NCBI GenBank assembly: GCA_018831195.1
Contig: JAHJDP010000096.1
Span: forward strand, 1 to 47,182
Source: Candidatus Eisenbacteria bacterium
GTDB lineage: Bacteria > Eisenbacteria > RBG-16-71-46 > CAIMUX01 > JAHJDP01
Direction: 5' to 3'
DNA: 47,182 bases
In this document: positions 1 through 47,182 of the stretch, in pieces
Layout of the letters: each line of letters begins with the position of its first letter
How positions within the stretch are numbered: the stretch's first letter is position 1
Translations under genes and position numbers: made by a program
Notes under the pieces: generated by a model
Database searches by the model: none
Told to the model about the DNA's origin: nothing
The model's input: only the letters and a program-made list of their open reading frames with translations

Positions 1-105
1 CAGGCATTCATTGAAAGCTATAACCAAGATTGGTTGATCGAGAAGTTGGGATTCCGCAGTCCCGCTCAGGCGCGCCGTGACCGCGCTCAAGCAGAGGCTG
101 CGTAA
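1..105 (+). CDS. IS3-family transposase OrfB, C-terminal end (partial)
   Basis: The window opens inside a reading frame (frame 1) that ends with TAA at 103-105. Its 34 visible residues include the Y-N-x-D-W-L-I-E-K-L-G-F-R-S-P pattern typical of the C-terminal end of IS3-group integrase-core transposases, which cut and join the ends of the element. The DDE catalytic core lies outside the window, so completeness cannot be judged. No terminal inverted repeat was identified with confidence after the stop. The identification is from memory of the family's C-terminal signature over a short stretch, so the subgroup is not assigned. Confidence 0.7.
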   Translation, partial: QAFIESYNQDWLIEKLGFRSPAQARRDRAQAEAA

Positions 106-325
106 GGAATTCTTGTGTCCAAAGAACCGGGTGCGATACATCGGACTAGAATTGTTATCCACGATTCACTGGGTTATCTGCAAAGAGCACGCTACGACTC
201 CTGAAGAAGTTGTGCGCAGGACTTATGACTGGAATGACAGGAAAAGGCAGTTCACTGAACGTCAGATCGCACTTGCGGTGGATAGATTGGCACGGATGGG
301 TTGGATCGGCTCCTCAAGCAACTGA
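77..325 (+). CDS. small winged-helix-like hypothetical protein overlapping the transposase end
   Basis: This is an 82-residue frame beginning with GTG inside the transposase tail and running beyond it. The part after residue 13 looks like a real protein: a hydrophobic helix followed by a pattern (T-P-E-E-V ... W-x-D-R-K-R-x-F-T-E-x-Q-I-x-x-A-V-x-R-L-x-x-M-G-W-I) resembling the helix-helix-wing order of a small winged helix-turn-helix. I do not recognise the family. The start is uncertain: GTG at 77 has no clear ribosome-binding site, and TTG at 113 follows an AAGGAA. It could be a passenger or neighbour gene partly overrun by the insertion sequence. Confidence 0.5.
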   Translation: MTALKQRLRKEFLCPKNRVRYIGLELLSTIHWVICKEHATTPEEVVRRTYDWNDRKRQFTERQIALAVDRLARMGWIGSSSN

Positions 326-415
326 GGCTAATATCGGCACCAAAAGAATCCGTTGTCGCCGGCTCACAAATACACCCCCCTGCAGCATCCGTGATAATGA
401 TATAGAATCCGCCAG

Positions 416-1753
416 ATGAGGACTGAAGCTGACGCCTGCCTGCGCAGGGATCTAAGATACGTCTACGGCGACGGGGTCACCTACAGCTTGATGCTGGGGC
501 TGGGGGAGACCTATGTGCCGGCCTTCGCCCTAGCCATCGGCATGAGCGAGGTCGCGGCCGGATGGATCGTCGCCATTCCGATGCTGGCCGGCGCCCTGCT
601 GCAGCTCGTCTCGCCGCTGGCCGTGCGGCGCCTGCGATCACACAAGCGCTGGGTCGTCATCTGCGCCTCACTGCAGGCGGCGAGCTTCCTCGGCTTTTTC
701 ATCGCCGCCGTCGCCGGCCGGATTCCCGACGCGCTGCTTTTCCTGATCGCCGCGCTCTACTGGGGCACCAACCTCGGGGCGGGGCCGGCCTGGAACACCT
801 GGGTGGAAACGCTGGTGCCGAGGACGATCCGGGCGCGCTACTTCGCGGTGCGCGGGCGGAGCTGCCAGGCGGCGGCCCTGCTGGGAACGGTGGGAGCGGG
901 GCTGGCGTTGCATCTGGGGGCCTCGATTGAACTGACGGTCTTCGCGGTCTTGTTCGCGCTGGCCGGATTGAGCCGGGGCGCGTCGACCTGGTTTCTGGCG
1001 CGGCAGAGCGAGCCGTATCCGATGCCGCATCATCAGCGGGATGTGCGCCTCGCTGATCTCATCCGCCGGATGCGGCATGGCGCCGACGGCCGGCTGCTGG
1101 TCTACCTGCTGGCCCTGCAAACCGCCGTGCAGATCGCGGGGCCCTTCTTCACGCCGTATATGCTCGGGGAGCTGCACTTCTCGTATCTGCGCTTCCTGAC
1201 CATTGTCGCCACGGCCTTCATCGCCAAGATGGCTGCCTATCCGTATATGGGAAACCTGGCGCGCCGCTGGGGGAGCCAGAAGCTGCTGCTTGTCTGCGGC
1301 GCGGGCATTGTTCCGCTCTCCGCGCTTTGGATCTTTTCGCACAATCTCGTCTATCTGCTGTGCGTGCAGGTCGTGGGCGGGATCATCTGGAGCGGTTATG
1401 AGCTAGCCGTCTTCCTGCTCTTCTTCGAGCGCATCGATCATTCCGAGCGGACCAGTCTCCTCACCCTTTTCAATCTCACCAACGCCGCCGCCCTTGTCGG
1501 CGGAGCCTTGATCGGCGGATTGTTGCTCGGCGCGCTCGGCAGCACGGCCGCGGCCTATCACAAGATCTTCGGCCTGTCGGGGATCGCGCGGATTTTGACG
1601 CTGGTGCTGTTGATGCGCCTGCGGGTTTCGGGGCCGCTGGTATCCGCCGCATCGATCCCGGCGCGCACCGTCGCGCTGCGGCCGAACACGGGCGCGCTGC
1701 AGCATCCGCTGGTGGGTGGGATGGGGGGTGATGAGGATGCGGAGATAGACTGA
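416..1753 (+). CDS. major facilitator superfamily (MFS) transporter
   Basis: This 445-residue, highly hydrophobic protein has about 12 predicted membrane segments in two halves separated by a basic cytoplasmic loop around residues 195-225 (rich in H, R and D). Length and layout are those of an MFS permease. A short basic stretch after the second membrane segment (R-R-L-R-S-H-K-R) sits where the MFS A-motif loop lies. The substrate cannot be told; the general look is closest to uncharacterised efflux-type MFS proteins. The start ATG at 416 is followed by a charged 20-residue N-terminus. The C-terminal tail of about 40 residues is not hydrophobic and ends in an acidic run. It stands alone, with no co-directional partner close by. 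Confidence 0.8.
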   Translation: MRTEADACLRRDLRYVYGDGVTYSLMLGLGETYVPAFALAIGMSEVAAGWIVAIPMLAGALLQLVSPLAVRRLRSHKRWVVICASLQAASFLGFFIAAVAGRIPDALLFLIAALYWGTNLGAGPAWNTWVETLVPRTIRARYFAVRGRSCQAAALLGTVGAGLALHLGASIELTVFAVLFALAGLSRGASTWFLARQSEPYPMPHHQRDVRLADLIRRMRHGADGRLLVYLLALQTAVQIAGPFFTPYMLGELHFSYLRFLTIVATAFIAKMAAYPYMGNLARRWGSQKLLLVCGAGIVPLSALWIFSHNLVYLLCVQVVGGIIWSGYELAVFLLFFERIDHSERTSLLTLFNLTNAAALVGGALIGGLLLGALGSTAAAYHKIFGLSGIARILTLVLLMRLRVSGPLVSAASIPARTVALRPNTGALQHPLVGGMGGDEDAEID

Positions 1754-2126
1754 GCAGCCATGGCAGCACCTGCCAACCTGAAAATCTAACGCATCGTTCA
1801 CTTTGTCGCTCCGTTCTCGCTCTTCGTGGGATGATTTTCCCAAATTTTGTCCAACTTCCTCTCCCAAGAATATTTCCCCTCAAGCGACACGGAGGCTTGG
1901 CCGTGCGTACCCACTGAAGGACGACAGCCGCAGCTTGGGTTTCCAGCATGGAGATTTATCGGTTGGGGCGCGATCCGCGTAATTTTCGCGTAATGCACCT
2001 TTGCCATCATTGCTTTGTATCCTGAGGCGAATCCGGTGAGGCCGAGGGAGATTGGTGGCCAATTCACAATGCTGCCGGGAGCGTTGTTGGATAATGCATC
2101 AACATGCGTTGAATAGGAGGAGATCC
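1754..2126. other. intergenic region, no gene recognised
   Basis: This stretch of 373 bases lies between the MFS gene and the FG-GAP repeat gene. Several overlapping short frames exist on the minus strand, but none has a protein-like composition or a ribosome-binding site, and I found no homology I can name. No convincing terminator hairpin follows the MFS stop codon. The only supported element is the strong ribosome-binding site at its right end. Confidence 0.5.
2115..2120 (+). promoter_or_regulatory. ribosome-binding site AGGAGG that fixes the start at 2127
   Basis: A perfect AGGAGG lies six bases before ATG 2127, which begins a clean signal peptide. The frame is open upstream to a GTG at 2052, but that start has no ribosome-binding site and would bury the signal peptide 25 residues inside the protein. 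Confidence 0.8.
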
Positions 2127-5100
2127 ATGAAACTCTGCCTGGGGTTACTGTTTTTGATGATTTTGGTATCCGCGCCTCACGTGACCGGGCTGATCGGTCC
2201 AGACGAGGCCGCAGTCAGGAGCGCGGGGGCGGACGAGGCCTGGTGGCGGACCGTGTGCGCGAACATCGAGCGGGAGGAATATCACGCGTCGGTGAACGCC
2301 GCGGGGCTTCAGGCTCCGAACCGGTCGCAGAACCTGAGGACATACTTTCATAACGATCGGATTGAGCTCGTGCCGCGAATGGGGGAGAGCGAACCGGCTT
2401 GGCGATTCAGCTGGCGATCGACGCACTGGGGCCGGGCGGATCGACCCGTGGAGGTGTCATCGGAGATGGTCGAGCCGCAGGCGAACGGAACGCGAGTGAT
2501 CTATCGGCGTCAAGGGCTCGACGAGTGGTACGAAAACGGAAAACAGGGTCTGGAACAGGGTTTCACAATTCATGCACGTCCCGGCGGGAATGGCGACCTC
2601 GTGATCCGCGGGGAGTGGGGCGGGAACCTCCACGCCGCTCCCGCGGCCGAGGACGGCGCGATTGACTTTCTCGACGAGAACAGCGCGCGGGCACTGCGTT
2701 ACGGAGGATTGCATGTGACGGATGCGGCCGGCGCCACGCTGCCCTCGCGGCTTGTCCATTCGGGGCGCCAGCTCGCGATTCTGATCACCGATGAGGAGGC
2801 GGACTATCCGCTGACCGTGGATCCTCTGCTCTCGACCCCGTCCTGGACGGCGGAGGGAAACCAGGCGAGCTGTCGTTTCGGCTATTCGGTCGGGACGGCC
2901 GGCGATGTGAACGGCGACGGCTACTCGGATGTGATCGTCGGCGCCTACGGATACGACAACGGCCAGATCAATGAGGGGCGGGCGTTTGTCTATCACGGAT
3001 CCGCCGGCGGTCTGGCCACGAGCCCGGCGTGGATGGGGGAAAGCAACCAGCAGAGCGCTGCATTTGCGGAACATGTAGGAACGGCCGGCGACGTGAACGG
3101 CGACGGCTACGGGGATGTCATTATCGGCGCGGCTCCCTACGACAACGGCCAAACCGATGAGGGGCGGGCGTTTGTCTATCACGGATCGGCTGGCGGTCTG
3201 GCCACGAGCCCGGCATGGACTGGGGAGAGCAACCAAGAAAACGCCCGCTACGGCACCTCTATCGGGACAGCTGGGGATGTCAATGGAGACGGGTATGGGG
3301 ACATCATCGTCGGCGCTCCTTGGTACGCCAATGGGCAGAACACGGAGGGACGGGCCTATGTGTACCATGGCTCTCCTGGGGGTCTCGCCGCGAGCGCGGC
3401 GTGGATGGGGGAGTACAACCAGGCGGCCGCCCATTTCGGCATGTCGGTCGGGACGGCCGGCGATGTGAACGGTGACGGCTATGCGGACGTTATCGTCGGC
3501 GCCCCTTTGTACGAGAACGGCCAGGGCGATGAGGGAAGGGTATTCGTGTACCATGGCTCTTCGGCAGGTTTGGCCGCGAGTCCGGCGTGGACGGCGGAGA
3601 GCGACCAGGCGGGCGCGCAGTGCGGCTTCTCCGTCGGGACCGCCGGCGATGTGAACGGTGACGGTTACGCGGATGTCATCGTCAGTGCCGTCTTCTACAA
3701 CAACGGCCAAGTTGCGGAAGGACGCGCGTATGTTTACCACGGCTCCTTGGAGGGCCTGACCGCGAACGCGGCATGGACAGCTGAGAGCGACCAGACGGGT
3801 GCGCATTTCGGCAACTCTGTGGGAACGGCCGGTGATGTGAATGGAGACGGATATGCCGATGTCATCGTCGGCGCCGACTCCTACGACAACGGCCAGACCG
3901 ATGAGGGGCGGGCGTACGTGTACTGCGGATCGTCTGGGGGCTTGGCCGCAGGCGCAGTGTGGACGGCGGAAGGTGACCAGGCGACGGCGCTTTACGGCCA
4001 ATCTGTCGGAACGGCCGGTGATGTGAACGGTGATGGCTACTCCGACGTCATCGTTGGTGCCGTCTTCTACGATAGCGACCTAAGCGACGAGGGGCGTGCG
4101 TACGTTTACCACGGATCGGCCGGGGGCCTTGCCGCGAATGCAGGGTGGACGGCCGAGAGTGACCATGCCGGCGCCTCCTTCGGTCGTTCTGTCGCAACAG
4201 CCGGCGATGTAAACGGTGATGGTTACTCGGATGTGATTGTCGGCGCGGAATGGTTCGACAACGGCGAGGAGAACGAGGGGCGCGCCTATGTCTACCACGG
4301 ATTGCCGGGAGGCCTCGCCACAAGCGCGTCTTGGACGGCGGATGGTGATCAGGCCGGCGCGTTTCTAGGCTGCTCCGTCGGTACGGCCGGCGATGTGAAC
4401 GGTGATGGTTACGCGGATGTGATTGTCGGCGCGAAAGGCTATGACAACGGCGAGGAGGACGAGGGTCGCGCCACCGTTTACAACGGATCGCTGGATGGCC
4501 TGGCCGCGAGCGCCGCGTGGATGGCGGATGGCGGCCAAGCCGGCGCGCTTCTGGGTTGCTCCGTCGGTACGGCCGGCGACGTCAACGGTGACGGCTTTGC
4601 GGATGTCCTCATCGGCGCGGAAGGTTATGACAACGGCGAGGAGAACGAGGGTCGCGTCTACCTGTACCGCGGAACACAGGCTGGTCTTGTCGCCGGCGTG
4701 TCGTGGATGGCGGAAGGGGAACAGGTGAACGCCTCTTTCGGCCATTCTGTCGCAACGGCCGGCGATGTGAACGGTGACGGTTACTCGGATATCATTGTCG
4801 GTGCTGAGTTGTACGATAACGGCGAGGTCGACGAGGGCCGCGCCTATGTATACCACGGCTCCTTCAGTGGACCTTCCGCCAGCGCCGCATGGACGGCGGA
4901 GAGCGACCAGGCGGATGCGCGCCTTGGCAGTTCCGCCGGTACCGCCGGCGACGTGAACGGCGACGGCTACTCTGACGTCATCATCGGCGCGGCCGGCTAC
5001 GACAACGGCCAGACCGACGAGGGGCGTGCGTTTGTATACCATGGTTCCGCCGGGGGCCTCGGTATGGCTCCCGCATGGATGGCTGAGAGCGACCAGGACT

Positions 5101-6131
5101 ATGCGTCTTTCGGCAGCTCGGTCGGTACGGCCGGTGATGTGAATGGTGACGGCTACTCCGACGTCATCGTCGGCAGCTGCGGTTATGACAACGGCCAAAC
5201 CGACGAGGGGCGTGCATACGTATACCACGGTTCATCCGCTGGATTGGCCGCAATCGCCGCATGGATCGCGGAGAGCGACCAGGCGGATGCTCGCTTCGCC
5301 CTGACAGTCGGTACGGCCGGCGATGTGAACGGCGACGGCTACTCGGACGTCATCATCGGCGCCGAAGGCTACGACAACGGTGAGACGGACGAGGGGCGGG
5401 TTTTTGTCTACTATGGGAATTCAGGCGGCGGCCTCGAACGGATCGCGCGCCAGGCCAGGCCCGACGACTCCGCGCCGATCTGTATCCTTGGTTTATCATT
5501 ATCAGACGCGTCGGTGCTGCTGAAGGCGCTCGGTCGAACACCCGCCGGGCGCGGCATGGTCTGCCTGCAGGTCGAGATCAAGCCCTTCGGCACACCCTTT
5601 GACGGCGCCGGTCTTTTGACCGGTCCGTTAACCGACACAGGAACCCCGAGCGGCGCGGGGAGCGTGATACCTCTCTCGGAGCTTGCGAGCGGGTTGACGT
5701 CATCGACTCTCTACCACTGGCGCGTGCGAACCATGTCGAGGTCGCCGTTCTTTCCCCGATCGCCGTGGTTGTCGCTGCCGGATAACAATTCGGCCGAGGC
5801 GGACGTGAGGATCGGGGTGGTCTCCTCGGTGGAGACGGATATGAACCCGGCGGCGGTTCTCTGGATGGGGCCGGGCGCGCCGAATCCGTTCGGGGCTGCG
5901 ACCGAGATCACCTATACATTATCCGAGCGCGGGCGGGTGCGGTTGTCGATTTACGAAGCGTCGGGCCGTGTGGTTTTGGATCTTGTTGATGAGGAGCTCG
6001 AGGTCGGCCGCCATACGGCGCGATGGAACGGATGCAACGACGAGGGCGCCCGGGTTTCAGCAGGCGTGTACTTCGCGCGGCTCTCGTTCGGCGGCCGGGT
6101 CGCGGCGAGAAAGATCGTGCTAAGTCGATAG
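2127..6131 (+). CDS. exported FG-GAP (integrin-alpha-like) repeat protein with C-terminal sorting domain
   Basis: The protein has 1334 residues. It has a signal peptide (about residues 1-22), then an N-terminal domain of about 225 residues, then 14 FG-GAP repeats of about 62 residues. Each repeat carries a core G-T-A-G-D-V-N-G-D-G-Y, a Ca-binding-loop type D-x-N-x-D-G motif seen in integrin-alpha propellers. A roughly 100-residue connector follows, then a C-terminal Ig-like sorting domain (NP-F at its start, G-R-x-V in the middle, G-V-Y-F-A-R-L near the end, terminal K-I-V-L-S-R). Family knowledge suggests a secreted or surface-anchored beta-propeller, perhaps adhesive; no ligand can be inferred. 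Fourteen blades would make two seven-bladed propellers. The repeats are very alike at DNA level, so copy number may vary between strains. Confidence 0.85.
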   Translation: MKLCLGLLFLMILVSAPHVTGLIGPDEAAVRSAGADEAWWRTVCANIEREEYHASVNAAGLQAPNRSQNLRTYFHNDRIELVPRMGESEPAWRFSWRSTHWGRADRPVEVSSEMVEPQANGTRVIYRRQGLDEWYENGKQGLEQGFTIHARPGGNGDLVIRGEWGGNLHAAPAAEDGAIDFLDENSARALRYGGLHVTDAAGATLPSRLVHSGRQLAILITDEEADYPLTVDPLLSTPSWTAEGNQASCRFGYSVGTAGDVNGDGYSDVIVGAYGYDNGQINEGRAFVYHGSAGGLATSPAWMGESNQQSAAFAEHVGTAGDVNGDGYGDVIIGAAPYDNGQTDEGRAFVYHGSAGGLATSPAWTGESNQENARYGTSIGTAGDVNGDGYGDIIVGAPWYANGQNTEGRAYVYHGSPGGLAASAAWMGEYNQAAAHFGMSVGTAGDVNGDGYADVIVGAPLYENGQGDEGRVFVYHGSSAGLAASPAWTAESDQAGAQCGFSVGTAGDVNGDGYADVIVSAVFYNNGQVAEGRAYVYHGSLEGLTANAAWTAESDQTGAHFGNSVGTAGDVNGDGYADVIVGADSYDNGQTDEGRAYVYCGSSGGLAAGAVWTAEGDQATALYGQSVGTAGDVNGDGYSDVIVGAVFYDSDLSDEGRAYVYHGSAGGLAANAGWTAESDHAGASFGRSVATAGDVNGDGYSDVIVGAEWFDNGEENEGRAYVYHGLPGGLATSASWTADGDQAGAFLGCSVGTAGDVNGDGYADVIVGAKGYDNGEEDEGRATVYNGSLDGLAASAAWMADGGQAGALLGCSVGTAGDVNGDGFADVLIGAEGYDNGEENEGRVYLYRGTQAGLVAGVSWMAEGEQVNASFGHSVATAGDVNGDGYSDIIVGAELYDNGEVDEGRAYVYHGSFSGPSASAAWTAESDQADARLGSSAGTAGDVNGDGYSDVIIGAAGYDNGQTDEGRAFVYHGSAGGLGMAPAWMAESDQDYASFGSSVGTAGDVNGDGYSDVIVGSCGYDNGQTDEGRAYVYHGSSAGLAAIAAWIAESDQADARFALTVGTAGDVNGDGYSDVIIGAEGYDNGETDEGRVFVYYGNSGGGLERIARQARPDDSAPICILGLSLSDASVLLKALGRTPAGRGMVCLQVEIKPFGTPFDGAGLLTGPLTDTGTPSGAGSVIPLSELASGLTSSTLYHWRVRTMSRSPFFPRSPWLSLPDNNSAEADVRIGVVSSVETDMNPAAVLWMGPGAPNPFGAATEITYTLSERGRVRLSIYEASGRVVLDLVDEELEVGRHTARWNGCNDEGARVSAGVYFARLSFGGRVAARKIVLSR
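2880..5436 (+). repeat. 14-unit tandem FG-GAP repeat array (about 183-186 bp per unit)
   Basis: Fourteen consecutive units each encode the G-D-V-N-G-D-G motif, then D-V-I-V-G-A, then a Y-D-N-G-(Q/E)-x-x-E-G-R-(A/V) segment, then V-Y-H-G-S and a short linker with a tryptophan. Units differ mainly in the linker. At DNA level the core (ggcgatgtgaacgg) recurs nearly unchanged, so the array is a likely site for recombination and for assembly error. Confidence 0.9.
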
Positions 6132-6161
6132 GATTAGCGGATCGGCTTGTTTTTGCTCTTG

Positions 6162-6196
6162 GACGGGAGGGTTGTGAAACTGGCGGCCCTCCCGTC
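6162..6196 (+). terminator. hairpin after the FG-GAP gene (possible terminator)
   Basis: A perfect 10-bp stem, GACGGGAGGG (6162-6171) with CCCTCCCGTC (6187-6196), encloses a 15-base loop, starting 30 bases after the stop codon. No run of T follows on either strand, so it would be at best a non-classical terminator or a 3'-end stabilising hairpin. Confidence 0.45.
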
Positions 6197-6487
6197 TCCC
6201 GTAGCGTGACTGAAGCGGGGCGGACCCAATCGGGTCAAAGGTTGCCGACCCGCTTACCGAAGGATGCCCCAGTGGATGTGACCACCCTGTCCTTGCGGGA
6301 GCTGGCCGCTGGAAGATTCACGGCATTGCTGTAATGCACATTTGCTCGTGATGCTTTTAACGTGGTCAATCTGCTTCAGGCTAACCCCGGCCTGCCGGAG
6401 GATTCCGGCTTCCGCCTGGCTTTTGTTTGCTCCATGGCGGAAGGCCCAATTGGAACGCTATTCTTACAAAAAGCCTTACAACAAGAC

Positions 6488-6515
6488 TTGAATTTACCGC
6501 CCAGACTGATATGAT
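6488..6515 (+). promoter_or_regulatory. possible housekeeping-type promoter for the PorV-like gene
   Basis: TTGAAT (6488-6493) and TATGAT (6510-6515) are separated by 16 bases, with four and five matches to the sigma-70 consensus. Transcription would start near 6522, giving a leader of about 70 bases. Sequence match only. Confidence 0.35.
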
Positions 6516-6591
6516 CTCACCGGATTCCTGAAAACCCCAGTGATTGTGCGAAATAAACAAATTTTATGTGAAATGAACTGAAGGGGGGGGT

Positions 6592-7725
6592 ATGAGGCGC
6601 GGCACCTACATTCTCAACCTGTTGGTACCCGTGTTTATCTTGCTCTCGATTCCATCGCCTCGGGTCCACGGCCAGAGTGCAACCATCGCCGTATCACAAT
6701 TCATCACTCCAGACGCCAGATCGCAGGGGATGGGACGGGCTTTCACCGCCATCGCAGAAGGGCCATCCGCCAACTGGTGGAATCCGGGAGCTCTGGGAAT
6801 AAGCCGATCCTTTTATTTCAGTCCTTGGTCCGCTGCCCGGCTGGTTCCGGATCTGGCGGATGATGTTTGGATGCGGACTTTCGGCCTAACGGGTCACTAC
6901 CGTGGGATTGGACTCGGCGCCCACGTAGCCTACCTCTCCTATGGTGAATCGCCCATCGTTGACGGGTACGGTCATGCAGTTGGTTCCTTCGATTCATGGG
7001 AAGTTGTGGCCTTGTTGGGCGCGGGAATCGATGTGATCCAACTGATGAACCCAGAGCAGAAGAATATTCGCTGGGGGATTGGTGGAAATTTGAAGTATTT
7101 CGATCTAGACCTCGCGCCCGCTGGCGCAGGGGGGGTGGAGGGGCCGGCCACCTGCAGTACATGGGACATGGATCTGGGTACTCTAATGGTGCTACGGCTA
7201 CCTCTGGATGTGGGGGCGGATGGGAATCAATCGAGATCGTCAGCGGGAACGCCGCCCTCATTCATCGGAATCCGAGGCGGATACATGCTGAAGAATGTTC
7301 TAGACCACACGCTCAAATTCCCTTCAGAGGATATGCGTTATCCGTTGATGCGCTTCGACCGGCTCGGTTTGGCTTTTGAATTGGGATTTATGCATATGCC
7401 GCCATTGGGCTACTTGATTCGTTGGAATGTTCTTACTCTCGATTGGGAGAATGTCTACTTCGACGGGAGTTACTACAATAGAGCAATCGACTACAGGGGC
7501 ACCGAGTTGACTATCTTGGGTATTTTCACGGTAAGACATGGATATATAGACGATAAAGAGGGGGAAGTCACGGATGACACGTGGGGTCTGGGCTTTGGAG
7601 TTGACCGCTCAACGGAAAAATTCTCCCGCATCGGCGGAAGATTCGACTACGCCAGCGTTCCCCAGGCTGAGGGTTTGGATCGTGTTTCACATTACACCCT
7701 ATCATTTTGGATTGGATTCCAGTAA
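6592..7725 (+). CDS. PorV/PorQ-family (UPF0164-like) outer-membrane beta-barrel protein
   Basis: The protein has 377 residues, with a signal peptide ending near V-H-G-Q (about residue 28). It then has the family opening, in which an F-I-T-P-D-A-R-S-Q-G-M-G-R-A-type segment leads into S-A-N-W-W-N-P-G-A-L, typical of PorV/PorQ proteins of the FadL-like barrel superfamily. The rest alternates aromatic and glycine-rich strands and ends in W-I-G-F-Q, an outer-membrane-barrel-like C-terminus. PorV in Bacteroidetes is the shuttle component of type IX secretion; paralogues of unknown role are common in FCB bacteria. Its neighbours on both sides encode proteins with the C-terminal sorting domain, which fits a role in exporting or anchoring them, but this is inference. 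The ribosome-binding site is a run of eight G directly before the start. Confidence 0.7.
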   Translation: MRRGTYILNLLVPVFILLSIPSPRVHGQSATIAVSQFITPDARSQGMGRAFTAIAEGPSANWWNPGALGISRSFYFSPWSAARLVPDLADDVWMRTFGLTGHYRGIGLGAHVAYLSYGESPIVDGYGHAVGSFDSWEVVALLGAGIDVIQLMNPEQKNIRWGIGGNLKYFDLDLAPAGAGGVEGPATCSTWDMDLGTLMVLRLPLDVGADGNQSRSSAGTPPSFIGIRGGYMLKNVLDHTLKFPSEDMRYPLMRFDRLGLAFELGFMHMPPLGYLIRWNVLTLDWENVYFDGSYYNRAIDYRGTELTILGIFTVRHGYIDDKEGEVTDDTWGLGFGVDRSTEKFSRIGGRFDYASVPQAEGLDRVSHYTLSFWIGFQ

Positions 7726-7786
7726 TTTGCATACCACCCACCAACCAAACCACCATCGTTCACTTTCCGGTGGATGAGGTTGCCTA

Positions 7787-9535
7787 ATGATGACGAGACC
7801 AATCCTGGCCCTAATTTTGATTCCAGTTCTGGTATCTCCCTGTTTATCAGCAAACAGCCGCCTTACACCACCCGACCTCCTCAATCCGCCCGATGGACAA
7901 GATTGCATTGGCGATTGGACTCCGTTGGTTTGGGGGCCCGTGGATGGGGCGTTGGGCTACGAGGTTCAGTTCGGAGAGGGATGTGGGGCAGGGCAGGTTT
8001 ATACCGCGAGCGCGCCGCCATTTTCCGCCGTGTTTCTGGAGGCCGGGAAGGTCTATTCATGGCGTGTGCGGGTGCAAGGTGACAATGGCGACTGGAGCCC
8101 GTTCTCGGATTGTTTCGAATTCATGACCCAACCCCAAACGCCGGCCCCCACCCTGTTGCAACCGCCGGATCATTCCTCCTGTTTGCCCGCCGAGCTCACC
8201 CTCGATTGGGCGGATGTCGAGGGCGCCGTTGGCTATCGCGTACAAATCGGATGGGAGTGCGGTGCAGGGTCAGAGACGGTGGTCAATAGCTCGCGGCTTC
8301 CCGTGGCCGGACTAACGCCGGGCGTTGGCCATTGGTGGCATGTGCAGGCAAAGAATGAATGCGGATATTGGGGAGACTATTCCGACTGTTTTCTATTTTC
8401 GACGGACTCAGATGCGCCTTCGCCGCCGGCTCTTGCTTCTCCGGAGGATAGAGCACTCATCTGTCAATCTTGGGCTGGGCTCTATTGGGCGGCAGCCCAG
8501 CGTGCCGTCCAATATCGACTGCAGATCGGTACCGAATGTGGAAGCGGTGCAGAATACATCACGAATGAGGGGTGGTTTCCGTATACGAATTTAGATTCTG
8601 GGGAAACCTACTATTGGCGGTTATGCGCTCGCAGCCTCTGCAGTGACTGGGGGGAGTATTCGGAGTGCCGCTCCTTCATTGCCAGTCCGGCGGCGCTGGC
8701 GGCACCGCATCTCTGTTCCCCGGAGAGCGGATCGATTTGTGTTCCCGTCTCAGGCGTTCTAGAATGGCTGCCGGTCACGGGCGCGACCTCCTATGTCGTA
8801 CAGCTTGATCCAGAATGTGGCGGCGGAGAACAGGTTGAGGTTACCTCTTCTCAATTTGCCTATGAGGGACTTGATCCAGGCGTCAATTATCACTGGCGGG
8901 TGAAAGCTCTGAACGAGTGCGAGACTCCCGGTGCATTTTCAGCTTGTGATGTCTTTATGACGGATGTCCAAGATATCGATCCGCCGGTACTGCTGAGTCC
9001 GGCGGATGGAGCCGGTTCAATGGGGACGTCTTGGGTTTTGAGCTGGGAGCCGGTGGAGCATGCTAGCGGGTACCGCATTCAGATCGGGAAGGCCTGCGGT
9101 CAGGGGGAGGAGGTCCAGATTTCGGGGACCGAGTACAAGTACCGGTTCTTGGAGCCGTCGACGACCTACTACTGGCGTGTCTGCGCCCTGACGCCCTGCG
9201 GCAACGTGGGAGACTATTCCGGCTGCTTCACATTTGCGACAACCTCGGATCCGAAGGGCATCCTCAACATTAGCGAACTGGGACCGAATCCGGTCTGTAA
9301 TGACCTGAAGTTAGAGGTGTACTCGGGCGCGGTTCAAAATCTCGGCGTCTACGTCTATGACACGACCGGCCGGCTTGTGCGCGTCGTAGCACACGGCCTT
9401 TTCGACGGCGGGCCGCATCGGTTTACCTGGGATCGGTGCCATGATAACGGTGAGGAGCTGCCCAGCGGGGTCTATTTTGTCGTTGCCAGGGCAGGGAAGG
9501 CGCAGGTGGGGAGGCGGGTGGTGTTGCTGCGGTGA
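7787..9535 (+). CDS. exported protein with five cysteine-patterned Fn3-like domains and sorting domain
   Basis: The protein has 582 residues. It has a signal peptide (cleavage after about residue 22), five consecutive fibronectin-III-like domains of about 90 residues, and a C-terminal Ig-like sorting domain ending in V-V-L-L-R. Each Fn3-like unit begins P-x-L-L-x-P-x-D/E and contains W-x-P-V/A near strand B, then Y-x-V-Q-I/L-G-x-E-C-G-x-G, then Y-Y-W-R-V, then Y-S-x-C-x-F. Four cysteines recur at equivalent places, suggesting intradomain disulfides and hence an extracytoplasmic location. The start is the first of two adjacent ATGs, preceded by GATGAGG seven bases upstream. It lies 61 bases after the PorV-like gene and is probably co-transcribed. 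Adhesive or structural surface protein is the likely class; the ligand is unknown. Confidence 0.8.
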   Translation: MMTRPILALILIPVLVSPCLSANSRLTPPDLLNPPDGQDCIGDWTPLVWGPVDGALGYEVQFGEGCGAGQVYTASAPPFSAVFLEAGKVYSWRVRVQGDNGDWSPFSDCFEFMTQPQTPAPTLLQPPDHSSCLPAELTLDWADVEGAVGYRVQIGWECGAGSETVVNSSRLPVAGLTPGVGHWWHVQAKNECGYWGDYSDCFLFSTDSDAPSPPALASPEDRALICQSWAGLYWAAAQRAVQYRLQIGTECGSGAEYITNEGWFPYTNLDSGETYYWRLCARSLCSDWGEYSECRSFIASPAALAAPHLCSPESGSICVPVSGVLEWLPVTGATSYVVQLDPECGGGEQVEVTSSQFAYEGLDPGVNYHWRVKALNECETPGAFSACDVFMTDVQDIDPPVLLSPADGAGSMGTSWVLSWEPVEHASGYRIQIGKACGQGEEVQISGTEYKYRFLEPSTTYYWRVCALTPCGNVGDYSGCFTFATTSDPKGILNISELGPNPVCNDLKLEVYSGAVQNLGVYVYDTTGRLVRVVAHGLFDGGPHRFTWDRCHDNGEELPSGVYFVVARAGKAQVGRRVVLLR

Positions 9536-9574
9536 TGGCATCAGGCCGGTTATTCGCAGGAAGATGAGCAGTCT

Positions 9575-9602
9575 TTGACCTCTGGGCAAAAGGCTCTATA
9601 AT
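9575..9602 (+). promoter_or_regulatory. strong housekeeping-type promoter upstream of the 76-residue gene
   Basis: TTGACC (9575-9580), 16 bases, then TATAAT (9597-9602): five of six and six of six consensus positions. The spacer contains GGGCAAAA, also present at the same place in the promoter before the aspartate ammonia-lyase gene. Transcription would start about 60 bases before the ATG at 9672. Confidence 0.6.
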
Positions 9603-9671
9603 TCAAGGTCCAGAACGGACCGGCGGACCAGGGGCCATTGATTGGAGCGGAATAGGGCACAGTAGAAGGCC

Positions 9672-9902
9672 ATGCGGATGAAACTCTTTAAAGAGCAGGA
9701 AATTGAGCGGGCCAAGGTCGAACGCATCAGAATTGAGATTCTGCGCCGGATGACTCCCCAGCGGCGCCTCGAAATCGCCCTCGGCATGAACCGCGCCGCC
9801 TGGGCGTTAAAAGAAGCCTGGCTGCGAGAAATCCATCCCGAATGGGATGAAGATCAGATCCAAAAGGCGGTCCGGGAGGCTTTCTTATATGCGCAATGTT
9901 GA
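9672..9902 (+). CDS. small charged helical protein, function unknown
   Basis: This 76-residue, strongly helical protein has a basic N-terminal half and the pattern M-T-P-Q-R-R-L-E-I-A-L followed by a long amphipathic helix and H-P-x-W-D-E-D-Q-I-x-x-A-V. Small proteins with this R-L-x-x-A-L ... R-x-x-H-P pattern are often found directly upstream of nucleotidyltransferase-type genes in many bacteria, sometimes discussed as toxin-antitoxin-like pairs; here only a short frame follows (9889-9978). A good promoter lies upstream, and an alternative start at the second ATG (residue 3) is possible. Function not assigned. Confidence 0.6.
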   Translation: MRMKLFKEQEIERAKVERIRIEILRRMTPQRRLEIALGMNRAAWALKEAWLREIHPEWDEDQIQKAVREAFLYAQC

Positions 9903-9978
9903 AGATCTGCTGCTGATTCCCAATCGTCTCAATGATGCTCACAATGAGTGGCGGAAATTTATCGATAAGACCTCCTAG
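9889..9978 (+). pseudogene. short overlapping frame, possible remnant of a partner gene
   Basis: A 29-residue frame starts with ATG 14 bases before the end of the preceding gene, the kind of overlap seen in translationally coupled pairs. Its opening (M-R-N-V-E-D-L-L) resembles the beginning of a small cytoplasmic protein, but it stops after 29 codons, just before the exonuclease start. It may be the stub of a deleted partner (for example a nucleotidyltransferase) or chance. Low confidence. Confidence 0.25.
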
Positions 9979-9991
9979 ATTTGGATGGGAC

Positions 9992-10687
9992 ATGAAATTA
10001 CTAAGCTTTGACATTGAGATCTCGGATATCTTCGAGCTGCAGAGGCATGAAGATATGGAGAAGTATGCGCCCTTTCACATTTCGGTGGCGGCGACGGCGA
10101 TAATGGGCGGTGAGGAAAGGATCTGGTATTCGAAGGATGGGGAGGGGCGCCCGGCGCTGAATCTGACGCGGGAACGGGCGCATGAGCTGCTCGAGTATCT
10201 CGATGAGATGCAGCAAAAGGAGTTCATGGTCTGCGCCTGGAATGGCCTGAGCTTCGATCTGAAATGGATCGGGCATCAAGCCGAGGACATGGCCCTTGCC
10301 GCGCGGATCGCCCTGAAGAGTTATGATCCCATGTTCCAGTTTTTCAACCTGGCCGGTTTTCCGGTGGGGCTGGCGAAAGTGGCCGAGGGGATGAACATTG
10401 CACAAGAGAAACTCATGGACGGCGCCGACGCGCCCAAGCGATGGCGCGCGGGACATCATCAGGAGGTGATGGACTACTGCCTCGGTGATTGCCAAATGAC
10501 CAACCTCATCGTTCAGGCGATCGTGGAGGCTCGGCAGATCCGATGGGTGACGAGCCGGGGTGACGTCAGTTCCAAGCCGATGCCGCGGCTCAAATCGGTC
10601 GAGGAGGTTATTCAAGATCCGGAGCCCGATCAATCCTGGATGTCTCAGCCGATTCCGAAGGCAAAGTTCTATGAGTGGATTCCGTAG
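9992..10687 (+). CDS. DEDDy-type 3'-5' exonuclease-like (RNase H fold) protein
   Basis: The protein has 231 residues when started at ATG 9992, where the frame begins M-K-L-L-S-F-D-I-E. All motifs of a DEDD exonuclease are visible: Exo I D-x-E (D7, E9), Exo II with N-G-L-S-F-D (D89), and Exo III as Y-x-x-x-D (Y162, D166), making it the DEDDy subtype. Such proteins remove nucleotides from 3' ends using two metal ions. The protein is short and has no polymerase or helicase domain; similar stand-alone proteins resemble the predicted 3'-5' exonucleases related to PolB exonuclease domains. Substrate unknown. The frame is open upstream to 9932, but those residues do not look like part of the domain. 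Confidence 0.7.
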   Translation: MKLLSFDIEISDIFELQRHEDMEKYAPFHISVAATAIMGGEERIWYSKDGEGRPALNLTRERAHELLEYLDEMQQKEFMVCAWNGLSFDLKWIGHQAEDMALAARIALKSYDPMFQFFNLAGFPVGLAKVAEGMNIAQEKLMDGADAPKRWRAGHHQEVMDYCLGDCQMTNLIVQAIVEARQIRWVTSRGDVSSKPMPRLKSVEEVIQDPEPDQSWMSQPIPKAKFYEWIP

Positions 10688-10713
10688 CCGGTGATCGGTG
10701 CCGGCGTTCCGTC

Positions 10714-11664
10714 TCAGATCAAGTTGTGTTTTTGTTGAAGGTAGGCATAAGTAATATTAGAAACCTCGCGGATCACATTACCTCTGCTTTTAATCCAACG
10801 GGTTAGGTTGTTCGTTCTCGTTCTCTTTTCAATGATCCCGATCAATGAATAGGGATATTCTTTGCCGTTCCTTCCTTTTGCGATGAGAACACCCATGTTT
10901 CCGCAAAGGCGCGCCGTTGTTCCGGTTTTATCGTAGACATGGGTGCCGATAGGAACCTTTCGGGCGCCGGTGTATATCCGGTCCTTGTTCGGCAGCAGCA
11001 TTAATCTTTTCAGCTCGGTAGAGTACGGAAAGCTATTCTGCCAGAGGGCAAAGAGAAATCGGCTGTAATCATGGGCTGAGGCCATGTTCCTGTACGTGGA
11101 TCCTTCGGCGGGGATGCGTTCCACTATTCTCGTTTGCTGGAATATGCCGGGCGCTTTTGCTTTAAGAATGGCTTCCGTTTCCTGGGGACCACGCCCGCGG
11201 CCCTTGTTGCTGAGAATATCGAGCACCTGATTGGTCGCGCTGTTGTTGCTGTGCTGAATCATATTCCGCATTCTATTTTGCATCCTTGAATTATACGGAT
11301 AGCGTTTCCGGTCCTCGCTCGCTTTGTAGAAGTAGGCCAAAGCGACAAAAGGCTTGATCATGCTCGCCGCCTGCCGGGGGACATCTTCATTAATCGAGAC
11401 GAGTTTCTTGGACTTCGTGAAGTCATAGATCGACCAGGATGTTTCCTCGTCGCTGGTGATGGCCGATCGGGCCCGCTGCTTTTTTATGTAACTCTCAATT
11501 TGGTATTCGAGATCTGCATCGGTATGCCCTTGGCCGAAGACATCAGAAATAGAACAGAGGGAAAGCGCCAGAGCCGGCGGCACGATCGCCAGGAACTCCA
11601 AAAAAGTCCGGCGGGGGAGAGTGCTTGCTGGAGTGATATTCTTCGAGTTGTCAGGAGCTGACAT
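10714..11664 (-). CDS. Tat-exported serine hydrolase of the class A beta-lactamase fold
   Basis: The protein has 316 residues from the chosen start. A twin-arginine signal (L-P-R-R-T-F-L-E-F followed by a hydrophobic stretch) occupies residues 16-40. The three active-site boxes of serine beta-lactamases/transpeptidases are present: S-M-I-K (S101, K104), S-N-N (S139), and K-T-G (K246). This matches the beta-lactamase2/class A family. A clear Omega-loop E-x-x-L-N is not seen, so it may be a peptidase-like or non-lactamase homologue; resistance should not be assumed. The frame is open to 11763 (33 more residues), but starting there would put the Tat signal unusually deep. It converges with the exonuclease gene. 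Confidence 0.7.
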   Translation of the reverse strand: MSAPDNSKNITPASTLPRRTFLEFLAIVPPALALSLCSISDVFGQGHTDADLEYQIESYIKKQRARSAITSDEETSWSIYDFTKSKKLVSINEDVPRQAASMIKPFVALAYFYKASEDRKRYPYNSRMQNRMRNMIQHSNNSATNQVLDILSNKGRGRGPQETEAILKAKAPGIFQQTRIVERIPAEGSTYRNMASAHDYSRFLFALWQNSFPYSTELKRLMLLPNKDRIYTGARKVPIGTHVYDKTGTTARLCGNMGVLIAKGRNGKEYPYSLIGIIEKRTRTNNLTRWIKSRGNVIREVSNITYAYLQQKHNLI

Positions 11665-11972
11665 GCCGATGTCCCGTTCTGGTTCCAAAAATTCATACCG
11701 ATGAAGTGGGAATGGATTCCTCATCTCCTGATTATGTCCGCTATTCCTGTCAGAATAAATCAAAGAATTCCAGCAATAGAAATTTGTTCAGCCGCTCGGT
11801 ATTCTTTGACCTCAGGACGAGAACTTCCATATTCTAGTGGTTGTAACGGAAGAAATAATTCGACGGAAGGAAGGGTCCGAACTTCGATCGATAGGCCACT
11901 GTAGACGCTCATGAATCGTAGTAGAAACTCCACGCGATTTTTCCCGCCTTTGGCCCCATCGGGGCCGCCATC
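11665..11972. other. intergenic region between divergent hydrolase genes
   Basis: These 308 bases lie between the class A-type gene (minus) and the class C-type pseudogene (plus). Part is the possible N-terminal extension of the minus-strand gene. It holds a TTGACC-type promoter pointing right. I see no RNA gene or repeat. Confidence 0.4.
11806..11835 (+). promoter_or_regulatory. possible promoter upstream of the hydrolase pseudogene
   Basis: TTGACC (11806-11811), 18 bases, then TATTCT (11830-11835). The -35 box is identical to those at 9575 and 33917, but the -10 box is only a four-of-six match. Confidence 0.3.
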
Positions 11973-12335
11973 ATGCTCCTGATACTATCAAGCGGGCCGG
12001 GCCGCTCCAGCGAGGTGGTCTCAGATGGCCAGCGCGCTGAGATCGCGGCCGTCATGAATGCCCTGGCCGCCAATGGACAGTTCTCGGGGACGGTGCTCGT
12101 GTCGGTGGGAGGTGAGCCGATCACTACTTTGCTTGTCTATCAATTGGAGGAACCCGGCAAGCTGACTCTCGAAGACAAGTTGTCCGACTGGCTGCAGGAA
12201 TTCCCAACAAAAAATATGGCTACTTCCTGCTGGGTTTGATCATTGAACGCGCCGGCGGCGCCAGCTATGCCGAACAGCTTCAGGATCGGATTTGCGCACC
12301 GGCCGGCATGACGCATACGCGGGGCGACGATAACG
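11973..12335 (+). pseudogene. degraded class C beta-lactamase-like serine hydrolase
   Basis: Pieces of a serine hydrolase (beta-lactamase/PBP-like family) are visible in order but in two frames. Frame A has the family opening (N-G-Q-F-S-G-T-V-L-V), then jumps directly into L-L-V-Y-Q-L-E-E-x-G-K-L-x-L-E-D-K-L, the segment that normally follows the active-site S-x-x-K. The stretch carrying S-x-x-K is missing. After an A6 run (12209-12214), homology continues in another frame with K-Y-G-Y-F-L-L-G-L-I-I-E-R and P-A-G-M-T-H-T. Thus there are at least one in-frame loss, a second loss before the Y-x-N/K-Y-G motif, and a frameshift. It cannot make an active enzyme. Confidence 0.7.
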
Positions 12336-12407
12336 ATGCGTTCCGGCGCCTACATGCAGTCGCAAATAATCCCAACTCATGTTATAATCTTCAAATGTGC
12401 GTTGTTT

Positions 12408-12749
12408 ATGAAGTCACTGCACTTTAGGTCTATTGGGCATGCATTTCGTTTTGACAGCGATGGAGGTTTTATCGATCATCTGACCGAGTTTATTCAGATT
12501 AGACCCGACAAAACGGTTCTCGACCTGCTGAATGAAGTCTATTTCATGGTCAGCAGCGAGGTTTTGGCATTAACTTATTTGAGGGATTGGATGATTCGCG
12601 ACGCTTCTACCGGTCAGAATGTGGTGGTCTACGAGGTCGCCGATCGCATTCCGGCCCACCATGTCTTTTCACCCGGTTCGAAATGGGAGGTGATTCCTTT
12701 AGACTCGCCCTATGTTCCTGAGACGCCGCAGTCGGAACCCGATAGCTAG
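12408..12749 (+). CDS. conserved-looking small protein of unknown function, first gene of a three-gene run
   Basis: The protein has 113 residues from ATG 12408 (M-K-S-L-H-F). The frame is open 24 codons further upstream, but that part overlaps the pseudogene and is not protein-like. The middle (R-P-D-K-T-V-L-D-L-L-N-E-V-Y-F-M-V) is helical and hydrophobic; the C-terminus is proline-rich and acidic. No signal peptide, metal motif or known domain is recognised. TATAAT occurs at 12383-12388 without a matching -35 box. The gene is followed after 28 bases by the radical-SAM gene, suggesting co-transcription. Confidence 0.5.
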   Translation: MKSLHFRSIGHAFRFDSDGGFIDHLTEFIQIRPDKTVLDLLNEVYFMVSSEVLALTYLRDWMIRDASTGQNVVVYEVADRIPAHHVFSPGSKWEVIPLDSPYVPETPQSEPDS

Positions 12750-12777
12750 CTAGTATGCCAAATTTAAACGGAACCAG

Positions 12778-14055
12778 ATGATGAACTCCACTTCTTCCGT
12801 CTACGTCACGACCAATGGCTGCCCTGAGAATCGTATCGACTCTGCCAGGTTGGTCGAGTTCTTCAAGCGGAACGGATGGATTATCACAGACAATCTTCAG
12901 CAGGCGGATTTTATCTTTTTCAATGCCTGTGGACTCACCCAAGAGGCTGAGGAATACTCCATAAAAATAATCAAGTATTTGCAGGACAAGAAAAGGCCAT
13001 CCGCGGAGCTGTTTGTATGGGGCTGTCTGCCCAAGATCAACGAAAGCCGGGTCCGTGAGGTTTACCAGGGAATCACCTTTGGTTCGGATGACTTGACAAA
13101 ACTTGACGAATTGTTTGCCTGTGAAACAAAGGCAAAAGAACTCCAGGCCAATTTCCTGGTCCCCGGATTCCGCTTTGATGAGGAGAGCGGCCATCGAAGG
13201 GCATCCAAGGGCAGAGGGGTCTTAATAGAGACCCTCAAATTTATAAAAAAGCACTCTCTCGGTTCGATGCGACTCAAACTTGCCGGCGCGGTCAATGTCT
13301 ATGGGCCGGGGATCTTTCCTATAAAGGTATCTACGGGCTGCCTCAACGCCTGTTCCTATTGCGGCGTGAAGCTCAGCCGTGGAAATGTGAAGAGCAAATC
13401 CATCGACAGCATCATGGAAGAGGCCGAAAAGGGACTCGACTCCAACTATAGGGAATTTGGACTCATAGGAACAGATGTGGGGGCCTATGGCAGAGATTTA
13501 GGAATGGATCTTCTCGTCCTCCTCAGAGAATTGGTCAAATTGCCGGGCGATTTCAAGATGAGATTACGCAACATTAATCCGCGGTTCCTCATCATGATGA
13601 TGCCCGGGCTGAAGGAGATTTTGCGAACGGGAAAGATATCCTATATCGGAACGGCGGCGGAATCAGGGAGTGACAGGATTTTAGGGCTGATGAATAGGGG
13701 CTACAGAATCAGCGAATACAAAGAAGCTGTTCGCCAACTGAACCGTGAATTTCCTGAGATCCTCATCCGGACACAATTGATGGTGGGATTTCCGACTGAG
13801 TCAGATCGTGATTTTAAAGAGACCTGTAGCTTGCTGGATGATCTGCGCTTTGACTATGTAGAAGTGTACCGGTTTCAGAGACGGCCCGGGACACGGGCGG
13901 CGTTAATGGATGGAGAAATTGACAGAGAAACCATGAAGAGAAGGTTCCATCGGCTGCAGATTAAATCCCAGGTAACTGGATTAATAAGAAAAAGGCAGAT
14001 TATTGGTGAATTTAAGAAAAGGTTAATAATGCCACCCGCTAATGATATGCTCTGA
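12778..14055 (+). CDS. radical-SAM methylthiotransferase-like protein (MiaB/RimO type) lacking TRAM
   Basis: The protein has 425 residues. The N-terminal UPF0004-type domain has its three cluster cysteines (C15 in N-G-C-P-E-N, C51 in N-A-C-G, C83 in W-G-C). The radical-SAM core carries C-x3-C-x2-C at C188, C192 and C195. This two-cluster arrangement is that of methylthiotransferases, which add a methylthio group to tRNA (MiaB, MtaB) or ribosomal protein S12 (RimO). The usual C-terminal TRAM substrate-binding domain is absent: the protein stops about 14 residues after the linker helix, and only 41 bases separate it from the next gene. The insert between domains (about residues 105-180) is also long. 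Substrate unknown; it may act on a protein or small molecule rather than tRNA. Confidence 0.75.
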   Translation: MMNSTSSVYVTTNGCPENRIDSARLVEFFKRNGWIITDNLQQADFIFFNACGLTQEAEEYSIKIIKYLQDKKRPSAELFVWGCLPKINESRVREVYQGITFGSDDLTKLDELFACETKAKELQANFLVPGFRFDEESGHRRASKGRGVLIETLKFIKKHSLGSMRLKLAGAVNVYGPGIFPIKVSTGCLNACSYCGVKLSRGNVKSKSIDSIMEEAEKGLDSNYREFGLIGTDVGAYGRDLGMDLLVLLRELVKLPGDFKMRLRNINPRFLIMMMPGLKEILRTGKISYIGTAAESGSDRILGLMNRGYRISEYKEAVRQLNREFPEILIRTQLMVGFPTESDRDFKETCSLLDDLRFDYVEVYRFQRRPGTRAALMDGEIDRETMKRRFHRLQIKSQVTGLIRKRQIIGEFKKRLIMPPANDML

Positions 14056-14096
14056 TGCAATATGATAAGTGTATCCTGCTGGATTAGGAATGGAAC

Positions 14097-15683
14097 ATGA
14101 GAATAACGACCGCGGGCCTCGTAAACACTCCCTTTGATCAGCCCATCACCTATCACTACCTGCCCGCGTATGGTTACAGCGCATACATTTCTGGGATGGG
14201 GCCGGTTCTGAAAATCGAGACCGATGACTCACTCGATCAGTCGGCTTCTGATACGGTCCTGCAATTTAAGATCAGCGAGATCGGCTATTCCACATCCACC
14301 AGCTGGAAGAACGGCCTTCTGGGCCTGGACGTGTTCCCGGAACTCCCCGAAGGCCTCGATGTCTATCTCGAACGCCTCACAACCCCGACCCGCGCCACGC
14401 TAGAACTCCAATCCGTCAATAAAACCTTCGTTAAACTCCCCATCACCCTTATCCCATGCTGGCATTGGCCGCACAGCCGCGAGGCGAGAATCTCCGTGGC
14501 GGCGCATGTGCTGCCCGGGGAGGAGATGATCCAGCGCATCGCAAATGCGGCATCCGCCACATACACAAAAAAGACGGGATCCTCGCCACTCTCAGATCTT
14601 ATCGGCGCCGGCAAGCCGGACGCCGCTCGCACAAGCATGAAAGCCGTCTACGACTGGCTCATTGAAAACACATCGATCGCCTACGACGCGCCGCGGCCGG
14701 TCTTCGATGAATGGTGCAAGGCGAGCTATCAGGAGATCCGTCCGCCGCACCGGCTGATCACTCATCCGTGGGAGTTGCAAGGGGCCGCGAATTGCCTCGA
14801 CATGACAGTGTTTCTCGCATCCGTCCTTGAAGCGCTGGGGCTGAAGCCGCTGGTATTCTTCACCGGCGGCATCGAAGAGGCGCCGAACCACGGCTTCCTC
14901 GGATGCTGGCGTGAGCGCACGCATCGCTTCCGGCCGATTCTCACCGGCCATCGCGCTTTGAAAGAGAGGGTGGAGCGGGGCGAGATTCTCGTGCTGGAAT
15001 CGACGGGTGTCTGCCAGGGGCCGCGCCGCCTCGATTTTGAGGCGGCACAAAAGAGGTCGCAGGATTTCTTTAACAAGACGGATGAGATTCACGCCGTTGA
15101 CATCGCCGCCGCGCGGCCGCCGTACGGCGCGGTGCGACCCATGCTGATTCCTGACGAACCGGTGGTGCGGCAGGCTTATGGGCAGGCGCGGGATTTGGCG
15201 GATGAGTTTGCGCTGAAACATGGGGAGACGATCCACATCCTGTACGGTCTCTGCGCGGCGAAGGGGGAGATCACGAGCTGGCTTATGGCATCGTGCGGCA
15301 GCTCGGCGGAAAACGTGCGGGAGATCATCGCGAGACATTTGCCACGGGGCAAGAGTGGGGGTAAAGGAGCGGTTTCCCGTAAAGACACGCGCAATGCCGA
15401 GATCTGCCGCAACACGGCGCGCTCCAATGCGCGCATCGCGGGGAGCTCCGTCGTGCGCGAGTCGGATCTGCTCTGGGCGATCCTCGAAAATCCCAGCCGC
15501 AATGTGGGGCGGATTCTTGAAGCGGCGGGATGCCCGCACCTGGTGGCGATTGAGACATTGCACCGGCGCTTCCGGCGTCCGGGCGAGATGACCGAGTCGC
15601 GGACACTGCGGTCGGCCACGGACCTGGGCCGTGAGTCGGAGCAGGATCCGGGCCCTGAGGCGGATCAGGAGGAGCGTCGATGA
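14097..15683 (+). CDS. transglutaminase-like cysteine-protease-fold protein fused to two Clp-N-like repeats
   Basis: The protein has 528 residues and is cytoplasmic (no signal peptide). Residues about 110-350 match the module I know from the N-terminal part of DUF4011-type helicase proteins: a strand-rich start, a V-L-P-x-E segment, a long helix (residues 175-195), then N-C-L-D-M-T-V-F (C233), N-H-G-F-L-G-C-W (H265), L-V-L-E-S-T (E301) and a closing A-V-D-I-A-A-A-R. C233/H265 with an acidic third residue fit a papain/transglutaminase-like catalytic set. Residues 355-415 and 432-492 look like two Clp N-terminal repeats, which bind peptides or adaptors in ClpA/B/C; no AAA+ domain follows. The tail is acidic. 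This architecture is unfamiliar to me. The gene starts 41 bases after the radical-SAM gene. Function unknown; protein processing is the best guess. Confidence 0.6.
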   Translation: MRITTAGLVNTPFDQPITYHYLPAYGYSAYISGMGPVLKIETDDSLDQSASDTVLQFKISEIGYSTSTSWKNGLLGLDVFPELPEGLDVYLERLTTPTRATLELQSVNKTFVKLPITLIPCWHWPHSREARISVAAHVLPGEEMIQRIANAASATYTKKTGSSPLSDLIGAGKPDAARTSMKAVYDWLIENTSIAYDAPRPVFDEWCKASYQEIRPPHRLITHPWELQGAANCLDMTVFLASVLEALGLKPLVFFTGGIEEAPNHGFLGCWRERTHRFRPILTGHRALKERVERGEILVLESTGVCQGPRRLDFEAAQKRSQDFFNKTDEIHAVDIAAARPPYGAVRPMLIPDEPVVRQAYGQARDLADEFALKHGETIHILYGLCAAKGEITSWLMASCGSSAENVREIIARHLPRGKSGGKGAVSRKDTRNAEICRNTARSNARIAGSSVVRESDLLWAILENPSRNVGRILEAAGCPHLVAIETLHRRFRRPGEMTESRTLRSATDLGRESEQDPGPEADQEERR

Positions 15684-15744
15684 TGAAATCCGGTCCGCAT
15701 TGCCCCGGTCGGTTATGCCGTCGCAATTGGGGCCGGCCTCAAAT

Positions 15745-18024
15745 TCAAACCCCGGGATCTGTATTTTGTGGTGCGCTGTTTTTGTTCTCTGTTTCAGGTG
15801 ACACCGCCGCGACCTCATCCCACGTCTGTACAAGTTGACCGACAAACAGGCTCGAATTCTTTACAAAAAAGACGGTACGAAGTGGTTCAGAAAATTCCTC
15901 CAAATATGTCGCATATTTAATAATATCTTTGTCGTTTTCCGGAGGGTCCAATCCTAGAAAGACGATATCGGCCTCGGCGCTTTTCTCGCTGATGATTTCT
16001 TTAATGGTCCTGTCCTTTTCGGCAATCATTACCTGTACTTCCGCCACGATCCGAATAGCGGGGATGAGGGATTCAAGGTAATGTTCGGTATTCGCCTTCA
16101 TATGCTCATTTGAAGCCACGCTGAGAATCACGATTTGCGAGCTGCGCCACTCCGGATTGCGTGTAATGAGATGCGCCAGCAACAGCATGAGATCGCTGTT
16201 GTGCTTTAGACCGCCCCACCAAACATGAATAATGCGTTCTTCATTTTCCCGCGGAATGAGGCCGGGCTGAATCCGACCGATAATGACCGACTTGCCGAGT
16301 TTCTCGAGTCGGTTGACGACACGCAGAAAATCGACCCTTTTCTCCGGATTCCGTGACCAGCCCAGCAGAATGGTATTGCTGTTGAGGCCGGCGATGCCAT
16401 TCGCCTGCGAAACATCAGTGATTCCGGAAATGACATCGGGAACAATGTCCACTTCACCGAATGCGACAAGACGCTCGCGTTTTAGAGTTCGACTGATCTT
16501 TTCTTCTTTTTCGCGGAAGTCAATCTTTTCCATGATGAGATCGCCGACGACAAGCTCGCAAACGGTGACCACGCCGCGGCCCTGGCTGAACCAGGTGCCG
16601 AAGCGGATAAGATCGAGGTGCCGTTCGGCGCTGTCGACAAAGGCCAAGACATGCGGCCTCCAATTGCGGGCGGTCATCGGGCGGCGGGAAAGACGTACGA
16701 GCGACCAGCGGATGAGGGCTTCATAAATGTCCCGCCTCACGTCACCCCATCCGGCTTGACGTTCGCGGCGGGCCAAGAAGGCCCAGAGGAGAATTTCAAT
16801 AATAATCGCCGCGACGGCGGCCTTGGCATTGATAAGGAACATCACGGCAAAGCAGCCTACCGCGCCAAGGAGGCAAAAAGCCCAATGAACGTGCAGACGC
16901 GGGCGCCATGAAGGATCGCCCGAAATCGATTCAACGGCGGCGACAAGGTTCACCATCCCATAGACGGTCAGAAAGAACATCGTCACGACGGGAGCGACCG
17001 CGTTGAGATCGCCGAGCATGACCGCGGCAAGCGCGATGATGATCGATACGATAAGTCCAACAATCGGCTCGGACCCTCCTTTGGATCCTCGTCCGAGAAA
17101 TGACAAGACCAATCCGTCGGAAGCCATGGCCTGCAAGGTGCGGGGAGCGCCGAGTATTGAGCCGACGGCGGATGAAAATATGGCGCCCCACAAACCGGGA
17201 AGAATCAGGATAGCGCCCAAGGGGGCTATTTTCGTCCAGATCAGGGGCTCCTGCCGCAGGGCTTCAAACGATGCGCCTTTGATCAATATGAAAGGGATCA
17301 ACAAATAGACGATGAATCCGACCAAGGTTGCGCCGATGGCGCCGCGCGGAATCGATTTAATGGGATCTCTGAGATCGCCGGAAAGTCCCAAACCGGCCAT
17401 AATGCCGGTCACCGCCGGGAAGAATACGGCGAAGACGACCCAGAAATCAGAGCGAGGCGCCGGCAGATCGCTCACCGCGGTCACGCCGGGTCCGAAAAGG
17501 ACTCCGAACACCAAGGCGCCGAGGGATAGGGCGATGAAAAAAAGGATCGGCGTCTGCACGCTTAGGGCCAAGCGCGCCCCGCGGTAGGCCAGAGCTCCGA
17601 CGGCGATCACGATAACAAATGCGGCTGGTTGAACAGGAACGTCGGGCCAAAGAATCCGCATCGATTCGGCCAAACCAAAGGCGTAAAGCGTCACGGAGAA
17701 TACTTGTGAGAGGAAGAGGGGAAGTCCGATGGCGCCGCCGAATTCCAGGCCGAGGCTTCTGGATATAATGTAATAGGCGCCGCCGCCGCCCAATCGGATA
17801 TTGGTCGCAATGGCGGAAAATGACAATGTTGTTATGAGTGTAATACCGTTGGCGAGGGCGACGATGATGAGGGTTTTGACAAGACCTACCTGTCCCGTCA
17901 CCCAGCCGAATCGAAGATACATGATCACGCCGAGAATAGTGAGAATTGTCGGCGTGAAGACTCCCAGGAAAGTGCCTAATTTCCCGTCGCTCGGAACCTG
18001 GTTTTTTTTGCTTCTTCCAAACAT
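15745..18024 (-). CDS. cation-chloride-cotransporter-like (SLC12/APC superfamily) permease
   Basis: The protein has 759 residues. Membrane part: residues about 15-430 with some 12 hydrophobic segments. It opens with L-G-T-F-L-G-V-F-x-P-T-I-L-x-I-L-G-V-I-M-Y-L-R, the signature start of the SLC12 family, and has G-G-G-A-Y-Y-I-I-S-R-S-L-G and G-D-L-R-D-P in expected places. A soluble C-terminal half of about 310 residues resembles the regulatory domain of bacterial and eukaryotic Na/K/Cl cotransporters. Bacterial members probably move amino acids, polyamines or ions; the substrate is not predictable. The start is the ATG preceded six bases by GGGGAG; a GTG six codons upstream is an alternative. 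It is transcribed away from the sigma factor gene. Confidence 0.8.
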   Translation of the reverse strand: MFGRSKKNQVPSDGKLGTFLGVFTPTILTILGVIMYLRFGWVTGQVGLVKTLIIVALANGITLITTLSFSAIATNIRLGGGGAYYIISRSLGLEFGGAIGLPLFLSQVFSVTLYAFGLAESMRILWPDVPVQPAAFVIVIAVGALAYRGARLALSVQTPILFFIALSLGALVFGVLFGPGVTAVSDLPAPRSDFWVVFAVFFPAVTGIMAGLGLSGDLRDPIKSIPRGAIGATLVGFIVYLLIPFILIKGASFEALRQEPLIWTKIAPLGAILILPGLWGAIFSSAVGSILGAPRTLQAMASDGLVLSFLGRGSKGGSEPIVGLIVSIIIALAAVMLGDLNAVAPVVTMFFLTVYGMVNLVAAVESISGDPSWRPRLHVHWAFCLLGAVGCFAVMFLINAKAAVAAIIIEILLWAFLARRERQAGWGDVRRDIYEALIRWSLVRLSRRPMTARNWRPHVLAFVDSAERHLDLIRFGTWFSQGRGVVTVCELVVGDLIMEKIDFREKEEKISRTLKRERLVAFGEVDIVPDVISGITDVSQANGIAGLNSNTILLGWSRNPEKRVDFLRVVNRLEKLGKSVIIGRIQPGLIPRENEERIIHVWWGGLKHNSDLMLLLAHLITRNPEWRSSQIVILSVASNEHMKANTEHYLESLIPAIRIVAEVQVMIAEKDRTIKEIISEKSAEADIVFLGLDPPENDKDIIKYATYLEEFSEPLRTVFFVKNSSLFVGQLVQTWDEVAAVSPETENKNSAPQNTDPGV

Positions 18025-18030
18025 ACACAT

Positions 18031-18036
18031 CTCCCC
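18031..18036 (-). promoter_or_regulatory. ribosome-binding site GGGGAG selecting the start at 18024
   Basis: On the minus strand, GGGGAG stands six bases before ATG 18024. The upstream GTG (18042) would place this motif inside the coding region. Confidence 0.6.
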
Positions 18037-18114
18037 AAACACTGTTTAGAGCAGACTAAATAGGCTGAGGCTGGAATTGCAAGCATGGCAGACTGCCAAC
18101 TGAAGATTATTGCC

Positions 18115-18164
18115 GAATTTCGCCGCACGGCCTGGGAATTCAGCCTGGCGGCGGGATGAAATTC
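18115..18164. repeat. interrupted inverted repeat between divergent permease and sigma factor genes
   Basis: GAATTTC plus GCCGC (18115-18126) is mirrored by GCGGC plus GAAATTC (18148-18164), with a four-to-five-base insertion in the right arm and a partly symmetric centre around GGGAATTC. The 50-base dyad sits about 95-145 bases upstream of both genes and could be an operator or a structured RNA end. No partner protein can be named. Confidence 0.4.
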
Positions 18165-18259
18165 AGGTAAACTTGTCGGGGATCAGGCATCTTTAATCGG
18201 ACGGGCCCGGCCGGCAAGATTTATCGGTGCGGGAATGATCGGCCGGCCATTCCAATGAA

Positions 18260-19276
18260 GTGAGGAATAATCCAAGCGTGAGCGCCGAGCAGCAACAAAG
18301 GGAAGCAGCATTGGTTGCGCAGGTTTTGGCCGGAGACGCATCCGCCTTTGAAACATTGTTGGAGCCAATCGAACCGGCGTTGCGATCGTTTTTGCAGGGG
18401 CAGCTGAGAACCCGGTCCGATGTCTCGGTCGACGAGGCGTTGCAGGAAGTCCGAATATATTTGTATAGGCGCCTCGACCGGTTCAATCCTGAATACCCCC
18501 TGCGCGTTTTCGCCATCGGGCTCGCCAAGAATGTGGTCAAGCGATTCCTTCACCGCAAGAGTGACTTGGCGCCGCAGTATAATTCCGAGAACTCGGCGTT
18601 ATACGGAAGCAGCTATCCTCAGGGGGAACTCAGTCTGCTGGAGCTGCAGGATCATCCCCTTTCCCTCGCCGAGATCATGGGGAAGGGGCGGTTCGACCCC
18701 TTCGGCGCCGCCGGAAGCGGCCGGGCGGGTGACCATCCGCCCATATCCCGCACCTTCCTGGAGCTCTTTGCGATCTTCCTGCGCTACGGCGGCTATCCGC
18801 ATCAGCAGATTTCGTTTGGGTACAGCATTCTCCTATGGGGGAAGCCGAAGCGGGAAGCGGCGGGTCCTGCGAAGGCGGCCGGCGCGTTGGCCGGGAAGGC
18901 CCCCGTGACCGGCGATCCCGACCGCGTCGTGCGCGAGGTCGGTCCGCTGGAGCTGAGCGCCGCCGCGGATGAGATGCTGGAGGAGATCACGCGGGTGCAG
19001 AGGCTCGATGCCGACTATGTACAACAGGTCCGCCGTCCGCTTGATCGGCGTCTTGTCCTTAAAGGGGGCGAGCTTTTCGAGAAAGACAAGACGTCGTTGA
19101 AGCTTTTCACGCATCTCATCGAGCGCGTCATCGCCGGGTCGGCGCTGCGGGAGTATTTCGGCAAGGATCAGCGGCGCTCGGTGGCCGACTGGACCTGGTC
19201 GCTGAAGGAGCGGGTCAAGAAGGCCTATCTGCATCCGTCGTCCCGCAAGCGGAGCCCGCTTCCATTTACGGAGTAA
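18260..19276 (+). CDS. RNA polymerase sigma factor, ECF-like, with unusual long C-terminal half
   Basis: The protein has 338 residues, much longer than a typical ECF sigma factor (about 180-200). Residues 15-105 look like sigma region 2: an A-L-V-A-Q-V-L-A-G-D-A-S-A-F start, then V-D-E-A-L-Q-E-V, then R-L-D-R-F-N-P-E-Y-P-L-R-V-F-A-I-G-L-A-K-N-V, the -10 recognition and strand-opening segment. An ordinary region 4 helix-turn-helix is not obvious; instead there is Y-G-G-Y-P-H-Q-Q-I-S-F-G-Y and a long helical, basic C-terminus. The start is GTG 18260; GTG 18278 is an alternative. The gene for a zinc-finger anti-sigma-like protein follows 75 bases later, with a two-box promoter-like motif between them, suggesting autoregulated control. 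Confidence 0.7.
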   Translation: MRNNPSVSAEQQQREAALVAQVLAGDASAFETLLEPIEPALRSFLQGQLRTRSDVSVDEALQEVRIYLYRRLDRFNPEYPLRVFAIGLAKNVVKRFLHRKSDLAPQYNSENSALYGSSYPQGELSLLELQDHPLSLAEIMGKGRFDPFGAAGSGRAGDHPPISRTFLELFAIFLRYGGYPHQQISFGYSILLWGKPKREAAGPAKAAGALAGKAPVTGDPDRVVREVGPLELSAAADEMLEEITRVQRLDADYVQQVRRPLDRRLVLKGGELFEKDKTSLKLFTHLIERVIAGSALREYFGKDQRRSVADWTWSLKERVKKAYLHPSSRKRSPLPFTE

Positions 19277-19278
19277 GC

Positions 19279-19306
19279 CACGAGAACTCCGCTCCGGGGG
19301 GCGTAG
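19279..19306 (+). promoter_or_regulatory. two-box motif copy A (candidate ECF promoter) before the anti-sigma gene
   Basis: CACGAGAACTC (19279-19289), 11 bases, GCGTAG (19301-19306). It begins two bases after the sigma factor stop codon. The same two boxes at the same distance occur at 29558 (plus) and 26727 (minus). The AAC and CGT triplets are hallmarks of ECF-sigma -35 and -10 boxes; here they are 14 bases apart, slightly less than the usual spacing. Transcription would start near 19313, about 40 bases before the anti-sigma ATG. Confidence 0.6.
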
Positions 19307-19351
19307 AAGGGTATGAGGACTCACGGATGACACCGGCGCAAAGGAGGCGAA

Positions 19352-20143
19352 ATGTTGCATCCTGAGCAGGAGCGCCTCACGGCGTTTGTGGCCGGGGAGC
19401 TCGGCGACGAAGAGGCGATGACCATCTACGCCCATCTCGCCCAATGCGATCCCTGCACCCAGCGTTTCCTCGCCCTCCGGAAGATCCACTGCGACTTCGA
19501 CAATTCATGGGATGACTTTCTCGCCGAGTTCCAGCTGCGACTGGAAGCATTTGCCGCCGAATCTCAGGCGGATGGGTCATATGCCCCAGCCGTGGTGATT
19601 CGCGGGTTTCTGAACGGCTCCAGGCGGCTGGCCACGGCGGCGATGGTTCGAGTCGCGGAAAAATTCGCGGATGTGACGGATGCCGGCCGTGTGCTCGAGG
19701 CTGTTTTCGTGCCGACCTATACCGGGGTCGGCGACGCTAAAACCGATCCCGACGCGCGCCGGCTGGCCGAGGAGGCCTCCGAGAAATGCGGTCAGGCCGA
19801 TGACAAGGAGGCGCTGAAGAAACTGGCGAAAATCTCCGAGACCGACCCGATCGTCAGCGAGACGGCCAAGCTCGATCTAATCTCAGGCGAGAATGTTGTA
19901 GGGGAGGTGATCGTTCAATCCCGGAGCCGGCTGGTGTCGGTGCTGGTTTATCCCGCTCTGCTGGGGACTTCACAGGCCACCGCCGTGCTGCGGCTGCTGG
20001 ATGCTGCGGTTGATGGCGCGGGCGCGCCACGCCGGCTGCGGCTGGAGGCCGTCGAAGGCGCGGCCTACTGGCTCGCCGAATTCGAGAATGTGCCGGATGG
20101 GCCGTTTTCAGTCGGATTGGAGATAGCGCGGCCGACGAGCTAA
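19352..20143 (+). CDS. zinc-finger anti-sigma-like protein
   Basis: The protein has 263 residues. The N-terminus carries H-L-A-Q-C-D-P-C (H27, C31, C34), the H-x3-C-x2-C zinc site of anti-sigma (zf-HC2/ZAS) domains that clamp ECF sigma factors. The rest (residues 60-263) has no membrane segment: a helical middle rich in A, D and K, then a strand-rich end. It therefore looks like a soluble anti-sigma factor, possibly sensing a cytoplasmic signal through its C-terminal part, which I do not recognise. It is preceded by an excellent ribosome-binding site (AAGGAGG, 19341-19347) and by motif copy A. Position directly after the sigma gene supports the pairing; binding is inferred. Confidence 0.65.
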   Translation: MLHPEQERLTAFVAGELGDEEAMTIYAHLAQCDPCTQRFLALRKIHCDFDNSWDDFLAEFQLRLEAFAAESQADGSYAPAVVIRGFLNGSRRLATAAMVRVAEKFADVTDAGRVLEAVFVPTYTGVGDAKTDPDARRLAEEASEKCGQADDKEALKKLAKISETDPIVSETAKLDLISGENVVGEVIVQSRSRLVSVLVYPALLGTSQATAVLRLLDAAVDGAGAPRRLRLEAVEGAAYWLAEFENVPDGPFSVGLEIARPTS

Positions 20144-20178
20144 CTTAATTTTCACCCAGGTACTCCTCGCCGCACAGA

Positions 20179-20201
20179 GTCATCCGGCGGATGACACCTT
20201 T
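20179..20201 (+). terminator. rho-independent-like terminator after the sigma/anti-sigma unit
   Basis: A perfect stem, GTCATCC (20179-20185) with GGATGAC (20189-20195), has a 3-base loop and is followed after three bases by TTTT. It lies 36 bases beyond the anti-sigma stop codon and before the convergent beta-helix gene. Confidence 0.55.
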
Positions 20202-20219
20202 TGCGCTGACTTCACGACA

Positions 20220-22457
20220 TCATTTCACCATCACCAATCGCGTGCTCCGAGACAGGCTGGGAGTCTCGACCCGAACAAAGTAAATACCCGACGGCGCCAA
20301 GTGCCCCGCGTCTGCTCTGCCATCCCATTGAAGTCTTTGACGAGCCAGCAAGGGACCGTCATAGAGCCGCCGGACGATCCGTCCCGCGGCATCATAAATT
20401 GCAACCGTCGCCGGCTCTGCGGATTCGATCCCCAATGCCAGCGAGAACTGTCCTGTGGCCGGATTGGGCCAGCAAATGATCGCGCGGGGTTCAAGCGATT
20501 CCGGTAAATCCTCGATGCCGGCCGCGGGGCCCGCGATCGAGTCGGGGGGAGCGTTGCCATTGACGCCTCCGCCGTTGATGAGCTCGAATCCCATGCGACG
20601 CAGCTGCGAGTACTCGATCCACCCGAGTTCATGATCGCCGCAAGCGTCGAACCAAATGTAGCCGGGATTGATGTCGGTAGTGTGAAAGCTTATTTCCAAA
20701 ATCGAATGCGCTCCGCCATTTAGAGGCGAAGTGATGACGGCCGAGCCATCTCCTAGGCTTAGGCCCATCACATACCAGATGTCATCGATGGCGATATTCC
20801 ACGTCGCCCAGATGCAGGCGGTTATCCCCGCGAGGCCCGCGCAATTCTCGACAACCGCGTATCCTTCGGTTGGGACGAAGGGATCGATGTCGATCCGATC
20901 GATATCCTCATTGGGATCTGCGCTGAAGTTCACCCTGATCTTACCCCCGAAACCGGCGTCGACGACGCCGCAGGTTTCACAGGGTTCGACGGGACCATGC
21001 TGATGATATGATTGCATAAAAATGAAGGCATCCTGAGCGGTAACCTCACCGTCGCCGTTATAATCGCCGCTGGGATCATATAGCGGGGATTGGAAGGCCT
21101 CGACGAAGAGGATGTAATCAATGAGGTCGACCCAGCAATCGTGATTCATTTCGGTGAATCCGGTCTCGAAGTAGGCATCGTAACCGCAGAATTCGCAGCT
21201 ATCGAAATCCCAGACATAGTCGCCGCAGTAAAGCTCGGCCCCGCAGGCGACGGGCCGGGCGCCGATCAAGTCGCAATCATTATTGGGAGGGGAGAAGGGT
21301 GCGCATGGGGAGTCCAAGCGTAAGGTGAGATCCCGATTTCCCGGATCGCAAAAGCGGGGATTCATCCAGATATTATCGTTTGCATTCTGCTGGTTCGCGA
21401 GACAGCCAACCCAATCGCCGCCCGCATTGCCGAAAAGATCGCAACAGGCCAAGCTGGGATCGGCGTCGACATCGCATCCGACGGCTTCTCCATGATCCGA
21501 GAAAGCGATAATACAGTTGTTGAGCACAGGGGCGGAGACAGTCCAGCAGGCGATGCCGGCCCCCATACTTGGCGCGCTGTTTTGGAAGAAGGTGCAATTG
21601 TCCAATGTCGGCGAAGAGTCGAAACAGAGCAAGCCGCCGCCACCATAGGGACTGGTAGCGGCATTGCCGGAAAAGGTGCAGAATGTAATATCGGCATCGC
21701 TATTGTCCCTGAGTTCAATTCCGCCCGCCCAGTAGGCCGTATTGTCACTGAGTTCGCATTCAAAAAGGGTGGGGGTCGAAGCTTCGCAATAGATCCCGCC
21801 TCCGCCATACATTTCCGTGACGGTGTTCGACAGAATTCGGCAGTCGGTGAAGCTGGGGGATCCACCTTCGATTCGCACGCCGCCGGCGCCATCGGGAGCC
21901 GTGTTGTTTTGGATAACGGACGCACTCACCGCGATGTCGGAATCAAAGCAATAGATCGCCCCGCCTTCCGCGGCGGCTTCGTTGTATTTCATGACACAAT
22001 TGCTGATGACGGGAGAAGAACCCTCGCAGAAGATAGCGCCGCCGTTTCCATAGGGCCAGGGATCGTGTGCGGCGTATCCATTCTCTATGGTGATCCCCTG
22101 TAGAACTGACGAAGATCCTTCTCCCGAGTGGAAGAAAAATCCCCGATGGGCATCGGTGTACGTCCCCTCACAATTTATTACGCAAAGAGACGGATCATCG
22201 CTCAGGGATCGCACCGTGATCGCTTTGCCCAGGTAATCGAGATCGCGGTTTCCATCGCCGCGGTAAGTGCCGTCAATGAGTTCGATGACGTCGCCCTCCG
22301 CGGCAAAATCGATCGCATCCTGAATCGTGGCAAAGTCGCCCGTGCCATGCGGGTCGATATACCACGTGTAGGCCGCCGCAGGGCTGAACATTGTACAAAG
22401 TAAACCACTATAAATGAGTGTGATTATCAAAGCGTGAAGTCGGGCGTGGTGATTCAT
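20220..22457 (-). CDS. exported parallel beta-helix protein with dockerin-like segment and sorting domain
   Basis: The protein has 745 residues. It has a signal peptide (cleavage after about residue 29, A-A-A-Y), then a right-handed parallel beta-helix (about residues 35-390) opening with T-I-Q-D-A-I-D-F-A-A-E-G-D-V-I-E-L and continuing with repeated G-G-A/G-I-x-C and S-x-P-x-L/I-x-N/D-C coils typical of polysaccharide-binding or lyase-like surface proteins. Residues about 430-490 contain paired Ca-loop motifs (D-Y-N-G-D-G-E-V-T-A-Q-D-A) like a type I dockerin. A beta-rich region follows, then the C-terminal Ig-like sorting domain (G-I-Y-F-V-R-V ... R-L-V-M-V-K). GGAGGG stands seven bases before the ATG. 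No catalytic residues can be identified, so enzymatic activity is not claimed. Confidence 0.8.
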   Translation of the reverse strand: MNHHARLHALIITLIYSGLLCTMFSPAAAYTWYIDPHGTGDFATIQDAIDFAAEGDVIELIDGTYRGDGNRDLDYLGKAITVRSLSDDPSLCVINCEGTYTDAHRGFFFHSGEGSSSVLQGITIENGYAAHDPWPYGNGGAIFCEGSSPVISNCVMKYNEAAAEGGAIYCFDSDIAVSASVIQNNTAPDGAGGVRIEGGSPSFTDCRILSNTVTEMYGGGGIYCEASTPTLFECELSDNTAYWAGGIELRDNSDADITFCTFSGNAATSPYGGGGLLCFDSSPTLDNCTFFQNSAPSMGAGIACWTVSAPVLNNCIIAFSDHGEAVGCDVDADPSLACCDLFGNAGGDWVGCLANQQNANDNIWMNPRFCDPGNRDLTLRLDSPCAPFSPPNNDCDLIGARPVACGAELYCGDYVWDFDSCEFCGYDAYFETGFTEMNHDCWVDLIDYILFVEAFQSPLYDPSGDYNGDGEVTAQDAFIFMQSYHQHGPVEPCETCGVVDAGFGGKIRVNFSADPNEDIDRIDIDPFVPTEGYAVVENCAGLAGITACIWATWNIAIDDIWYVMGLSLGDGSAVITSPLNGGAHSILEISFHTTDINPGYIWFDACGDHELGWIEYSQLRRMGFELINGGGVNGNAPPDSIAGPAAGIEDLPESLEPRAIICWPNPATGQFSLALGIESAEPATVAIYDAAGRIVRRLYDGPLLARQRLQWDGRADAGHLAPSGIYFVRVETPSLSRSTRLVMVK

Positions 22458-22751
22458 CTTCTTGCCCTCCTGTCATGATTTTGATACTGGGTCCGTGGAT
22501 ATTTATGAACTGGAGCAGAAAGAATAATGTCTTCATCTCCGATGCGGGGGAAAGATAACACAATCTGCAGGGACTATCAACAAGTCATTTTTTAACCGGC
22601 CAATCTACCGGCGGGCAATCACCTAAGGGATTAATGTTACAGCGCAAACAATAAGCATCCCCCCGGTCTCCTAGGGACCGGGGGGATTATGTGGGGCTAC
22701 GTTAAAGCGGAGAGCGGGCCGCTTCCAACCTCGCGATGAACTTATGGATCT
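22458..22751. other. intergenic region between two beta-helix genes
   Basis: These 294 bases contain the ribosome-binding site of the 22457 gene and, nearer the 22752 gene, a strong hairpin. No open frame with coding character and no convincing promoter was found, so co-transcription with partial termination is possible. Confidence 0.4.
22657..22687 (-). terminator. strong GC-rich hairpin between the two beta-helix genes
   Basis: A perfect 12-bp stem, ATCCCCCCGGTC (22657-22668) with GACCGGGGGGAT (22676-22687), has a 7-base loop and lies about 65 bases after the stop of the minus-strand gene ending at 22752. On the minus strand it is followed by a moderately T-rich stretch (GCTTATTGTTTG) but not by a T run. 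Terminator or attenuator. Confidence 0.5.
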
Positions 22752-25700
22752 CTATTTCAAATACATCACTTTCTCCTGAACTCGCCCTCCGCCGAATTCG
22801 AGGCTCATAAAGTAGGCGCCGGCGGCCACCGGTTCGTTCGCTTGGTTCCGTCCATCCCAGGGTATTTGGTGGACGCCGGCAGATCGTTGATCATTGACCA
22901 GTGTTCTCACGACACGACCGGCCGAGTCATAGATCCGCAGTGTGACTTCCTGCGGTTGCACAAGCTGATACTGCACCTGCGTGCGTCCCGTAAAGGGATT
23001 CGGCGCGCAATGCAGGCTGATCACCGTGACGAGAGCGGGGAGGGGCTCCACGGCATCCGTCGTTGGTTCGACGATCGTGTAGACCTGATTGATCGTGACA
23101 TCCTCCAACTCACTGATGGCGCCGCTGGGCCAGTAGACACGCACCAAATCGATCGTCTCGACATCGCTTAAGCCAAACGCCGCTTTGATTGAGCTCTGGC
23201 CACGCGAACCGGTACCCGCCTGGACTTCGCGGATCTGAGTGCCGCGGCCGGTTGTCACCTCAATCCGCGCACCGATGCCGAAGCGGTTGGATTGGGTTCC
23301 GACGAGCTTGTAGAGCACCCAGCCTTCCTCTTCCGTCAGCGTATTCACAAGGAAACTGTTGTCTTCGCCAACCTGGTTGCTGACCGTGAAAATATCCAAG
23401 TCTCCATCACCGTCGATATCACCCATCGGACCAGAGACAATCGACGACTCTCTTGGACCTTCTTCCGGAATGTAGGTGAGGCCGTCGCTGAACCAAACAA
23501 TAGGCTTCGGCATCCCTTCGGCATAAGTCACGAGATCGAGGTGGCCGTTTTGATCGAGATCTCCCGTGTCGACACTCACCATATAGAAGATATCGGCGAC
23601 CGACTGCGGCGTGACATCCTCGAAGGCCCCGTCGCCTGAGCCGTAGAGCAGCTTGCTGCCCCCGTCGTAGTTGCAGAAGAAGAGATCGAGGTGTTGGTCA
23701 TTGTTGAAATCACCCCAAACGACAGCCCGGGTTTCTCCGGTGTCTCCCAGCAGTCCGGAAGTCACGTCGGTGAAGGTCAAATCGCCGTTATTGCGGAGCA
23801 GCATGTTGGCCTGGCCACTGACGCCGAGATAGAGGTCTGGATCTCCATCATTGTCATAGTCACCGAAGGCGGCGCAGGTAGTGGGCAGTGCGGGGAAATC
23901 ATACCCCAAGATCGAATGTATAATCTCCTCGAACTCCGCGCCGTCTTGAAGGTATAGGCCGTCCACGGTGCCGTGATTCGCCAGGAAGAGATCGAGATCG
24001 CCGTCGAGATCGATATCAGCCCATGCCGCCGTGCGGCCGGGACCGTCATTTTCAATCACAGGCATCGAAACGGGCTCGAATCCCGATCCGGTGTTTCTGA
24101 TCAGCTTGTTGGACGAATTGCTATTGACCAGATAACAATCCAGCAGCCCGTCATTATCATAATCGGCCCAGGCGGAGGAGAAGGTCACGTCACCCGCTGC
24201 CGACAGCCACTGGGCGTCATCAAGGTCGAAGTTATAATCGCCTAGATTCTCGAACAGCAGGTTCGCGCTGCCCGCATTGCAGATGAAGAGATCCTCAAGC
24301 CCGTCGTTGTTGTAATCGATCCAGCTTGAAGAACCTCCCGAATCATCGGTGCACAACCAAGGGCAAACAGAAGAGCTGCAGGCGTCCGCCAGATTGAAAA
24401 ACAAGCCCACATCTTCCATCCCGGAATAGGGGGATGTCTGCGATTCCGGTTCTGGAGGGGCATCGGGGCCCCGGGTTGTTTCCGTCGCATAAACGTTGGA
24501 TGTGTAGCGAAGAGGGGCTCCCTGCACCAACCATGTTGTTTCGCTGGTCAGCACATGATCGTGCCCGTAGTAGAGACCACAGCTGTCTTCCGTATCGTAA
24601 AAGACCTGAATGCGTGTCGAAACATTTGGTGGATGGGGATATCCGATCGTTCCCGAAACGACGCCAATAAGTTCGCCGCTTGTGATCAGGATCGCATTGT
24701 AAGCAGCGCCTACGTTCGGCGCCGGCAGATCATCGTTTCCTTCGTTGAGAAGTTTAATTTGCTCTTCATGTGAAGCAAGATTGGAGCAGATCCGGTTTGT
24801 CAGAATCCGGTTTTGAACCGGATTGGCGGGATCTGTGCCCTGCCCCGCAACAATGACGCCCGGTCCTGCATTGTACATGATTGTGTTCCCGGCGCCGTCT
24901 ATATCTGCCCAGTCGCCGATATCATTGTTTATCATGTATCCGCCAACACGAATTCCAGAACTCCCGTTCCCCATAACGTCGCCGTTTTCGTTTGTTCCGA
25001 TGAAGTTGCCGACGATATAGTTGCCGCCCTGCTGTGAACTAGATGCAGCGTTGATGCCATAATTGCTATTATTCACAATGATGTTCTCTTCATCCTCAAA
25101 GAGTCCACCGATTGTATTATTGCTCGATGAGAGTTTAATGCCCGACTGGCCATTGCCCAGATCAGCGGTCATTGCGGAGTCGGTACCGATCTTGTTGCCG
25201 TAGATTGTCTGATTGCCCGCGGTTATTGCGACGCCAATCCCATGGGCATTATTAAATCCGACGACATTGTGATGGATCGTGTTTCCGCCGGCGTCCGATT
25301 CAAGAACAATTCCATCCTCAGCGTTTCCGAAAACACCGTTAAATTCATCGGTCCCGATATAATTGCCTCCGAGATTGTTGAAACTCGTGCCGGTACCGGT
25401 GAATTTAACGCCATAGCCGCTATTAGCCGAAATCGTATTATGCCAGGCAGCGTTATGGTCGGCGCCATTTTCAAAAGAAAGACCGGCGAAAGACGATCCA
25501 TTGGGGCAGTTGTACATAATAACATTGTCCGGGCCGATTGTGTTGTGGGCGGTCTCTATATAGATCCCGTGATCGCCATTAGGCATTGGATCGCCGGACT
25601 CCAGTACGCCGACAAAATTTCCAGCAATCGAGTCATTGTCAGATTGCTGCCATAGGCTAATCCCATGATGAACATTGCCATTAATAATATTATCCAGGAT

Positions 25701-26591
25701 GTCATTGTCGTGGCTGGAGCCCTCGCAGCGAATCCCGTCAATTAGATTTCCTGCGGGGGAGACGTTGGAATCCATTCCGACATGGTTTTTGAAAATCAGG
25801 CAATTAAAGACATCATTGCCGCTGGTGTTGAAGAAGATGCCGTTTTCCTGATTATTATAAATGCGGTTTCCATTGATGGAATCATCTTCAACGGGCCCGG
25901 TTTCATCTGCAAGGAAATGGATGCCGTTGTTTCCATTGTTGTAGATGTAATTTCGTTCTCCATCGGCGTCTACACCTATAACATTGTATTTGGGTCCCGA
26001 ATGGACAAAGATACCATCTGCAGAGTTGTTATAAATATCGCAGTTTCGGATAATGTTCCAATTGGTATCCTGTCCACCCATATCAATGCCAATATTATTG
26101 CTATTCAAGACAACCCTTTCGCATCCTTCAAAACCCGGCTGCCCGATTTCATTATTGTGATAGCCCGGATGTATAAAGATTCCCGCTTGATCAAAGAGCA
26201 TGATTCGTAGACCGGTAATGACGCAGAAGTTTGCCGCGAGCTGGAGACCAGGACAGGCGGCCGTTCCTATTCCAAGCAGCGTTACTCGCGGCGGATCGCC
26301 GGGATCGCAAGCAACCGGGCCGCTCGAATTCTCTTCGCCCCGTATTTCAGTTTCATTGACCGTCATAGCGGGTAGTGGTGAGGTAAGGGTGATCCCTCCT
26401 TCAACATCGAAAACGATCTTGTGTGGTGTGCCGACGTGGCTGCTGGCCTGGATCAAGCACTCGCGCAGCGTTCCGGGGCCGGAATCGGCCAGATCGGTCA
26501 CTGTGAAGATATCCGCCTGAGCCCCTGTCTGGAGTAAGACGGCCATTATCACAAGGACGACCAAGGTGCAGATTGAACGAAGTGACAACAT
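22752..26591 (-). CDS. exported beta-helix + VCBS/FG-GAP repeat + ASPIC/UnbV protein with sorting domain
   Basis: The protein has 1279 residues and a signal peptide to about residue 26. Residues 30-600 form a right-handed beta-helix: the start resembles CSLREAI-type domains (T-V-T-D-L-A-D-S-G-P-G-T-L-R-E-C), then many N-x-I-x-x-N and G-N-x-I-G-T coils. From about residue 720 there are seven VCBS/FG-GAP-like units with W-x-D-Y/F-D-N-D-G-x-x-D-L-(F/Y) motifs. An ASPIC/UnbV domain follows (N-R-F-G-I-G-A-R-I-E-V ... V-Y-W-P-S-G), then the C-terminal Ig-like sorting domain (G-A-Y-F-M-S-L-E-F ... K-V-M-Y-L-K). Such composites are typical secreted surface proteins of this bacterial group. It has copy C of the two-box motif about 100 bases upstream. 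The start was chosen by GGAGG and the signal peptide. Confidence 0.8.
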   Translation of the reverse strand: MLSLRSICTLVVLVIMAVLLQTGAQADIFTVTDLADSGPGTLRECLIQASSHVGTPHKIVFDVEGGITLTSPLPAMTVNETEIRGEENSSGPVACDPGDPPRVTLLGIGTAACPGLQLAANFCVITGLRIMLFDQAGIFIHPGYHNNEIGQPGFEGCERVVLNSNNIGIDMGGQDTNWNIIRNCDIYNNSADGIFVHSGPKYNVIGVDADGERNYIYNNGNNGIHFLADETGPVEDDSINGNRIYNNQENGIFFNTSGNDVFNCLIFKNHVGMDSNVSPAGNLIDGIRCEGSSHDNDILDNIINGNVHHGISLWQQSDNDSIAGNFVGVLESGDPMPNGDHGIYIETAHNTIGPDNVIMYNCPNGSSFAGLSFENGADHNAAWHNTISANSGYGVKFTGTGTSFNNLGGNYIGTDEFNGVFGNAEDGIVLESDAGGNTIHHNVVGFNNAHGIGVAITAGNQTIYGNKIGTDSAMTADLGNGQSGIKLSSSNNTIGGLFEDEENIIVNNSNYGINAASSSQQGGNYIVGNFIGTNENGDVMGNGSSGIRVGGYMINNDIGDWADIDGAGNTIMYNAGPGVIVAGQGTDPANPVQNRILTNRICSNLASHEEQIKLLNEGNDDLPAPNVGAAYNAILITSGELIGVVSGTIGYPHPPNVSTRIQVFYDTEDSCGLYYGHDHVLTSETTWLVQGAPLRYTSNVYATETTRGPDAPPEPESQTSPYSGMEDVGLFFNLADACSSSVCPWLCTDDSGGSSSWIDYNNDGLEDLFICNAGSANLLFENLGDYNFDLDDAQWLSAAGDVTFSSAWADYDNDGLLDCYLVNSNSSNKLIRNTGSGFEPVSMPVIENDGPGRTAAWADIDLDGDLDLFLANHGTVDGLYLQDGAEFEEIIHSILGYDFPALPTTCAAFGDYDNDGDPDLYLGVSGQANMLLRNNGDLTFTDVTSGLLGDTGETRAVVWGDFNNDQHLDLFFCNYDGGSKLLYGSGDGAFEDVTPQSVADIFYMVSVDTGDLDQNGHLDLVTYAEGMPKPIVWFSDGLTYIPEEGPRESSIVSGPMGDIDGDGDLDIFTVSNQVGEDNSFLVNTLTEEEGWVLYKLVGTQSNRFGIGARIEVTTGRGTQIREVQAGTGSRGQSSIKAAFGLSDVETIDLVRVYWPSGAISELEDVTINQVYTIVEPTTDAVEPLPALVTVISLHCAPNPFTGRTQVQYQLVQPQEVTLRIYDSAGRVVRTLVNDQRSAGVHQIPWDGRNQANEPVAAGAYFMSLEFGGGRVQEKVMYLK

Positions 26592-26597
26592 GGTACA

Positions 26598-26602
26598 CCT
26601 CC
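26598..26602 (-). promoter_or_regulatory. ribosome-binding site GGAGG selecting the start at 26591
   Basis: GGAGG on the minus strand lies six bases before ATG 26591, which opens a clean signal peptide; the frame continues open 17 codons upstream without a ribosome-binding site. Confidence 0.7.
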
Positions 26603-26699
26603 ATGAAATAAATTTGGATACGGCAAATGGGTACAAACGCATGGGATGGGGCTCGAAAAGTCTGCGCTGCGAAGAGCCGGAATCCCCCCTCTGTGGGGT

Positions 26700-26727
26700 C
26701 TACGCTTCAAGGGGTGGAGTTCTCGTG
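26700..26727 (-). promoter_or_regulatory. two-box motif copy C (candidate ECF promoter) before the beta-helix/VCBS gene
   Basis: Read on the minus strand: CACGAGAACTC (26727-26717), 11 bases, GCGTAG (26705-26700), identical in boxes and spacing to copies at 19279 and 29558. It begins four bases after the kinase stop codon. Transcription would start near 26693, giving a leader of about 100 bases to ATG 26591. Confidence 0.6.
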
Positions 26728-26731
26728 GGGT

Positions 26732-29491
26732 TTAGTTCATTAAGGAATCAATCTCGGCCTGATACCGCGCCGCTTCCTCCGGCTTTTCCCATGCCGTGTA
26801 GTGCCGGACCATCCGGTCGAGCGCGTCGGCTTTTCGGGCGGCCGCAATGGTTGAATCGAGGATTGGTTGGCGGCTGCGGGTAAAAAGTGAATCAGCCTCT
26901 TCATGGCGCCGCTGCGCCGCCAGGCAGCTGGCCAAGATGTTATCGGCGAGATAGGGGATCCAGCTTTTTTCAGGGAGTTTCGCGCGTAAGGAGTCTGCAA
27001 TGTCGCGCAACATCGACTCGCACCCATCTCCTTCACCACGATCGATGGCATAGACGGCATGTTCCATCCGCGTGAAGATCGTGTTGATCGCATCATTCCC
27101 GAGAAGTATTTCATTCAATCGAACGGCCTCAGCCAACGCAGCTTCGCCTTCTTGTAGTTTCCCCTCGGCCTTTAATACCAGCGATAGATTTCCCATGAGC
27201 GATGCAATATGCAGGTGCTCATCCCCAAAATGTTCGCGCCAAATAACTTCAGCCCTCTTGTACATATCCTCCGAATCCTGGTATTTCCCTGCTTTAAAGA
27301 GGAATAATGCCAGGTTGTTAAGGCTTGCCGCAATGGAGACGTGCCCCTCTTCTCCATACAATTGAATCCGCCGGTCCAAGGCCTGTCGAAATACCGATTC
27401 GGCTTCGTCTCTCTTGTTCTGGCCGGAGAGGATGCTGCCCAAAATGTTAAGGAGCGCTGGGTAAGACTCGTGTTCTTCCCCCATGTGTTCACGCCACAGA
27501 TCGATCGCCTCCCGGGCCGTTGCCTCCGCCTCTTCATACTTCTCCTGAGAACTAAGGAAATAGGCCAGATTAATAAGGTTTGTCGCCAAAGATGGATGGT
27601 TATCACCATGGTGCTTTCTTTGGATTTCCAGCGCGGCCCGCATCCGCTTTTCCGCCTGGCTGGGATGTCCCTGGCCCCCCAGAAAGATCGCATAGCTTTC
27701 GAGGAGCGGCACCATATCAAGGTGCTCCTTGCCGAGCAGTTTTTCCTGCATGGCAAGGGCCTCAAGATATAATTGTTCCGCCTCCTCGTATTTCCCGCGC
27801 CCATCCAAGACGCTGGCTAGAAAGCACAGATGAGTCGCGATCGTCGGATGTTCCTCGCCATAATGAGCGCGCTCGATTTCAAGGACCTGCCGCGCCAGGA
27901 CCTCAGCGCTGTCTTCCTTCGACTGCGCCATGCGCAGCCTGGCCAGCCTGAAAAGGCTCATGGCGACATCGGGATGTGTTTCGCCGAGTATCTCCCGCTG
28001 GACGGCATAAGCCCCTTCAAGATGGGGGGCCGCTTCTTCGATGAATCCCAGTGCGAAATAAGTATCCCCAATGGTGCTTTGAACCGCGGCTCTTACTTCC
28101 GGTTGATCAGCCAAGCCCTCATCGATCGTCTTGGCCGCCTCATCGAGGACCTCTCGAACCGTGACATCTTTGCCCATGCCGGAGGGATTGACCGAACCCA
28201 ACATATCCCGAAGGAAGGTATTGATCTGATCGGCCTTCTGAGCTTCCGCTTCCGCCCGCGCCCGCAGGACCCGCTGTTGGCCGAACAGTACCGACATTGT
28301 GATCCCAAAAACGATGGAGAGAATGAAGAGGGTGGCAGCGAATGCGAAGGGTCCCCGGTGACGAGAAACCAGCTTCCGGAATTGATAAACCGCGCTGGGG
28401 GGCGAAGCGAGGATCGGTTGATTTGCAAGATGTCGCTCGATATCGTCGACGAGGGCCGAGACCGACTGATACCGATCCGCCGGATTTTTCTCCAGCGCTT
28501 TGAGGGTGATAGTTTCGAGGTCACCGCGTAGCAATTTGAATGAACCGCTTGGCTTTGCCGGATCCTCTTCACAGATGACGCGAATCGCCTCATGGATCAT
28601 CGCCTTGTGAACGTCGTAGGGCCGCTGCCCGGTGAGCATTTCGTAAAGGATCACGCCGAGCGAATAGACATCGCTCCTCAGATCAATCGCATCAGGATTC
28701 CCGCGGGCCTGCTCGGGGCTCATATAGGCCAGCGTCCCGCGGATCTTTCCCACTTCGGAGACCATGGTTGTCAAGCTGACATCCGCATCGGTCAGGCGGG
28801 CGAGGCCGAAGTCGAGGATCTTCACCTGCGCGTCACGCCGCGAGGCGCCCGCGTCTTCACCATCCGGCGGAATGACAAATATATTCGAGGGCTTCAGATC
28901 GCGGTGGATGACGCTGCGCTGATGCGCATAGGCTATCGCACGGCAGATCTGCAGGAAGAGCGCGAGGCGTTCGCGGATCTGATGGCGGGTGGGCGAATCT
29001 CCCAGGGGCCGCGATTGCAAATAGGCGTCGAGCGGGACGCCGGTGATCAGCTCCATCGCGAAGTAATGTTGTCCGTTTTCGGTTTGCCCGGCGTCGTGAA
29101 TCGCGGCGATGTTCGGGTGCTTCAGGAGCGCCAGGGCCTGCGCCTCGCGCTGGAAGAGTTTCACATGGTGTTCATCGACCACCGCGCCGCCGCGGATCAC
29201 CTTGAGCGCCACCCGGCGCCGGGGATTCTGCTGTTCGGCCTCATAGACCACGCCCATACCGCCGGCGCCGATTCTGCGGATGATGCGATAGCCGGCGATG
29301 ACGCCGTTGGCACCATCCGAAGGCGAAATGCCGGATGGCGTGCTGCCGGATGGTGGCTGCGCGGAGCCGATGAAGAGCGATTCGGACTCGGGGAACTCGG
29401 ATAGCGACGGGTCCCGCTCGGGATGCTCTGGGTTCGAAGGATTAATTTTGGGATCGTCCTCGGGATTCTGCGGCGGCCTTTCTATCGGCAT
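26732..29491 (-). CDS. membrane-anchored Ser/Thr protein kinase (Hanks/PknB type) with TPR sensor domain
   Basis: The protein has 919 residues. It has a proline- and acid-rich N-terminus (1-65), then a kinase domain (about 68-355) with all key residues: glycine loop G-A-G-G-M-G (75-80), V-A-L-K (K97), H-R-D-L-K-P-S-N (D198, N203), D-F-G (227-229) and S-P-E-Q. One membrane segment (about 382-404) follows, then about ten tetratricopeptide repeats of the TPR_10/12 kind (A-x-x-I-x-x-x-x-G-x-E/D-H-P periodicity of about 42 residues) on the far side. It should phosphorylate cytoplasmic Ser/Thr targets in response to protein contacts of the TPR part. Candidate targets are the nearby sigma/anti-sigma pair, by analogy only. 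The gene lies between motif copies C and B. GAGGAG precedes the ATG by eight bases. Confidence 0.9.
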   Translation of the reverse strand: MPIERPPQNPEDDPKINPSNPEHPERDPSLSEFPESESLFIGSAQPPSGSTPSGISPSDGANGVIAGYRIIRRIGAGGMGVVYEAEQQNPRRRVALKVIRGGAVVDEHHVKLFQREAQALALLKHPNIAAIHDAGQTENGQHYFAMELITGVPLDAYLQSRPLGDSPTRHQIRERLALFLQICRAIAYAHQRSVIHRDLKPSNIFVIPPDGEDAGASRRDAQVKILDFGLARLTDADVSLTTMVSEVGKIRGTLAYMSPEQARGNPDAIDLRSDVYSLGVILYEMLTGQRPYDVHKAMIHEAIRVICEEDPAKPSGSFKLLRGDLETITLKALEKNPADRYQSVSALVDDIERHLANQPILASPPSAVYQFRKLVSRHRGPFAFAATLFILSIVFGITMSVLFGQQRVLRARAEAEAQKADQINTFLRDMLGSVNPSGMGKDVTVREVLDEAAKTIDEGLADQPEVRAAVQSTIGDTYFALGFIEEAAPHLEGAYAVQREILGETHPDVAMSLFRLARLRMAQSKEDSAEVLARQVLEIERAHYGEEHPTIATHLCFLASVLDGRGKYEEAEQLYLEALAMQEKLLGKEHLDMVPLLESYAIFLGGQGHPSQAEKRMRAALEIQRKHHGDNHPSLATNLINLAYFLSSQEKYEEAEATAREAIDLWREHMGEEHESYPALLNILGSILSGQNKRDEAESVFRQALDRRIQLYGEEGHVSIAASLNNLALFLFKAGKYQDSEDMYKRAEVIWREHFGDEHLHIASLMGNLSLVLKAEGKLQEGEAALAEAVRLNEILLGNDAINTIFTRMEHAVYAIDRGEGDGCESMLRDIADSLRAKLPEKSWIPYLADNILASCLAAQRRHEEADSLFTRSRQPILDSTIAAARKADALDRMVRHYTAWEKPEEAARYQAEIDSLMN

Positions 29492-29557
29492 CTAAAAGTC
29501 TCCTCTCCGCAAAGGAATATAGACCATTCAATTTTCGGGCGCCAGGCGCGTTTTGCC

Positions 29558-29585
29558 CACGAGAACTCACCGTTGGGAGGCGTAG
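29558..29585 (+). promoter_or_regulatory. two-box motif copy B (candidate ECF promoter) before the YadA-head-like operon
   Basis: CACGAGAACTC (29558-29568), 11 bases, GCGTAG (29580-29585). It sits in the divergent region between the kinase and the head-protein gene and points toward the latter. Transcription would start near 29592, about 70 bases before ATG 29660. It matches copies A and C in both boxes and in spacing, while the spacer sequence differs. Confidence 0.6.
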
Positions 29586-29645
29586 GAGGATAGAAGTCCA
29601 GGTGGATCCCGCATGGATCACTGAGGCAGGGGAAGCAGGTTATGA

Positions 29646-29651
29646 AAGGAG
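29646..29651 (+). promoter_or_regulatory. ribosome-binding site AAGGAG favouring the start at 29660
   Basis: AAGGAG lies eight bases before ATG 29660. The in-frame ATG 29642 lies upstream of it with no comparable site, so the shorter form is preferred, though not certain. Confidence 0.5.
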
Positions 29652-29659
29652 CATGGGAC

Positions 29660-31357
29660 ATGGCGACTTTGAAATTGAAACAGAAAGCAGAGGGCGCCCG
29701 CGTCGCGGCGGCGCTGATGGCGTTCGCCATCTTTTTTACCCTGACTCTGTGCGCGGTGTCCGCTGTCTTGGCGGAGCCGACTTTCACAAGCTACCAGGGG
29801 GTTTTAGAAAAGGACGGGGCGGCGTATACGGGGACCGCCCAGATGAAGTTCGCCATCGTTGATCTCACGACAGGCGCCAGCCTTTGGTCGAATGATGGAT
29901 CGAGTGTCGATGGCGGCGAGCCGGCCGCGGCGGTCAGCGTTTCCGTGGGCGACGGTGTCTTCACGGTCTTTTTGGGGATGTCGCCCATGGTCCCGCTCGT
30001 GCCCGCCAATCTGGCCGGATCGGATGAACCGGTCCTGCGCGTTTGGGTCGACACGGGGGATGGTTACGAGATGCTTACCGACCAGCCGATCGGCGGCGCC
30101 CTGTACAGCATGGCGACGACGGCGGGTTCCTACTGGAGTCTCAGCGGGAACGCCGGAACCACGCCGGGAACGAACTATCTGGGCACCTCCGACGAGACCC
30201 AGCTCAGCATCAAGGTCGGCGGGCGCAATATCCTCAGGCTGAAGCCGACCGGAGAAGACGAGGGTGTCCCGAATCCGGGAAATATCATCGGCGGCCGCTT
30301 TAACAATAATGTGACGGATGGTGTGATCGGCGCGACGATCGGCGGCGGTGGGAATGTCGACCAACCGAACCGGGTCACCGACAACTTCGGGACGGTCGGG
30401 GGCGGGTATGACAATACCGCGGGGGATGGAAATACCACCTATAACGATGCACAGAGCGCCACCGTTGGCGGCGGCGAGCACAATACAGCCGGGCATTCGC
30501 ATGCCACCATCGGTGGAGGATATGGAAATGAAGTGACAGGTGTTTTAGGCGCCATCGGCGGCGGCTTTGTCAATAAAGCCGCTCATAATTCCACGGTCGG
30601 CGGGGGGTACTCCAATGAAGCCGATGGTAGTTATGCGACCGTTGGCGGTGGGTTGGGCAACAGGGCCGGCGGAACTTCGAGCACTGTTCCTGGTGGATAC
30701 TATTGTCATGCTTTAGGCGATGGCGCTTTTGCCGCGGGCAACAAGGCGCGGGCACTTGCCGAGGGTTCCTTTGTTTGGGCGGACAAGTCCAATTCGAATG
30801 ATTTTGATTCCTGGGGCGACAACTCTGTTCGTTTTCGAGCCTCCGGCGGCATCTTCATCGCCGATTCCAACGACGACAATAGAATCCGTCTGCTCCCTGA
30901 AACGGGGACGATCCGCACAGAATCTCTCGTGATCACTGCTGGGTTGGATCTTGCGGAACCGTTTGAGATGAGCGACGCAAAACTTCTACCTGAGGGCTCT
31001 GTGGTAGTCATCGACGAAAAGCATCCGGGTCAGTTGAAGCTGAGTGACCGGGCCTATGATCGCCGGGTCGCGGGAATCATCAGCGGCGCGGGCGGGATCA
31101 ATCCCGGCCTGATGTTGGAACAGAAAGGCAAGGTCAATGGCGGCCAGCATGTCGCTCTAACCGGCAGGGCTTATGTGAAAGCGGATGCATCGCGTGGATC
31201 GATAAGACCCGGCGATCTCTTGACGACATCCGATATGCCCGGCCATGCGATGAAGGCGGCGGATACGGGAAAACGCACCGGCGCGGTCATCGGCAAAGCC
31301 ATGAGTTCCCTCGATAGTGGAACCGGTCTGGTTTTGGTTCTTATCAGCCTGCAATAG
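29660..31357 (+). CDS. exported protein with YadA-head-like glycine repeats and conserved C-terminal domain
   Basis: The protein has 565 residues from ATG 29660. It has a signal peptide ending near V-L-A-E. A beta-rich N-terminal domain (P-T-F-T-S-Y-Q-G-V-L, then K-F-A-I-V-D and P-I-G-G-A-L-Y-S-M-A) is common to surface proteins of FCB bacteria. About eight 14-22-residue coils follow, of the form A-T-V-G-G-G-x-x-N-x-A-x-G, as in YadA/trimeric adhesin heads. The last 150 residues (E-G-S-V-V-V-I-D-E ... G-R-A-Y-V-K-A-D ... G-R/K-A-M-S-S-L-D-S-G-T-G) resemble the C-terminal domain seen in phage-tail-like and peptidase G2-like proteins. It lacks the Ig-like sorting domain and the trimeric beta-barrel anchor. 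It is the first gene of a three-gene unit with motif B upstream. Confidence 0.7.
   Translation: MATLKLKQKAEGARVAAALMAFAIFFTLTLCAVSAVLAEPTFTSYQGVLEKDGAAYTGTAQMKFAIVDLTTGASLWSNDGSSVDGGEPAAAVSVSVGDGVFTVFLGMSPMVPLVPANLAGSDEPVLRVWVDTGDGYEMLTDQPIGGALYSMATTAGSYWSLSGNAGTTPGTNYLGTSDETQLSIKVGGRNILRLKPTGEDEGVPNPGNIIGGRFNNNVTDGVIGATIGGGGNVDQPNRVTDNFGTVGGGYDNTAGDGNTTYNDAQSATVGGGEHNTAGHSHATIGGGYGNEVTGVLGAIGGGFVNKAAHNSTVGGGYSNEADGSYATVGGGLGNRAGGTSSTVPGGYYCHALGDGAFAAGNKARALAEGSFVWADKSNSNDFDSWGDNSVRFRASGGIFIADSNDDNRIRLLPETGTIRTESLVITAGLDLAEPFEMSDAKLLPEGSVVVIDEKHPGQLKLSDRAYDRRVAGIISGAGGINPGLMLEQKGKVNGGQHVALTGRAYVKADASRGSIRPGDLLTTSDMPGHAMKAADTGKRTGAVIGKAMSSLDSGTGLVLVLISLQ
30331..30783 (+). repeat. YadA-head-like glycine-rich coil repeats
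   Basis: Eight consecutive coding coils contain G-G-G followed by asparagine and A-G or E-A, with unequal spacers of 14 to 22 residues. This is protein-level repetition; the DNA units are degenerate. Confidence 0.7.
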
Positions 31358-31381
31358 CCGGATCTCTAATTGGAGGGAATC

Positions 31382-31942
31382 ATGAAACGTAAAATTGGAA
31401 GGATAAGTTACAGGCTTGTCATTCCGACACTCTTGCTGGCATTGATACTTTGCCATCCCACCTCGGCATCGACATTGATCACACGCCATGTTTTCGGATT
31501 AGGCGGCGGCGCGGCGGTTTCTGCCAACTATGGCCTGATTGCAACGCTCAGCCAGGATGTCGCCGGCGAGGCGAGGCATCATGAGTTCTTTATTGGAAGT
31601 GGATTTTGGCATGGCGGCACACCAACGACTGATGTGGGCGATCCGGATATCCCTTTGCCAATTTGCTTTGCCCTATCACGAATCATGCCCAATCCCTTCA
31701 CGCCATCGGCAACGATTCGTTACGATGTGCCGGCGCTGGGTGGATCCGTCAAAATCGATATCTTTAATGTGACCGGCAGGCGGATCAAGACACTTGTCGA
31801 TGCTCAAAAAACACCAGGACAGCACAGCATTGTCTGGGATGGCAGGAACGATTGGGGCAAACCGGTCGGCGCAGGAGTCTATTTCGTTGCAATGAATGCG
31901 CCGGGTTACAGGAAAAGTCAGAGGCTTATCTGTATCCGATAG
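31382..31942 (+). CDS. short exported protein consisting mainly of the C-terminal sorting domain
   Basis: The protein has 186 residues from ATG 31382 (GGAGGG just upstream). Signal peptide to about residue 30. A segment of about 60 residues follows (H-V-F-G-L-G-G-G-A-A-V-S-A-N-Y-G), the beginning of a repeat found in many FCB surface proteins. The last 85 residues are the Ig-like sorting domain (N-P-F-T-P-S-A-T-I-R-Y ... G-R-R-I-K-T-L ... G-A-G-V-Y-F-V-A-M ... R-L-I-C-I-R). It is 24 bases after the head-like gene and 33 bases before the subtilase gene, so the three are almost certainly co-transcribed. A minimal cargo with its export signal; role unknown. Confidence 0.75.
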   Translation: MKRKIGRISYRLVIPTLLLALILCHPTSASTLITRHVFGLGGGAAVSANYGLIATLSQDVAGEARHHEFFIGSGFWHGGTPTTDVGDPDIPLPICFALSRIMPNPFTPSATIRYDVPALGGSVKIDIFNVTGRRIKTLVDAQKTPGQHSIVWDGRNDWGKPVGAGVYFVAMNAPGYRKSQRLICIR

Positions 31943-31975
31943 GTTTCGCTGCTCAAGACCGGGGAGGGTAGAACA

Positions 31976-33859
31976 ATGACAACCAGACGGATAAATGAGG
32001 GATACAGAGTCATGATGGGAGGGATGCTTTTGGCCTGCTTCATGATAAGTCTCTGTATGGTGACCGTTCCGACCTTGGGCCAGGCTGTGACCATGCGTCC
32101 CAAGGATCCGGATCTTACAATCCATACTGCACTTTATGATGCGATCGAGATGGAAGCATCCGGTGACTTTTCAAGGTCGGAATTGAAAAATGTTATGCGC
32201 CGTAGATCTGTCTACCTTGATGATCTCGGACGGGTTCATGTAGAGATTATCGGACCGGAGGGCGGGCCAGCCATTACGGCCTCCGCTTTGACACCCTATG
32301 GCGCCGAACTTGAGAATGCCTGGCGCAATCGCGCCGACGCCTGGATTCCGCTCCCTCAGGTTGTCAATCTGGCGCGCCGTCTTGCACCAAACTATAGGTT
32401 GCAAAAGGCGATGTACGGTACGCCAACTTCGGTGATGGGGGAGGGGCCGGCGGAAACAAATTCCCAGTCATACCGTGACGGGGGTGCGGATGGCGCCGGT
32501 CTTACAATCGCCATCTTCGATGGTGGGTTTGACAACCTCACCGAAGCGATGAATAACGGTGACGCACCGCCTCCAGGCCAGGCGACCCGGATTAACCTCA
32601 CCTCAACCGATTTTGAAGAGCCGGATGATGGGACGCACGGTACTGGTTGTGTTGAAGCAGCTTATGATCACTGCCCTGGTGCGACTTGGAGAATATATAA
32701 ATACCATACCCTGGTGGACCTTGGGAATGCGGTAGACGACGCCATTGGCTATGGAGTCGATATAATTTCTCACTCAATCGCTTGGTACAATACAGGATGG
32801 GAAGATGATAGTGGGGATGCCTGCAATGAGGCAAGAAATGCGGCGGAAGCCGGAATATTCTTTTTCACCGCCGCTGGTAACTCTGCAACTGAGCATTGGC
32901 AAGGATTCTATAATGCCGGGCCTGATGCTCCCAATGTGCACGATTGGATCGATGGCGACGAAATGCTCAGCGTGACGGTTCCCGACGGTCAGACCGTCTC
33001 CTTTTTCTTGTCATGGGACCATACAAACGGGCAGGTCTATGACTACGATTTGTCACTATGGGGAAATGGCGGTTCCATGTTGCTGGACTACTCGAACTTT
33101 GGTGGGAATACCTTTGAGGAGGTGAGTTACGACAATTCCACGGGTTCGGATAGGGTTGTCGAATTGCGAATCGAACGGGAAAGCGGCGGATCGACGGAAA
33201 TGGAAATCTTCATGAAAGGTTCTGCAACTTGGAATGAGCATATTATTGCAGCAGGATCAACCATATCGCCCACTAATTGCACTCACCCCAACGTCATTGT
33301 GGTCGGTGCTGTCCATCATGGATTATACGACTATCCAAACGGATTTAACACTATAATGAGTTATAGTAGTCAAGGCCCCAGCAACTCCGGTATGACATTG
33401 CCCGATATTTGCGGCCCGACACATACAATTGGTTTTACCTATGACGACCCCATTCAGGGATTCGGTGGCACAAGCTGCGCGACGCCGAATTGCGCGGGGG
33501 CCATGTGCGCTTTCTGGTCGGCTGACACGCAACTACTTCAGCGTGGCGTTTGGTGGCTCACGCTAAGACAAGCGGACCTCTGGCGGGATTGGGGGGTTGA
33601 CGGAGAAGACAATGTTTATGGGTGGGGAGGTCTCTTTCTAACGGACTATGTGGAACACACGATTTGGGTTGCGCGGTCCTATGAAAACTATGCCGATGAT
33701 CGTGGTTATCCATTTTATACGGTTCAGGCGGCACATGACGCGCAAGTGCCGGGCGGCCGGCTGTTGTTCTTCCCTGGGGGTACATATCCTGAACCGGCGA
33801 CGCTGTCCACCAACATGAGATTGGAAACGATCGAGCATGACGCGACGCTGGGTCAGTAG
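31976..33859 (+). CDS. exported subtilisin-family (S8) serine protease
   Basis: The protein has 627 residues and a hydrophobic N-terminal signal segment (about 12-36). The catalytic triad is complete: D182 (F-D-G-G-F), H221 (D-G-T-H-G-T-G), oxyanion N302 (A-A-G-N-S) and S500 (G-G-T-S-C-A-T-P). The long stretch between N302 and S500 contains an inserted beta-domain of about 115 residues. Residues 40-170 form a propeptide-like N-terminal region. The C-terminus (from about residue 575) starts like a beta-helix (Y-T-V-Q-A-A-H-D ... G-G-R-L-L-F-F-P-G-G-T-Y) but ends after about one coil, and no Ig-like sorting domain is present. It likely degrades or matures extracellular proteins. GGGGAGGG lies before the ATG. 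Confidence 0.85.
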   Translation: MTTRRINEGYRVMMGGMLLACFMISLCMVTVPTLGQAVTMRPKDPDLTIHTALYDAIEMEASGDFSRSELKNVMRRRSVYLDDLGRVHVEIIGPEGGPAITASALTPYGAELENAWRNRADAWIPLPQVVNLARRLAPNYRLQKAMYGTPTSVMGEGPAETNSQSYRDGGADGAGLTIAIFDGGFDNLTEAMNNGDAPPPGQATRINLTSTDFEEPDDGTHGTGCVEAAYDHCPGATWRIYKYHTLVDLGNAVDDAIGYGVDIISHSIAWYNTGWEDDSGDACNEARNAAEAGIFFFTAAGNSATEHWQGFYNAGPDAPNVHDWIDGDEMLSVTVPDGQTVSFFLSWDHTNGQVYDYDLSLWGNGGSMLLDYSNFGGNTFEEVSYDNSTGSDRVVELRIERESGGSTEMEIFMKGSATWNEHIIAAGSTISPTNCTHPNVIVVGAVHHGLYDYPNGFNTIMSYSSQGPSNSGMTLPDICGPTHTIGFTYDDPIQGFGGTSCATPNCAGAMCAFWSADTQLLQRGVWWLTLRQADLWRDWGVDGEDNVYGWGGLFLTDYVEHTIWVARSYENYADDRGYPFYTVQAAHDAQVPGGRLLFFPGGTYPEPATLSTNMRLETIEHDATLGQ

Positions 33860-33916
33860 CTATCCAGCCCTGTTTATAGCCTCCGCCAGCTGAATTCCCA
33901 GCCTGCATCCATCCCT

Positions 33917-33944
33917 TTGACCCCGGGGCAAAAACTCCTATACT
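33917..33944 (+). promoter_or_regulatory. housekeeping-type promoter of the aspartate ammonia-lyase gene
   Basis: TTGACC (33917-33922), 16 bases containing GGGGCAAAAA, then TATACT (33939-33944). Both boxes score five of six. The spacer resembles that of the promoter at 9575. The start of transcription would be near 33951, about 68 bases before ATG 34019. Confidence 0.55.
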
Positions 33945-34018
33945 CTGGATTCCGTACTGATCCGGGGTACCATTTTCTTTCCCCTATGACACGATTCAAA
34001 GAATCAATGGAGCCAGAT

Positions 34019-35437
34019 ATGTTCACTGAGCACAAAACCCGCACCGAACACGACCTGCTCGGTTCGAAAGAAATCCCATCCGCCGCCTACTATGGCATCC
34101 AAACCGCGCGGGCGATGGAGAATTTTCTCATCTCGGGTGTGCCGATCAGCCATTACTCCGACCTGATCCGCGCACTGGCCTTGGTCAAGCTGGCGGCGGC
34201 GCGCGCCAATCATGATTGCGGGCAGCTCCCAGACGAGATCTTCAAGGGAATCGAGGGCGCTTGTCAGGAAATCATCGAAGGAAAACTGCACGATGAATTT
34301 CTGGTCGACATGTTCCAGGGCGGGGCGGGGACCTCGACGAATATGAACGCCAATGAGGTCATCGCGAATCGGTCCCTGGAGCTGATGGGGCACGCCATGG
34401 GCGAGTATCGATTCTGCGATCCGCATGACCATGTGAACCTCTCGCAGTCGACCAACGATGTCTATCCGACAGCCCTTCATATCGCGATGGTCTTTATCAA
34501 TGATCATCTTATATTGGAAATGGAACGGCTCGTCGCATCACTTCGCGCCAAGGGGCGGGAGTTCAGCCACATCATCAAGATGGGTAGAACGCAGCTTCAG
34601 GACGCGGTGCCGATGACGCTCGGGCAGGAGTTCGAAGCCTGGGCCGCGAGTCTCGACAACGAGGTGGACGCCCTAAAACAGGCGGAGGGCTGGCTTCTGG
34701 AAGTCAACATGGGAGGCACCGCGATCGGCACCGGGTTGAATGCCCCCAAAGGTTACGCAGCGAAATGTATAAAGCACCTGGCGGCGATCGCCGGCAAGAC
34801 GTTCTATTTGGCAAAGGATCTTGTTGAAGCGACACAGGACACGCAGGCCTTCGTCCTTTATTCGGGCACACTGAAGAGCCTGGCGATCAAGCTCTCCAAA
34901 ATCTGCAGCGACATCCGGCTTCTCTCTTCCGGACCGCGGGCGGGACTGAATGAGATCAATCTCCCGCGGAAACAGCCGGGCTCAACGATCATGCCGGGAA
35001 AGGTCAATCCGGTAATTCCGGAGGTGGTGAACCAGGTCTGTTATCGCGTTATCGGCAGCGATCTCACCGTGACGCTGGCGGCCGCGGCGGGCCAGCTCCA
35101 GCTCAACGTCATGGAACCGGTCATCGCGGAGTGTATTCTCAGCTCGCAGACAATGTTCATGAACTCCGCCCGCACCCTTCGTGAGCACTGCATCGACGGG
35201 ATCACGGCCAACGAAGATATCTGCCGGGGGATGGTGGAGCGCAGCATCGGCCTTGTGACGGCGCTGAATCCTCTCCTCGGGTATGAGACCTCTACAAAAC
35301 TGGCCAAGGAGGCCCTTGAGACCGGACGCGGAATTGTAGAACTCGTCAGAGAGAAGGGGCTTCTCACCGGGCAGCAGATCGAGGAAATTCTCGATCCGGC
35401 GAAGATGACGGGCGGGGGCGAATCGAACGCTTTATGA
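34019..35437 (+). CDS. aspA: aspartate ammonia-lyase (aspartase)
   Basis: The protein has 472 residues from ATG 34019, close to the usual 470-480. This start is preceded by GGAG at six bases; the open frame reaches back to 33917 but that part overlaps the promoter. It catalyses reversible deamination of L-aspartate to fumarate and ammonia in the cytoplasm. The family signature is at residues 321-331 (G-S-T-I-M-P-G-K-V-N-P), including the mobile serine-loop region; the early substrate motif G-A-G-T-S-T-N-M-N-A-N-E-V-I and the H-V-N-L-S-Q-S-T-N-D-V-Y-P-T box are intact. The G-T-S-T-N-M-N and H-D-H-V-N patterns favour aspartase over fumarase C, though the two families are close. It stands alone with its own promoter. 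Confidence 0.9.
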   Translation: MFTEHKTRTEHDLLGSKEIPSAAYYGIQTARAMENFLISGVPISHYSDLIRALALVKLAAARANHDCGQLPDEIFKGIEGACQEIIEGKLHDEFLVDMFQGGAGTSTNMNANEVIANRSLELMGHAMGEYRFCDPHDHVNLSQSTNDVYPTALHIAMVFINDHLILEMERLVASLRAKGREFSHIIKMGRTQLQDAVPMTLGQEFEAWAASLDNEVDALKQAEGWLLEVNMGGTAIGTGLNAPKGYAAKCIKHLAAIAGKTFYLAKDLVEATQDTQAFVLYSGTLKSLAIKLSKICSDIRLLSSGPRAGLNEINLPRKQPGSTIMPGKVNPVIPEVVNQVCYRVIGSDLTVTLAAAAGQLQLNVMEPVIAECILSSQTMFMNSARTLREHCIDGITANEDICRGMVERSIGLVTALNPLLGYETSTKLAKEALETGRGIVELVREKGLLTGQQIEEILDPAKMTGGGESNAL

Positions 35438-35447
35438 CCTTGATTTC

Positions 35448-35476
35448 ATGACAAAACCCTCCTTTTGTGCTATTAT
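35448..35476 (+). promoter_or_regulatory. possible promoter of the LVIVD-repeat gene
   Basis: ATGACA (35448-35453), 17 bases, TATTAT (35471-35476), with an overlapping TATAAT three bases further on. It lies just after the aspartase stop codon and about 100 bases before ATG 35581. Confidence 0.4.
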
Positions 35477-35580
35477 AATTGCGATTGCAGGAACCGTTGT
35501 TGTATCTGTTTTCGTACTAGTAGATAGCTCGTTGAGTCTAGTCCACCGTGAACATTGGATGCCAATGGGAGGGGTAGGTC

Positions 35581-37758
35581 ATGAGACGGCTATCGGTAAT
35601 GTATGTGTTTATCGGCCTTTACAGCGCCTGCACCCCCGGTTCGACCCGCGCCGACAGCATCGACTACGGAGAATATCTACATCGACTGGGCGCCGTGGAT
35701 ACGCCGGAGATCGCCAATGGTGTGGCGGCATCCGGTACCTATGCCTATGTGGCGGACGGCGCTTCCGGATTGCAGGTCGTCGATTTTACGGATCCGCTTC
35801 ATCCGCAGATCGTGGGGTATACCGACACGCCGGGGGAGGCCTGGGGCGTTGTGATATCCGGCGCTTATGCTTATGTCGCGGATCTTTATATGGGTCTCCA
35901 AGTTGTTGAGATAACGGATCCCCTCAATCCCCAAATTGTGGGTTCCGCGGATACGCCCGGCGACTCCTACGGCGTGGCCGTCTCAGGGACCCATGCCTAC
36001 GTCACCGACTGGAACTGCGGCCTGCAAGTGATCGACATCACGGATCCGGAAGATCCCCAAATCGTTGGATGCGTAAGCACACCGGCCGACGCGAATGACG
36101 TCGCCATTTTGGGTTCCCATGCTTACATCGCAGACTTTGGCTCCGGTCTACAGGTTGTTGACATTACCGATCCGGAGCATCCCCTGATCGTGGGTTGCGA
36201 GGACGCGCCGCTTGATGCCTATGGCGTGGCCATCTCAGGCGCCTATGCCTACATCGCGGATGTCTATTCGGGTCTCTATGTCATTGAGATCACCGATCCC
36301 GAGAATCCACAATGTGTGGCTCATCTCAGCATGCCGAGCTGGGTTTTTGGCGTGGCGGTCTCAGGCGACTATTTATACATTGCGGATCAATCTGCCGGAC
36401 TGCAGGTCGTCAGTGTGGCGGATCCGGAGAATCCTCAAATTGTGGGTGGGGTGGATACGCCGGGGGATTCCTATGGTGTTTGCGTGTCCGGCAACCATGC
36501 TTTCATCGCAGACGGCGCCTTTGGTCTGCATGTGATCGACAGCACAAATCCCGAGAGCCCGCAGCCGATCGGCGCTGTTGATCTATCGGGCGATGGCTTG
36601 GATGTCGCGATTTCAGGAGAGTATGCCGCTATCGTGACCGGCTATGCCGGCTTCCAGGTGATCGATATCTCAAGCCCGCAGACGCCTCAAGTCATAGGCG
36701 CCGCGCCGATGCCGGGCGATGCCTATGGTGTGGCGGTTTCAGGTCCTTACGCCTATGTAGCGGAATGGGGGGAGGGTCTTCAGGTCATTGACATGAGCAT
36801 TCCTGAAACGCCGCAGATTATCGGCAGCGAGAACATGCCGGATTTGGCCTATGCTGTCGCGCTTTCGGGCGCGTATGCGTTCGTCGCGGACCACTATGCG
36901 GGGCTGCAGATCATCGATATTGCCAATCCCCTGGATCCTCAATCGGTCGGCGGCGCCGACACACCGGGGGAGGCTTATGACGTGGTGGTTTGCGGTTCCA
37001 TCGCTTACGTGGCGGATGGCAGCTGCGGTCTTCAAGTGATCGAGATAACGGACCCCTTGCATCCGCAGATAATCGGCGGCGCCGATACGCCGGGGGAGGC
37101 CCGCGGTGTGGCCCTCTACGGCGATTATGTTTGTATCGCCGACCGTGATTCGGGTCTCATCGTCATACAGGTTGCCGATCCGCAGAATCCCCAGATCGTG
37201 GGCGGCGTAAAAACCCCCGGTGACGCCAACGGTGTGGTGATCTCAGGCACCCATGCCTATGTCGCGGAATGGGGTTCCGGATTGTATGTGATCGACATCA
37301 GCGATCCCCAAAACCCCCGCATCACAGGCAGCGCCGGCTCGCCGGCCTACGGCTTCAGCGCGGCGGTTTCAGGCGAGAATGTCTACCTCGGAATCTACGG
37401 CGGATTTCAGATCCTGCCGGCGCAGGTCGAGCCTTCGGCGGTTGATGATTTTGAAGGGCTGGGTGGGCTTGATGGGCTTATGAACAAAATGCCCCTGCAT
37501 TTCATCCCGAATCCGAGTTCCCAATCGACAGTGATTCGATTCAGCACGCACGGCCGCGGCAATGTACAGGTCGGTGTCTATGACGCCGCCGGCCGCAGAG
37601 TACGGGACCTGTATCGCGGCGCGCTCGGTGCGGGCTTCCACAATCTTACGTGGGACGGACACGATGACAGCGGGGGAGAAACGGCGGCGGGCGTCTACTT
37701 CGTGCGGGTTACGACGGCGGAAAGAAGTGTGACGGGTCGGCATACGAGAATAAGGTAG
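35581..37758 (+). CDS. exported LVIVD-repeat (beta-propeller) protein with sorting domain
   Basis: The protein has 725 residues. Its N-terminal signal peptide contains L-Y-S-A-C, only a weak lipobox, so ordinary cleavage after T-R-A is more likely. Thirteen full repeats and one partial repeat of 42 residues follow, each of the form G-V-A-V-S-G-x-Y-A-Y-V-A-D-x-x-x-G-L-Q-V-I-D-I-T-D-P-x-x-P-Q-I-V-G, the LVIVD repeat thought to fold as a propeller. The last 90 residues are the Ig-like sorting domain (N-P-S-S-Q-S-T-V-I-R-F ... A-A-G-V-Y-F-V-R-V ... T-R-I-R). Surface exposure is expected; ligand unknown. A strong GGAGGGG stands before the ATG. An overlapping frame from 35448 looks like a second signal peptide but quickly becomes non-coding. 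Confidence 0.85.
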   Translation: MRRLSVMYVFIGLYSACTPGSTRADSIDYGEYLHRLGAVDTPEIANGVAASGTYAYVADGASGLQVVDFTDPLHPQIVGYTDTPGEAWGVVISGAYAYVADLYMGLQVVEITDPLNPQIVGSADTPGDSYGVAVSGTHAYVTDWNCGLQVIDITDPEDPQIVGCVSTPADANDVAILGSHAYIADFGSGLQVVDITDPEHPLIVGCEDAPLDAYGVAISGAYAYIADVYSGLYVIEITDPENPQCVAHLSMPSWVFGVAVSGDYLYIADQSAGLQVVSVADPENPQIVGGVDTPGDSYGVCVSGNHAFIADGAFGLHVIDSTNPESPQPIGAVDLSGDGLDVAISGEYAAIVTGYAGFQVIDISSPQTPQVIGAAPMPGDAYGVAVSGPYAYVAEWGEGLQVIDMSIPETPQIIGSENMPDLAYAVALSGAYAFVADHYAGLQIIDIANPLDPQSVGGADTPGEAYDVVVCGSIAYVADGSCGLQVIEITDPLHPQIIGGADTPGEARGVALYGDYVCIADRDSGLIVIQVADPQNPQIVGGVKTPGDANGVVISGTHAYVAEWGSGLYVIDISDPQNPRITGSAGSPAYGFSAAVSGENVYLGIYGGFQILPAQVEPSAVDDFEGLGGLDGLMNKMPLHFIPNPSSQSTVIRFSTHGRGNVQVGVYDAAGRRVRDLYRGALGAGFHNLTWDGHDDSGGETAAGVYFVRVTTAERSVTGRHTRIR
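35716..37428 (+). repeat. LVIVD tandem repeat array, 13-14 units of 126 bp
   Basis: Units of exactly 42 codons recur with conserved G-L-Q-V, D-I-T-D-P and P-Q-I-V-G positions; the last unit is truncated and diverged. The regular 126-bp period with moderate DNA identity suggests expansion by unequal exchange. Confidence 0.85.
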
Positions 37759-37765
37759 TAATTGC

Positions 37766-37822
37766 GGGAAGGGCAATGCGCATGGGGGTTACAGGAGAAT
37801 GCGAAACGCATCAGCCCTTCCC
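37766..37822. terminator. hairpin between convergent genes (possible bidirectional terminator)
   Basis: A perfect 9-bp stem, GGGAAGGGC (37766-37774) with GCCCTTCCC (37814-37822), encloses a loop with a second small TGCG/CGCA hairpin. It fills the gap between the ends of the LVIVD gene and the minus-strand gene at 37839. No T run on either side. Confidence 0.45.
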
Positions 37823-37838
37823 AACATATTGAGGAAGA

Positions 37839-38534
37839 TCAATCGTCGTAGATGAAAACCTTCCACTTGCCTAAACGGCAGGCGAAGGTTTTCACAAAAT
37901 CCAACTTGACGGATTCTCCCGTCTTTTCATTGTGAGCATAAATCCGGATCCCATGGTAAAGATCGAAGTTTGTGTAGGGGGCGTGCCCACCCTCGCATGT
38001 CACGCGGTCGAGAATAAGTTTCACGCCCCGGTAATCCAGCCCTTCTGAGATCCCTGATTCCACCTTGCCGGCATGGAAGAACCAGGCCTCATCCGGTTTC
38101 CAATTGGTAATCGGCCGGCTCGCTGGAAACTCAGGCCAGAATAGGGTTCCGAATTCATACCGATCGATGGCCAGATCCCGAAGTCCATCACGGGAATCAA
38201 CCTCCATCAGTTCAAGAATTCGACGGGCCAGCGCCACAGGGGATGTAGAACCGCCGTTGAATTCACGATCATGAACGGCCACTTCCCGCTTGCCGGTAAT
38301 AACAGATTCCCATTCCGGATCATCTGTGCGCGGAGACATGCCGCGGGCTTTTGCTATGCCCATCGTTGCTTCGGGGACCTGATTGTCAAACCACTCATCA
38401 CCATAGTCTGCCGGGTCCGGCAGGGGCTCGCGCATGTCGGCTTGTGCCGGCCAGCCGGCCAGGAATAGGACCGCAAGCGCCTGCAGCAAAGGACTGCAGC
38501 TAATCCGGGTTCTGAAGCGATTCCGAAATTGCAT
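37839..38534 (-). CDS. exported protein of unknown function downstream of the TonB receptor
   Basis: The protein has 231 residues and a signal peptide (cleavage after about residue 32, A-Q-A-D). No domain recognised. The mature part is acidic and aromatic, with W-F-F-H-A-G-K-V-E-S-G and a closing V-K-T-F-A-C-R-L-G-K-W-K-V-F-I-Y-D-D; two cysteines could form a disulfide. It starts 36 bases after the TonB-receptor stop codon with a strong AGGAGGGG, so it is most likely translated from the same transcript. It may be a periplasmic partner of the receptor, for example a binding or processing protein; this rests on position only. Confidence 0.65.
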   Translation of the reverse strand: MQFRNRFRTRISCSPLLQALAVLFLAGWPAQADMREPLPDPADYGDEWFDNQVPEATMGIAKARGMSPRTDDPEWESVITGKREVAVHDREFNGGSTSPVALARRILELMEVDSRDGLRDLAIDRYEFGTLFWPEFPASRPITNWKPDEAWFFHAGKVESGISEGLDYRGVKLILDRVTCEGGHAPYTNFDLYHGIRIYAHNEKTGESVKLDFVKTFACRLGKWKVFIYDD

Positions 38535-38570
38535 ATTCTTTCCCCTCCTGATCCTTCTGTTTCAAACCCG

Positions 38571-41498
38571 TCAAGAACCGAGCGAGACCGATAAGGAAAC
38601 GGCGCGCCCCATCTCGATGATGGTTGTGGGTTTATCCGCTCCATCAATGGGCTGCTTTTGCTCAAAGCGAATATCCTCGTCAAGGATGTTTTCAACCGCG
38701 AATTTAAATGTGTATCTGCCCAGCTGACGACGAATGGTGAAATCGACCAGATGGCGGGGCACTTCATAAATATCCGGTTCGTCCAATGCGCCCAAAGCAT
38801 CGAGTCTTCTCCCAAAGGCATTGTAGATGAGAGCCGCACTCGTTTGACCCGTGCTTGAGACATAAGTGAGACCGAGGTTCACAACGGTGGGGGATTGGCC
38901 CTGCAGCGGCGGCTTGGATGTGTGCTGGATTCCAAGATCCCCGACATCGGTTTCGGATTTGACAAGCGTAAGGTTGCCGCTCAGCGCGAAATTTCTGAAG
39001 GATCCCGCCATATGCCCGAGCCCATACCGCGCTTCAATTTCGGCGCCATAGAGCTTTCCGACCTTGACATTCTGAGGCTGGATCAAGGGTTGAGCGCCGG
39101 GGACAATGGTTCTCTCGATTGGATCCTTGAGATGCTTGTAGAAGAGGCTGAAGGCGACCAGTTCGCTGAATCCGGGGAATGCTTCAAAGCGGGCGTCGTA
39201 GTTGTAGATTTGCGCCCGCTTCAAGTTGGTGTTGCCGGTCTGCGTGTAGCCGCCTTCGATATCCAGAATATTGAAGGGACTGATTTCGCGAAACTCCGGC
39301 CGATTGATCGTTTTGCTGGCGGCCAGGCGGAGATTTGTTTTCTTCGAAAGGGAATAAGTCAAGTTGATAGACGGCAGCCAATCGGTGTTTTTCAGCTCAC
39401 TGCGATAGATGGGACCCACGGTGTCATCGTATGGATTATATGTTTCCACAACGACATCGGCATCCTCAACCCGGAATCCACCGACGATTCTTAGCTTGTG
39501 ATGAAGGGGCATATCCACCATGGCGTATGCGGCGGTAATATCTTGGTGGCCGCGGTAGTTATCAGTGCCGGGAGAAGTGTTTTCGTTCAATCGGAAGTCG
39601 CTTGATGATCCCCCGACCCACTCATTCGACAGAAGAATTTCGGGCGGGAGCGCATAGAGCGAATCGCTGAGCACCGGCGAAACACGGGAGGGTTCTTTGT
39701 AATAGAAACGGCGCCAAGAAAAATCTCTATCCCTGTTTTCGTAGCTCACACCCATCTTGAATTTGGAATCGAGGCTGTCCCACTGGCGAAAGGGAATCGT
39801 CACCGTCAGCTCCGGAATTCTTTGATCTTCAACCATCGAGCCGAATTGCCGGGTCGGGCGCAGACTGTTATCTTTTGTCGATAAACGCCAGATATGGTAG
39901 GTTTCGATGATCTGTCCGTCGTCATTCGTGGTGTATTTCTCTTTGATCTCATAGTTGTATTCCCTTCGATCCGGTTCATCCAGAGTGGATCGGGAATAAC
40001 TGAATTTTGTATCAACGGAGATGCCGCCGAGAGGGGCGATATTGTGATGTGAGGCGATCGAGTTGGTCAAGATTCCTCTCTGTACATAGCGGTAACGGAC
40101 ATTCAACCAATCATCCCCGGTGGTGTCGAAATTGGGACCCTGCAGATGCCTGACCTCATCTTCAGAGCTGCGATTCAACATGGTCCGCAGGGATATAGTG
40201 TTGTGGCTGTTGAGACGATAGCTGGCATTTCCAATCAAACCCCAGAGTGTCTTCGCCTGAGATCTTCTGGCGTCATAATTTCGCTGCGGTACCAGATATC
40301 CTAAATCGACGGCGTTTGAGATTTCCTTGCCTGTGCTTGAATTGAAACTCTGTGACAAGGAGATAGAACCGAGGAAACCCAAAGGTTGGCCAAAGAGCTG
40401 AACTTCATTCCCGAAGGATCCTTGAAAACTATACGGCGCGAACGCCTTTTTGTTTTTTGTCTTCCAAGTGTTCTTGAATGATTCGCCCAGCAACTCAAGG
40501 GTGTCGGCGGAAAAGACGCCGCGATCCCTGATAATTGTGTGAGGAGCGATTTCCTTCACCAGATCGGGCAAACCGCGGGTCCCATCATCAATACCGAGGA
40601 AATCATACCTTCCGCCGGCATAGGACATAAAGCTCTTACCGGTTGTCATATTGGCGTAGCCACTCGACGCCGAGACACTCCAGATCCTGTGGCCTGGAAA
40701 ATCACGGATATTGATATTCACAATACCGCCGCCGAAATCGCCTGATTTGTCCGGCGTGTAAGTCTTCTGAACGACGATATTGTCGAGCAGGCCGGCGGCA
40801 AAGAGATCAAGTGGCACGACACGCTTGTTGGGTTCCGGCGTGCCGATAGTTGAACCGTCGACTTGCGTGGAGCTGTACCGCTCACCGAGACCACGGACAT
40901 AAACATAGCGGCCGCTGACGAGCGTGAGACCAGTGACCCTTTGCAAAGCCTCGCCGGCGTTGGAATCACTTGTTTTAGCGATTTGCTCCGCGCTAACGCC
41001 GTCACTGACCGCCGGCGATTTTCTCTGTTGCTGAAGGATAGAAGCCTCGCTTGTTTCATCCTTGTAACTTCTAACCTTTACCGTCTCGATTTTAATGGCA
41101 GATGGAACCAGCGTGATCTCGGCCGTGATGGATTGCCCTTCCTTGATCTCGATGCCGATGACCTTCTTTGGGTGATATCCAATATAGCTCGCATGGATCA
41201 TATACAGGCCTGGTGTCGTGGCGATCCGGTAGATACCATCATCCATGGCGAAGGTGCCGCCGGCCGCTGTTCCGATGGTGTCGGATTTGGAGTCGAGACG
41301 CTTCAAAATAATATTGGCGAAGGGGAGAGGATCACCCGTTTCAGAGCTGACGATTTTACCGATGATCTGAGTTGTTGAGTGATCTTGGGCAATGGCAGGA
41401 TGTGTATGAAGGAGAGGAAAGATTGACAAAAGGATTATGGATGTCATCACCCATAACCTGTGCCCTGCAATCCATTCCAAGGCTTTCTGACTTTTCAT
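38571..41498 (-). CDS. TonB-dependent outer-membrane receptor with carboxypeptidase-regulatory-like N-domain
   Basis: The protein has 975 residues. It has a signal peptide to about A-I-A-Q (residue 38). A carboxypeptidase-D regulatory-like beta-sandwich follows (about 42-135; I-I-G-K-I-V-S-S-E-T-G-D-P-L-P-F-A-N). The plug domain (about 165-275) has V-R-G-L-G-E-R-Y-S-S-T-Q-V-D-G and D-F-G-G-G-I-V-N-I. A 22-strand-type barrel runs to the C-terminus, which contains L-R-L-A-A-S-K-T-I-N-R-P-E-F-R-E-I-S-P. The family imports ligands with energy from TonB/ExbBD. The R-G-L-G-E-R-Y plug type belongs to a subfamily often next to an exported beta-helix protein, as here; the substrate is not known. A 13-bp hairpin separates it from the upstream gene. 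The last residue (S) is not the usual aromatic. Confidence 0.85.
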   Translation of the reverse strand: MKSQKALEWIAGHRLWVMTSIILLSIFPLLHTHPAIAQDHSTTQIIGKIVSSETGDPLPFANIILKRLDSKSDTIGTAAGGTFAMDDGIYRIATTPGLYMIHASYIGYHPKKVIGIEIKEGQSITAEITLVPSAIKIETVKVRSYKDETSEASILQQQRKSPAVSDGVSAEQIAKTSDSNAGEALQRVTGLTLVSGRYVYVRGLGERYSSTQVDGSTIGTPEPNKRVVPLDLFAAGLLDNIVVQKTYTPDKSGDFGGGIVNINIRDFPGHRIWSVSASSGYANMTTGKSFMSYAGGRYDFLGIDDGTRGLPDLVKEIAPHTIIRDRGVFSADTLELLGESFKNTWKTKNKKAFAPYSFQGSFGNEVQLFGQPLGFLGSISLSQSFNSSTGKEISNAVDLGYLVPQRNYDARRSQAKTLWGLIGNASYRLNSHNTISLRTMLNRSSEDEVRHLQGPNFDTTGDDWLNVRYRYVQRGILTNSIASHHNIAPLGGISVDTKFSYSRSTLDEPDRREYNYEIKEKYTTNDDGQIIETYHIWRLSTKDNSLRPTRQFGSMVEDQRIPELTVTIPFRQWDSLDSKFKMGVSYENRDRDFSWRRFYYKEPSRVSPVLSDSLYALPPEILLSNEWVGGSSSDFRLNENTSPGTDNYRGHQDITAAYAMVDMPLHHKLRIVGGFRVEDADVVVETYNPYDDTVGPIYRSELKNTDWLPSINLTYSLSKKTNLRLAASKTINRPEFREISPFNILDIEGGYTQTGNTNLKRAQIYNYDARFEAFPGFSELVAFSLFYKHLKDPIERTIVPGAQPLIQPQNVKVGKLYGAEIEARYGLGHMAGSFRNFALSGNLTLVKSETDVGDLGIQHTSKPPLQGQSPTVVNLGLTYVSSTGQTSAALIYNAFGRRLDALGALDEPDIYEVPRHLVDFTIRRQLGRYTFKFAVENILDEDIRFEQKQPIDGADKPTTIIEMGRAVSLSVSLGS

Positions 41499-41568
41499 AG
41501 TATGAAACCCCCATGTTTCAACTTTGATGACTCAATCGTACCGACTCCACAATCTTCGCGTCGTTTCA

Positions 41569-41604
41569 CCGTTCGAACCGGCGCACGGGATCCGGTTCGA
41601 ACGG
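41569..41604 (-). terminator. 13-bp perfect hairpin between the sorting-domain gene and the TonB receptor gene
   Basis: CCGTTCGAACCGG (41569-41581) pairs perfectly with CCGGTTCGAACGG (41592-41604) around a 10-base loop, starting 28 bases after the upstream gene's stop codon. Each arm itself contains the palindrome TTCGAA. No T run follows. It may stabilise the upstream mRNA, reduce read-through into the receptor gene, or bind a protein. Confidence 0.5.
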
Positions 41605-41632
41605 CGTCGATCACGACGGCATAGAGTTCAAA

Positions 41633-43369
41633 TTACCGAACGGCGATGAGACGGCCTGTCTTGGTCTCGCCACCACTCGTTAAGCTATAGAAATAAGTTC
41701 CGGCAGCGGCGTGACGCGGAAGATTCCAGGTCACGCTGTGCTGACCAGCGTTTAAGCTCTCGTTAATCAAAGAAGCAATCTGACGGCCCGCAGGGTCAAA
41801 AATACTCAACGCTGTATGGGAGGCCTTCTGCAGGCTAAAGGCGAAGCTCGCATTATTCGTGATGGGACTCGGAAAGGTATCGACCTTGAGCTGACTCGAG
41901 GCGACGATCTCATCGACATTCGAAGCATCCTGGCAATTAATCGCCGGACCCTGAGGATTGAAACCACGCGCACAGGTAGCGTCGTTGTCGATGTCCAGAC
42001 CCTTGGAGCTCCAGCCCATAACAATGCTGTTGTAGATCTGAGCATCTGTACCGCGGCGAAGCTTGATACCGCTTCCAGCGTTCCCGTCATGGGTCGAGCG
42101 TACCAGTGTCAGGTTGGCGAGGATTGGGTTCGAACGACAGGGACGGTCATATCCGTCTTCGTTGTTGTCAGCCTCGATGCCACGCTCAGAAGACTCATCC
42201 GCCCATTGTTGAACAATCGCAAATTGGACGCCACCGCGCCAACCCATCTGCCAATCAATCCCGTCATCCCAGCCCCCGGCGGCAAAGATGTGTTTAACGT
42301 AGACACAACCGCCGAACCACTCGACAAGATCGTCACTGCCGCGGAATGCCTCAATGTAATCGACCTCAGTGCCGTAACCGACACCTGCAAAAACGATGCA
42401 GTTGAGCTCATTATTCGGCTCGATCTCTTCACCGGAGTATTCGACGCGCAAATACTTGATGACGCCGCTGTTGTCGCAGTCGTTGTCGCCGCAGTAGAAG
42501 ACGTCCTCGAGCTGAGGAATGAATCCCTCGACGAGGCAGGAATCGCCGGCCCAGCAGTCGGCGCAGTTTGAGATAGCACGGCCGGTCACGACCAACCCGC
42601 CGATATCGCCGTTCTCCATGAGGCCGGGCTCAAAACCGCTCGTGATAATGATCGGCTCTTCCGCCGTCCCCTCGGCGAAGATCTGAGCGCCGCGCTTGAT
42701 GACCAGCGTTCCGACGGAGAAGGGTACGCCGCGGATAACCGTTCCCGGAAGAATCGTAATGCTGGATCCGGGCTCAATCAGGACTTTGCCGTCCAGCCAC
42801 CAAGCTTTGTCCGGACCGATGGTGACGGGGGTGTAGTAAGAACCGCGCAGGGTGTCGGGCGGGGCGGCGGAGAGATCTGTTCTATCGGCGCCGTCGTAAT
42901 TGTAATAGGTCCAGCCTTCAGTCCAGTCACCGCCGTGAATGGGATCCAAGGATACGGGGGCCATCGCGCCGCGAAAACAGACAGGTTCTATCTGCATCCA
43001 GGGTGGGGTTCCCGCACATTCGATCTCGCATTCGCGCTGCCAGAGAATCGGTGAAGCAATGTCATCAAAGGCGCCGAGAGCGATACTTCCTGCGGGAGGC
43101 ATAAAGTCGGGCAGGATGCCAGGGGTGTTATATGGATCATTGTAAGCGGCGCCGGTCAGCGGATTGATCACAGCTTCATCGTTGTACAAAAATGTGCTGA
43201 TCAATGTCGCTGCGTCGAAAGTGGCGCAGCCGCCGACTTCGCCATTCACGGGCAGGTTGTCATAAAATATGCAGCCATCAAGTGTGTGCTGTGCGACGAC
43301 CGGCGTGCCGGTCAAAATCACGACAGCGGACGCTGACAGTAGAAGCTTACTGACAAAAGAATGTCTCAT
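41633..43369 (-). CDS. exported beta-helix-like protein with sorting domain, linked to the TonB receptor
   Basis: The protein has 578 residues from ATG 43369, chosen by AAGGAGG and a clean signal peptide ending T-P-V-V-A-Q. The central region reads K-V-L-I-E-P-G-S-S-I-T-I-L-P-G-T-V-I-R-G and A-E-G-T-A-E-E-P-I-I-I-T-S, a beta-solenoid common in proteins encoded beside TonB receptors in FCB bacteria. Many cysteine pairs (C-E-I-E-C, C-A-D-C, C-G-D-N-D-C) suggest disulfides. The C-terminus is the Ig-like sorting domain (A-G-T-Y-F-Y-S-L-T ... R-L-I-A-V-R). It is probably the first gene of the locus 43369-37839. Its role with the receptor is unknown; capture of a ligand at the cell surface is a reasonable guess. 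Confidence 0.75.
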   Translation of the reverse strand: MRHSFVSKLLLSASAVVILTGTPVVAQHTLDGCIFYDNLPVNGEVGGCATFDAATLISTFLYNDEAVINPLTGAAYNDPYNTPGILPDFMPPAGSIALGAFDDIASPILWQRECEIECAGTPPWMQIEPVCFRGAMAPVSLDPIHGGDWTEGWTYYNYDGADRTDLSAAPPDTLRGSYYTPVTIGPDKAWWLDGKVLIEPGSSITILPGTVIRGVPFSVGTLVIKRGAQIFAEGTAEEPIIITSGFEPGLMENGDIGGLVVTGRAISNCADCWAGDSCLVEGFIPQLEDVFYCGDNDCDNSGVIKYLRVEYSGEEIEPNNELNCIVFAGVGYGTEVDYIEAFRGSDDLVEWFGGCVYVKHIFAAGGWDDGIDWQMGWRGGVQFAIVQQWADESSERGIEADNNEDGYDRPCRSNPILANLTLVRSTHDGNAGSGIKLRRGTDAQIYNSIVMGWSSKGLDIDNDATCARGFNPQGPAINCQDASNVDEIVASSQLKVDTFPSPITNNASFAFSLQKASHTALSIFDPAGRQIASLINESLNAGQHSVTWNLPRHAAAGTYFYSLTSGGETKTGRLIAVR

Positions 43370-43569
43370 GATGCTCCTCCTTGGATGAAGCGGAGTAGAG
43401 GTTGCAAAGCCCAAACCGGTTGCGGGCGCTGCCAGGTCATCAAGGCCTGGATCTCACTCATTCAGCGACCCAGGTCAAAATATAGAAAACGATGGATAGG
43501 ATAAGATCAGGAGGATGTGAGGAAGTGATTAAGAAAGAGTTAGAATGGGAAGAATATTCTAAGAAAATA

Positions 43570-44439
43570 CTAACGGGAACAATGCGGCCGATCATGAACG
43601 ATGACGCGTTCCCCGACGCGGCATCCCGCATCCGCCGCCGCTACGGGGCACTTGGCCATGAATAGAAAGATTGTATGGGAGTGATCGCCACTGAGGGTTT
43701 CATAATTGCCCTGGCCCTTGGCGATCACCAAATCGCTTTGCGCGAAGCGGGCTTGGAATGAAGCCGAGCAAGATTCGAGAATGGTGCCCGGAGCATCACT
43801 GCCGTTGTCGATCACGGGAACCAGGGCGCTCAGCCCGGCGACTTCCGCATCGGTTCGTGTGGCGTCATTGATCACGGGAGCGCCGCGGACGACGAGGGTC
43901 ATGCGCGCGCATGGCAACTGCTCGATCAGCAGTCGATCAAAGACAATCTCACCGGCGTTGTCGGCCAGATAGAGAATATCGCGTGCCGCAGCGGCGCGGC
44001 GGCGAAGTTTCTCGACGGCGGTTGTGTCGAGGGAGGTATGGAGCGCATCCTCCATGGCCTGGCGGATCTCATCCTGGGTCAGGTTGGTCAGGCAGCCGAA
44101 GTCGATAACATTACCGGCGATGGCGAGCGAGACGGCGGTGGCTAAAGGGTTCAATGAGCTGTTGACGCGCTTATGAAGATCGGGGTAGAGCGAGAGGGCC
44201 AGGTCATTGGAATCCTGCTTGATCTTGCGATAGGGATCCGGGTTACCAGTGGCCTCGCGCAGTAAACGGTGGATCTGCTGTCCCATCCAAGGAGGTGGTC
44301 GGTCAAAGGGCATATCGGCGGCCAACTGTAAAGTCGCGCGAAGAACCCGCTCATGAATCGCCGGATCGTCGGTGGCCATCCGGGATGCATCGAGCGCCTG
44401 CCGCAGGAAACAAGCCACGCATTCGAGGTAAGTACGCAT
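43570..44439 (-). CDS. DUF89 / ARMT1-like metal-dependent phosphatase family protein
   Basis: The protein has 289 residues, the usual length of the short prokaryotic DUF89 type. It has all the landmarks: the N-terminal M-R-T-Y-L-E-C-V-A-C-F-L-R-Q (C7, C10), L-A-D-N-A-G-E-I-V-F-D-R-L-L, V-V-R-G-A-P-V-I-N-D-A-T, D-N-G-S-D-A-P-G-T, and K-G-Q-G-N-Y-E-T-L followed by F-L-F-M-A-K-C. Family members are Mn/Ni/Co-dependent phosphatases acting on damaged phosphometabolites; the cysteine pair may hold a further metal. Cytoplasmic. A long A-rich gap separates it from the gene at 43369, so it is probably its own unit. Confidence 0.9.
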   Translation of the reverse strand: MRTYLECVACFLRQALDASRMATDDPAIHERVLRATLQLAADMPFDRPPPWMGQQIHRLLREATGNPDPYRKIKQDSNDLALSLYPDLHKRVNSSLNPLATAVSLAIAGNVIDFGCLTNLTQDEIRQAMEDALHTSLDTTAVEKLRRRAAAARDILYLADNAGEIVFDRLLIEQLPCARMTLVVRGAPVINDATRTDAEVAGLSALVPVIDNGSDAPGTILESCSASFQARFAQSDLVIAKGQGNYETLSGDHSHTIFLFMAKCPVAAADAGCRVGERVIVHDRPHCSR

Positions 44440-44574
44440 CTGGACCCGCTTTATGGAATCTCTGGAGTTTCAGGTGGCCGCTGTCCGCATCACCATATTT
44501 ATAGATAGCAAAATCAACGGCGCTACGATATACTATTTACACGATCAATCAACGACAGTGGATAGGAGACAGAG

Positions 44575-45639
44575 ATGAAACAAACCATTCTTCTACTGGC
44601 AGGATTAGCTTTGACAGCGAACATAACCCCGAGTCCTGGTGATTGGAAGATGGATATCCATCAGGACGGGAATGTTGAGCGCATTTGCATATCATCAATG
44701 GATAGCCTCTCCTTTACCGAGGATCTCGCGCCGCTGATGACGATTGTTCCATCGGGAATTTTCACAATGGGTGATGGCGCCGCCTATTGTGGGACGAATC
44801 AACTCGAAGTCACCCTCACACGCGGATTTCAGCTGTGCCGTCATGAGGTAACGAACCAGGAGTTTCTTGAGGCGCTCCAGTGGGCCTATGACAACGGGTA
44901 TGTCACGGTGACTTCTATGTCGGTGCAGGATAATCTGGATGGAAGTATTGAAATACTTCTGGATTTTGACAACGATTACGGAGAGATCTTGTTCGATGGC
45001 GCTGGAACCTTTTACCTGCGGGAAGCGCCGTCGGAGCTTGCTCAAAGCGCCTATCCCGAGGGGTACGATCCCACTTTTCATCCAGTCAAGGCGGTAAGTT
45101 GGTTTGGAGCGGCTCGATATTGTGATTGGTTAAGTCTTCAAATGGGGTTATCCCGGGCTTACGAGCACAGCGGTGATTGGTCGTGCAATGGAGGAGATCC
45201 CTACGCCGCAGAAGGCTACCGTCTGCCGACCGACGCAGAGTGGGAGTACGCGGCTCAGTGGAATGATGAGCGGGCGTATCCGTGGGGAATTGTAGAAACT
45301 AATTGCGGCCGGGCAAACTACGGACCCAGCAATCCAACGGATCTCTGTATCGGCTGGACTTCACCGGTCGGAAGTTATCCGGACGCCCCAATGGCGATGA
45401 ACCTCGAGGACATGGCGGGGAATGTGTTTGAATGGTGTAACGATTGGTGGCTCTGCAACTTGGGCTCGTCCCCTGTAATTGACCCCATCGGGCAACCCAC
45501 CGGGACCTACCGGGTGATGCGCGGTGGTTGTTGGTATAGCTCGGCGAGCAATCTGCGTTCTGCCGGACGTTTCTATAGCAACCCGTACGCTAGCTTTCAC
45601 ATTGTCGGTTTCAGGATCGCCAAAACCATAAACCCTTGA
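44575..45639 (+). CDS. exported FGE-fold (SUMF1-like) protein, probably without FGE catalytic cysteines
   Basis: The protein has 354 residues and a signal-like N-terminus. The formylglycine-generating-enzyme/sulfatase-modifying fold is clear: G-I-F-T-M-G-D-G near residue 62, H-E-V-T-N-Q-E-F, P-V-K-A-V-S-W-F-G-A-A-R-Y-C-D-W-L, Y-R-L-P-T-D-A-E-W-E-Y-A-A-Q, D-M-A-G-N-V-F-E-W-C-N-D-W, V-M-R-G-G-C-W, and a closing G-F-R-I-A. In true FGE two cysteines follow the R/K-G-G segment at fixed spacing; here the segment reads G-G-C-W-Y-S-S-A-S-N, without that pair. It is therefore more likely a structural or ligand-binding member than a sulfatase activator. TAGGAGA lies before the ATG; a terminator follows. 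Confidence 0.8.
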   Translation: MKQTILLLAGLALTANITPSPGDWKMDIHQDGNVERICISSMDSLSFTEDLAPLMTIVPSGIFTMGDGAAYCGTNQLEVTLTRGFQLCRHEVTNQEFLEALQWAYDNGYVTVTSMSVQDNLDGSIEILLDFDNDYGEILFDGAGTFYLREAPSELAQSAYPEGYDPTFHPVKAVSWFGAARYCDWLSLQMGLSRAYEHSGDWSCNGGDPYAAEGYRLPTDAEWEYAAQWNDERAYPWGIVETNCGRANYGPSNPTDLCIGWTSPVGSYPDAPMAMNLEDMAGNVFEWCNDWWLCNLGSSPVIDPIGQPTGTYRVMRGGCWYSSASNLRSAGRFYSNPYASFHIVGFRIAKTINP

Positions 45640-45664
45640 CATCATGATCGATTTTCCGTGGGGA

Positions 45665-45699
45665 ATGAAAAGCCGGATTGCAACCGATCCGGCTTTCAT
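45665..45699 (+). terminator. hairpin terminator after the FGE-fold gene
   Basis: AGCCGGAT (45671-45678) pairs with ATCCGGCT (45687-45694) around an 8-base loop; flanking A/T bases extend the stem with one bulge. It starts about 25 bases after the stop codon and is followed by a short T-containing stretch (TTTCATGATT). Confidence 0.55.
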
Positions 45700-45728
45700 G
45701 ATTATCTAGCCAAGTGGCAGTCAAGAAG

Positions 45729-45734
45729 AGGAGG
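45729..45734 (+). promoter_or_regulatory. ribosome-binding site AGGAGG selecting GTG 45742
   Basis: AGGAGG lies seven bases before GTG 45742. The frame is open back to 45658, but that would translate through the terminator hairpin; the ATG at 45760 lies too far from the site. Confidence 0.55.
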
Positions 45735-45741
45735 AGGGGCG

Positions 45742-47040
45742 GTGATTCACACGGCAACTATGCGGGTCAAGGCAATCTTCGATCCAAACATGATTTCTAT
45801 CCCGATCGCTCTCTGGGTGATCACTTTTATGATCGCGGGGCTGGCCTTCTCCGCAACTGCCGGTGGAGGCGAGACACTGGCCCAGGATGTCGAGCAGCTT
45901 CTCCGCGCCGCGGATAAAGATATCACTGCCGGCCAGCTGGCTCCTGCCGCAGAGAAGATCGCCGAGGCGGAGAAGAAGCTGGCGGAACTCAAAACCGCCG
46001 ACCCGCGCCACCGTGCTGTTCGGCCTATGACCGCAAGGCTCGCCGCGGTTCAGAAGAGATATCAGGAAGCGCTGGCGGCAGGTCCGCCGGAAACCGAAGC
46101 CGCTGATGCCGCGGCGGCCGCCGGGGCCACCGCGCAGGCCGATGCCGAGCTTATGATCGCGCTCTATGATAAATACTATCCACAGCTCGATCTGATCCAC
46201 GGCAATTCCCTTGTTTATGGGATCCAGGAGTCAGATGCCAAGAAGGCGCTCGCCGATGTCGAGGCGGCAGAGGCGCTCCTGCCGGAATTTGCAAGTGAGT
46301 TGGGCCGCCTGGCCGACACCTATGGAACCGAATCAATGGAGATCGGAAACAATCTCCATAGCAAGGGCGTGAAGATCTCCGGCGATCCGGGCGGCCGCTT
46401 GGCCTACCTGATCGAGGCCACCGGCAAGGTGCGCAAATCGCGTGAGGCGAGCGCTGTTTCGTGCGCCCAGAATGCCGAGACCCTGCTGGGAAACCACTCC
46501 GGCCCCATCACCGACGCGCGTTTGAAGCGTCTCGAGGATGTCAAAAAACTGCTCGTGGTCGGCCATGAGCTTGATCCCAATAATGATAAAGTGGGTACGA
46601 TGCTGGCCGAAATCGACGATCAGATCAGTGGGGCATCGCTTCAGATGGAGGCGGAGATTAACGCAGCGGCATGGGCGGGGAATGTACAGAGCTTTCCCGG
46701 TCCCGGTGACACCGGCGCTCTGGCCAAAGAGGCCTTGAGCTTCTTCCGGGCGCATGATGGATGGGGCGGTCGCAAAGACAAAAAGATCGAGGTGCTCGAT
46801 GTCTGCGTACGCGGCCCTTGGCAAGTGGCCGAGCGTGATATCTTCGGCCGGGTGATCAGCTGGCGCCTGCCGATTCACGTGGCCGTGACCGATCCCGATT
46901 TGCGGCCCCGCAACATCGCCCGTGTCTATGAGCTCTCGATCCTCGCGTTGGAAGGATCACCGGACCATGCGCCTCAAAAGCCGCCCTTCGGCGGTTATTG
47001 GGTGGGAAACAGCTGGATGATGCGGCTTGATAATTTTTAG
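45742..47040 (+). CDS. exported or membrane-anchored protein of unknown function with helical repeats
   Basis: The protein has 432 residues from GTG 45742. One hydrophobic segment (about 17-40) is a signal peptide or anchor. Next comes an alanine- and lysine-rich helical region (V-E-Q-L-L-R-A-A-D-K-D-I ... A-A-E-K-I-A-E-A-E-K-K-L-A-E-L) of coiled-coil or TPR-like character, an alanine-rich low-complexity stretch (about 125-145), more helices, and a distinct C-terminal domain (about 330-432) with W-G-G-R-K-D-K-K-I-E-V-L-D-V-C-V-R-G-P-W-Q-V and a G-N-S-W-M-M-R-L-D-N-F end. This C-terminal part resembles domains seen in exported proteins of uncultured bacteria, but I cannot name it. Function unassigned. 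Confidence 0.65.
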   Translation: MIHTATMRVKAIFDPNMISIPIALWVITFMIAGLAFSATAGGGETLAQDVEQLLRAADKDITAGQLAPAAEKIAEAEKKLAELKTADPRHRAVRPMTARLAAVQKRYQEALAAGPPETEAADAAAAAGATAQADAELMIALYDKYYPQLDLIHGNSLVYGIQESDAKKALADVEAAEALLPEFASELGRLADTYGTESMEIGNNLHSKGVKISGDPGGRLAYLIEATGKVRKSREASAVSCAQNAETLLGNHSGPITDARLKRLEDVKKLLVVGHELDPNNDKVGTMLAEIDDQISGASLQMEAEINAAAWAGNVQSFPGPGDTGALAKEALSFFRAHDGWGGRKDKKIEVLDVCVRGPWQVAERDIFGRVISWRLPIHVAVTDPDLRPRNIARVYELSILALEGSPDHAPQKPPFGGYWVGNSWMMRLDNF

Positions 47041-47091
47041 GTTGTGCTTCGAAGATTGCATTTGGCGTGTTTCCTGCTCACCTAGCAGGGT

Positions 47092-47182
47092 ATGTCGAAA
47101 TGTCGAACCTATTTCAAGCCGCCGCACTGTCCCAATCCGCATTGCCGGTATCACAAGAAACCGGAGGGGTGGAGCTATAAAA
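47092..47182 (+). CDS. zinc-finger protein N-terminus, possible transposase (partial)
   Basis: The last 30 codons begin at ATG 47092 and run off the window. The residues H-C-P-N-P-H-C-R-Y-H form a C-x4-C-x2-H type zinc-binding N-terminus of the kind found at the start of several transposase and insertion-element proteins. The GGAGGGG later in the frame is not a start signal. A 6-bp hairpin (47073-47078 with 47084-47089) lies just before the ATG and could be the end of the preceding gene's transcript. Identity rests on a short stretch. Confidence 0.35.
   Translation, partial: MSKCRTYFKPPHCPNPHCRYHKKPEGWSYK

Follow-up and report, generated by a model that had tools for sequence, protein, structure and literature searches.

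The window, i.e., the whole stretch of 47,182 nucleotides that was analysed, comes from an uncultured bacterium that its nearest named relatives place in Candidatus Eisenbacteria, and it contains a plus-strand gene whose product joins a transglutaminase-like (TG) half to a double Clp-N domain (approximately residues 355–492); the protein is called TG-ClpN below. The reading frame given by the first-pass annotation was recovered unchanged (Table 1), and the three putative catalytic residues occurred in the motifs that it had named, with C233 in NCLDMT, H265 in NHGFLGCW, and E301 in LVLEST. A Pfam search of the window protein returned zero domains. A 417-aa ORF runs antisense to the gene (14592-15845, minus strand) and is probably just an incidental effect of base composition and reading frame. 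Further upstream, an 88-aa ORF (11973-12239) joins, as judged by eye, the start of a beta-lactamase-type serine hydrolase to a later part, and it is probably a deletion remnant.

Table 1. Coordinates of the TG-ClpN gene, its predicted domains and residues, and the neighbouring genes in the window.
Feature	Coordinates	Strand	Basis or remark
TG-ClpN ORF	14097..15683	+	528 aa, ATG start
N-terminal beta-rich region, ~residues 10-115	14124..14441	+	Precedes the TG core in ProA helicases; limits approximate
Transglutaminase-like thiol peptidase domain (predicted), ~residues 120-345	14454..15131	+	NF058533 1.8e-31; AF2 pLDDT 81.9; TG-fold PDB matches
C233 codon, predicted nucleophile	14793..14795	+	Conserved in 8/9 homologues; N-terminus of helix in model
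H265 codon, predicted catalytic histidine	14889..14891	+	Conserved in 8/9 homologues; start of strand in model
E301 codon, predicted third catalytic residue	14997..14999	+	E in 8/9, D in 1/9 homologues; end of next strand in model
Clp-N repeat 1, residues 355-415	15159..15341	+	hhalign, family profile, Foldseek
Clp-N repeat 2, residues 432-492	15390..15572	+	hhalign, family profile, Foldseek
SLC12-type transporter, between TG-ClpN and sigma gene	15745..18042	-	Pfam AA_permease/SLC12
Atypical long ECF-like sigma factor (putative), 338 aa	18260..19276	+	Pfam Sigma70_r2 2.2e-5; full-length family found only with TG-ClpN
Soluble zf-HC2 anti-sigma-like protein, conserved C-terminal part	19352..20143	+	Pfam zf-HC2 3.3e-8
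Ser/Thr kinase-TPR protein	26732..29491	-	Pfam Pkinase 1.1e-43

The predicted sigma factor consists of region 2 and a conserved PHQ...ADW C-terminal part or insert. A Pfam search of this protein for sigma-70 region 4 gave no match; an ADWxxxVKxRxR stretch resembles a recognition helix, by eye only. Its assignment as a putative sigma factor rests on region 2 and the conserved surroundings. The zinc-finger protein of the window and most of its relatives carry the HxxxCxxC ligands and a conserved C-terminus, and the ligands are lost in both copies of genome G002. The order seen here, with a soluble zinc-finger protein encoded after sigma, matches that of ECF sigma factors and their anti-sigma factors, and the two were read as such a pair, with putative binding. 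The SLC12-type transporter stands outside the conserved unit and was absent from the other loci read. The kinase-TPR protein is a possible partner of the TG-ClpN unit, as kinases lie close to TG-ClpN in other loci; for the TG-ClpN of the window, the FHA domain and the neighbouring kinase are missing or distant.

Inside the first half, the NCBIfam model NF058533 (anti-phage ProA, 1903 aa) matched residues 92-349 of the window protein. The match scored 108.5 bits against a cut-off of 1500 bits and covered only model positions 70-312, the helicase being absent, so by its sequence the window protein is not classed as a ProA or DUF4011-type helicase. All relatives with an intact TG domain also matched the ProA model, mostly from position 1-3 to ~313-338, compared with a start at position 70 in the window protein. 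This indicates that the first half of TG-ClpN, with the beta-rich region before it, corresponds to the N-terminal module of the helicases. The link to DUF4011-type helicases that the first-pass annotation had given for this module held up, since the full-length helicase L069, which matched ProA over 816 positions, bears the same N-terminal module. Two other architectures with a TG domain were also seen. In genome G367 (L072, ~1430-3660; L094, 8167-10962), a TG-like domain is combined with an NB-ARC-like ATPase and apparent TPR repeats in a conflict-type architecture. Genome G003 has a ProA-type TG protein without Clp-N, and an AAA+ ATPase gene directly after it (L007, 1450-2871 and 170-1453).

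The AF2 model of residues 91-350, built with a 4-sequence alignment, reached a pTM of 0.82 (pLDDT in Table 1). In this model C233 opens a helix, H265 opens the next strand, and E301 closes the strand after that. The top PDB fold matches were mostly of the TG fold (PNGase, 3kd4, RavJ, 3isr, TG2, Rad4/XPC, and menin), and 3kd4 and 3isr among them are putative proteases. The individual E-values were marginal (0.01 and worse), so the TG fold is supported by the combination of the recurring family, the ProA homology, and the geometry of the triad. The acidic residue was kept in all nine homologues; the one exception for Cys and His was L005, the second copy in genome G002, with R and G at these positions. 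In triad order and modelled fold, TG-ClpN is a member of the transglutaminase-like thiol peptidase superfamily with predicted activity.

The TG superfamily is chemically diverse, which leaves some room for the domain to carry out deamidation, cross-linking, or PNGase-like amide hydrolysis on a partner protein, and PNGase and tissue transglutaminase do stand among the closest folds besides the putative proteases. We regard such chemistry as improbable. The helicase-fused module has been named a transglutaminase-like peptidase, although that name is itself a prediction (PMC3710099).

The second half was recognised as Clp-N by several methods. A profile of the family's C-terminal halves matched ClpC N-domains in the PDB at 2.9e-12 and also recovered genuine Clp ATPase genes across the phylum. 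The hhalign comparison with the N-domains of the host's ClpC, ClpB, and ClpV gave a probability of 93.6 (E 2e-7) over 130 columns including both repeats. Foldseek of the full-length model found the ClpC NTD (1.5e-6, prob 1.00); in that AF2 model, made from three sequences, the TG half was poor (pLDDT < 50), and it was used for Clp-N only. The relative L093 scored 28.0 against Pfam Clp-N (PF02861; cut-off 20.7). The repeat limits proposed earlier, 355-415 and 432-492, agreed with the profile, hhalign, and Foldseek alignments, and the half-by-half profile check returned the ProA module (NF058533) for the first half and Clp-N (ClpC N-domains) for the second. The AAA+ domain was indeed missing, as had been claimed: the profile evidence in this direction was a weak match of NCBIfam ClpB (0.028) confined to residues 358-479. 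By sequence, TG-ClpN is therefore not a Clp/Hsp100 unfoldase, having no AAA+ ATPase domain.

Clp-N might itself be the working part, binding ClpC adaptors or tagged clients and competing with or feeding the ClpC, ClpB, or ClpV of the host, with the TG domain in a regulatory or structural role. Mycobacterial ClpC2 is a precedent: this Clp-N protein without AAA+ works as a sponge and controls its own transcription (PMC10030653). The host moreover encodes three Clp ATPases with N-domains (ClpC, ClpB, and ClpV), and one copy in G002 is a dead enzyme that keeps its Clp-N. However, the triad is intact in 8/9 homologues, contrary to a purely structural TG domain, and we consider this role rather improbable. 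Competition with ClpC-type unfoldases in particular, as suggested initially, would have the ClpC2 precedent and the three Clp ATPases of the host behind it, and nothing found here specifically favours it.

The survey of domain architecture in other genomes showed that the fusion recurs. The eight genomes that carried TG-ClpN are all draft assemblies; six belong to Eisenbacteria and two to another small phylum that was represented by three genomes. The architecture was identical in all eight. Around the gene, a conserved unit was seen, composed of the sigma factor, the zinc-finger anti-sigma-like protein, and (FHA)-TG-ClpN, often with a Ser/Thr kinase. Both G333 operons and G046 have sigma, zinc finger, and TG-ClpN side by side, and TG-ClpN lay within 2-7 kb of the sigma and zinc-finger genes in the window, G003, and G002.

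The G333 operons run sigma, zinc finger, TG-ClpN (one with FHA), then kinase, and the G046 locus (L050) runs sigma, zinc finger, FHA-TG-ClpN. In G003 (L045) the order was sigma, zinc finger, TPR/CsgG, outer-membrane-like protein, Ser/Thr kinase, CsgG-like, TG-ClpN. The G002 locus (L049) has TG-ClpN, zinc-finger-like, TPR/CsgG, kinase, and CsgG-like genes on one strand; the opposite strand carries sigma and the second TG-ClpN. Its neighbouring TG-ClpN genes (L005, 988-2310; L008, 1414-2988) comprise one intact copy and one without the catalytic Cys and His. One contig of G005 holds kinase, CsgG-like, double-FHA protein, PP2C phosphatase, and FHA-TG-ClpN, the phosphatase adjoining TG-ClpN, and the terminal 4 kb of another contig contains sigma and zinc finger. 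In G001 the contigs are likewise broken: sigma and zinc finger occupy a 3.8-kb contig, and a TG-ClpN fragment stands at the edge of another. G385 shows zinc finger, TG-ClpN, and kinase at a contig edge. In total, a Ser/Thr kinase was near TG-ClpN in G003, G002, G005, G333 (both copies), and G385, and the FHA domain was fused to it in L003, L004, and L093.

The sigma factor and TG-ClpN occurred together. When three of these sigma factors were used to build a model, matches beyond sigma region 2 among 47 genomes of the Eisenbacteria phylum were confined to the six with TG-ClpN; outside the three that supplied the model, the carriers G001, G005, and G046 were the only genomes so matched. A second model of eight sequences gave full-length matches (at least 295 bits) in exactly the seven genomes with TG-ClpN among 385, all others being at or below 75 bits and restricted to the first half. 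These seven genomes, which are partly related, also supplied the seeds. As the carriers are few, partly related, and the source of the seeds, the result says that the pair goes together, and it should not be counted as so many independent cases.

An additional survey, covering 386 genomes around G333, yielded no extra carrier. The close-relative scan of genome contigs with the TG-ClpN protein alone found none, and the three-row alignment scan of genome contigs recovered L045-L047. Scans of viral contigs gave no relative. Plasmid relatives were rejected as TG-ClpN, covering no more than 73% of the protein and being DUF3320 helicases where annotated. A link to type VI secretion, which has FHA, kinase, phosphatase, and ClpV alike, was likewise set aside, as VipB was present in 3/6 TG-ClpN genomes and 7/41 others. 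On contig C100 of genome G000 (L067; 24400-26681, 73599-74498), a cluster of type VI secretion genes includes ClpV and three VipB matches, of which two are divergent.

The protein had been described as stand-alone, and this description did not survive the survey: TG-ClpN is one part of the conserved sigma/zinc-finger/TG-ClpN unit, often with kinase and FHA. The other element of that description, a protease that would recruit its targets through Clp-N, is still plausible. Because a predicted sigma factor and its putative zinc-binding inhibitor accompany it wherever it was found, TG-ClpN probably belongs to an undescribed response circuit rather than being a lone enzyme. Our literature search for the combination of TG, Clp-N, and sigma/anti-sigma found no paper.

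We consider it quite possible, though a little short of an even chance, that TG-ClpN serves as the protease in a signalling unit built around a dedicated sigma/anti-sigma pair. The constant third gene of the unit encodes a predicted thiol peptidase, with an FHA domain and a nearby kinase in several cases, and is best read as the step from signal to sigma release. Control of ECF sigma factors is known to include soluble anti-sigma factors, Ser/Thr kinases, and proteolysis (PMC8103513). The best reading is thus a signal-controlled cytosolic thiol peptidase in a sigma/anti-sigma switch, where the reaction, the substrate, and the function of Clp-N are our inferences; the anti-sigma protein would be the most likely substrate. 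In the resting cell, the zinc-finger protein would hold the sigma factor. A signal would switch on the TG thiol peptidase; in many loci this signal would come from a kinase and be read by the FHA domain. The client, either the anti-sigma protein or the complex containing it, would be docked by Clp-N or handed by it to ClpC. Cleavage would free the sigma factor for transcription of its regulon, and the scheme would be a cytosolic counterpart of the regulated proteolysis of membrane anti-sigma factors.

Several observations count against the switch. In G002 the zinc fingers lack HxxxCxxC and one TG-ClpN lacks Cys and His, so the scheme is open to partial loss. The window itself lacks FHA and a neighbouring kinase or has them only at a distance, and a search upstream of the units gave no common promoter motif, the top count being no better than in shuffles.

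The main rival places TG-ClpN at the output, as a thiol-peptidase effector (stress clearance, anti-invader, or suicidal protease) that sigma activation would cause to be made or released and whose Clp-N would pick the targets. This is a reasonable reading in view of ProA and the TG-bearing conflict proteins, if an unlikely one. The TG module is common to ProA, named an anti-phage protein by NCBIfam, and the relative L072 fuses it to an NB-ARC-like ATPase and TPRs; the literature also has TG-like peptidases as components of conflict proteins (PMC3710099, PMC7159879), which counts in the same direction. However, the effector domain was never exchanged between units, the eight genomes having one TG-ClpN architecture, and such a constant partner in each unit speaks more for an integral component than for an effector that can be swapped. 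Toxin-like variability was absent as well. PADLOC models gave no match to TG-ClpN, the sigma factor, or the zinc-finger protein, and no obvious defence island was seen among the genes read.

The usual view of soluble anti-sigma factors is that they respond by changing conformation; the best-known cases of proteolysis concern the membrane-anchored ones. If the switch reading is true, a sigma factor would here be activated by another route, through a dedicated cytosolic thiol peptidase that carries Clp-N and is encoded in the sigma/anti-sigma operon, and the ProA/DUF4011 TG-like module would gain a small two- or three-gene setting for assaying activity and client. The bolder proposal of a new signalling class is one we hold to be doubtful; here a cytosolic TG-like protease with the module of ProA, aimed by Clp-N and FHA-gated in many cases, would cleave a soluble zinc-finger anti-sigma factor and so release a dedicated sigma factor.

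Compared with known systems, TG-ClpN shares with the giant ProA/DUF4011-DUF3320 helicases (NF058533) the beta-rich region and the TG-like core with C, H, and E/D, its relatives matching model positions 1 to ~313 of 1903. Unlike them it has no helicase, DUF4011, or nuclease, carries Clp-N instead, and is coupled to sigma and anti-sigma genes; a DUF4011 search of the host genome gave no match. Both repeats resemble the Clp-N (PF02861) of ClpC and ClpB in sequence and fold, whereas the AAA+ ATPase domains are missing and a TG domain is fused. Mycobacterial ClpC2 also has Clp-N but no AAA+ and is likewise tied to transcriptional control, but it lacks a protease domain and acts via its own DNA binding (PMC10030653). 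The sigma and zinc-finger genes follow the ECF sigma and soluble ZAS anti-sigma pattern of a sigma-70 region 2 gene and then a soluble HxxxCxxC zf-HC2 protein. They differ in the long sigma factor (338 aa) with its conserved PHQ...ADW insert or C-terminal part, in the long conserved C-terminus of the zinc-finger protein, and in having TG-ClpN as the third gene. The vWA/FtsH ternary conflict systems also use ClpN repeats as a module in non-AAA+ proteins, and TG-like peptidase and FHA domains are found in systems related to them (PMC7159879); the vWA, MoxR, and FtsH of the ternary systems are absent here.
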